From positions 1 to 32,050 of the IMG/VR virus record IMGVR_UViG_3300017971_000610: DNA of 32,050 bases. One strand, written 5' to 3'. The position numbers were made by a program, and so were the translations under genes. Numbering within the stretch: position 1 is the first letter of the stretch; every line of letters begins with the position of its first letter. Below, in pieces: positions 1-32,050 of the stretch. The notes under the pieces were generated by a model. The model did not search any database. It was not told where the DNA came from and saw only the letters and a program-made list of their open reading frames with translations. The stretch is from a virus.

Positions 1-90
1 CGAGCGCGGGAAGTCACCGAAGGACCCCAAACCCGGTCGCGTGGTTGTGTCGGTGTTGCGGTGTTGCGCAACGCCTCCCGCCTCACTCAT
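1..90 (-). CDS. Small hypothetical protein, N-terminal part (cut by window edge)
   Basis: An ATG at 90-88 opens a frame that stays open for 30 codons to base 1. It overlaps the stop of the preceding DUF7696-like gene (83-85) by 8 nt, the same packing as the rest of this operon. The visible peptide begins MSEAGGVAQHR and is rich in Thr, Gly and Arg, with no recognisable domain. If the window is circular, it continues in frame at 32050 and ends after 45 codons, just before the primase-helicase gene. The operon position suggests an early phage gene. Function is unknown. The start is supported by coupling to the upstream stop, not by a good ribosome binding site. Confidence 0.5.
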   Translation of the reverse strand, partial: MSEAGGVAQHRNTDTTTRPGLGSFGDFPRS

Positions 91-298
91 GACGAGGGGT
101 CGGGAGTCGGGCAAGGTGGTAGCGCAGCGCGACGACTGCATCCAACCCGCGCCGGCGCTCGACCTTGTCGAGGTAATCGAGGCGGCGCGCACGCGACCAC
201 CCGGCCAGCATGCGCGCTTCACACTCGGCCATGTGGCGTGCGGTGTAGGTTGGCAAGGGGTCATCACAGCAGGCCGGGCAGCGACAACGCCAGCTCAA
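83..298 (-). CDS. DUF7696-like small phage protein (71 aa, TTG start)
   Basis: The frame holds a C-terminal stretch with the pattern HMAECEAR, then RRLDYLDKVERRRG, then an Arg-rich helix. From memory this resembles the small phage proteins grouped as DUF7696, usually found just upstream of replication genes; their function is unknown. The chosen start is a TTG at 298-296 that overlaps the TGA of the membrane-protein gene (TTGA). There is no ATG before residue 28. The N-terminus has three cysteines (RCRCPACC), which could bind metal, but this is only a guess. It lies in the leftward early operon. An alternative is an internal ATG start at HMAECEAR, which would remove the Cys-rich part. Confidence 0.6.
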   Translation of the reverse strand: MSWRCRCPACCDDPLPTYTARHMAECEARMLAGWSRARRLDYLDKVERRRGLDAVVALRYHLARLPTPRHE

Positions 299-531
299 AG
301 CGACGACGGTGGCGTGGCGCGGCGGGCGCTGGCCTTGCGGGCAGCCTCGATTTGACGTTGAAGACGGCGCTTGTAACGGTCGAGCGACCAGTTGGCGATG
401 TCCAGCAGCACACCCAGCGCGATCAGCGCCACGCCGACAGCCGCCACTACCTTCCACCATGGCTCGCCGGTGAGCTGCTGCATGATGAGCCCGCCGAATA
501 ACAGGACAAGCGCAGAGGGGTAGCTGGTCAT
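295..531 (-). CDS. Small membrane protein (78 aa)
   Basis: The start is the ATG at 531-529, which overlaps the previous stop as ATGA and follows a GGAGA motif. The protein has two hydrophobic stretches: roughly residues 5-20 (ALVLLFGGLIMQQL) and 28-46 (VVAAVGVALIALGVLLDIA). A strongly basic tail rich in Arg and Lys follows. The topology is like a small two-pass phage membrane protein. A holin role is possible from size and topology, but its place among early genes rather than beside the muramidase makes an early membrane function just as likely. No family was recognised. Confidence 0.65.
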   Translation of the reverse strand: MTSYPSALVLLFGGLIMQQLTGEPWWKVVAAVGVALIALGVLLDIANWSLDRYKRRLQRQIEAARKASARRATPPSSL

Positions 532-863
532 GGTGTGTCTCCCTTGGTGGTTTTTTCGTTGTTGCGCCACGGCCTGAGCATCGCCAGCAGCCGTGGCAGG
601 TATTCGCTCGAATGCACCGCGCCGGCCAGCACCGCGTCGCCGACGTGGCAGTCGAAGCCCGCGCTGGTGATATTCACCGGAAAGTTGGGCGCCGGGTGGT
701 GTTCGATATGCACGACCAGCCCGCCATAGTGACGCACCGCGGCGGCGTCGTTGGCGTGCAGGATGCGGCGTATGCCCAGCGCCGGGTCCGGCCATTGCGC
801 CTGCAGGTAATCCCGACAGGCGCCAAAGGTCACATGATCACAACAGGCAATGCCGATCAGCAT
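528..863 (-). CDS. Hypothetical early protein (111 aa)
   Basis: The start is the ATG at 863-861 (MLIGIACCDHV), which overlaps the end of the upstream Cys-rich gene by 7 nt. The product looks like a compact, soluble alpha/beta protein: a hydrophobic beta-like start, a central GGLVVHIEHHP segment and a C-terminal helix ending in a charged tail (WRNNEKTTKGDTP). I do not recognise a family. Position 3 in a tightly coupled leftward operon behind an HTH regulator suggests an early host-takeover or replication-support role, which is inference only. Confidence 0.6.
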   Translation of the reverse strand: MLIGIACCDHVTFGACRDYLQAQWPDPALGIRRILHANDAAAVRHYGGLVVHIEHHPAPNFPVNITSAGFDCHVGDAVLAGAVHSSEYLPRLLAMLRPWRNNEKTTKGDTP

Positions 864-991
864 GGGCGCTGATTCTCCCAGCGCACCTGATCGCGGCGAC
901 AGCTCGCGCAATACAGGCCCCATTCGGCCGGTTGAAGCGGCTCGGCGCAGGCCATGCACTTGCCCTCGTCAGGCTGATCGGCGCAGCTCAT
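857..991 (-). CDS. Small Cys-rich putative zinc-finger protein (44 aa)
   Basis: This short frame contains two paired cysteines, CMAC and CASC, about 17 residues apart: a C-x2-C...C-x2-C arrangement typical of small zinc ribbons (DksA/TraR-like or rubredoxin-like knuckles). I chose the ATG at 991-989 (MSCADQPDEGKC). The frame is open further upstream, so a longer form starting up to 1057 is possible, overlapping the HTH gene more deeply. It ends at 857, overlapping the next gene. Small zinc-ribbon proteins are common in phage early operons and often touch host transcription, but no specific role can be read here. Confidence 0.55.
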   Translation of the reverse strand: MSCADQPDEGKCMACAEPLQPAEWGLYCASCRRDQVRWENQRPC

Positions 992-1217
992 GCGCGCGGC
1001 CTGTATCAGTCGGTCCAGAATCACCACCGCGATCTGCGCTTCGCGCGAGATAGGCATACAGGCGCTCCATCCGGCGCACGCCGGGATCCTTGATGTTGCC
1101 GGCCATCACATTGGACCACCAGCGCTTTGATAGCCCGAGATCGCGACAAATCACATTCACCGGCACGTCGGTGGATCGCATCAGCGCCAGGGTCGGTTCG
1201 TAAAGCTTGATGTCCAT
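969..1217 (-). CDS. Cro/CI-type helix-turn-helix regulator (82 aa)
   Basis: The protein has a lambda-repressor-like HTH: VNVICRDLGLSKRWWSNVMAG at about residues 20-40, in which CRDLGLSKRWWSNV fits helix-turn-recognition helix, followed by a further helix (VRRMERLYAYLAR). Residues after 60 are polar and probably disordered. It is the first gene of the leftward operon and faces the rightward operon across a 153-bp control region, the usual position for a Cro- or CI-like switch protein. No dimerisation or peptidase domain is present, so it is more Cro-like than CI-like. The ATG at 1217 has no visible Shine-Dalgarno. A promoter candidate placed for a nearly leaderless message could explain this. 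An internal start at Met13 is possible. Confidence 0.7.
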   Translation of the reverse strand: MDIKLYEPTLALMRSTDVPVNVICRDLGLSKRWWSNVMAGNIKDPGVRRMERLYAYLARSADRGGDSGPTDTGRAHELRRSA

Positions 1218-1370
1218 GGCGGGAAAGCGTGGCGCATAGTGCGCGGGAAGTCAAGCAACAAAAAGCGCGGCGCTTTTTTGTGCTTTACCTTGTGCCGTTT
1301 CTAAATTATGGTCGGATTAGCCTTGTGCACAATGTTCAGGGCTCTACACTAATCAACGCGGAGAAACGCC
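1218..1370. promoter_or_regulatory. Divergent control region with candidate operators
   Basis: This AT-richer gap separates the leftward HTH gene and the rightward operon. The hexamer TTGTGC occurs three times on the plus strand, at 1278-1283, 1290-1295 and 1323-1328. The third copy is half of a perfect palindrome, TTGTGCACAA (1323-1332). These are candidate binding sites for the HTH protein. Rightward promoter candidates are TTTACC(1284-1289)-17-TATGGT(1307-1312) and TTGTGC(1323-1328)-16-TACACT(1345-1350); the second would place the operator over the -35. A weak leftward candidate is TTGTTG(1256-1261)-17-TATGCG(1233-1238). The rightward gene has a GGAGA ribosome site at 1361-1365. All promoter calls are by eye. 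Confidence 0.5.
1260..1279. terminator. Perfect AAAAAGCGC/GCGCTTTTT hairpin, bidirectional terminator or operator
   Basis: A perfect inverted repeat, AAAAAGCGC then G then GCGCTTTTT, is flanked by A and T runs on both strands. It has the form of a bidirectional intrinsic terminator, with a short GC stem and a U tract in either direction. It lies between two divergent start regions, where it would insulate the two operons, or it could act as a symmetrical protein-binding site. The stem is short (4 GC pairs), so efficiency is uncertain. Confidence 0.45.
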
Positions 1371-1583
1371 ATGAAAAAACGCGCGGTACGGCTTTACGTC
1401 GACCCCGACATCCCCCTGGTTGAAATCATCCGGGCCATCAGCACGATCGGCTGCACCCTGCGCGGCTGCAAAAGCCCGGAAGGTGACAGCGTGATCATCA
1501 CCCCGGTCACGGACAAGCGGCCGGCGCAGGCCACCTTGGCCGACAATGTCGTCCCTTTTGTCGAACCGGAGAAGCGCCAATGA
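1371..1583 (+). CDS. Hypothetical protein (70 aa), first gene of rightward operon
   Basis: The start ATG is preceded by GGAGAAACGCC, a good ribosome binding site. The protein begins MKKRAVRLYVDPDIPLVEII and continues with one long helix (IPLVEIIRAISTIG), a short Cys-x3-Cys stretch (CTLRGC) and an acidic/polar tail. It looks small, soluble and compact. No family was recognised. It is the first of four overlapping genes transcribed away from the HTH regulator and is therefore likely controlled from the shared switch region. An early or lysogeny-side role is inferred from position alone. Confidence 0.65.
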   Translation: MKKRAVRLYVDPDIPLVEIIRAISTIGCTLRGCKSPEGDSVIITPVTDKRPAQATLADNVVPFVEPEKRQ

Positions 1584-1723
1584 TCCCCGCACACTGGCCC
1601 AGCTTTATCGACGGCATGATCGCCGGCGCGGCCCTGATGGCCGTGTTGTTGCTGGCGATCGAAATCGTCGCCAGTTACCAATCGCGCAAGCGCGCTAAGA
1701 GGTTTACCGATGAACGATCTTAA
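1580..1723 (+). CDS. Small single-pass membrane protein (47 aa)
   Basis: The ATG at 1580 overlaps the upstream TGA (ATGA), and the frame ends with TAA at 1721-1723, inside the start of the next gene. It encodes one strongly hydrophobic helix, MAVLLLAIEIVAS with preceding IAGAAL, at about residues 13-32. A short N-terminal segment containing Trp and Pro precedes it, and a basic tail (QSRKRAKR) that would sit in the cytoplasm follows. Coupled position and typical topology support a real gene despite its length. The role is unknown; small phage membrane proteins of this type include superinfection-exclusion and lysis-timing factors. Confidence 0.6.
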   Translation: MIPAHWPSFIDGMIAGAALMAVLLLAIEIVASYQSRKRAKRFTDERS

Positions 1724-1916
1724 ACAGCTTCCGCTGCTGCGGAACCGCGCAGCAACAAACGCCCTCGACGATTTGGCCGATTGGTCAACGCGCGCGGGGT
1801 CATGGATTGACCAGGAACTCGAACACCGCGCCGATGTTGGCGAGCGCCCGGACACCCGCGCCGGCATCGCCTTGTTGCGCGATCTGCGCGAGCTGGTGCA
1901 GGAGATCGAGTTATGA
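1710..1916 (+). CDS. Hypothetical helical protein (68 aa)
   Basis: The ATG at 1710 lies 14 nt inside the end of the preceding gene, behind an AAGAGG ribosome site. The predicted product is almost entirely amphipathic helix, with many Leu, Ala, Arg and Asp residues (ALDDLADWSTRAG, then LLRDLRELVQEIEL). There are no cysteines and no membrane segment. No family was recognised. The stop overlaps the ATG of the zinc-ribbon gene as ATGA, so translation is probably coupled. Confidence 0.6.
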   Translation: MNDLKQLPLLRNRAATNALDDLADWSTRAGSWIDQELEHRADVGERPDTRAGIALLRDLRELVQEIEL

Positions 1917-2167
1917 AATGTCCCAAGTGTGGCAGCGAAACCACCCGCACGGCCGACAGCAGGCCCACCGCCGGCGGTTTGATGATCCGGCGCCGGCGCG
2001 TGTGCCGGGATTGCCGTTTTCGCTGGTCGACGATCGAGGCCCCGATCGGGGATCCGGCGTTGCTGATCGAGGCCTGCGGCCTGATCGAACCCTTCCAGGC
2101 CGTGCAGGCGGCCTCGCATCACCTGGCCAAGACCTTGGCCGCGATCGAGCCCACCGATCTCGATTAG
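1913..2167 (+). CDS. NrdR-like zinc-ribbon protein lacking the ATP cone (84 aa)
   Basis: The N-terminus has MKCPKCGSETTRTADSR, then RRRRVCRDCRFRWSTIE. This matches the arrangement of the NrdR zinc ribbon: CPxCG, a DSR motif, Arg-rich RRRR, a second CxxC, and an aromatic followed by T-E. In NrdR this ribbon binds DNA upstream of ribonucleotide reductase genes, and an ATP-cone domain follows. Here the second half (residues 45-84) is a short helical tail with no ATP-cone motif, so nucleotide sensing is not expected. It could be a phage DNA-binding regulator built from the ribbon alone, or an anti-NrdR decoy. It is the last gene of the rightward operon, followed by two terminators. Confidence 0.75.
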   Translation: MKCPKCGSETTRTADSRPTAGGLMIRRRRVCRDCRFRWSTIEAPIGDPALLIEACGLIEPFQAVQAASHHLAKTLAAIEPTDLD

Positions 2168-2192
2168 TCGCCGGTTTTTGTGCAGCGGCGGC

Positions 2193-2225
2193 AAGGCCCC
2201 GGCAGGATGCCGGGGTCGCCTTTTT
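2193..2225 (+). terminator. Rho-independent terminator of rightward operon (first)
   Basis: The stem CCCCGGCA (2197-2204), a GGA loop and TGCCGGGG (2208-2215) are followed by TCGCC and a run of five T (2221-2225) on the plus strand. It lies 26 nt after the stop of the zinc-ribbon gene. There is no T run on the minus strand, so it is oriented for rightward transcription. Confidence 0.75.
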
Positions 2226-2288
2226 CCTATCCAGATCAGCCACAGCGCCCGGCGTCGACTGCGGATAACCGCACGCCGCGCGCGGATC

Positions 2289-2316
2289 ATTCACCCCGGC
2301 CAGGTGCCGGGGTTTT
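2289..2316 (+). terminator. Second rho-independent terminator, at the convergence point
   Basis: CCCCGGC, a short loop and GCCGGGG are followed by TTTTTT on the plus strand. The stem is nearly the same as that of the terminator about 90 bp upstream, suggesting a duplicated terminator. Its T run abuts the TAA stop of the oppositely oriented tail gene (2317-2319). No U tract follows the hairpin in the leftward direction. Confidence 0.75.
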
Positions 2317-4041
2317 TTATATGTACTGGTAGCGGTCGCCCGAATAGCTCACAAACAGCGTGACATCGGCCGAACTGCTCTCCTCGCTCACCGGCTGCCA
2401 GCTCCACACCAGTTTGCGGAGATCCGGCACCTTGCGCGCGGTGCCCAGCGGCGCGTGCGCGGTGGTCTGGTCCAGCAGCTCAGACGCGGTGCCGGCCTCG
2501 TTCACACCGACCACGTTCTCGTGCATATCGCGATTGACGCCGGCGAGCTGCGGATAGTCCAACAAGACGTAGGCCAGGTTCGAGGCCAGCAGGCGCATCT
2601 CATGGTAGACGGTCATATCAGGGAAACCGGTCACGGCCTGGCCGTCGACTTCCGCCTCTTGTCCGCTGGTCGGTGTGTCGGCGCTCGGCAGGCTGCCACA
2701 GTTGGGATATTGGAAGCCGGTGCCGCCGCCGAAAGTCTGGATCAGGTCGTGGTCTTCGGTCCAGTTGTCGGACAGGGTCTCGACGCTGTAGACCTCACCG
2801 AACACGCTGATCGACAGCGACCAGTATTTGCGCGTGCTGGTGCGCGTGCGCGTGCCTAGCGTCGCCGCCCCTTGCGTGCAACTGGTGTAATACCAGCCCG
2901 TCGGCCCGCCATCATAGGAAAAGCTCGGGCCGTCGGTCAGGCAGTTGTTCAGGTCAAAGGTGGCCGAATAGGCGCCCTCCAGCGTCACCGTGGTGTAGCC
3001 GCTGTCGTTGTGCTCGATCACCGAGCGCTCGATGGTGCCGTCCGGCGTCTTGTAAAGCACCGCGTCGTATTCGATCCCGGTGCGGCTGGTCGCGTAGGGG
3101 TTGTCGCCCTGCTGGTTGGTGAAGGACGCCGTAAACGTGTACTCGAGCGTTTCATCCGCCGGGCAGGCGCCGCCGGTCGGCGCGGTCGGTTGCGCGGTCT
3201 CGGACAGATCCCAGCTATACGGCGTGCCCCAGGCCGCGCTGGTCCACTTCTGCCGATTGGTGACCAGCGGTGTGGTGCCGGTCTCGTACGCCATGTCCTC
3301 GGTAAGCGTGGCGGTGATGCCGTTGCCGTCGTCGTCGATGTCACCGAGCCCGCTGATCGCGATCTCAAGCACCGCCACGGTTGAATCGTTAACCGGCCAG
3401 AAGTCGGTGCGGCTGTATATCTCGGCGGTCTCGGGATAGACCGCCGCGCATATCGCCTGGTCGGTACAGCGGATATTGACAAACACCGACGCCCCGTCGG
3501 GGCTTGGCGCGATGGTCTCGGCGGTTGCCACGATCAGCTCGTCGATGACATCGGCGGCGGTGTAACTGCCACCGTACCAGCTCGGGATCTCCGGCGCCCA
3601 GCTCGACAGCGTCGCCAGCACCTGCGGCGTGAACGACCGATCGCGCCCGCTGCGCCCGAACAGCGCATCCAGCCACAGCTTGAAGGTCATGGTCGCGCCG
3701 TTGTCGATCGCCTCCAGGCGCATCACCCAGGTCGCGCCGCCGGCGTCGCAGTACAGCCATGAATCTGCACCCAGCGCCGGCCCGCCGTTGACGTTGTGTT
3801 GCGGCCCGGTCAACAGCGCATAGTCGCGCCAGGTGTGGCCCTGCGCGGTATCGCGCGCCACCTGCGCGGTGTTGCGCGAGACTCCGGGCGCCTGCGGGTG
3901 GCGTACCGCCTTGCAGGGTCCGACAAAGCCGGTAGCGTCATAGGCGACGGTCTTGTTGCCGACCGTGGTCGGCAGCACGCCGTCGGTGGCCAGGCCGTGC
4001 CAGGGCATTCCCTGCGCCTTGAACGGGCGCAGTTTGTTCAC
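2317..4041 (-). CDS. Putative tail tip/structural protein (574 aa)
   Basis: This is the last gene of the leftward late operon. The start ATG at 4041 overlaps the previous stop. The protein is rich in Thr, Ser, Gly, Tyr and Asp with many beta-strand-like segments, short aromatic patches (WSWQPVSEESSSADVTLFV near the end) and several Cys-Pro/Cys-Thr sites, as in extracellular phage tail proteins. The N-terminus (MNKLRPFKAQGMPW) has no signal peptide. No domain was recognised. Its position downstream of the tail hub-like protein argues for a tail tip or receptor-contact component. It could also be a minor fibre. Confidence 0.6.
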   Translation of the reverse strand: MNKLRPFKAQGMPWHGLATDGVLPTTVGNKTVAYDATGFVGPCKAVRHPQAPGVSRNTAQVARDTAQGHTWRDYALLTGPQHNVNGGPALGADSWLYCDAGGATWVMRLEAIDNGATMTFKLWLDALFGRSGRDRSFTPQVLATLSSWAPEIPSWYGGSYTAADVIDELIVATAETIAPSPDGASVFVNIRCTDQAICAAVYPETAEIYSRTDFWPVNDSTVAVLEIAISGLGDIDDDGNGITATLTEDMAYETGTTPLVTNRQKWTSAAWGTPYSWDLSETAQPTAPTGGACPADETLEYTFTASFTNQQGDNPYATSRTGIEYDAVLYKTPDGTIERSVIEHNDSGYTTVTLEGAYSATFDLNNCLTDGPSFSYDGGPTGWYYTSCTQGAATLGTRTRTSTRKYWSLSISVFGEVYSVETLSDNWTEDHDLIQTFGGGTGFQYPNCGSLPSADTPTSGQEAEVDGQAVTGFPDMTVYHEMRLLASNLAYVLLDYPQLAGVNRDMHENVVGVNEAGTASELLDQTTAHAPLGTARKVPDLRKLVWSWQPVSEESSSADVTLFVSYSGDRYQYI

Positions 4042-4346
4042 GGCGTCATGTCGAGATGCTTGACCACCATCGACACCCCGGTGCCGTCGTCGTCGACGTA
4101 TTCGGTCTGATCGCCGTACTCATACACAAACAGCCCGTCGGAACTCACCAGGCTGTAATAGGTCGACCCGGCGTAGGCCTGCTCGACCAGCGGCGACACC
4201 AGGCCCCCCGGCGACGTGTCGGTTCCCGGAGGTACCGCTTCGGAGATCGCCTCGGGCAGGGCCTCGCGCACCGCCGGCGTATCCAGGCGCCCGGTGCCGC
4301 GCGGCTGCCGGGTCAGGCGCTGGATGGTGTCGTCGGCGGTGGTCAT
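4038..4346 (-). CDS. Hypothetical tail-region protein (102 aa)
   Basis: The start is the ATG at 4346-4344, overlapping the upstream stop (ATGA); its own stop overlaps the 574-aa gene start. The N-terminal half is polar and Pro/Arg-rich and probably extended. The C-terminal half contains YYSLVSSDGLFVYEYGD and a beta-like end, VSMVVKHLDMTP. The size and coupling between two tail tip genes suggest a small structural or assembly protein. No family was recognised. Confidence 0.55.
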   Translation of the reverse strand: MTTADDTIQRLTRQPRGTGRLDTPAVREALPEAISEAVPPGTDTSPGGLVSPLVEQAYAGSTYYSLVSSDGLFVYEYGDQTEYVDDDGTGVSMVVKHLDMTP

Positions 4347-4768
4347 GGGATCGCGGCCTCGTTGCGGGCGGTCAACTGCATGCGCATTTCCGTCGACTCG
4401 CCGCCGCCGGTCGAGTTGTCCCAGCGAAACCACACCCGCACCGCGTTGCCGGACCCGCCGAGGATGGTGGTGCCGAGCCCCAGCGTGGCGCCCGGCGTGG
4501 CGCCGGCCAGGCCGCCCTCGGTCAGGGCCAGGCGCATGTGGCTTTCCTCGACCCCGGACCCGGGCGCGCTGTCGTCGAACGAGACCTCGATCGGATCGAC
4601 CCCGGGATCACTGGTCGCCTGGATCTGGTTGGTGGCCGTCGGCGTGCCCACCCAGAACGAGCCGGTGCCAAAACTGCCGTCGACCGCCTGCGCGCTGAAG
4701 GTGTCGACGGCGTCGTCGAAGGCCTCGGTCAAGGCGGCGTCCTTGTATACGTTTGCGATCACTGTCAT
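4343..4768 (-). CDS. Hypothetical tail protein (141 aa)
   Basis: It starts at the ATG at 4768, 2 nt after the stop of the tail-hub fusion. The product is beta-rich and dominated by Gly, Thr, Ala and Asp, with a segment reading GGLAGATPGATLGLGTTI and a Trp-containing strand (VRVWFRWDNS). This fits a small virion or tail surface protein. Tight linkage to the flanking tail genes supports a structural role. No family was recognised. Confidence 0.55.
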   Translation of the reverse strand: MTVIANVYKDAALTEAFDDAVDTFSAQAVDGSFGTGSFWVGTPTATNQIQATSDPGVDPIEVSFDDSAPGSGVEESHMRLALTEGGLAGATPGATLGLGTTILGGSGNAVRVWFRWDNSTGGGESTEMRMQLTARNEAAIP

Positions 4769-4770
4769 GG

Positions 4771-7272
4771 CTAGTTGCTCATCGTTAGTTCGTCTTGCGG
4801 TATCTCGACCTCGAAGTCGGCGTCCTGCACCACTTCGGTGGCCTGGCGCGCGGCCTCCTCGATCTCGGGCATGCGCAGCTTGAAGCGTTCGCGGTACAGG
4901 TTTGTGGGGTCGGTTTGCGCCGGCCCATAGGCGTTGGTGATCCAGCCGTCCCAGCTTTCATCGTCGGCCGGCGCGCCGGTCACACCGCCGGCGCGGGTTT
5001 CGATCACGTAACTGCGCCCGGTGTCGGTTTCCTGGGTCTGCTCAGGTGTCGCCGGCGCGGCGACCGGGGTATCGCTGGCCAGGCCCGAGCCGCCATGGCG
5101 CGAGAGCGCCAGCGTGATCTCGAAGTCGACCGACCCGTCGACCGGGTTGAACACCTCGCGCAGCGCATACACCTTGCCCTTGGCGATTAGGTACGGCGTG
5201 TTGATGCGCACGGTGGCGGCCAGCGTGATCGCCGGGTTGAACACCGGGGAAAGTGTCAGGCGGTTGCGACGTGCACGTTCCAGCATGGTGGTGCGGGCTT
5301 TCGCGATCGCGCATTCCTGCGCCGCTTCCATGGCCGTGCGGCCGTCGCGCTCGGCGTCGGTGGCGTCGATCTGATAATCGTTCGATTTCGTTGAAAGGCT
5401 CGCGCCCGTCGGCGGCCCGCTGAAGGCCGTATCGCGTTCGTATTCGCTCGCATCATAGGTCGCCTCCACGCCATAGCTCTCGGCGATCGCCTGCGGGCCG
5501 ATCGCCTCCTCAAGATCGGGCGCATACACGCGCAGCGTGTAGACCTCGGTCACGGTCTGTGCCCAGCGCCGGCCGGCGGTCCAGCTCGCGGCCAGGCAGA
5601 ACAGCTTGCGCGGGTCGCCGATCCACACCCGAACCGGTGTGCAATAGGCGCCGGCGGCCGGCAGGTCGGTAAAGTCGATCGCGCTGATCCGCGTCCAGGG
5701 GTTGCCGTCGGCGGCGGCGTAGACCATTTCCTTGGCCGCAAACTCGGCCGCGCCGTTGAGGTAGTTGCACAAGCCGACCGTGTCGCGAAAGGCCACCCGG
5801 ACTTCGCGATGGCGCAGGCGCGTAAAACGGAAATCCCAGGTGATCGTGACCTCGGTCAGCAGGTCGCGCCGGGTGGCGCGCGACAGGCGCATGGAATCCT
5901 CGAAGCGCCCGGCGTCGGTCAGGGTGAAGTCCGCGGTGGTCTTGGCCGCCCAGGGCACTACGACCAGCACGCCGTAGTTGTCGATGTGCATTTCCGAGGC
6001 GATCGTCGACAGCCGGTCGAGCGCGTACTGCCAGCCGTCGGCGGTCGCGTCGAAAACATACTCCGACCACAGCCCGCCGATGACGTTGTCGATCGCCGCC
6101 TTCGGCGTGTTCTCCAGCACGCCCTGCAGGTCGTCGGTGGCGTCGATCGTCAGCACGCCCGAGTCTGGGTCGAACACCGCGCGCGAGCTGATCCCGGTGA
6201 ACCGGCGCGAGCGCGATGTCACGGCGCCGGCGCTGCTGCGGGTCTCATAGTCGATCCGCACCGATTTGTTCTCATAGTCGTTGGGGTCGAGCGCGCCCGC
6301 CGGCGGGTAGATGCGAAAGGTCGCCAGCCCCGAGCTGCTTTCCTCGTGTTCCACGCTCACCGCACCGACCACCTGGTCGGAAATGTCGACCGCGTCGAAC
6401 ACCACCCGCACCGACCAGGCGGCCACCGCCGCCTGCGTCACCGCCGGATCCAACCCCTGCAGCAGCATCGGCAGGGTCGCCTGCGCGTGCGCGGTGATCG
6501 TCTGCAGCGTCATCGGCAGCGTCGCCTGCGGATGCGACAGCCACCCCTGCAGGGTCATCGGCAGTGTGTCCGGCGGATAGTTGCCGGTGGCCGCGGCATA
6601 CAGCCCGGCGACATCGTCGGCGCCGAGCGCTGATGGGAAAAAGATCAGCTCATCGAGCGAGCCTTCGAAGTTGCCGGTGTTTCCCGCGCGCCCAACACAC
6701 ATTTTATCGGTCGTCGGCGATATGCCGGCAAAGCCGGTAAGCGTCCCGGAGTCAACCGAAACCCCGTCGACGTAGAGCGTCCAGGCCGTCGTGCTGCTGA
6801 TAACCAGCACGGCAAACGCCCAATCGCTGAAGTCCAACCCGGTGACGGTGACCGTCCCGACGCCCCCGAATACGTCCTTAAAACGCGCGTGAAACTGCGT
6901 GTCGGTGACGGAAACCATCCATGACGCGTTTTGATTGTAGGTCGCGCCCCAATGCCAAATACAGTCGGTCCCAGGCGTTCCGGTGGTCGCCGTTTTGGCG
7001 AAAAATGCCAGTGAATAATTGACCGTGTCACTACTGCCATGCAGCGCATAGTTGAGCGCCGAGATGGCATAGTCGACCGAATCGGCGCCCCATGTCATCG
7101 CGTCGTTCGTGTCGCCGCCGGCATCAGTCGCGCCAGCGACGCCATAGTCCGGCGAGCCGGTCACGGTGAACACCCGCGCGTTGGCGTCATCGGTCAGGTT
7201 GCCCGACGCCTCATCGAAGCGCAGCCAGATGCGCGGACTTAGCGCGTCGACCGCGTCGGTCCAGGCTGTCAC
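4771..7272 (-). CDS. LamG lectin-tail hub fusion protein (833 aa)
   Basis: Residues 1-230 look like a LamG/concanavalin A-like jelly-roll domain: an opening RIWLRFDEASGN, middle strands around WAFAVLVISSTTAWTLYVDG, and a closing GSLDELIFFPSALGADDVAGLY. Three copies of a TLPM(T/L)LQ unit follow at roughly 236-275, probably a linker. The remainder resembles a baseplate/tail hub protein (gpD/gp27-like), with a VVFDAVDISDQVVGAVSVEH start and a long beta-rich body ending in an acidic helix. A carbohydrate-binding head on a hub would place the lectin at the tail tip for host contact. The lectin-coding DNA appears somewhat lower in GC than the hub part, consistent with domain acquisition. The hub assignment is less certain than the lectin. 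Confidence 0.65.
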   Translation of the reverse strand: MTAWTDAVDALSPRIWLRFDEASGNLTDDANARVFTVTGSPDYGVAGATDAGGDTNDAMTWGADSVDYAISALNYALHGSSDTVNYSLAFFAKTATTGTPGTDCIWHWGATYNQNASWMVSVTDTQFHARFKDVFGGVGTVTVTGLDFSDWAFAVLVISSTTAWTLYVDGVSVDSGTLTGFAGISPTTDKMCVGRAGNTGNFEGSLDELIFFPSALGADDVAGLYAAATGNYPPDTLPMTLQGWLSHPQATLPMTLQTITAHAQATLPMLLQGLDPAVTQAAVAAWSVRVVFDAVDISDQVVGAVSVEHEESSSGLATFRIYPPAGALDPNDYENKSVRIDYETRSSAGAVTSRSRRFTGISSRAVFDPDSGVLTIDATDDLQGVLENTPKAAIDNVIGGLWSEYVFDATADGWQYALDRLSTIASEMHIDNYGVLVVVPWAAKTTADFTLTDAGRFEDSMRLSRATRRDLLTEVTITWDFRFTRLRHREVRVAFRDTVGLCNYLNGAAEFAAKEMVYAAADGNPWTRISAIDFTDLPAAGAYCTPVRVWIGDPRKLFCLAASWTAGRRWAQTVTEVYTLRVYAPDLEEAIGPQAIAESYGVEATYDASEYERDTAFSGPPTGASLSTKSNDYQIDATDAERDGRTAMEAAQECAIAKARTTMLERARRNRLTLSPVFNPAITLAATVRINTPYLIAKGKVYALREVFNPVDGSVDFEITLALSRHGGSGLASDTPVAAPATPEQTQETDTGRSYVIETRAGGVTGAPADDESWDGWITNAYGPAQTDPTNLYRERFKLRMPEIEEAARQATEVVQDADFEVEIPQDELTMSN

Positions 7273-7809
7273 CTAGATTTCCTCCAGATTGACGCGCCAC
7301 ACGAATTCCGCGCCGTTGTCGCCGCGGCATTCACTGTCGATCACCACCGCGGTGATCTCGGGCCAATAATGCACGCGATAGTGCAGCGCGCCGGCGACCG
7401 CGGTGAGAGCGGCGTCGTTGGTGGTCTTGGCGTTGATCGCGGCGAGGTTGGTGATCGGGGTCTCGACCAGGCTGTCGCCGACCAGCGCGTAGCCGATCGG
7501 CTGGTGCCCGGCGTCGGTGCGGCGGTTGGCCGGCACGGTCACGGTGGTCGTGGCCGATCCTTTCGAGCGCGGCATTGCGCATTTCAGCAGGTAGGACGAG
7601 CCCGCGGTGATATTCTCAAAGCCCGACGGCACCCAGCCGGTGCCGTTGATCTGCGTCGCAACCTTACCCTGCCAGGCGGTGCGGACAATGCCGGAGCCGT
7701 CCGCGGTGCGCGCGAAGCGCTCGCCCTTTAGATCGCGATACTGCTGATCAAAGGTCAGCAGGGTTTCCGTTGGAATCACCCAGCCCCCGATCTCTAAGGT
7801 GGTAATCAT
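7273..7809 (-). CDS. Putative distal tail protein (178 aa)
   Basis: The gene lies between the tape measure (4-nt overlap at 7806-7809) and the hub fusion (immediately adjacent stop). The protein starts MITTLEIGGWVIPTETLLTF and is beta-rich, with an ITxxLxxGW-type opening seen in many phage tail proteins that form the collar below the tube. The C-terminus (AEFVWRVNLEEI) also looks like the end of a beta-sandwich. The position immediately after the tape measure is the usual place for the distal tail protein. The function is assigned mainly from gene order. Confidence 0.55.
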   Translation of the reverse strand: MITTLEIGGWVIPTETLLTFDQQYRDLKGERFARTADGSGIVRTAWQGKVATQINGTGWVPSGFENITAGSSYLLKCAMPRSKGSATTTVTVPANRRTDAGHQPIGYALVGDSLVETPITNLAAINAKTTNDAALTAVAGALHYRVHYWPEITAVVIDSECRGDNGAEFVWRVNLEEI

Positions 7810-9500
7810 TTATTGCCCCTTTTTTCGCCCGGCGCCCGGTCGCTGAAACTTGAACCGTTGCGGTAGATCGGCGACGCGCCCGGTACCGGGAACTCGGGCG
7901 CGGACAGGCGCAGCGTGGTCATCGTGGTGTTCCAGCCTTCGGCGTATTCCAGCGCCGCACCGGCGCCGGCGTCTTTGGCGGTGGCCTTGAGTACTGCCAG
8001 TTGCGCCTCGAAGGTCTGCACCTGCGCCAGCGCGGCATCGCGCTCGGCCTGCTCCGCGGCGGTCTCGGCCTGCGCGGCCTCGTTGGCGACCTGCTGGAGT
8101 TGCGTCGCCAAAAAGCGCAGTGTGCCGCCGGTCTCACTACCCTCCTCTTTCAGCTTGCGCAACAGCTCGCCGCCGCGCTGTGCCAGGCGAATGGATTGCT
8201 CGGCCTGGCCCTGCTCAAGCGCCGCGCGCGCGCGGGTGTTGGCCAGGAACACGTCGCTCAAGCTAACGTCCTCATCCGCCGGCGTGGTGATGTCCTCGAC
8301 CAGGTCCTGAAACTGGCGCTCGATGTTGGCCTGTTCCTGTTTGGCCTTGCGCAGCTCGGCGGTCTCCTCGGTCAGCGTTGCCTTTAAGCGCTTGAGCGAC
8401 GAATCACGCGAGTCGGCCAGATCGGCGTAGGCCTGTTCCTGGTCGCGCAGAATGGCGGCCTGCTCGATCGCTGCGGCCTGTGTTTCCGCGGTCGTTGCCG
8501 CGGCGCTTTCCTGCGCGGCTTCCAGCTCGGCGATGCGCGCGGCGATCGCTTCATACTCGGCGCGCAGGTCGCGCAGCCCGGCCAGGTCGGCGATGCGCAC
8601 GCCAAAGTCGAACGGGCTCAGGGAAAAGTCGCCCTCGATTTGGGCACGCGTGAATTCGAGCTGGGCGCGCAGGTTGTCCAGCTCGTTGGCGCTGGCGCCA
8701 AACTGCGCGGCGAGATCATTGAAGAAGTTGAGCGCCGGGCCGCCGGCGGAAATGCCTATGCCTTTCAGGTTGAGCGAAAACTTCGCTGCGGTGTCGTTGA
8801 ACTTTTCCGCCGCTTCGGCGAGGTCCTCGGAAATCACCGCGCCGGCCTCGCGCGCCTCCTCGGTGAGCGTGCGCAAGGCCTCTGATCCACCCTGGATCAC
8901 GTTGAGAAACTTCACGCCCTCGGTGTCGAACAGCTTGAAAGCGAGCCGCACCCGGTCGCCCTGGTTACTGACTGCCGCGAAGGCGTCGGCCAGTTGCGCC
9001 ATTTTTTCCTCAAGCGACAGCTCGTTGAACTCGGCGGCGTCGATCCCCAGCTCGGCCAGCGCCCCGCGCGCCTCACCAAAACCCTGCGCGGCCTCGCCAG
9101 AGCGCCGGATCAGGCGCTGCAGCGCGGTCGACATCGTGCGGAAATCCACGCCCGAGCGCTCGGCGGCATAGCCCAGCGCGGTCAGCTCATCGGTGGCCAC
9201 ACCTAAGCGTTCGGAAATCTTGCCGACGTTGTCGGCCTCGGCCGCGAACTGGCGCAGCTCGCGAAACGCCGCACCGACCCCGATTGCACTGGCCAGCGTC
9301 AGCCATTGGTTGCGCAGCAGCAGCACCTTGTCGGTGAGCCCCTTGAAACTGGTCGCCGCGCGGCGGTTGTCGCGCTCGATCTGATCGGCGGTGGTGCGCG
9401 AGGCGCCGCGCAGGCGGTCGTAACTGCCGGCGATCTTTTTGACCTGGCCGGAAAAAAGGTCCTTCAGTTGGTAGAAGACTTCGACGACGCGGTTGGCCAT
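7806..9500 (-). CDS. Tail tape measure protein (564 aa)
   Basis: The product is a long, mostly helical protein with extended Ala/Glu/Gln/Arg coiled-coil stretches (for example around residues 330-400 and 460-510). Its N-terminal opening, VVEVFYQLKDLFSGQVKKIAG, is followed by helices typical of small phage tape measures. One hydrophobic patch (LTLASAIGVGAAF) lies near residue 66. As the tape measure sets tail length, 564 residues would predict a fairly short tail of very roughly 80-90 nm by the usual 1.5 angstrom per residue rule. The start overlaps the preceding stop as TGATG. The gene order (tube, gpZ-like, tape measure, distal tail) supports the call. Confidence 0.8.
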   Translation of the reverse strand: MANRVVEVFYQLKDLFSGQVKKIAGSYDRLRGASRTTADQIERDNRRAATSFKGLTDKVLLLRNQWLTLASAIGVGAAFRELRQFAAEADNVGKISERLGVATDELTALGYAAERSGVDFRTMSTALQRLIRRSGEAAQGFGEARGALAELGIDAAEFNELSLEEKMAQLADAFAAVSNQGDRVRLAFKLFDTEGVKFLNVIQGGSEALRTLTEEAREAGAVISEDLAEAAEKFNDTAAKFSLNLKGIGISAGGPALNFFNDLAAQFGASANELDNLRAQLEFTRAQIEGDFSLSPFDFGVRIADLAGLRDLRAEYEAIAARIAELEAAQESAAATTAETQAAAIEQAAILRDQEQAYADLADSRDSSLKRLKATLTEETAELRKAKQEQANIERQFQDLVEDITTPADEDVSLSDVFLANTRARAALEQGQAEQSIRLAQRGGELLRKLKEEGSETGGTLRFLATQLQQVANEAAQAETAAEQAERDAALAQVQTFEAQLAVLKATAKDAGAGAALEYAEGWNTTMTTLRLSAPEFPVPGASPIYRNGSSFSDRAPGEKRGNK

Positions 9501-10297
9501 CAGCGGCGCACCCTTTTCGGTTGTTTAACGAACGCGACCGCTTGCGACAGCTCCACCTCGATCCACTGGTCGAACACACGCTCGGCAATGCCATAGAAGT
9601 CCAGGCGCTTTTTATACCGTGGCGGACCCTTCACAAACACCAGGAAAGGCGCGATCCGGCCCTGGCCGGTGCGGTAGCGTCCCTTGCGTTCCCAGATCGC
9701 GCGCGGGCGCAGGTAAGGCGAATAGAAAAACCGCTTTTTGCCGGCCTTGAGCGTGGCCTGGCCGAAGCGCAGGTTGTAGCGCGCATCCGCCGGCGTGTTG
9801 TAGTTTTTCGCCTGCACGTCGGCCAGCATCTTCGCCAGCGTCGGCCCGGGTATATTCCCGAACTTGTTAAGCCTTGCAGCGTCACCCGGCACCGTGTACT
9901 CGTTCGGGCCAAGAATCCCCATCATGCGCAGCGCGTATTCATAGCGCTTGAGCTGGCGCGCCCCGCCTTCGATCTGCGGCGCCAGGTGCACCACCGCCGG
10001 CGTGCCCTTGGCGGCGATGTCCTTGATCTTTACCGACGCGGTCAGATCGACCACGCTGGAGCCGGTCTTGACGCCGGCGCGGGCGCGCCGCACCCATAAG
10101 GCGTTCAGGGTCCAGCGCGTCGGCCGATCGAACACCCGCCCCATTTCCTCGCGAATGGCCACCGCGGCCCGATCGGCCGTTTTTGACAGCGCGATCGCGG
10201 CCGACAGCCGCACCCGCTTTTCCTGCCGGCGAAGCTCGGCCTCCAAGACGTTGAGCGCCTTGTCGGCCAGCTTCAGGTTCAGGACCCCGGCGGCCAC
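9500..10297 (-). CDS. gpZ-like minor tail/tail completion protein (265 aa)
   Basis: The protein has a helical N-terminus (about residues 20-60), then FDRPTRWTLNALWVRRA, and later a basic C-terminal half rich in Arg, Lys and Tyr (KRFFYSPYLRPRAIWERKGRY). From memory this opening matches a phage protein family found next to tail tube genes and often labelled minor tail Z-like. It lies between the tail tube and the tape measure, where tail assembly chaperones (lambda G/GT-like) would be expected. It does not look like a chaperone and no slippery overlapping frame was seen. The role is therefore tentative. Confidence 0.55.
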   Translation of the reverse strand: MAAGVLNLKLADKALNVLEAELRRQEKRVRLSAAIALSKTADRAAVAIREEMGRVFDRPTRWTLNALWVRRARAGVKTGSSVVDLTASVKIKDIAAKGTPAVVHLAPQIEGGARQLKRYEYALRMMGILGPNEYTVPGDAARLNKFGNIPGPTLAKMLADVQAKNYNTPADARYNLRFGQATLKAGKKRFFYSPYLRPRAIWERKGRYRTGQGRIAPFLVFVKGPPRYKKRLDFYGIAERVFDQWIEVELSQAVAFVKQPKRVRR

Positions 10298-10300
10298 GCT

Positions 10301-11029
10301 TTAGGCCTGCGATACCTTGAAGTATTGCGACAGCGCGCCGGTGGTGATGCTGGTGTCCTTCAGCGCGTCACCGGTCAGCGACAGCTCCGCGAACTCATCG
10401 CCGATCATCGGCAGCTCGGCGGCGGGTCCGAACTTGGCCCGGTGCACAATCACCACGACCGGCGTGCCGCTTTGCGCCTCGTTCAGGCCCTCGAATACCA
10501 GCTCGTACTCGGCCGCGCTTTGCGTCAGCGCCTCGACCACATCCACCGCTTTCTTGTCATAGGTGATCAGCAGCGGATCCGATGCGGAAATGCTGCCGGA
10601 TGCCAGAATGCGGATACCGGCCGCGCCGATCGTGTAGTCGGTGTCTTCGACGTAGGTGGTGCCGGCCGGATCGCTGGTCACGGTCACGGTCTGATCGATA
10701 TCGAGCACGTTGGCGGTCTTGACCAGCGGATCGCCGACCAGGCTCGCCGGCGCGGCGATGCTTTCATCCGTCACCGTGGTGGCCGTCACCGCCGACGCCG
10801 TCCCGAACACCGCCGCGGCCAGGTTCTCGGCCGAATAGTCGGACAGCGTCATCGACAGCTCGACCGCGTCGATGCGGGTCACGCTGTTATAGTTGCCGCC
10901 GCCGGCGGCGGTGTAGTCCTTCAGCTCTTTCTTGTCTTCGGTGATTTGAAACGACAAGGCGGTCACGTTGCCGACTTGGCGCCCGTCAAGAAAGACTTTG
11001 CCCTTCCCGATGTAGCTTTTGTCTGTCAT
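10301..11029 (-). CDS. Major tail (tube) protein (242 aa)
   Basis: The protein opens MTDKSYIGKGKVFLDGRQVGN, typical of siphovirus tube proteins in which a beta-hairpin follows a short N-terminal arm. It continues with Thr/Ser/Val-rich strands, a central segment that looks like an inserted Ig-like or beta-sandwich domain (VTVTSDPAGTTYVEDTDYTI) and a C-terminal beta region (EYELVFEGLN...). About 240 residues is a normal length for this class. It sits between the connector-type genes and the gpZ/tape measure genes. A 15-nt gap separates it from the upstream gene, with a ribosome site GAGGAAATTGTA before the ATG. Confidence 0.75.
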   Translation of the reverse strand: MTDKSYIGKGKVFLDGRQVGNVTALSFQITEDKKELKDYTAAGGGNYNSVTRIDAVELSMTLSDYSAENLAAAVFGTASAVTATTVTDESIAAPASLVGDPLVKTANVLDIDQTVTVTSDPAGTTYVEDTDYTIGAAGIRILASGSISASDPLLITYDKKAVDVVEALTQSAAEYELVFEGLNEAQSGTPVVVIVHRAKFGPAAELPMIGDEFAELSLTGDALKDTSITTGALSQYFKVSQA

Positions 11030-11044
11030 TACAATTTCCTCTGG

Positions 11045-11506
11045 TTACTCGATTTCAGGATCGCCAAGCTTGCGAACATGCGGCGCAGAATAAACGACGC
11101 GCGCGCCGACCGCGTTTTGCCCGGCCTCGGGCATAAAGATTTCATCACCCTGCCACGTGAGGCCGTACTGGTCGCGCACCAGTCCGCCAAGGGTCATGTC
11201 GCCGGTCTCGACCGCGCGCTGAATATCGGCCAGCAGGTCGGCGCCCTGCGCCTCGCTGTCGTTGTCGCGCTGCTCATAGGCCAGCACCGTGATCAGCATA
11301 TCGACCCGGGCCGCTTCGGTCTTGGTCTCGGCCGCGGAGCGCTCACCCAGCACCACCAGCACGCACGGCATTTCCTCGAGGCCGGGTTCCAGGCGGTCGC
11401 GCAGCACCGCGCGCCCGATGTTGGTGTTGTAGCCGTTGGCGATCGTGATCGCGGCAAGGCGCGCGGCGACCGCGTCGACAATGCGGATCAGCTTAGATGC
11501 GGGCAT
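11045..11506 (-). CDS. Putative tail terminator/completion protein (153 aa)
   Basis: The start is the ATG at 11506-11504 (MPASKLIRIVDAVAARLA), 14 nt inside the end of the preceding connector gene. A longer form up to 11566 is possible but would run deep into that gene. The protein has an N-terminal helix, a central strand pair (MPCVLVVLGERS and VDMLITVLAYE) and a helical middle, a layout like small tail terminator proteins (gpU-like) that cap the tail tube. Its place between the FII-like connector and the tail tube agrees with that. Assignment is by fold impression and gene order only. Confidence 0.55.
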   Translation of the reverse strand: MPASKLIRIVDAVAARLAAITIANGYNTNIGRAVLRDRLEPGLEEMPCVLVVLGERSAAETKTEAARVDMLITVLAYEQRDNDSEAQGADLLADIQRAVETGDMTLGGLVRDQYGLTWQGDEIFMPEAGQNAVGARVVYSAPHVRKLGDPEIE

Positions 11507-11798
11507 TGATGAACCATTCCATGCGGTTTTCCTGTTTGCCGTCCACCGTGTAACGGTGGCCCTCATAAAAGATCACGTCGCCGCGCTGCGGGGTCTCGGC
11601 CAGGTCCGACTTGCGGATCCGAAACACGATGTCCGAGTCGCGCACGGCGACCTCACCGGCGCCAAAAGCGAGCTGCGCGGCCTCGCTGTAGACCGCGCGC
11701 ACCGCCTGCTCCACGCCGCTGTCGCCGATGTAGGTGGCATCGGCGCCGTTGGCCGTGTAGGTGGCCTCCAAAATCGCGATGTGCATAGCGTCGTTCAC
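11493..11798 (-). CDS. Head-tail connector protein, FII-like (101 aa, GTG start)
   Basis: The chosen start is a GTG at 11798-11796, overlapping the previous TGA as GTGA. An ATG four codons downstream is the alternative. The C-terminal half reads IVFRIRKSDLAETPQRGDVIFYEGHRYTVDG, which fits the small beta-barrel connector proteins (lambda FII/Phage_attach type), where a 'GD.i...g..Y.V' pattern is common. Such proteins join the head to the tail tube. Gene order (fibre adaptor, connector, terminator, tube) supports the call. Confidence 0.6.
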   Translation of the reverse strand: MNDAMHIAILEATYTANGADATYIGDSGVEQAVRAVYSEAAQLAFGAGEVAVRDSDIVFRIRKSDLAETPQRGDVIFYEGHRYTVDGKQENRMEWFINARI

Positions 11799-12097
11799 AG
11801 CTCGCGCACCTGCAGCATGCCGTCGCCTTCCAGGGTCTCGCCGGCGACCGTCGTCACCTTGATGGTGATCTGGTAGTCCTCCAGATCGGTGCCGCCTGAT
11901 AACCACACCTGAGCGATCGCGCCGGAGAAACTCTGCGATCCGACCGTCAGCTCGGCGGAGCCGTCTACGTTGCCCTGGTTGGTGGCGACCGCCGAGATCA
12001 CCGACGCCAGCGCGCCGCCGTCGCGCAGGACCGCGGCGAAGTCCATGTCAAACAGGCGCTCCTCGCTCGGCTGTTTGGTTCTGATTGGTAGCACCAT
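11795..12097 (-). CDS. Fibre-tail adaptor-like protein (100 aa)
   Basis: The protein ends with a conserved-looking segment, AQVWLSGGTDLEDYQITI...TLEGDGMLQVREL, which matches from memory the phage 'fibre-tail adaptor' small beta-sandwich family (VWLSGGT..Y.i...v.t..G......i.VrEL). The N-terminus (MVLPIRTKQPSEERLFDMDF) resembles the adaptor's arm. Its position directly downstream of the large fibre gene supports a role in attaching the fibre to the tail or virion. The ATG at 12097 begins 6 nt after the fibre stop region. Confidence 0.65.
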   Translation of the reverse strand: MVLPIRTKQPSEERLFDMDFAAVLRDGGALASVISAVATNQGNVDGSAELTVGSQSFSGAIAQVWLSGGTDLEDYQITIKVTTVAGETLEGDGMLQVREL

Positions 12098-12103
12098 CGC
12101 GAA

Positions 12104-14962
12104 TTACTCCGTATCTCGGCCGCGGAACTTCGCCGACTGCGAATCCCCGCCTGCGTAATCGAACACCGGCGAGCGCGCGTCGAGCGTGAAGGTCGTGCCG
12201 CGCGGGGTCAGGACCCAGCGGTTGTGGTTGCCGGTGATGAAGGCATGTGTGCCGGTGGCGACCAGCGGCACCGCGGTGTCGGTCTCGGTCGCTGCGCTGA
12301 TCGCGGCCTGGCCGGCCAGGATCACGGCGGCGTCTATTTCCAGCGCAGCGGCCAGCGCCTTGCGCAGCGCCGCATTCAGCGTGAGCGCGCTGTCGGTTTC
12401 GCCAGCGACCGCAAGCGCCAGCACGTCGGCAGCGGACAGCGTCACCGCGGTGTCGGTTTCGGTGGCGGCCTGCAGTTTGGTCTTGGTGGCAAGCGTCACC
12501 GCCTGGTCGACTTCGGCGGCGACACCCAGCGGCAGCGCCCCTGACGCCGGCAGCAGGATTTCTGCGGCGTCGACCTCGGCGGCGGCGGTGAGCGCAGCCG
12601 ACACGGCCGCCGACAGGGGCGCAGCGGTATCGGTCTCGGTGGCGGTCGCCAGCGATGCGGACAGGCTCGCCGACAGCGTCACAGCGCCATCGACCTCGGT
12701 GGCCGCCGTCAGTGCATCAATCACCTGCTCGACCAGCGCCACGGCCGCGTCGGTCTCGGTGGCCACTGCAAGGGAATCCACCAGGCTGGCCGACAGGGTC
12801 GCCCCGGCATCCGTTTCGGTGGCGGCGGTCAGTGCATCGATCACCTGCTCGACCAGCGCCACGGCCGCGTCGGTCTCGGTGGCCACTGCCAGGGAATCCA
12901 CCAGGCTGGCCGACAGGGTCACAGCCGCATCGGTCTCGGTGGCGGCGGTCAGCGGTGTCGCTGTGACCGCCTCGACCAGCGTCACCGCGCTGTCGGTCTC
13001 GGTCGCCGCCGTCAGCGGGTCGCCGCCGGCCCCTGCGCGCCAATCTGCGCCGATGCACCATTCGCTTCCGGCTGATGGCATTGCCTCGCCGTCGATGTCA
13101 TAGATTGGCGGAGTAAGATCACCCTCGTCGTAAAGGTTAAGGCCAGCATCGATCAGGGAAGAAGAGGCGGAAAGGTGATAGTCGCCTATTGCAGTGTTTT
13201 CGAAATCGGCGCTGGTGATCTCAAAAACATTATTTGCGCCCGTTGCCGCAAGGTTTGACGCGGCACTCGTTTTGTCCGTTGCATTGTTTTTATAGTAAGT
13301 CGTATTTGATGCGCCAGATGCAAAGTCGGTCGTGCAATTGTAGGCAATACAGTTAATTGCTGATCCTAGCCCCTCGTTTCCGTCTTCAAAACCAATATTG
13401 CAATCTACGGCAACGCAGTTATAAAACACTGACTCGCCTTGCGAGGCCCAGTTTCCGAAATTAAATCCAGTCTGACTTGCTGCTGTATTGCCGATAAACA
13501 AACATGAGACCGCATAACTATATTTTGCTCCAGTGGCATCGTCAGGATTTCCCAGAAGAAAACCAGCGAAATCATTGCTGTTTGCACTGGCATCAACAAA
13601 GCAGCGATCTATTAGTCTAACTATGTCCGATGTTCCGGAGAGAATCCACGTTGCGTTATGTGCCGGCTTAAAAGCTAGATTTTCAAATCGGGTAAAGTCT
13701 TGCTCGCAATCTATACCCTGCCAATTGTTATTGGATGTGAAAAAGAATCCAGATTCTACGTCAATTCCGTCGTGCTGATTCCCGGATGCAACATCAATCT
13801 TTATATAACATCGCTCGTCGGTCGTCCAACCGCCAATAACCCATGACTCACCTAGAGCCAAGCCACTAGCCCAATCATCGTAAAAACGTCCAATGGCAAT
13901 CTCGCCAACGGCGGTCAAATCTTTCTGTTCGCCCGACTCCCATGCGGTGTGGCTAGTGTAATCGCCAAGACTGGCGCGGATCGTCTTTACAACTTCAACC
14001 ACTCCGCGCGATGCGCCGATGGGCCAATGCTCAGTGCCGCCTGTGTCTTGGAATGAAAAGCCTTCGAGGTCGATGTAATCGCTTGCGGTTCCGAGATCGA
14101 TTCCAGCGTCATATAAACTCGCTGCTGTGCTGTCGATGCGATAGTCATCGCTTGCGGCGTTTAGGAATTCGTCACCAAGGTCGTAGATAGAATTAGAAAC
14201 GTCTGATTCAGTGTCATCAAACCCGCTTGTACCACTGCTAAAGCTCGTTGCGTTCGTGTCTACTTCGCAAGTTGCGTCTCTAGTTGCAGATAGCACTAAG
14301 TCTGCCGCCCAGTTGCCATACACGACGCAATTCTTTATATAAACCGTGTCTGAGTGACCTATAGAAAGAGCGTTTCCCCCCGGAGTGGATTTAGTTTGAA
14401 CAAGGGTGCAATTTTCAAAATACGCGCTCGGTGTATATGAAGATCCAGCCCATACACCTGCACCATTTGTGCATAAAAGAAGACTGCCATAAATTGTGAA
14501 AGTGTTTCTGTAATTGTAAATTAACCCCTTTGCTGAATTCGTCTGTGTGAGAATACAAGATTCTACTATTGTGTCGTTTTTGTTGCTTCGTATTGATAGT
14601 GCGTATGAGTTGGCCCCGCTCGCGACTTTGGATTCGATGCCACTTATCGTTACATTGTTGTTATTAGTTGTAAGCGGCTCATCATATCCGGTCTGCGTAT
14701 ATATCCGCGCGCCAGTTCCAGGTGTGCCATCGTGCTTTTCTCCATCCGCAGCACGGATAATAATTCTTCGCGTTGTGTCGGTTGTCCACGCGCCTAACTC
14801 ACAATTTTCTAGTAGCCCGTCGCCGCTCCAGTCGTTGTAAAGCTCGGCAACGGCGATCTCATCTGCGGTGACGAGATCGCGTTGTTGCGCAGCTTCCCAA
14901 GCCGACAGGGACGTATAGTCACCGCCAGACGAGCGAATAGAATGGACGACCTCGGTAGCCAT
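12104..14962 (-). CDS. Repeat-rich beta-helix tail fibre/appendage protein (952 aa)
   Basis: Residues 1 to about 315 and about 317-650 are two copies of the same layout. Each begins with a VV-x-(S/T)IR(S/A)S-x-GDYTS..AWE opening, followed by Asn/Cys/Gly-rich ladder strands typical of right-handed parallel beta-helices (pectate-lyase-like), and ends in an 'idaG' style cap. Residues about 655-910 hold 13 imperfect 20-residue repeats of type LTAATETDAAVTLSASLVD. A short C-terminal beta region follows (HNRWVLTPRGTTFTLDA). This architecture fits a receptor-binding fibre, possibly with glycan-depolymerising activity, but no catalytic motif was identified. The beta-helix DNA (about 13080-14960) is clearly lower in GC than its surroundings, suggesting transfer. 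An adaptor-like gene lies downstream. Confidence 0.7.
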   Translation of the reverse strand: MATEVVHSIRSSGGDYTSLSAWEAAQQRDLVTADEIAVAELYNDWSGDGLLENCELGAWTTDTTRRIIIRAADGEKHDGTPGTGARIYTQTGYDEPLTTNNNNVTISGIESKVASGANSYALSIRSNKNDTIVESCILTQTNSAKGLIYNYRNTFTIYGSLLLCTNGAGVWAGSSYTPSAYFENCTLVQTKSTPGGNALSIGHSDTVYIKNCVVYGNWAADLVLSATRDATCEVDTNATSFSSGTSGFDDTESDVSNSIYDLGDEFLNAASDDYRIDSTAASLYDAGIDLGTASDYIDLEGFSFQDTGGTEHWPIGASRGVVEVVKTIRASLGDYTSHTAWESGEQKDLTAVGEIAIGRFYDDWASGLALGESWVIGGWTTDERCYIKIDVASGNQHDGIDVESGFFFTSNNNWQGIDCEQDFTRFENLAFKPAHNATWILSGTSDIVRLIDRCFVDASANSNDFAGFLLGNPDDATGAKYSYAVSCLFIGNTAASQTGFNFGNWASQGESVFYNCVAVDCNIGFEDGNEGLGSAINCIAYNCTTDFASGASNTTYYKNNATDKTSAASNLAATGANNVFEITSADFENTAIGDYHLSASSSLIDAGLNLYDEGDLTPPIYDIDGEAMPSAGSEWCIGADWRAGAGGDPLTAATETDSAVTLVEAVTATPLTAATETDAAVTLSASLVDSLAVATETDAAVALVEQVIDALTAATETDAGATLSASLVDSLAVATETDAAVALVEQVIDALTAATEVDGAVTLSASLSASLATATETDTAAPLSAAVSAALTAAAEVDAAEILLPASGALPLGVAAEVDQAVTLATKTKLQAATETDTAVTLSAADVLALAVAGETDSALTLNAALRKALAAALEIDAAVILAGQAAISAATETDTAVPLVATGTHAFITGNHNRWVLTPRGTTFTLDARSPVFDYAGGDSQSAKFRGRDTE
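12255..13023 (-). repeat. 60-bp coding repeats inside the fibre gene
   Basis: Thirteen imperfect units of about 60 bp encode the ATETD-type 20-residue repeat. Two units form a longer, nearly identical 120-bp period: about 80 bp starting near 12720 recurs starting near 12840 with few differences. Such identity between neighbouring units points to recent duplication and makes copy-number change by recombination likely. Confidence 0.8.
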
Positions 14963-15282
14963 TAGCTGATGTCAATGGTTCCCGTCAGACCAAGGAAACT
15001 CGACAGCTTCTCATACAGCGAATATTCAATGGCATCCTGCACCAGTGTTCCGGGGTTGTTCGCCTGGATCTGGTCGGCGCGGGTGAATACGCTCGCAAAC
15101 TGTGCTTCCGGAACCGTAACCATCTGGTCGTTGAATAGCACGGTGAACGCGGTGCCGTTCCAGTTGCCTAGCTGGTAACTAACGTGCGCCTCGCTGCGCT
15201 CAAGGTCAACAGAATAGGTGCTGATGATCAGCGCGTTGACGGTTTTGGTCTCATCAACCGGGGTTGTGTAGTCAAATCGCAT
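14962..15282 (-). CDS. Hypothetical virion-associated protein (106 aa)
   Basis: It starts at the ATG at 15282, shared as TAATG-type overlap with the upstream stop, and ends at the fibre start. The protein reads as a beta-sheet N-terminal half (TVNALIISTYSVDLERSEAHVSY) and a helical C-terminal half (AIEYSLYEKLSSFLGL). There is no signal or membrane segment. The base composition is nearer the lower-GC fibre gene than the head genes, so it may have been acquired together with the fibre. No family was recognised. Confidence 0.55.
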   Translation of the reverse strand: MRFDYTTPVDETKTVNALIISTYSVDLERSEAHVSYQLGNWNGTAFTVLFNDQMVTVPEAQFASVFTRADQIQANNPGTLVQDAIEYSLYEKLSSFLGLTGTIDIS

Positions 15283-15653
15283 TAGTCTCTCCCGACTGGT
15301 TTTTGGGTGATAGTCGTATCGTCTGATTCAATCTTGTGCCAGCGTCGGCGTCGGCTTTGCCCGGGGCTGTACTTGTCGCCAGTCAGCAGCGCGCGCATCA
15401 GACGGGTGATGCGTATCATGCTTTTCGGGCTGTCGTCTTTCGGGGTGCGCGGCTCACCGTTTCGCAGGTATTGATAATCGCTCGCCGGTCCCGGCAGTGT
15501 GACCACGCGGAACGGCGCTTGCTGTTCCTTTGCGCTGTACTCGTGCGAATCCTCGGCTACATAAACCACATCGCCGGTTTTGTAAGCACCCTCGCGATCT
15601 TTCACCGGGTCTGGGTGGATGTTGTCGCGGTCGAATACCAATAATTTAGCCAT
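15282..15653 (-). CDS. Hypothetical protein (123 aa)
   Basis: The product begins MAKLLVFDRDNIHPDPVKD and contains GDVVYVAEDSHEYSAKE, which looks like a small beta-barrel. A Pro/Arg-rich middle and a basic C-terminus (SRRRRWHKIE) follow. It lies between the lysis-like cassette and the fibre-linked gene, overlapping both neighbours by a few bases. I do not recognise it. The opening is similar in flavour to small phage virion proteins encoded beside fibres, but that is only an impression. Confidence 0.55.
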   Translation of the reverse strand: MAKLLVFDRDNIHPDPVKDREGAYKTGDVVYVAEDSHEYSAKEQQAPFRVVTLPGPASDYQYLRNGEPRTPKDDSPKSMIRITRLMRALLTGDKYSPGQSRRRRWHKIESDDTTITQKPVGRD

Positions 15654-15903
15654 CAGTTTGCCCCGTTGGTTTCGGCAGCTTCGCGAGCGCGGCGCGGCGC
15701 CGCCCGATGATGCCGCCGATGATCTGATCGAGCTGTGCCAGAGCCTCGGCCTCGTCGATCTCGCCGGCCAGGATGCGCGCGCGCAGCGCGGCGATCAGCT
15801 CGCGGTCTTGCTTCTGCTGTGCACTCTGCGCCTGGTGGTCGTGATACGCGGTGAAGCCCAGCACCGCTAGGTCGAGCACGCGCAACAGTAAAGCGATCTG
15901 CAT
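15646..15903 (-). CDS. Small protein with N-terminal hydrophobic helix (85 aa)
   Basis: The start ATG at 15903 overlaps the previous stop as TGATG. Residues 2-18 (QIALLLRVLDLAVLGFT) form a hydrophobic or amphipathic helix, followed by a Gln/Ala/Glu-rich helical region and a basic, Pro-ending tail (RRRAALAKLPKPTGQTDG). The single-pass plus soluble-helix layout next to a putative lipoprotein gene could fit an inner-membrane spanin-like protein, but its length and separate-gene order are not decisive. It lies within the lysis-like cassette. Confidence 0.55.
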   Translation of the reverse strand: MQIALLLRVLDLAVLGFTAYHDHQAQSAQQKQDRELIAALRARILAGEIDEAEALAQLDQIIGGIIGRRRAALAKLPKPTGQTDG

Positions 15904-16289
15904 CAGGGTTCCCTCGCCAGATTCTGAATTAATGGGCGCACCGCAATATAGGCCTCAAGCGCGGAGCGCGACAGCGCCTCGGCGTGGCCGGTGGCGCCGG
16001 CGCGATACGCCGCCCAGGCGCGGTCCATGATCGCGCCGGCCTCGGTCAGGGCATCATAGAAGCGCGCATAGGCGGGCGCGTCGGTGCTGATCGTGCCGAG
16101 CGCGACGGCGCGGTGCAGCGCGTTGCTGGTCGTTACCAGCGCCGCCTCGGCGTCGCTCAGCACGTCAAACGTCGACGGCCGGGTCTCGGGCTGGCAGCCG
16201 ATCGACAGCACCAGCACCAGCACCAACCACCCAGACACCGCCCAGGCGGCCACCGCTGGCGACGTGCGCCGTTTTGTTGGCTCGGTCAT
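15903..16289 (-). CDS. Putative lipoprotein of the lysis cassette (128 aa)
   Basis: The start is the ATG at 16289-16287, overlapping the muramidase-like gene stop (ATGA). The N-terminus has a basic region (TKRRTS), then a strongly hydrophobic stretch (about residues 12-30, AAWAVSGWLVLVLVLSI) ending in GC at residues 31-32. That is a likely lipid-attachment cysteine, although Ser rather than Leu at -3 makes the lipobox imperfect. The rest is helical with many Ala residues. Coupling to the muramidase suggests an outer-membrane spanin-like or other lysis role. An unrelated periplasmic lipoprotein is the alternative. Confidence 0.6.
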   Translation of the reverse strand: MTEPTKRRTSPAVAAWAVSGWLVLVLVLSIGCQPETRPSTFDVLSDAEAALVTTSNALHRAVALGTISTDAPAYARFYDALTEAGAIMDRAWAAYRAGATGHAEALSRSALEAYIAVRPLIQNLAREP

Positions 16290-16954
16290 AGTCTCCCCCT
16301 CGCTTTGTCGTCGCGGCGCGCCCACAGCGCCACGCCGGCGCCGGCCAGGCCGATCACCAGCAGCACCACCGACGCGGCCTCGTTGCTGATCGTGCCCAGC
16401 ACCCCGGGCAGCAGCGCCGCGATCTCGCTCGGCACCCCGAGCGTGTCGGTCAGCACGCCGATCGCCGCCGTGATCGAGGTGGCGGCGGTGGCCGCGCCCT
16501 TGATCGTGCGCGATTTCGTCAGCGGCTTGTCCGGGGTCAGGCCGGCCAGGCGCAGGCCCTGCTCATAGATCGCATCGCTGTACCAGTATTCTGCGGCCGG
16601 CGGGCGGCCGTTCTCGAAGCGAAACATCGCGCGCAGAACCCGGTGCGCGGTGTCGTAGTCATAGAAGTCGATCGCCTCGTCGGCCTCGAAGCCCGACCAG
16701 ATCGCCACGCTGGCGACATAGGCCTCGGTCGGGTTGTTGTCCTCGGGCGGTGCCCAGCGCGCCAGTGCACCCGCAAGGGTATCGAGACCGTGGCGGGTCT
16801 GGTACACCTGCAGCAGCATCGCCGCCGCGCGGATACCGTGCGCCGCGTCCTTGAACACCGCGAAACCGTCGCGCTCCTCGACCAGGCCGCGCCAGGCGCT
16901 GCCGGCCTTGAGATTACCGGGGTTGTGGTTGCGGATGCCGCGCGGGGTGGTCAT
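16286..16954 (-). CDS. Muramidase-like virion/lysis protein with C-terminal membrane segment (222 aa)
   Basis: The start is the ATG at 16954-16952, overlapping the previous stop. The first 130 residues contain RGIRNHNPGNL, WRGL, FAVFKDAAHGIRAAAMLLQ and the WAPPEDNNPTEAYVASVA block. Together these are the hallmark of the phage family often annotated as 'structural protein P5' or putative endolysin. Catalytic residues are not assigned with certainty. After a Thr/Ala-rich linker (about 150-185), the C-terminus has a hydrophobic helix (SVVLLVIGLAGAGVALWA) and a basic end. A C-terminal membrane anchor on a cell-wall enzyme is unusual and suggests it is held at the inner membrane, or that enzyme and holin-like parts are fused. 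Confidence 0.7.
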   Translation of the reverse strand: MTTPRGIRNHNPGNLKAGSAWRGLVEERDGFAVFKDAAHGIRAAAMLLQVYQTRHGLDTLAGALARWAPPEDNNPTEAYVASVAIWSGFEADEAIDFYDYDTAHRVLRAMFRFENGRPPAAEYWYSDAIYEQGLRLAGLTPDKPLTKSRTIKGAATAATSITAAIGVLTDTLGVPSEIAALLPGVLGTISNEAASVVLLVIGLAGAGVALWARRDDKARGRL

Positions 16955-17460
16955 GGCTTGCAGGTCTCCAGGTTGAAGAAACAATCATGCGCGCGGATCA
17001 CCGCCGCGCGATCGAACCAATAGCCCATCTCCGACGCCTGCCAGCTCACCGCGACCAGCAGGCCCAACAGCGCCGAGACCGCGACCACGGCCGACGCCAC
17101 CCAGCGCGGCCATGGGAACACCCCGCGCATCAGGAACCACACCGCCGCCATGCCGAGCACCGACGCCGGCGCGTAGGACAGCATGCGAAACTGGCGCCAG
17201 CCCTCGTGGTAGAAGTCGGCGCTGTTGACGCTCGACAGCCACATCGTCGGCGACCAGTAGCCGACGCGCGCAAACAGAAACCAACCCAGCATCACCATGC
17301 CGGCCAGCCCCATCCGGGCCGCCGTGAACAGTTTGTCATAGCGCAAGGCCAGCTCGCGCGCGGCCATGACGCCAAACACGGTCCCGGCGATCGCCATCGA
17401 GGTGTTGGCGAACAGCGACACCGTGAAATTCCAGTCAATTGCCGTCGCGTGTTCGGTCAT
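16951..17460 (-). CDS. Multi-pass membrane protein of the lysis-like cassette (169 aa)
   Basis: The start is the ATG at 17460-17458 (MTEHATAIDWN), overlapping the previous gene by 26 nt; a longer upstream form would only read through that gene. Four hydrophobic segments are visible at about residues 14-34, 47-67, 92-111 and 117-140. The short tail (CFFNLETCKP) has two cysteines. The layout fits a small integral membrane protein. In context, with the muramidase-like gene directly downstream and coupled, a holin or holin-regulator role is plausible. No known holin family was recognised. Confidence 0.6.
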   Translation of the reverse strand: MTEHATAIDWNFTVSLFANTSMAIAGTVFGVMAARELALRYDKLFTAARMGLAGMVMLGWFLFARVGYWSPTMWLSSVNSADFYHEGWRQFRMLSYAPASVLGMAAVWFLMRGVFPWPRWVASAVVAVSALLGLLVAVSWQASEMGYWFDRAAVIRAHDCFFNLETCKP

Positions 17461-17659
17461 TCTTGTGGTTCCGTATTTTTTCGAACACCCGGTTGATCTT
17501 TGCGCTGCCATCGAGGCGCTGATGATGGGCGCGCAGCGCCTCGGTCTGCTCGTCGACCTCTTTCTGGAATCCCCGCAACTGCGCATAGAATTCCTGATCG
17601 GCATTCCCATCGCTAGGCCGCCCGATAATCGCATCCCAGATCGCGCGCAGCGCCTTCAT
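17435..17659 (-). CDS. Small helical protein (74 aa)
   Basis: The start is the ATG at 17659-17657 (MKALRAIWDAIIG), overlapping the stop of the upstream membrane-protein gene as TGATG. The product is mainly amphipathic helix with a coiled-coil-like centre (LRGFQKEVDEQTEALRAHHQRLD) and a basic, Asn/Asp-rich tail. No cysteines or membrane spans. It is embedded in the same operon segment as the lysis-like genes and could be a lysis regulator or small virion protein. No family recognised. Confidence 0.5.
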   Translation of the reverse strand: MKALRAIWDAIIGRPSDGNADQEFYAQLRGFQKEVDEQTEALRAHHQRLDGSAKINRVFEKIRNHKNDRTRDGN

Positions 17660-17898
17660 CAGTCGCCCCGCAGGCGCCCTTCTACGCGCTCCAGCACCGC
17701 CACCGCGCGCCCGACCAGGCGCTGCGCTTCCATGTGGTAGCTGTGCAGGCTGTCGATCAACTGCATCAGCGCCTGGCGATCCTCCTCGCGCTTGCGGTGC
17801 AGATAGATCACCGCGCGCGTCAGTCCAGCGGCGCCGGTGAATAACAACCCGATCACGCCGTACGGCCCCATCAGCGCCTGCAAGGTGGATTGATCCAC
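17659..17898 (-). CDS. Single-pass membrane protein with coiled coil (79 aa)
   Basis: The start is the ATG at 17898. Residues about 11-32 (GPYGVIGLLFTGAAGLTRAVIYL) form one membrane span. It is followed by a basic patch (HRKREED) and a long amphipathic helix rich in Leu, Gln and Arg to the end. The arrangement of N-terminal anchor plus helical cytoplasmic or periplasmic domain is frequent in small phage holin-type and spanin-type proteins. It is the first gene of the lysis-like group, 34 nt after the preceding virion gene. The exact role is unknown. Confidence 0.55.
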   Translation of the reverse strand: MDQSTLQALMGPYGVIGLLFTGAAGLTRAVIYLHRKREEDRQALMQLIDSLHSYHMEAQRLVGRAVAVLERVEGRLRGD

Positions 17899-17932
17899 GC
17901 ATACCCCCTCGCCCTCTGCGCGTTGGCGCGCG

Positions 17933-18400
17933 TTACTCGCCGGCGCTGAAGTAGTTGCCTGCCTGGATGATGATGTTCGAGCCGTCCGGGGTCTTGGCGA
18001 AGTCCGACAGCGTCATCGGAATCAGCGCCGAATCGGCCCCCGAGCCGGTCGCGTCATAGGCGATCACAATGTCGGTCCAGGCGTCGCCGGCCGAGATCGC
18101 GCCCATGTCGATTTCCTGCACCGCGCAGGTCTGCGCGTCGCCGGAGTCGTCGACCGTCGGCGCGTCAACATCAGCGTCGGTGAGATCGACCCGCGAGTAG
18201 CCGGTGTTGGTGACCTCGGCGACGTTGGCCAGCGCCAGCAGCGCGGCCACGGTGTCAGCGTCTTTCATCGCCGCGTCCTGATCGCCGCTAACACTCAGCG
18301 CAATCACCACCAGCTCGCTGGCGGCCGGGTCGTTGTCGTTAACGTTGCGGTGCAACTGCGCGACGCGGCCCTTTGCGATGTTGAAGGTAAAACTTGCCAT
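17933..18400 (-). CDS. Phage virion structural protein (155 aa)
   Basis: It begins MASFTFNIAKGRVAQLHRNV and continues through a Leu/Ala-rich helix with an 'ALLALANVAEVTNTGYSRVDLTDADVD' type block (split here for length: DTVAALLALANVAEV, then TNTGYSRVDLTDADV), ending in a beta segment with DGSNIIIQAGNYF. From memory this pattern matches a recurrent small structural protein encoded near capsid genes in many phages, but its precise role is not known. It starts just downstream of a strong terminator and upstream of the lysis-like group. The ATG follows GGAGAGTGTGAAAA, a good ribosome site. Confidence 0.65.
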   Translation of the reverse strand: MASFTFNIAKGRVAQLHRNVNDNDPAASELVVIALSVSGDQDAAMKDADTVAALLALANVAEVTNTGYSRVDLTDADVDAPTVDDSGDAQTCAVQEIDMGAISAGDAWTDIVIAYDATGSGADSALIPMTLSDFAKTPDGSNIIIQAGNYFSAGE

Positions 18401-18413
18401 TTTTCACACTCTC

Positions 18414-18444
18414 CAAAAAAAGCGCCCGGCATGACCGGGCGCTT
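18414..18444 (-). terminator. Rho-independent terminator between head genes
   Basis: On the minus strand, AAGCGCCCGG, a short TCATG-type loop and the complementary CCGGGCGCTT end in a run of T (A7 at 15-21 of 184xx on the plus strand). It lies between the DUF2190-like gene and the next virion gene, so it may lower downstream expression relative to capsid genes rather than stop it completely. Confidence 0.8.
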
Positions 18445-18469
18445 GTGGGTCACATTGCCACCGGCCCGA

Positions 18470-18823
18470 TTAACCCGCGGTGGCAGCGTCGGGCGTCAGC
18501 TTCACGTAGCCGACGGTGTCGGTGCTGCCCGCCGCCAAGGCGGCACGCCCGGCGTTTTCCACGTCGCCGGTGGTCGCGGTGAAGGTCTTATCCCAGCCCG
18601 CCGCGCTGGCGTCGTATCCAATCTTGTCACCGACCACCCAGGCCTCGCCGGCGACCTTGGTCACCTTGATCACGCCCTCGACCCGGATCGAGCCGGTGTC
18701 GCCACTGGCGATGTCGGCCACGGCGATGCCGACCATGCCGCCGGTGACCACGACGTCGCCCGAACTGATGTCCGAGCCTGCGACGATGTCCAGCACGTCG
18801 CCTTGCTGATGAAAGCTATCCAT
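18470..18823 (-). CDS. DUF2190-type capsid decoration protein (117 aa)
   Basis: The protein starts with MDSFHQQGDVLDIVAGSDI, then SGDVVVTGGMVGIAVADIASGDTG and EGVIKVTKVAGEAWVVGDKIGYD. These blocks, with 'G..v.v...d..sGdvV..g...GVa..di..Ge.g....G.f...K', fit the DUF2190 family of phage head decoration/cement proteins. Such proteins bind the outside of the head lattice. It is directly downstream of the major capsid fusion, the usual gene order, and is followed by a strong terminator. Confidence 0.75.
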   Translation of the reverse strand: MDSFHQQGDVLDIVAGSDISSGDVVVTGGMVGIAVADIASGDTGSIRVEGVIKVTKVAGEAWVVGDKIGYDASAAGWDKTFTATTGDVENAGRAALAAGSTDTVGYVKLTPDAATAG

Positions 18824-18856
18824 CCAATTTTCCTCATTGCTGTGCCTGGTTGCCTA

Positions 18857-21052
18857 TCAGCTACCGGCGTTTTTGACGACGCACTGATACGCGAGCGCGG
18901 CCACGCCGTACTCCATGCGCACCTTGTACTCGATACCGTCGACCGACCAGCCCTCGCGGCTCTCGATCTGCGGCGCATCCTGGCCACGCACGAACGCGAC
19001 CTCGATAAACGGCACCGGGCCTTGCGGGCTCGACTGCACAAACCAGTCGTCGGCGGTGCCGTCGGCGCCGCCGAGGCGGTCTTCAACGACCACCTGCAGG
19101 TTCGAGAACTGGTTGGCGGCCCGCTTCTCGGCCAGGCCGTCGCCGGATGTCAGCTCATAATCGAGCTGCTCGGCACCGACCAGCGCGCGGCCCTCGGTTT
19201 CCCACACCGGCGGCAGGATCAAAAGCGACGGCGACAGGCCCAGCGTCGCGTTGCCGCTGGGGTCTTTCTGCACCCGCATCAGGCGGCGCGCTTCCGACAG
19301 TGTGGCCGTGGCCGGTGCGCCGGCGGTGCCAATGTTGGCGTGGCCGGCGTCGAAAACCGCGGTGCTGTCCTGGTTCAGGGTCGGGTTGCCGGTATAGATC
19401 GCCCACACGTCGTCGCCGACCTTGCGGTTGGCGGCCATGGCGATCTTGCTCGCGTTATCGCGGAACACCTGCAGGTCGTCGTTGACAATCGCCTCGCGCG
19501 TGAAGGCGATCATGCGGCCGTACTTCTTCGCGGTCAGGTACTCGACCACGTCGGACATCGAGCCGTGCTTGTACTCGCCGCCCTCGGGCACCATCAGCAG
19601 GTCATCGAACGCGGACATCGCCGGCCGGCTGGCCTGCTTGAAGTCCGGCACCTGGCCGACGCGCACCACCTGGCGCCAGGTCTCCTGCACCTGCTCATAC
19701 ATGACCCGGATCTGCTTGTCGATCACGTTGGCCAGCAGGCCCGGGAAGTCGCCGGTCGAATGCGCGGCCATCACGTCGAAGCCGACCGCCATGCGGGCGT
19801 TGACGCTCTTGTCCAGCAGCGCGCCGACGATGCGGTCCTTGTCGGCATACTCGACACCGCGCATGCCGACATCGCGTGCGAACGCGCGTGCCAGCTCGGA
19901 CATCGGCAGGCCGACCAGATCGTTGCCTTTCTTGTCGGCGTCGGGCTTGACCCCGAACGCGAACGCCATGGCTTCGGCGTAGGCGGCGAAGCGCTTCTCG
20001 TCATGGGTCTCACCCATCGACGCGCCACCTAAATGGCGTGAGGCGTTCGGCGGCGCCTGGTAACTCTGCGCCATCCCATACTGCTCCTGCGCCACGATCG
20101 GGCGTTGGGTCGACGTGGCCAGCACCTGCGAGAGGATACGGTGCGCCTCCAGCTCGCTGCAGTTGACATCGGACAGACACTCGCGCTGCGCGGCGGTGAC
20201 CGGGTTCAGCTCATCGCCGTCATAAAACGGCGCGAACACCGCCTCGACGGCGGCCCGGCGCTTGGCCTCGGCCTTAACGCCCTGTTCGCGGCCCGCGTCG
20301 AGCGTGCGCTGGTGTTTGGCGGCAAAGTCGCCGGAATCGTCGGGCGCGCCTGCGGCGTTGTTGCCCGAGGTGTTTTCGTTTGCCATTTTGGCGGCCCTCG
20401 TTTCGGCGCGACCATCGGCCGCGGTGAGTTGCGCATCGCCCCTTGCGGCAATGCGAAAAGATTCAGGCGCGGACGCGGCGACCGCAATGTCGATGACCTC
20501 ATCGACCAGGTTCGCGTCCAGCGCTTGCGCGGCGCTGAAGTAGACGTCCTCGTCCGACTTCAGCCAACCGCGCACGGTGTCTTCGTCGATGCCGTGGCGC
20601 GTGTATGCCGGCACCATGGCCTCGGCATGCGCATCCAGCGCGTCGGCGATCTCGCGGTGATCCTTGGCGCTACCGCGGCCAAAGGTGATCAGCGACGACG
20701 GGCCGTGCACCATCACCATGGCCATCGGCTGAGCCAGGCGGCGGTCGCCGGCCTGCAGGATCATCGACCCGGCGCTGTAGGCCTTGCCGTCGGCGATCGT
20801 GCGCACGTGTGCCGGGTGGTCGACCAGCGCCTGATACATCTGGCCCGCGGCCAGCATGTCGCCGCCGATCGAGGCGATGCGCACGTCGATCTGTTCGGCC
20901 TTGATCTCGCGCACCTCGGCGATGAACTCGTCGCGATCAATCCAGGCGCCGTCGCCGTCGGGCATCTGAATCCCTCCATACAGGTAGACGGTGGCGGTGT
21001 CGCCCTGCGCCACGACGCGAAACCCGGGGTCAGTCTTCGCCGTTGTCGTCAT
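18857..21052 (-). CDS. ClpP-like prohead protease-scaffold-major capsid fusion (731 aa)
   Basis: Residues 1-190 form a ClpP/S14-type protease: SIGGD at 61-65, the nucleophile region AYSAGSM with Ser96, the His region MVMVHGPS with His116, and a likely Asp near 167-169. Residues about 220-340 are charged, helical and scaffold-like, beginning at Met223 (MANENTSGNN), where an internal start could yield a separate scaffold or capsid product. Residues about 345-731 have major-capsid features (SARPAMSAFDDLLMVPEGG, IAFTREAIVNDDL, then beta-rich P-domain-like strands). Fused protease-capsid proteins are known in phages. In most relatives the genes are separate. The start at 21052 overlaps the portal gene by 23 nt. 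Confidence 0.8.
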   Translation of the reverse strand: MTTTAKTDPGFRVVAQGDTATVYLYGGIQMPDGDGAWIDRDEFIAEVREIKAEQIDVRIASIGGDMLAAGQMYQALVDHPAHVRTIADGKAYSAGSMILQAGDRRLAQPMAMVMVHGPSSLITFGRGSAKDHREIADALDAHAEAMVPAYTRHGIDEDTVRGWLKSDEDVYFSAAQALDANLVDEVIDIAVAASAPESFRIAARGDAQLTAADGRAETRAAKMANENTSGNNAAGAPDDSGDFAAKHQRTLDAGREQGVKAEAKRRAAVEAVFAPFYDGDELNPVTAAQRECLSDVNCSELEAHRILSQVLATSTQRPIVAQEQYGMAQSYQAPPNASRHLGGASMGETHDEKRFAAYAEAMAFAFGVKPDADKKGNDLVGLPMSELARAFARDVGMRGVEYADKDRIVGALLDKSVNARMAVGFDVMAAHSTGDFPGLLANVIDKQIRVMYEQVQETWRQVVRVGQVPDFKQASRPAMSAFDDLLMVPEGGEYKHGSMSDVVEYLTAKKYGRMIAFTREAIVNDDLQVFRDNASKIAMAANRKVGDDVWAIYTGNPTLNQDSTAVFDAGHANIGTAGAPATATLSEARRLMRVQKDPSGNATLGLSPSLLILPPVWETEGRALVGAEQLDYELTSGDGLAEKRAANQFSNLQVVVEDRLGGADGTADDWFVQSSPQGPVPFIEVAFVRGQDAPQIESREGWSVDGIEYKVRMEYGVAALAYQCVVKNAGS

Positions 21053-22481
21053 CGTTCGTTTCCTCGGTGTTTTCCGCGGCTGGTAACGGTGCCGGCTGTT
21101 TCGCCGCGGTCAGCTCGGCCAACCTATCGTCATCGTCGCGCTCGGCGTCGACCTGGCGCGGGTCCTTCCCGAACCGGCGCGCGACGCCCTGGCGTGAATC
21201 CCAGCCGTTGCGCTGGTCCATCTCGGCGGTCTTGCGGTCGGCTTCGGGGTCGATCGACGGCATGGCCGGGCCGTCGATGCGCACGTCATACAGCGTCATC
21301 GGGTCGGCCCGGCGCAACAGGCGCGCCGGCAGCTTGCCCTCGGCCATCATCAGCTTCAGCGGCTCCACATACAGCAGCGGCTTGGCGAAGTCGCGCACGA
21401 ACTGCGCGCGATCCTCGTAGATCATTTCCCAGGCGTGCACGTTCTCGACCCGCTGCGCAGCGTACGCCCGGTCGAACACATACGCGATCCACGAAAACGC
21501 GACCCGGCAGGCGCTGGCGAACTGGCGCAGCTCCTGGTTCACAAACTCGGTCGCGTTCTGGTTCGGGTGTTGCGGCGCGTAGAATTCCAGGCCTTCGCCT
21601 TTCTTCAGGTAGTCGATCACCTGCAGGTCGGAGAGGTCCAGCTCGTGCTGGTAGCTGCCGGCGACCTCCGGCGGGTTCTGGTTCTCGGGATCGTAATCCT
21701 GGCCGCGCGTAATGCCGGCGAACAGGTTGGCGGTCGCGCGTGCGGCGCGGCGGTGGCTTTCCTGATACTTGGCGATATCCGAGACCCGGAAGATCACGCC
21801 GTGGAACAGGGTGATGCCGCGGGTGGCGTCGGTTTCTTTTTGCCGGCGCAGGTGGACGATCTCGCGCGCCGGTATCCACTGCGGCTCGAACTCCGGCAGC
21901 CCGAACCGCCACAGGTCGGAATTTGGCGCATAGGGATAGACGGCGTAGCGCGTCGGCGCGCCCCACTGGTCGCGCTCGATCCCCATGCGGGCGGTGCCGG
22001 ATTCAAAGAAACCGTACGGCACCAGCTCGGAGCGTATGAGCTGCACCTGGTAGCCGACCCGCTGCGGATTGCGCCCGCGGTAGACCTTGCGCCCGAACAT
22101 TTCGCCGGCGCAATCCCAATCGCGCCAGGCCAGGCGCTCGACTTCCTGGCGCGATAGCTCGCCGGTGACATCGGCGCTTTCCGACCAGCGCGCGTGCTGG
22201 TTGGCGATCGCGTCGTTCAATTCCTTGATCGGCTTGCCCTTGCGGTCGCGCACCATTGGTTGATAGGTGAGCCCAGGCCCGACGCCTTTCGTTTGTCGCG
22301 CGTCCAGGGTCGCGATCACCGGTGCGGCATTCTTGGCGAGATAGCGCGCCCACTGGCGCAGCCGGTCGCCGGCGCGGTAAATCTCCGCGTCGGCGCTGCC
22401 ACCTGCCGGCGGGGTCTGGTTGTAATCCGAATCGAAGCCGGCCTCATAGCGGCCGCGGATCGGCACCACCCGGTCACCCAT
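21030..22481 (-). CDS. Portal protein, lambda family (483 aa)
   Basis: The N-terminus (MGDRVVPIRGRYEAGFDSD) is followed by the block RAGDRLRQWARYLAKNAAPVIATLD, then VGPGLTYQP, WRDWDCAGEMFGRKVYRG and HLRRQKETDATRG. The stem region LEFYAPQHPNQNATEFVNQELRQF (given in part here) is characteristic of lambda-type portals. The C-terminus is acidic and disordered. The portal forms the ring through which DNA enters and leaves the head. About 480-550 residues is normal for the family. The gene lies between the gpW-like connector gene (8-nt overlap) and the protease-capsid fusion, as in lambda W-B-C order. Confidence 0.9.
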   Translation of the reverse strand: MGDRVVPIRGRYEAGFDSDYNQTPPAGGSADAEIYRAGDRLRQWARYLAKNAAPVIATLDARQTKGVGPGLTYQPMVRDRKGKPIKELNDAIANQHARWSESADVTGELSRQEVERLAWRDWDCAGEMFGRKVYRGRNPQRVGYQVQLIRSELVPYGFFESGTARMGIERDQWGAPTRYAVYPYAPNSDLWRFGLPEFEPQWIPAREIVHLRRQKETDATRGITLFHGVIFRVSDIAKYQESHRRAARATANLFAGITRGQDYDPENQNPPEVAGSYQHELDLSDLQVIDYLKKGEGLEFYAPQHPNQNATEFVNQELRQFASACRVAFSWIAYVFDRAYAAQRVENVHAWEMIYEDRAQFVRDFAKPLLYVEPLKLMMAEGKLPARLLRRADPMTLYDVRIDGPAMPSIDPEADRKTAEMDQRNGWDSRQGVARRFGKDPRQVDAERDDDDRLAELTAAKQPAPLPAAENTEETNDDDNGED

Positions 22482-22680
22482 GCATCGTTACCTTGCGGAA
22501 TTGCGACCGGTTCGCGCTGCGCTGGTTGACGATGCGCTGCAGTCGCTCGCGTTCATTGGTCAAGGCCTCAAGATCATAGTCCGTCCGCTGGTCGCCGATC
22601 GACGCCGACTTCACCCCGGCGGCGAGTTTGGCGTCGATTTGGTCGATGCGGGTCTGGATGGTCTCAAGATCGCTGGCCAT
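22474..22680 (-). CDS. gpW-like head-tail joining protein (68 aa)
   Basis: The start is the ATG at 22680-22678 (MASDLETIQTRIDQIDAKLA); upstream in-frame sequence is not coding-like. The protein is two helices around a short loop: SIGDQRTDYDLEALTNERER is the mid segment, and the polar, basic end is RSANRSQFRKVTMHG. Size, helical layout and position between terminase-side genes and the portal match lambda gpW, which joins the head to the connector. The stop overlaps the portal start by 8 nt. It follows a terminator, so its promoter should lie in 22681-22746; no clear one was seen. Confidence 0.75.
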   Translation of the reverse strand: MASDLETIQTRIDQIDAKLAAGVKSASIGDQRTDYDLEALTNERERLQRIVNQRSANRSQFRKVTMHG

Positions 22681-22746
22681 GCTGAAAACCTGTAGGGGCT
22701 CAGCACAAACCCTAGCCGGTGTTCTGTCGCAAGTCTGGTCGGGATG

Positions 22747-22782
22747 CAAAAAAAACCGCCGCCCTTAAGGAAAGGCGGCGGG
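22747..22782 (-). terminator. Rho-independent terminator after the accessory block
   Basis: On the minus strand, CCGCCGCC, a TTTCCTTAAG-type loop and GGCGGCGG are followed by eight T (A8 at 22748-22755 on the plus strand). It sits after the stop of the RHH-like gene and before the gpW-like gene, separating the accessory block from the head operon. Confidence 0.85.
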
Positions 22783-22820
22783 AAAGTTCCACCAAAGAGG
22801 CGCGGAGTCGTGCGCCGGGG

Positions 22821-23207
22821 TCAGGTCCTCACAGGGTCACCTGCGTTTGCAAACGCGCCGCAGTATTCCACCAACAGGCGCTCGGCTTCCGCGCGGTTCG
22901 GCGTGGTCGCGCAGCACACCCAGCGCACCGGTGTCGCGTAGCCCACTGAGTAGTAGCCGTTGGCGGCCTGTTCAATGCGGAACTCATAAAACGGCCTCCG
23001 ATTGTCGCCGATGCTGGCGCACGGCGCGTGGTAGGTGCGCCGCGCCCTTAGACCGTCCAGCGCGGCCAGAATCACGGCCGACCGGCTGCCGGCCTGTTCA
23101 TCCACCCAGGCCAGCAGCTCGGCGGGGATGCGTGCCGAGATCGACACCAGCGCCCCACCCTCGCGTGGCGGGCGTCCTGCGCCCGGTCGCTTGCCACCGC
23201 GGGCCAT
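22821..23207 (-). CDS. Putative ribbon-helix-helix protein (128 aa)
   Basis: The N-terminus is a basic RGGKRPGAGRPP tail, common on phage DNA-binding proteins. It is followed by LVSISARIPAELLAWVDEQA, a good ribbon-helix-helix pattern (beta strand, then two helices with LDGLRARR). The C-terminal half contains FYEFRIEQAANGYYSVGYATPV and two adjacent cysteines (CC) plus another Cys. It probably binds DNA as a dimer, perhaps as a local regulator. The start overlaps the preceding stop (TAATG), and the gene ends before a strong terminator. The target is unknown. Confidence 0.65.
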   Translation of the reverse strand: MARGGKRPGAGRPPREGGALVSISARIPAELLAWVDEQAGSRSAVILAALDGLRARRTYHAPCASIGDNRRPFYEFRIEQAANGYYSVGYATPVRWVCCATTPNRAEAERLLVEYCGAFANAGDPVRT

Positions 23208-23242
23208 TAGTCCAGCCCCAGAAAGCCGGCCAGCTCATTGAG
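23197..23242. repeat. 46-bp direct repeat, left copy
   Basis: An identical 46-bp stretch occurs here and at 23651-23696. It covers the last codons (NELAGFLGLD), the stop and the first codons of the next gene (MARGG). Copies are in the same orientation and about 454 bp apart. The module between them is the likely insert. Confidence 0.9.
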
Positions 23243-23341
23243 AAGGTCGGCCTTTCGCAGGTTGGCCTGTTCTCCATGGGGAGCATTTTTTAACCATGCC
23301 TCGTGTTTGCGTAGGATTCTGTCTAGTTCAGCTTTGTTCAT
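23207..23341 (-). CDS. Small chimeric protein with pentapeptide-repeat-like leader (44 aa)
   Basis: The start is the ATG at 23341-23339. The sequence opens MNKAELDRILRKHEAWLKNA and continues GEQANLRKADLL. This is the typical leader of phage pentapeptide-repeat proteins (ILxxHxxWL...GexAnLxxAdL), but no repeats follow. Instead it runs straight into NELAGFLGLD, the same tail as the 72-aa gene upstream, as if the repeat domain had been cut off by recombination at the 46-bp repeat. It overlaps the upstream gene by 14 nt. It could be non-functional, or a new small protein. Confidence 0.6.
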   Translation of the reverse strand: MNKAELDRILRKHEAWLKNAPHGEQANLRKADLLNELAGFLGLD

Positions 23342-23630
23342 CGCCCCGCTCCCTCGCCGCGTCAATGGCGGCGTCTAGTCGATCCTCAAAAGGCATATCG
23401 CTACCAAGCTTCACATTTTTACGAGGCTCGGTTACAACAACTAGGTTGCTGTAGTTCCAATGCTGCTTTCGCAGCCACCGATACCGCTCGGCGTCTTTTC
23501 GCAGCCGCTCGTTTTCCTCCTCTAGCTCCCGGATGCGCTTGTCTGATGCATCGCCGTTGACCCACTCGCCTTCTTTGTCCAGCCCCATGCGCCAGATGAA
23601 CTCGGGAGTATATCGTTCAAGGTCACTCAT
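23328..23630 (-). CDS. Hypothetical coiled-coil phage protein (100 aa)
   Basis: The start is the ATG at 23630-23628, after GGAGCAAGGTG, a clear ribosome site. It contains a coiled coil (DKRIRELEEENERLRKDAERY), then RYRWLRKQHW, and ends with a short helical segment (FEDRLDAAIDAARER). This layout is typical of small phage accessory proteins with an ErxRxLrkda...WLR core. The DNA is lower in GC than the flanking genes and lies inside the repeated-junction cassette, indicating recent insertion. The function is unknown. Confidence 0.65.
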   Translation of the reverse strand: MSDLERYTPEFIWRMGLDKEGEWVNGDASDKRIRELEEENERLRKDAERYRWLRKQHWNYSNLVVVTEPRKNVKLGSDMPFEDRLDAAIDAARERGDEQS

Positions 23631-23661
23631 CACCTTGCTCCAAGGTGCCGCCGCGGGCCAT
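23623..23661 (-). pseudogene. Truncated start of the RHH gene (12-codon remnant)
   Basis: An ATG at 23661-23659 overlaps the upstream TAA as TAATG and begins MARGG, exactly as the intact RHH gene does at 23207. It then diverges (TLEQGDE) and stops at 23623-23625. This is the broken copy left by the cassette insertion. It is unlikely to be a functional protein. Confidence 0.65.
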
Positions 23662-23696
23662 TAGTCCAGCCCCAGAAAGCCGGCCAGCTCATTGAG
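23651..23696. repeat. 46-bp direct repeat, right copy
   Basis: This copy matches 23197-23242 in sequence and orientation. It carries the end of the 72-aa gene and the start of the RHH-type frame. Sequence beyond 23696 diverges from the left copy (CAGG versus AAGG), defining the right repeat edge. Confidence 0.9.
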
Positions 23697-23879
23697 CAGG
23701 CCTTCGGCTTTCTGCGCGGTGCCGGCGTGGCCCCAATTGATCGCGGCGGTTTCCGCCTCGTCGAAGCGCGCCTGCAGGTTGGCGCGGATTTCGTCGACCA
23801 GGCCGAGCGCGCGGTGGACGTGGTGTTGGTGCGCCTCAAGCGCGGTGAAGGTGTCCGGTGCGGGTTTGGTGCTGTTCAT
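23661..23879 (-). CDS. Hypothetical helical protein (72 aa)
   Basis: The start is the ATG at 23879-23877, after GGAGAACACGC; an in-frame ATG at 23984 would cross the promoter, so it is not used. The protein is largely helical (FTALEAHQHHVHRALGLVDEI, then LQARFDEAETAAINWGHAG), ending LLNELAGFLGLD. Its last residues and stop lie in the 46-bp repeat, and the same end is found on the 44-aa gene. No family was recognised. It is the first gene after a strong-looking promoter and may be made in quantity. Confidence 0.6.
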   Translation of the reverse strand: MNSTKPAPDTFTALEAHQHHVHRALGLVDEIRANLQARFDEAETAAINWGHAGTAQKAEGLLNELAGFLGLD

Positions 23880-23926
23880 GCGTGTTCTCCGGTGGTCGGC
23901 TTGGGTTGATTCCCTAACCTTTGAAT

Positions 23927-23956
23927 ATAGTAGACACAAATCAGAGAGAAAGGCAA
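23927..23956 (-). promoter_or_regulatory. Leftward sigma70-like promoter
   Basis: On the minus strand, TTGCCT (23951-23956) is followed by an 18-nt spacer and TACTAT (23927-23932), with TATATT immediately beside it. The area is strongly AT-rich against the GC-rich background. It lies about 50 nt upstream of the 72-aa gene and downstream of a terminator, so it is well placed to drive the accessory genes. Confidence 0.6.
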
Positions 23957-24069
23957 GCACTAAATTACGCTTGCGCTCGTGCATTGCTGGCCGTCCTTAG
24001 CCATGGAGGCACGCTTGTTATCGACTGAATACATCACAAACCCCTGCCGCGTCGATGGCGGCATTTACG

Positions 24070-24098
24070 CCAAAGAAAAGCCCCTCCGAAGAGGGGCT
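24070..24098 (-). terminator. Rho-independent terminator of the 93/52-aa gene pair
   Basis: On the minus strand, AGCCCCTC, loop TTCG and GAGGGGCT are followed by TTTTCTTT. It begins about 7 nt after the stop of the 52-aa gene, with a UUCG-type tetraloop, so it is a strong intrinsic terminator. Confidence 0.85.
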
Positions 24099-24104
24099 GG
24101 GTCT

Positions 24105-24263
24105 CTATCCTCCTAAGATCACCGGCACGCGCCAGTTGATCTGTTTCACGACAACCGTTCGGTTCCCTTGGATGGTTATCTCGATAACCGGAGTGCCGCT
24201 GGATGTCTTTACGATCATGACGCGGTTACGGTCCAGTCTCACGATGCGATCATGCTGGCTCAT
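24105..24263 (-). CDS. Small hypothetical protein (52 aa)
   Basis: The start is the ATG at 24263-24261 (MSQHDRIVRLDRNRVMIVKT), overlapping the previous stop as ATGA and preceded by GGAGGT, the best ribosome site seen in this block. The product is beta-like throughout (VMIVKTSSGTPVIEITIQGN, then RTVVVKQINWRVPV), suggesting a small barrel. It has no cysteines or membrane span. A strong terminator follows it. The function is unknown. Confidence 0.65.
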   Translation of the reverse strand: MSQHDRIVRLDRNRVMIVKTSSGTPVIEITIQGNRTVVVKQINWRVPVILGG

Positions 24264-24541
24264 GTTTCTACCTCCACGGTCCGGTGGGTATCGATGCGGT
24301 CGTTCGTCTTCTCGTCGAACAAGCCGGTGTCGTCCCAATACACGTCATCGTGTCCGGTCACGTCCCAGACGTTCACTTTGTATTGACGCCGTGGGAAGTG
24401 CATGACCCCCTTCCAGTCCCGACGGGCTTGCCGGACGCATTTCGCAGCCAGTCCCTCGGGTGCGTCAGTGCCTCTAACAAAGGTCGAACCACAACCGATG
24501 AAGATGATGGCGATCCGATCGCGCGTGCTATCATTGCTCAT
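24260..24541 (-). CDS. Hypothetical protein (93 aa)
   Basis: The start is the ATG at 24541-24539, after ATCAGGAGACTGTC; the longer upstream frame reads through non-coding sequence. The protein has a hydrophobic opening strand (RIAIIFIGCG), two cysteines (GCG and KCVRQARRDWKG), and a beta/acidic C-terminal half (VNVWDVTGHDDVYWDDTGLFDE). It may be a small alpha/beta enzyme-like or anti-host protein. No family recognised. It is co-transcribed with the 52-aa gene and has its own promoter candidate about 100 nt upstream. Confidence 0.6.
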   Translation of the reverse strand: MSNDSTRDRIAIIFIGCGSTFVRGTDAPEGLAAKCVRQARRDWKGVMHFPRRQYKVNVWDVTGHDDVYWDDTGLFDEKTNDRIDTHRTVEVET

Positions 24542-24847
24542 GACAGTCTCCTGATAGATTGTTAAAGAATGAAGCCCGGTGTCGCTTGGTTGTGTCGCCG
24601 GGTTTCTTTTAGCCAGTCGGTCTCCCAACTGACATGTACATTTTACCAAACGGCACCCCCGACCTCTCGACCACCACCCCGGATTCGATTACTTATCCAC
24701 AGGCCAAGTGCCTGTTTTGGCGTGCAATTTATCTTTTCGCTTGTAGGGCTTGACACGATGCTGGCGCTGCCGATCTGTTTGGAAATCGTGATTTCTGAGC
24801 AGGCGGTGCACCAATGGCGGGCTAAAAAAAATTAATCTTGCTCCTTT
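24542..24847. other. 306-bp non-coding gap with a perfect DnaA-box motif
   Basis: No convincing gene was found. The gap holds a perfect TTATCCACA (24693-24701), the consensus DnaA box; a perfect dyad GAAATC-GT-GATTTC (24782-24795); an 8-bp palindrome ATGTACAT near 24632; an AT-rich inverted repeat GCTAAAAA/TTTTTAGC (24821-24828 and 24845-24852) that spans the Mor-like stop; and two GCGACAC-type direct repeats in the leader of the 93-aa gene. Base composition is lower in GC than in the surrounding late genes. A single DnaA box can occur by chance. Confidence 0.5.
24640..24648 (-). promoter_or_regulatory. Extended -10 promoter candidate upstream of the 93-aa gene
   Basis: On the minus strand the motif TGGTAAAAT provides an extended -10 (TG-n-TAAAAT). 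No good -35 was seen. Transcription from here would give a leader of about 90 nt before the ATG at 24541. The element is short, so confidence is limited. Confidence 0.4.
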
Positions 24848-25093
24848 TTAGCGGATGAAGGTCTTGCGCGACAAACGGCGGTAGATGGTGGATGGATGCA
24901 CGCCGAGCGCCTTGGCCGCGTCGCGTGGCTTGCCCGGCGCCGTTTCGGCGATCAGCTCCAGGGTCAGGATCCGGCGCTTGCTGATCGTCAGGCGCTCGCC
25001 GCCCATCGTCGCGCGCGCGCGCGCCTCGATCCTGGCCGCGGCCTCGCGCCCGACCTCGGCGGCGATCAGGTCCAGCAGCGCCTGCCAGCTCAT
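24848..25093 (-). CDS. Mor/C-like transcription regulator (81 aa)
   Basis: The start is the ATG at 25093-25091 (MSWQALLDLIAAEVG), overlapping the large-terminase stop as ATGA. The longer frame to 25261 lies inside the terminase gene and is not credible. The protein has LLDLIAAEVGREAA followed by GGERLTISKRR, then KPRDAAKALGVHPSTIYRRL, an HTH. This matches the Mor-activator domain layout: a dimerisation helix, a 'GG..lyip' turn and a C-terminal HTH. Mor-type proteins of Mu activate middle promoters. Here it might activate the accessory or late promoters lying downstream. Target is unknown. Confidence 0.7.
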   Translation of the reverse strand: MSWQALLDLIAAEVGREAAARIEARARATMGGERLTISKRRILTLELIAETAPGKPRDAAKALGVHPSTIYRRLSRKTFIR

Positions 25094-26928
25094 CGGATAA
25101 TCGAGCGCGGCGGCGGCCGGCGCGGTGGCGGGGTCGGTTGTTTCGGTTCCGGCCGGGCACGGTCTGCCAGCGTGGTCGCCGGCAGGGCCTTCAGACGCAT
25201 CGCCGCGAAGGCATACACCAGGCAGTCGAGCGCCTCGTTGCGGGGTCGGGTCTGCACCCACTCCTGATACGGCCGCGTGCCGCGCACCTTGCGCACCAGC
25301 TTTTCGGCGGCGAGCTGCGCGAAATACTCGTCGTCGAACGCCGGATCCTGCGGAAAATGCACAAACCCCGGACCGGGGTTTTCCTGTTTCAGGCGGGCAT
25401 ACACCAGCGCCTTGCCCTGGTCGACACCCAGCGGCTCGACCTGCACCCCGGAGCGCGACTTTTTGCGCCGGCGCTGCGCGCGCTTGCGGTCGTCCTCGAC
25501 CAGCGGCCGATGCATCCCCGGCTGGCCTTTGCCGGGCACCGCCCAGGCGTGCTTCTCGGTGAACGCATACACCAGCGAGGCGTTGTAGCCCGCATCGACT
25601 ATCGCGCGCTCGACCCGGGCGTCCTTCAGGGCCTCGGCCAGGTCATCCCATACGTCGCCCATAGCCGTGTCGCCGGGCAGGATCAGGTGGTCAAGCAGAT
25701 AGGCCTCCTCCAGCTCGGCGAAGCCGACGATCGAGGCCTCGAGGCGATCTTTCTGCACGTCGACGCCGGCGACGATCACGCGCAGCGGCAGGTTGTCCGC
25801 GTAGGTTTCCAGGCGCGCGATCAGCGCCAGGTCGTCGATGCTGTCGCCCTGTTCTTCCCAGGTCTCGCCGAGCGTGGTGTTGATGAAGCGCTTCAAGTTG
25901 GCGGTGTCGCCGTGCACGTCCTGCCACTTCTGCCACAGCTCGGCCCAGGTGAAGCCGAGCCCCAACGGCGAGTACAGGCCGTTCAGGTGATAACCGCGCA
26001 CCCTGCGATCGGGAAAGCGCGCCACCCAGCGGCCCTCGGCCAGCATCCGCGTTTTGTGGTGTTCGTCGAACAGCTCGCCACAGCTTTCGCAGGCATAGCG
26101 CACCGCGCCGGTCGCCTCGATATGCACCAGGCCATAGCTGCCGTCGGCCCGTTTCCAGCGCAAGGCCTGGAAATGCCCACAGCTCGGGCATGGCACGTGA
26201 TATTCGCGCTGATCCGAGCGCAGGTATTCCGCCTCGATCCGCGACAGGCCTTTAACCGTCGGCGTCGACACCAGCAGCACCTTGCGGTCCTGGTAGGTCT
26301 TGGTGCGCTCGTCGATCAGGCCCAACGGGTCGCCCTCCTGGCCGGCCTCCCATGGGAAACGGTCGACCTCGTCACACAACACATCGCGGATCGGCATGCT
26401 GGCCAGCGACGCCGGCGCGTTGCTGCCACCGAGCACGCAAAACCCGTCGGGGAACTCCCAAACATCCTCGGAGTTGGCCGCGTCGCGCGTTTTCATCTTG
26501 CCGACCAGCTCGCGGATCGCCGGGGTCTCGCGGCGCAGCGGATTCAGGCGCTGCAGCACCCAGCGCCGGCGTACTTCCAGGGTCGGCAGCACGGTCAGCA
26601 TCGGCCCCGGGTGATGGTGCGCGTTATAGCCCAACCAGTTGAGCCCGACCTCGGTCTTGCCGAGCTGCGCGGCGAACATCAGGACGATGCGCTGGGTCGA
26701 CGAATAGACCGACAGTTGGTCCATGATCTCGCGCAAATAAGGCGTGCGATCGGTGCGCCAGCGGCCCGGCTCGGCGCTCGATTTCGATGTCAGGATCCGG
26801 TACTTGTCCGCCCATCGCGACACCGTCAACACCTCCCGCGGGCGCAGGGCGCGCGCGCAGATCGTCAGCAGCGCCTCGGCCGATGCCTTTAGCGGGGTCT
26901 TGCTGCGACGATCCACGCGCGCGCTCAT
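25090..26928 (-). CDS. Terminase large subunit, GpA family (612 aa)
   Basis: Motifs in order: adenine-binding region near RWADKYR (39-44); degenerate Walker A, FAAQLGKTE at 85-93; Walker B, VLCDEVDRFP at 183-192; a Cys-pair zinc-like module, CPSC 247-250 and CESC 280-283; and the nuclease domain beginning near Asp390 (VIVAGVDVQKDRLEASI). These define a lambda gpA-type packaging ATPase/nuclease that cuts concatemers and fills the head. Length is normal for the family. The C-terminus is Pro/Arg-rich. It starts 38 nt after the methyltransferase stop and ends with overlap into the Mor-like gene. Confidence 0.95.
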   Translation of the reverse strand: MSARVDRRSKTPLKASAEALLTICARALRPREVLTVSRWADKYRILTSKSSAEPGRWRTDRTPYLREIMDQLSVYSSTQRIVLMFAAQLGKTEVGLNWLGYNAHHHPGPMLTVLPTLEVRRRWVLQRLNPLRRETPAIRELVGKMKTRDAANSEDVWEFPDGFCVLGGSNAPASLASMPIRDVLCDEVDRFPWEAGQEGDPLGLIDERTKTYQDRKVLLVSTPTVKGLSRIEAEYLRSDQREYHVPCPSCGHFQALRWKRADGSYGLVHIEATGAVRYACESCGELFDEHHKTRMLAEGRWVARFPDRRVRGYHLNGLYSPLGLGFTWAELWQKWQDVHGDTANLKRFINTTLGETWEEQGDSIDDLALIARLETYADNLPLRVIVAGVDVQKDRLEASIVGFAELEEAYLLDHLILPGDTAMGDVWDDLAEALKDARVERAIVDAGYNASLVYAFTEKHAWAVPGKGQPGMHRPLVEDDRKRAQRRRKKSRSGVQVEPLGVDQGKALVYARLKQENPGPGFVHFPQDPAFDDEYFAQLAAEKLVRKVRGTRPYQEWVQTRPRNEALDCLVYAFAAMRLKALPATTLADRARPEPKQPTPPPRRPPPRSIIR

Positions 26929-26966
26929 CTATCCAGCACGGTGTCGATTTCCACGGCCAACGTGTT

Positions 26967-28503
26967 TCACGTGCCCTCCAAAAAGGCCTGCCCGGTGTCC
27001 GCATGGATTGCCGTCTTGCCGGTGTGGTCCTGCCAGCGGCGTACGACGACATCGACGTACGCCGGGTTCAATTCCATGGTGTAGCAGCGCCGGCCGGTGC
27101 GCTCGGCCCCCATCAGGGTCGAGCCCGAGCCCGCAAACGGCTCGAAGCACAAGCCCCCCCGACGGTAGGCTGGTTTTCATCACCCGCGCCATCATGTCGA
27201 CCGGTTTCGGTGTGGCGTGGCCGTGGCGCTCGTCACCGACCACGCGGCCGTACTGCCACACGTCGCACATGGCGTCGTGCGCGTTGTCAAAATAGCAGCG
27301 CATGCTGGCGTGGCGGTCGGCCTTGAAACTGTTACCCTTGCCGCGCAGCGTCGCCCACTCGGCCTTGAGATCGGACCACGGCCGGCGGAACTGCGCCGGG
27401 AAGGCGGCCTGCAGCGTGGCGTAGTGTTTTGCCGGGATCAGGGTGAACTGCGAGCGTGAGAACCAATGCGAGAACATACCAACGCCGCACAGCTCGCGCA
27501 GGCGCGCGGCGGTCAGCCCGGCCGCCTCGGCCTCACCGGCGAGATACCCGCGCAGCGGTTCCCACTCCGGCGGGAAGTCGTCGGTGTTGATATTGCCCAG
27601 GAACTGTTTTCCCACCGCGAAATACAGGCAGCGCTCGGTGGCGGTCGGAAAGCTCAGCTCCAGGTCCGACGCCATCCCGATCGCGTTGCCCTTGTGCCAC
27701 ACGATCTCGTTCTTTAGCTCCAGGTGTTCCGACGGCGCCAGTTGGTCGTACCACAGTCGCCACAGCTCGGGCGCGTTGCCCCAGATATACGCCGACGCCT
27801 GGTCGGCCAGGTGCGCCCGGAACACCCGCCACCACGCCATCTGAAACGCATCCAGTTTTTCGCGGTACAGGTTGTCGTTGGCCACACCCTCGGATTGTTT
27901 GCCCATCCCGTATGGCGGGTCGGCGTGGACCAGGGTCGCCGTCTCGCCGTTGGCCAGGCGCGCCACGTCGCCGGCGTCGGTCGAGTCGCCGCACATCACG
28001 CGGTGGTCGCCGCACAGCCACACATCGCCCGGTCGGCTCACCGGCACCGCCGGCGCGTCGGGGATGCTGTCTTCGCCGTGGCGATCGGGTAACACGTCAC
28101 CAACCAGCGCTGCCAGCTCGCGCTCATTGAAGCCGATCAGGTCTAAGTCGAAGTCGAGCGACGACAGCGCGGTCAGCTCCAGGCGCAGCATGTCCTCATC
28201 CCAGCCGGCATTGAGCGCCAACTGGTTGTCGGCGATCACGTACGCCCGCTTTTGCGCGTCGGTCAGGCCTGATAGGACCAGCGCGGGCACCTGCGCCATA
28301 CCGAGCTGTTTAGCGGCCATGATCCGGCCGTGGCCGGCGATCACCCCTCCCCCCTCGTCGATGAGTACCGGGTTTGTGAACCCGAACTCGCGGATGCTGG
28401 CGACGATCTGCGCCACCTGCGCGTCGCTGTGCGTGCGACTGTTCCGGGCGTAAGGGATCAGCGCCTCGACATCGGCCAGCTCCAGCGCGGTGTGCATTCT
28501 CAT
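26967..28503 (-). CDS. ParB-N6-adenine DNA methyltransferase fusion with apparent frameshift
   Basis: The N-terminal 100 residues are a ParB/sulfiredoxin-type domain (LIPYARNSRTHSD, then GHGRIMAAKQLG), a pairing common in phage methyltransferases. The methyltransferase part has motif IV DPPYGM (about residues 190-200). Motif I, FAGSGST, lies near the C-terminus, so motif order is beta-class. A run of seven C on the plus strand (27154-27160; G7 in the gene) shifts the frame: the upstream frame continues with unrelated residues, while motif I and the C-terminal end (ELNPAYVDVVVRRWQDH) lie in the next frame and stop at 26967. With one G fewer, the 511-aa protein is intact. The cause may be sequencing error, phase variation or decay. 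The start at 28503 overlaps the previous stop (TGATG). Confidence 0.85.
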
Positions 28504-28670
28504 CAGCGCATCGCCGTGGTGTTGCGATCGTGGCCGACCACGCTGTAGACAATGCGGCCGGTCTTGCGATCCAACCACGCATCGCCGGCGAAATCGTCGC
28601 CGCGCCGGATGCGGCGATCCTGATCAGGCCGGCGCTCAAAGCGCGGGCGGTCATCGTTGTGCTTATTCAC
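28503..28670 (-). CDS. Small basic protein (55 aa, GTG start)
   Basis: A GTG at 28670-28668 lies inside the last codons of the small terminase gene (its stop is 28665-28663). The frame ends with TGA at 28505-28503, overlapping the methyltransferase start. The product is highly charged: NKHNDDRPRFERRPDQDRR then IRRGDDFAGDAWLDRKTG, ending IVYSVVGHDRNTT. It looks like a small phage protein whose C-terminal strand could form a beta-hairpin. Coupling on both sides supports a real gene. Function unknown. Confidence 0.6.
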   Translation of the reverse strand: MNKHNDDRPRFERRPDQDRRIRRGDDFAGDAWLDRKTGRIVYSVVGHDRNTTAMR

Positions 28671-29238
28671 TCAAGTCCTCAATCTTGCGTTCCAGTAGGT
28701 CGGCGACTTCGTGCGCCATGTCGTGTGCCCCCTCGTTCAGGGTCTTGCGGATCGCCGCGGCGTCGCCGGCGTGCGCGGCGATGGTGCCGGCCAGGCGGTC
28801 GGGCATGTTCTGCAGCAGGCGGCGCATCGCGCGCCCGATTTCATCCAGCACCCGGTCCACGGTCTCGCGCTCGACCAGCGCGCCGGCCAGGCGGTCCAGA
28901 TCCAGCTCGGCCATCTCGCGCTTGGCCCTTTGCAGCTTCAGGGTCTCGATCTTGAGCGCGGCGCCGAGTTTTTCCACCTGGCCGGCGCCGGGCATCGGAT
29001 CCGCCGGTTGCGCGGGTTGCGCCGGCAGTTGCGCCTTCTGGGAGTCGATCTGCGCCTTGCGCGCCTGGTGGTGCGGCATCGGGCTCTCGCTGGCGTCGCG
29101 CTCGCGGCTGGCCTGGTCGACATCGACCCGGCCATCGGCGGCCAGGGTGATGCGCCCGTTCTGCACCCACCGCGTCACGGTGGATTTGTTGACGCCCATC
29201 CGGCGCGCGAACTCGGCCTGGCTCACCCTTTCAGGCAT
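28663..29238 (-). CDS. Terminase small subunit, Nu1-like (191 aa)
   Basis: The start chosen is the ATG at 29238 (MPERVSQAEFARRMG). A GTG at 29250 lies in the palindrome of the adjacent array and adds only four residues. The N-terminus is an HTH (VSQAEFARRMGVNKSTVTRW, then VQNGRI) with the winged, merR-like layout of Nu1-type proteins. A Gln/Pro-rich linker and a long helical C-terminus (IETLKLQRAKREMAELDLDRLAG onward) follow, as used for oligomerisation and large-subunit contact. It recognises the packaging start site; the direct repeat array at its 5' side is a natural candidate for that site. Confidence 0.8.
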   Translation of the reverse strand: MPERVSQAEFARRMGVNKSTVTRWVQNGRITLAADGRVDVDQASRERDASESPMPHHQARKAQIDSQKAQLPAQPAQPADPMPGAGQVEKLGAALKIETLKLQRAKREMAELDLDRLAGALVERETVDRVLDEIGRAMRRLLQNMPDRLAGTIAAHAGDAAAIRKTLNEGAHDMAHEVADLLERKIEDLSE

Positions 29239-29244
29239 CGGCGG

Positions 29245-29519
29245 TTCCACGTGGAACAGGGTTTGCGACTTTCCACGGTTTCCACCAAGGCCTCCACGCC
29301 TGGAACATCAGGTAAGTCTTTGAAATGGTTTTTTTTCCACGCCTTCCACGCATTCCACGCCATACGCGCACGTGCGCGCGTTGCCGCGCGCATCGGGCAC
29401 CACGCCGCACGCTGTGCGCACGCACGCGACCCCATAAAGGCGTGGAAGGCGTGGAAACCAAGCGAATCAACACGTTATGGCGTGGAAACTCGGTGGAAAG
29501 CGGCGTGGAATGCGTGGAA
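29245..29519. repeat. TTCCACG/CGTGGAA iteron array (candidate origin or packaging site)
   Basis: No gene was found in this 270-bp gap. The left arm has TTCCACG at 29245, 29271, 29335, 29344 and 29353, plus near copies at 29280 (TTCCACC) and 29292 (CTCCACG). The right arm has the complement, CGTGGAA, at 29441, 29450, 29481, 29504 and 29513, plus GGTGGAA at 29492. Several neighbours are spaced exactly 9 bp (29335/29344/29353, 29441/29450, 29504/29513). The first site is a perfect 12-bp palindrome, TTCCACGTGGAA (29245-29256). The middle holds a perfect palindrome CGCGCACGTGCGCG (29365-29378). An AT-rich tract (about 29311-29337) lies beside the left arm. Iterons next to a primase-helicase fit a P4-like origin; the adjacent small terminase also fits a cos or pac site. 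Confidence 0.8.
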
Positions 29520-29520
29520 A

Positions 29521-31995
29521 TCATACCTCCAGCCCCATCGCGCGCTCGAAAATGAAAAAACACCGGGTCAGCCACCGCGCCTTGGTCTCGTCTTCGCGGC
29601 GCAGTACCGCGTCGCGTAGCTCCGACGGCGCGGTCGCGTAGGCCGCCTCGATCTCGGTGTTTGGCATCACCACCATCTTGCGCGACTTGTAGGCGCCCTC
29701 GGCGCCGCGCGCCAGGCTCGGATGCGTCTTCTCGGTGCGCCCGGCGGTCCAGCCGTGGCGCTTGTTCAGGCGGCCGATCAGGTCCTTCGCCGCGCGCCGG
29801 CGCTCGCCGTGGCGATCGCACCACGCCGAGTAGGCCCGGTACAGGGTCGAGCCGAGACAAGGACAAAACGGCAGCGGATCGCCGTCTTCGCCCTCGATGT
29901 CCAGCGCCTGCCAGTCGACCAGAAAGCGCTCCTCGCTTGACCGGCCCAGGTTGATCAGATCCGCCTTGGCCGCGGTCATGGGTGGCAGCGTCCAGGGTTT
30001 GAAGTCGCCGAGGTCGAGGTTTAAGAGGTAGTCGTGCAAGGCCGCGATCCCGCCTTGCTCGATCTCGGTGTTGACCTTCTCGAAATACACCGGGTCCAGC
30101 TTCGGCGGCGTGTACATGACGCAATGCCGGCGGTCGTCGGCTTCCAGCGCCAGCGGCATGCCCTCGTTCGAGAGAAACACCATGTTCATGTGGTTGCGCT
30201 CATTGTGCGCCGCCACGTTCTTCGGGTTGACGCGGATGGTGTCGCCGGTGATGAAGCCCTTGAGCCGGTTTTTGACGTGAAACATCTCGGAGCGCGCCAG
30301 CACCTCGTCGGCGATGATGAACAGTTTGCGCTCGGCCCAATCGGCGTTGAACTTGTCCTCCAGCGCCTCCTGCCCCAACACCCGCGCATAGTCGCCAAAT
30401 ATCTTGGCGTAGGCCTCAAAGAACCGCGACTTGCCGGTGCCCTGCGGGCCATGGCACACCAGCGCGCTGTGCATCTTGGCGCCGCGGTGCTGCAGCGGAT
30501 AGGCCAGCCACTTCAGCACCCACTCAAACAGGCCGACGTCGTTCTTTTCGTTGCTGCACAGGTATTCCAGCAGCCCCAAAAGCTCGTCGCATTCACCGGG
30601 CGCCGGTTCCGTCGGCCAGCCCGCGAACAGGTTGCAGCGGATCGCCGGGTCCCTCTCGGTCGGATCAAAGCCGACCTCGGTGTCGCGCGCCACGCGCCAC
30701 TTCGGGTGGCTTTTGAGCGCATCCCAGCCGCGCGCCGGCAGCAGGTTCAGCACGTCGTCGCGGTGCACCAGGCGGCGCTCGACCTCGTCGAAAAACACCT
30801 TGCCGCCGAAACCATAGGTACCCCAATAGCGCAGGGCCGCCTCGTCGACCGAGAGCTGCGACGGCATACCGCCCGCTTCCCCGCCCCCCTCAGATGTTGC
30901 GCCCGCCGCCGCGTCGTGCCAGCCGGCCGCCTGGATCGCCGCATTCACCTGGTCGGCCAGGGTGAGGGAAACCCCGGTCAGCACGGCCAGGTCGTTGAAG
31001 TCGGTCAGCTTGCGCCCGGCGCGCAAATCGGTACCGGTGTCGTCGCGGAAGTCGGGCTTGCACCACGCCGCGTTCTCGATCTCGGCGGTGGCCTGCGCCG
31101 CGGCGGTGACCCCGGGGTTGCCCTTGGTCTGGTAGTCGTCGTCGGCGCAGAACAGCAGCCGCACGCCGGGATACTTCTTTCGGATCGCCTTGCCGGCCTT
31201 GAGCAGGTTGTTCGCCGAGAATGCGTACGCGACCGAATAGCCGGTGGCCTGGCGCAGGCTCGCCGCGGTGGCGTAGCCCTCGCAGATCAGCAACAGCGCC
31301 GAGCGGGGCAGCGGCCCCAGCAGGCCAAAGGTGCCGGCCATCCCCATGCCGGCCGGCCAGAATTCCTTATCGCGCTGGATCTTGGCCTTGCGCGGATGCG
31401 CGCGCCCGTAGATGAACTGCAGCCCGGCGATCACGCCGGCGGCGTCGTGCATCGGCACGACCAGCGCACCCACCGCCTGTTGCAGGCGCCACTTGTTAGT
31501 CTCGTCGACGTTGGGCAGGTCGATCCCGTCCAGGCTCGCCAGGTGGCGCACGCCGGCGGCGTCGATCTGTTTGCGCTCCAGGTAGTCGTGATCGGCCGGC
31601 GCGGGCGCGGCCATGCCCCACACGACGCCGGCCCACTTGGCCGCGGTCTTTTCCTCGGCCCGGCGCAGTTTTTCCAGCGCCTCGCGCCGGGCCTTGTTCG
31701 CGCGCCGGATCGCGGCCTGGTCTTCGGCGGTGATCGCCGGCGTGTGGTCGTCTTTGGGTGGCAGCTCGATGTCCTGGCGTCCGTCGTCGGCGCCATGCCA
31801 CACCCCGAACTTCCCGACCACGAACACGTTGCCGGCCTTGCTGGTCCAGGTGCGCAGCCACGACCAGCCGCGGCGCTCGCGGTCCTCACCATCCACGCGC
31901 CAGCGCTGCGGGCGGGCGGTGTCGACCAGCACATCGCGGTCGAGGATAAAGCCCGCGGCGCGGAGCTGGGAGACGGCGTGGTCGAAATTCTGCAT
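29521..31995 (-). CDS. Primase-helicase, Toprim plus DUF5906/P4-like helicase (824 aa)
   Basis: An N-terminal region (1-90) is followed by a Toprim core: LLLICEGYATAA with Glu239, and LLFCADDD at about 280-287. A linker and an SF3/D5-like helicase module then carry Walker A CHGPQGTGKS (about 515-523) and Walker B KLFIIADEV (557-565), with a conserved FVLGNVxxH-type end replaced here by HNERNHMNMVFLSNEGMP. A C-terminal winged domain is likely. Combined primase and helicase in one protein is typical of satellite and prophage replication systems such as P4 alpha. No CxxC zinc knuckle was seen near the N-terminus. The stop at 29521 abuts the iteron array, and the start follows the small gene ending at 32003. 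Confidence 0.9.
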   Translation of the reverse strand: MQNFDHAVSQLRAAGFILDRDVLVDTARPQRWRVDGEDRERRGWSWLRTWTSKAGNVFVVGKFGVWHGADDGRQDIELPPKDDHTPAITAEDQAAIRRANKARREALEKLRRAEEKTAAKWAGVVWGMAAPAPADHDYLERKQIDAAGVRHLASLDGIDLPNVDETNKWRLQQAVGALVVPMHDAAGVIAGLQFIYGRAHPRKAKIQRDKEFWPAGMGMAGTFGLLGPLPRSALLLICEGYATAASLRQATGYSVAYAFSANNLLKAGKAIRKKYPGVRLLFCADDDYQTKGNPGVTAAAQATAEIENAAWCKPDFRDDTGTDLRAGRKLTDFNDLAVLTGVSLTLADQVNAAIQAAGWHDAAAGATSEGGGEAGGMPSQLSVDEAALRYWGTYGFGGKVFFDEVERRLVHRDDVLNLLPARGWDALKSHPKWRVARDTEVGFDPTERDPAIRCNLFAGWPTEPAPGECDELLGLLEYLCSNEKNDVGLFEWVLKWLAYPLQHRGAKMHSALVCHGPQGTGKSRFFEAYAKIFGDYARVLGQEALEDKFNADWAERKLFIIADEVLARSEMFHVKNRLKGFITGDTIRVNPKNVAAHNERNHMNMVFLSNEGMPLALEADDRRHCVMYTPPKLDPVYFEKVNTEIEQGGIAALHDYLLNLDLGDFKPWTLPPMTAAKADLINLGRSSEERFLVDWQALDIEGEDGDPLPFCPCLGSTLYRAYSAWCDRHGERRRAAKDLIGRLNKRHGWTAGRTEKTHPSLARGAEGAYKSRKMVVMPNTEIEAAYATAPSELRDAVLRREDETKARWLTRCFFIFERAMGLEV

Positions 31996-32002
31996 GCGTT
32001 GC

Positions 32003-32050
32003 CTATGCCCCGGGGTCGCGCGCTAGGGGTATCGCGCGCATCGAATAACC
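32003..32050 (-). CDS. Small hypothetical protein, C-terminal part (cut by window edge)
   Basis: From 32050 the minus strand is open for 15 codons and ends at a TAG (32005-32003), giving a tail that reads GYSMRAIPLARDPGA. It stops 7 nt before the primase-helicase ATG. The codon phase at 32050 matches that of the open frame leaving base 1, so both could be halves of one 45-codon gene in a circular molecule. On its own the evidence is slight. Function unknown. Confidence 0.4.
   Translation of the reverse strand, partial: GYSMRAIPLARDPGA

Follow-up and report, generated by a model that had tools for sequence, protein, structure and literature searches.

Mirrored iteron arms beside a primase-helicase gene as a probable replication origin in a family of tailed phages

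Introduction

The replication origins of the satellites SaPIbov1 and EcCICFT073 (SaPI/PICI) are the closest described counterparts of the locus analyzed here. They are located directly 3' of the primase/helicase gene and consist of short iterons arranged in two opposed sets on either side of a short, AT-rich center; the initiator possesses a C-terminal origin-recognition part. The replication segment of EcCICFT073 maintains a plasmid, and its origin was tested experimentally and found to be needed for replication (PMC6092414). In the SCCmec element, the C-terminal domain of the helicase Cch2 binds repeats that lie immediately downstream of the helicase gene itself (PMC7581432). That putative origin comprises only three iterons, which are direct repeats, with no opposed arms and no fused primase. 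The alpha protein of P4 is a fused primase-helicase, whose C-terminal DNA-binding domain reads repeated short sites, and two distinct sites, ori and crr, are used in P4.

In the window, i.e., the whole 32,050-base stretch of a virus record analyzed here, an array of short words starts 2 bp off the stop codon of a primase-helicase gene, directly 3' of it, and fills the gap between this stop (29521) and the start of the small terminase gene terS (ATG at 29238). The original prediction had regarded the array either as a replication origin recognized by the primase-helicase or as a terminase binding site. The position 3' of the gene and the two opposed sets of iterons are shared with SaPI/PICI origins, and an origin-recognition role of the C-terminal part of the window's protein is suggested by covariation. 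The likeness to EcCICFT073 extends to the site plan, including reversed inner copies (47-, 56-, 102+, 124-, 135-, 144- in one set and 175+, 186+, 208-, 254+, 263+ in the other; positions in the searched stretch), and to a homologous helicase, as its Pri-Rep protein matches the family of the window's protein (phrog_2249, E 1e-61).

The differences are also clear. In place of a short, AT-rich center, the window has a GC-rich spacer of about 81 bp with alternating purines and pyrimidines; the SaPI/PICI elements are satellites, whereas the window encodes its own terminase, portal and capsid proteins; and dozens of word classes occur here within one family. Because both an AT-rich center and a satellite lifestyle were tested for and neither was found, the array was not filed as a PICI origin. 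It shares with SCCmec the position beside the helicase gene and a C-terminal domain as the putative reader. With P4 alpha it shares the fused primase-helicase and, as predicted from sequence comparison, a C-terminal domain reading short repeats, but P4 keeps ori and crr apart, whereas here one site with opposed arms is found. As to a crr-like second site, four isolated TTCCACG copies lie elsewhere in the window, and the record may be a fragment. Searches of the open-access literature yielded no paper that describes such an origin for tailed phages. By analogy, the array is best explained as an initiator-specific tailed-phage counterpart of the SaPI/PICI origins, from which it departs in its spacer and in its hypervariable word.

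Organization of the array in the window

The region 29245-29519 contains 11 exact TTCCACG/CGTGGAA heptamers, one more than the ten originally counted, and four near copies, i.e., TTCCACC at 29280, TTCCACC at 29492 (minus strand), CTCCACG at 29292 and TTCCAGG at 29299 (minus strand). Over the whole window, 15 copies were found against 4.6 expected and none of 100 shuffles reached 15, which bears out the claim that the array is far beyond chance. The sites form two facing arms of six, oriented plus on the left and minus on the right, and separated by the spacer (Table 1). The steps between sites are 9, 12, 43, 9 and 9 bp in one arm and 9, 31, 11, 12 and 9 bp in the other, so the opposed arms with recurring 9-bp spacings were described correctly, as were the 12-bp palindrome TTCCACGTGGAA and the 14-bp palindrome CGCGCACGTGCGCG, both of which are exact. 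The AT-rich tract was also found, not beside the left arm, as had been stated, but inside it, between its two groups of sites. The cumulative GC skew, proposed as a check, showed no turn at the array; the 2.5 kb between the array and the record end are too short to tell.

Table 1. Features of the array and its flanking genes in the window.
Feature	Positions	Strand	Description
terS-like small terminase gene (phrog_57)	28663..29250	-	Neighbor only; HTH without word covariation
Extra overlapping opposed word pair	29245..29256	.	Palindrome TTCCACGTGGAA, just upstream of the terS start
terS-side arm	29271..29359	+	Six sites: 29271, 29280 (TTCCACC), 29292 (CTCCACG), 29335, 29344, 29353
AT-rich gap	29299..29334	.	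64% AT; splits the two site groups of the terS-side arm; candidate melting element
Spacer	29360..29440	.	81 bp; alternating purine-pyrimidine runs (Z-DNA-prone); 27% AT; holds the palindrome 29365-29378 (CGCGCACGTGCGCG)
Primase-side arm	29441..29519	-	Six sites: 29513, 29504, 29492 (TTCCACC), 29481, 29450, 29441
DNA for the C-terminal domain (residues ~700-816)	29548..29898	-	Covaries with the iteron word
Primase-helicase gene, 824 aa	29521..31995	-	Pfam and PHROGs matches (phrog_2249, E 5e-120)

Occurrence and geometry of the array in related loci

Relatives were gathered from viral and genome contigs and included proteobacterial prophages, among them those of Stenotrophomonas, Luteimonas and Thauera. 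No exact TTCCACG array was present in the four closest viral relatives of the primase-helicase, which by itself would appear to refute the prediction. A word-free search, however, revealed that each of the four has opposed arms at the corresponding position, built of a different word. The array was tested in 340 bp around and after the primase stop by counting the copies of one 8-mer, with one mismatch allowed, against 25 dinucleotide shuffles. Among loci fetched by primase-helicase homology, the array beat all 25 shuffles in 129 of the 130 that were testable, as anticipated for related genomes with the same genes, and a control stretch within the gene exceeded its shuffles by at least two copies in 2 of 130. 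Eight loci were weak by the shuffle test, with one of them (L058) failing outright. Relatives with both genes and no array had been named as the observation that would speak against the prediction, and no clear case was found.

Arrays 3' of the primase-helicase gene were also present in the isolates S1, Mcat4, H4907, PG1, LPPA56, pAN, KT1 and PS3, and the isolate PW916 has a related helicase and no array. The arrays of LPPA56 and pAN were missed by the 7-mer detector because it skips two-letter words, and were recognized by eye in the sequence; the PG1 array was borderline by count from the same cause.

The positions of the sites in relatives were nearly base-exact (about 0, 9, 21, 33, 64 and 73 on the primase side), followed by a spacer with a median length of 81 bp and, beyond it, a roughly mirrored order of sites. 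Six sites per arm was the commonest count, and mirrored sites made up 0.79 of an arm vs. 0.53 under random placement. L105 represents a perfect mirror, with sites at 0, 9, 21, 64, 73 and 82 and at 173, 182, 191, 234, 246 and 255, and some relatives (L034, L053, L103 and L104) carry a reversed single copy in the same slot of each arm. The word itself fell into 34 classes among 108 loci (e.g., AACCACG, TGTGCGG, CGCACGG, GTTACAG, TTATTAC and TGTTCCA), the sites of both arms changing in concert. Two prophages of one Stenotrophomonas strain (PS02289; L035 and L044) have the same word, GTGCGGG, and very similar primases, and thus one initiator could act on both origins.

The TTCCACGTGGAA pair lies outside the six-plus-six plan and is not regular in relatives; through it, the initiator may also control terS. 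An operator without origin function, by which the primase-helicase or another protein would control the terS/late operon or the primase-helicase's own gene, could draw on the location of this palindromic pair at the terS start, and some initiators also autoregulate. However, twelve precisely spaced sites in mirrored arms, a conserved spacer and downstream genes of varied kind and function are much more than an operator would need. Replication moreover requires the counterpart tested in a PICI (PMC6092414), and a purely regulatory role of the array is very improbable.

Composition of the spacer

The spacer of the window contains 27% AT vs. 36% for the genome, and an AT-rich center as in PICIs was therefore rejected. 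The spacers of relatives averaged 41% AT vs. 48-50% in the gaps inside their arms. The alternation of purines and pyrimidines in the spacer was above that of its own shuffles in all 90 relatives measured (0.70 vs. 0.50, with a longest run of 18.9 vs. 6.6) and peaked 10-20 bp inside each arm. A motif search in the spacers returned YRYRYRYRYGCGCG, in which the first nine positions set purine or pyrimidine and hardly the base. An alternating run of 12 to 23 bases was found in the spacer of seven of the eight array-bearing isolates; it was absent from Mcat4, from PW916, which has no array, and from EcCICFT073, whose center shows no such alternation. This pattern suggests selection on DNA shape, e.g., for left-handed DNA or flexible steps.

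The primase-helicase and covariation with the iteron word

The primase-helicase comprises a Toprim primase part (residues ~235-341), a DUF5906/VapE-like helicase part (~504-647) and a predicted C-terminal winged helix (~700-816). A PriCT-2 primase part adjoins the primase-helicase in the isolate H4907 and is carried by it in pAN. The AlphaFold2 model of residues 665-824 is a winged helix with a mean pLDDT of 96. Fold comparison classified the modeled domain as a generic winged helix, with RFX DNA-binding domains as the best matches (Z 4.8-4.9), and Foldseek gave no match under E 0.001. Against solved structures, the domain sequence had only weak matches (RFX5, E 0.26, and the DNA primase 7ola, E 0.23, the latter representing the SaPI5 type of primase-helicase), and hhalign with the C-terminus of EcCICFT073 Pri-Rep gave a probability of 12%. 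The structure 1KA8, which we take to be the crystal structure of the P4 alpha C-terminal domain, was absent among the fold matches, an absence that excludes nothing.

The similarity of words between loci followed the identity of the last ~110 residues of the primase-helicase, with a partial r of ~0.30 when the rest of the protein was held fixed, and windows before residue 680 gave values of -0.09 to 0.14. In the 89 non-redundant loci with terS, the C-terminal domain correlated with the word at r 0.36 (partial 0.315, Mantel 0/999), and the value for the terS HTH was 0.09, falling to 0.02 once the primase C-terminal domain was allowed for. Neither the primase part, the helicase part nor the terS HTH covaried with the word to a like degree. 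Pairs of loci with domains at least 60% identical (n = 40) had a mean word similarity of 0.83 vs. 0.30 for dissimilar pairs (n = 3,396), and pairs with 75-76% identical terS HTHs and different primase domains had unrelated words. The data point to the C-terminal domain of the primase-helicase as the part that recognizes the iterons.

Analyzed column by column, the strongest associations with the word were those of S771, R753, K773 and K756, and the nine leading columns likewise included T754 and R772; high-scoring columns outside the domain were H597, V415 and L427. In the AlphaFold2 model, the leading residues (753-756 and 770-774) sit on the two strands of the wing hairpin. TGTGCGG words were accompanied by RK(R/K)-type residues at 753-756, CGCACGG and CCGCAC words mostly by H-(K/R)-D, and NN(C/T)ACG words mostly by RK(M/L/I) at 772-774. 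In the last group, 26 of 27 loci (Fisher p 7e-7) had proline at residue 754 when the base was T and another residue when it was C; this rule was tested on the very loci in which it had been noticed. In a tree built from the remainder of the protein, this base switched at least seven times and all six independent pairs agreed (sign test p 0.03). In one of these pairs, the window has T754 with TTCCACG, and its sister locus L076 has P754 with TGCTACG; the two proteins are 68% identical outside the C-terminal domain.

Such covariation might also arise if the words and the C-terminal domain moved as one recombination cassette and the array were some other element. The two are adjacent, and the rest of the primase gene is more conserved than the domain (mean identity of 50% vs. 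29%). This explanation is nevertheless very unlikely, as the association is centered on wing residues with repeated single-residue/single-base switches, the sites of both arms change together, and the terS HTH on the other side of the array is nearly without signal.

Neighboring genes

In the window and most relatives, terS lies immediately next to the array. The gene that follows the array is often terS and elsewhere a ParB-methylase, a tail gene or another gene; several loci retain the array with no terS within 4 kb, and in PG1, a terS of the P27 family lies ~2 kb from the array. In a set gathered by terminase homology, the array accompanied the primase-helicase in 40 of 48 loci by the strict test; six of the eight others beat shuffles in a laxer test, and L221 and L243 (2 of the 48 primase-bearing loci) did not. 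No clear array was seen beside relatives of terS that had upstream DNA available but lacked such a primase. The array goes with the helicase and not with terS.

The lambda cosB site resembles the locus in being an array of short sites beside terS in the company of a gpA-type large terminase, but here terS does not appear to be the reader, twelve mirrored sites are present, and a lambda-type site would be expected to remain beside terS, whereas this array also occurs where terS is displaced, belongs to a different family or was not detected within 4 kb. A packaging site resembling cosB or pac, with the words bound by the HTH of the small terminase, would be one form of the terminase binding site that was the other option of the original prediction. 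It is suggested by the adjoining terS, to which the lambda cos site is likewise adjacent, and by the large terminase of the lambda gpA family, but it was rejected on the covariation and the neighboring genes given above and is very unlikely.

Two observations concern the neighborhood itself. In L174 (2600-2680), short TTGACA/TTGACG direct repeats, not an opposed array, lie just upstream of a terS without a detected primase-helicase. In the window, the gene at 26929-28578 encodes a ParB N-terminal domain fused to an N6/N4 DNA methylase, and a homologue of it directly follows the array in several relatives (L081, L096, L102, L133 and L148).

Proposed origin function

The array is very probably a phage replication origin bound by its primase-helicase as two hexamers, with origin activity and double-hexamer loading argued by analogy. 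This option of the original prediction is strongly supported, because in relatives the array tracks the primase-helicase gene regardless of what lies on its other side, and because changes in the word go along with changes in the C-terminal domain of that protein. The reader domain, its key residues and the six-plus-six geometry are supported by comparison of the sequences, and double-hexamer loading, melting and bidirectional replication would be expected from SaPI/PICI origins. Points against an origin are the lack of a GC-skew turn, a spacer that is not AT-rich, the weak match to 7ola (E 0.23) and a fold match that is only generic (Z 4.9).

According to the proposed mechanism, the C-terminal winged helix would bind the TTCCACG words mainly by its wing hairpin, and six subunits would line up along each arm, so that two hexameric helicases would assemble facing each other across the 81-bp spacer. 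The DNA might open in the spacer or in the AT-rich gaps, each hexamer would close around one strand, and the fused primase would begin synthesis in both directions. The conserved alternating spacer raises the possibility that flexible or left-handed DNA, and not a high AT content, serves for opening. More tentatively, a rigid 12-site two-hexamer scaffold might be kept throughout a widespread class of tailed phages, with a word that drifts via a readable wing-residue-to-base code and with a Z-DNA-prone alternation between the arms, conserved in pattern and not in sequence, serving for opening in place of an AT-rich element; we consider this fuller picture possible but doubtful.

Since the array is spread over a broad family of tailed phages, isolates among them, it probably represents a general replicon of phages, shared by satellites. 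The natural initiator/origin pairs, about a hundred in number, combine a single geometry with dozens of words and make it possible to work out the joint change of specificity. The predictable place of the putative origin also makes its automatic annotation possible.

Other features of the window

Two further genes of the window were noted. The gene at 18857-21052 encodes a single 731-aa protein with a ClpP-like protease domain and a major capsid protein domain. The gene at 12104-14962 encodes a protein of 952 aa, the C-terminal part of which contains ATETDAAVTLxxxx repeats in tandem, and in the 13-15 kb stretch, the GC content falls to 49% vs. ~65% around it.
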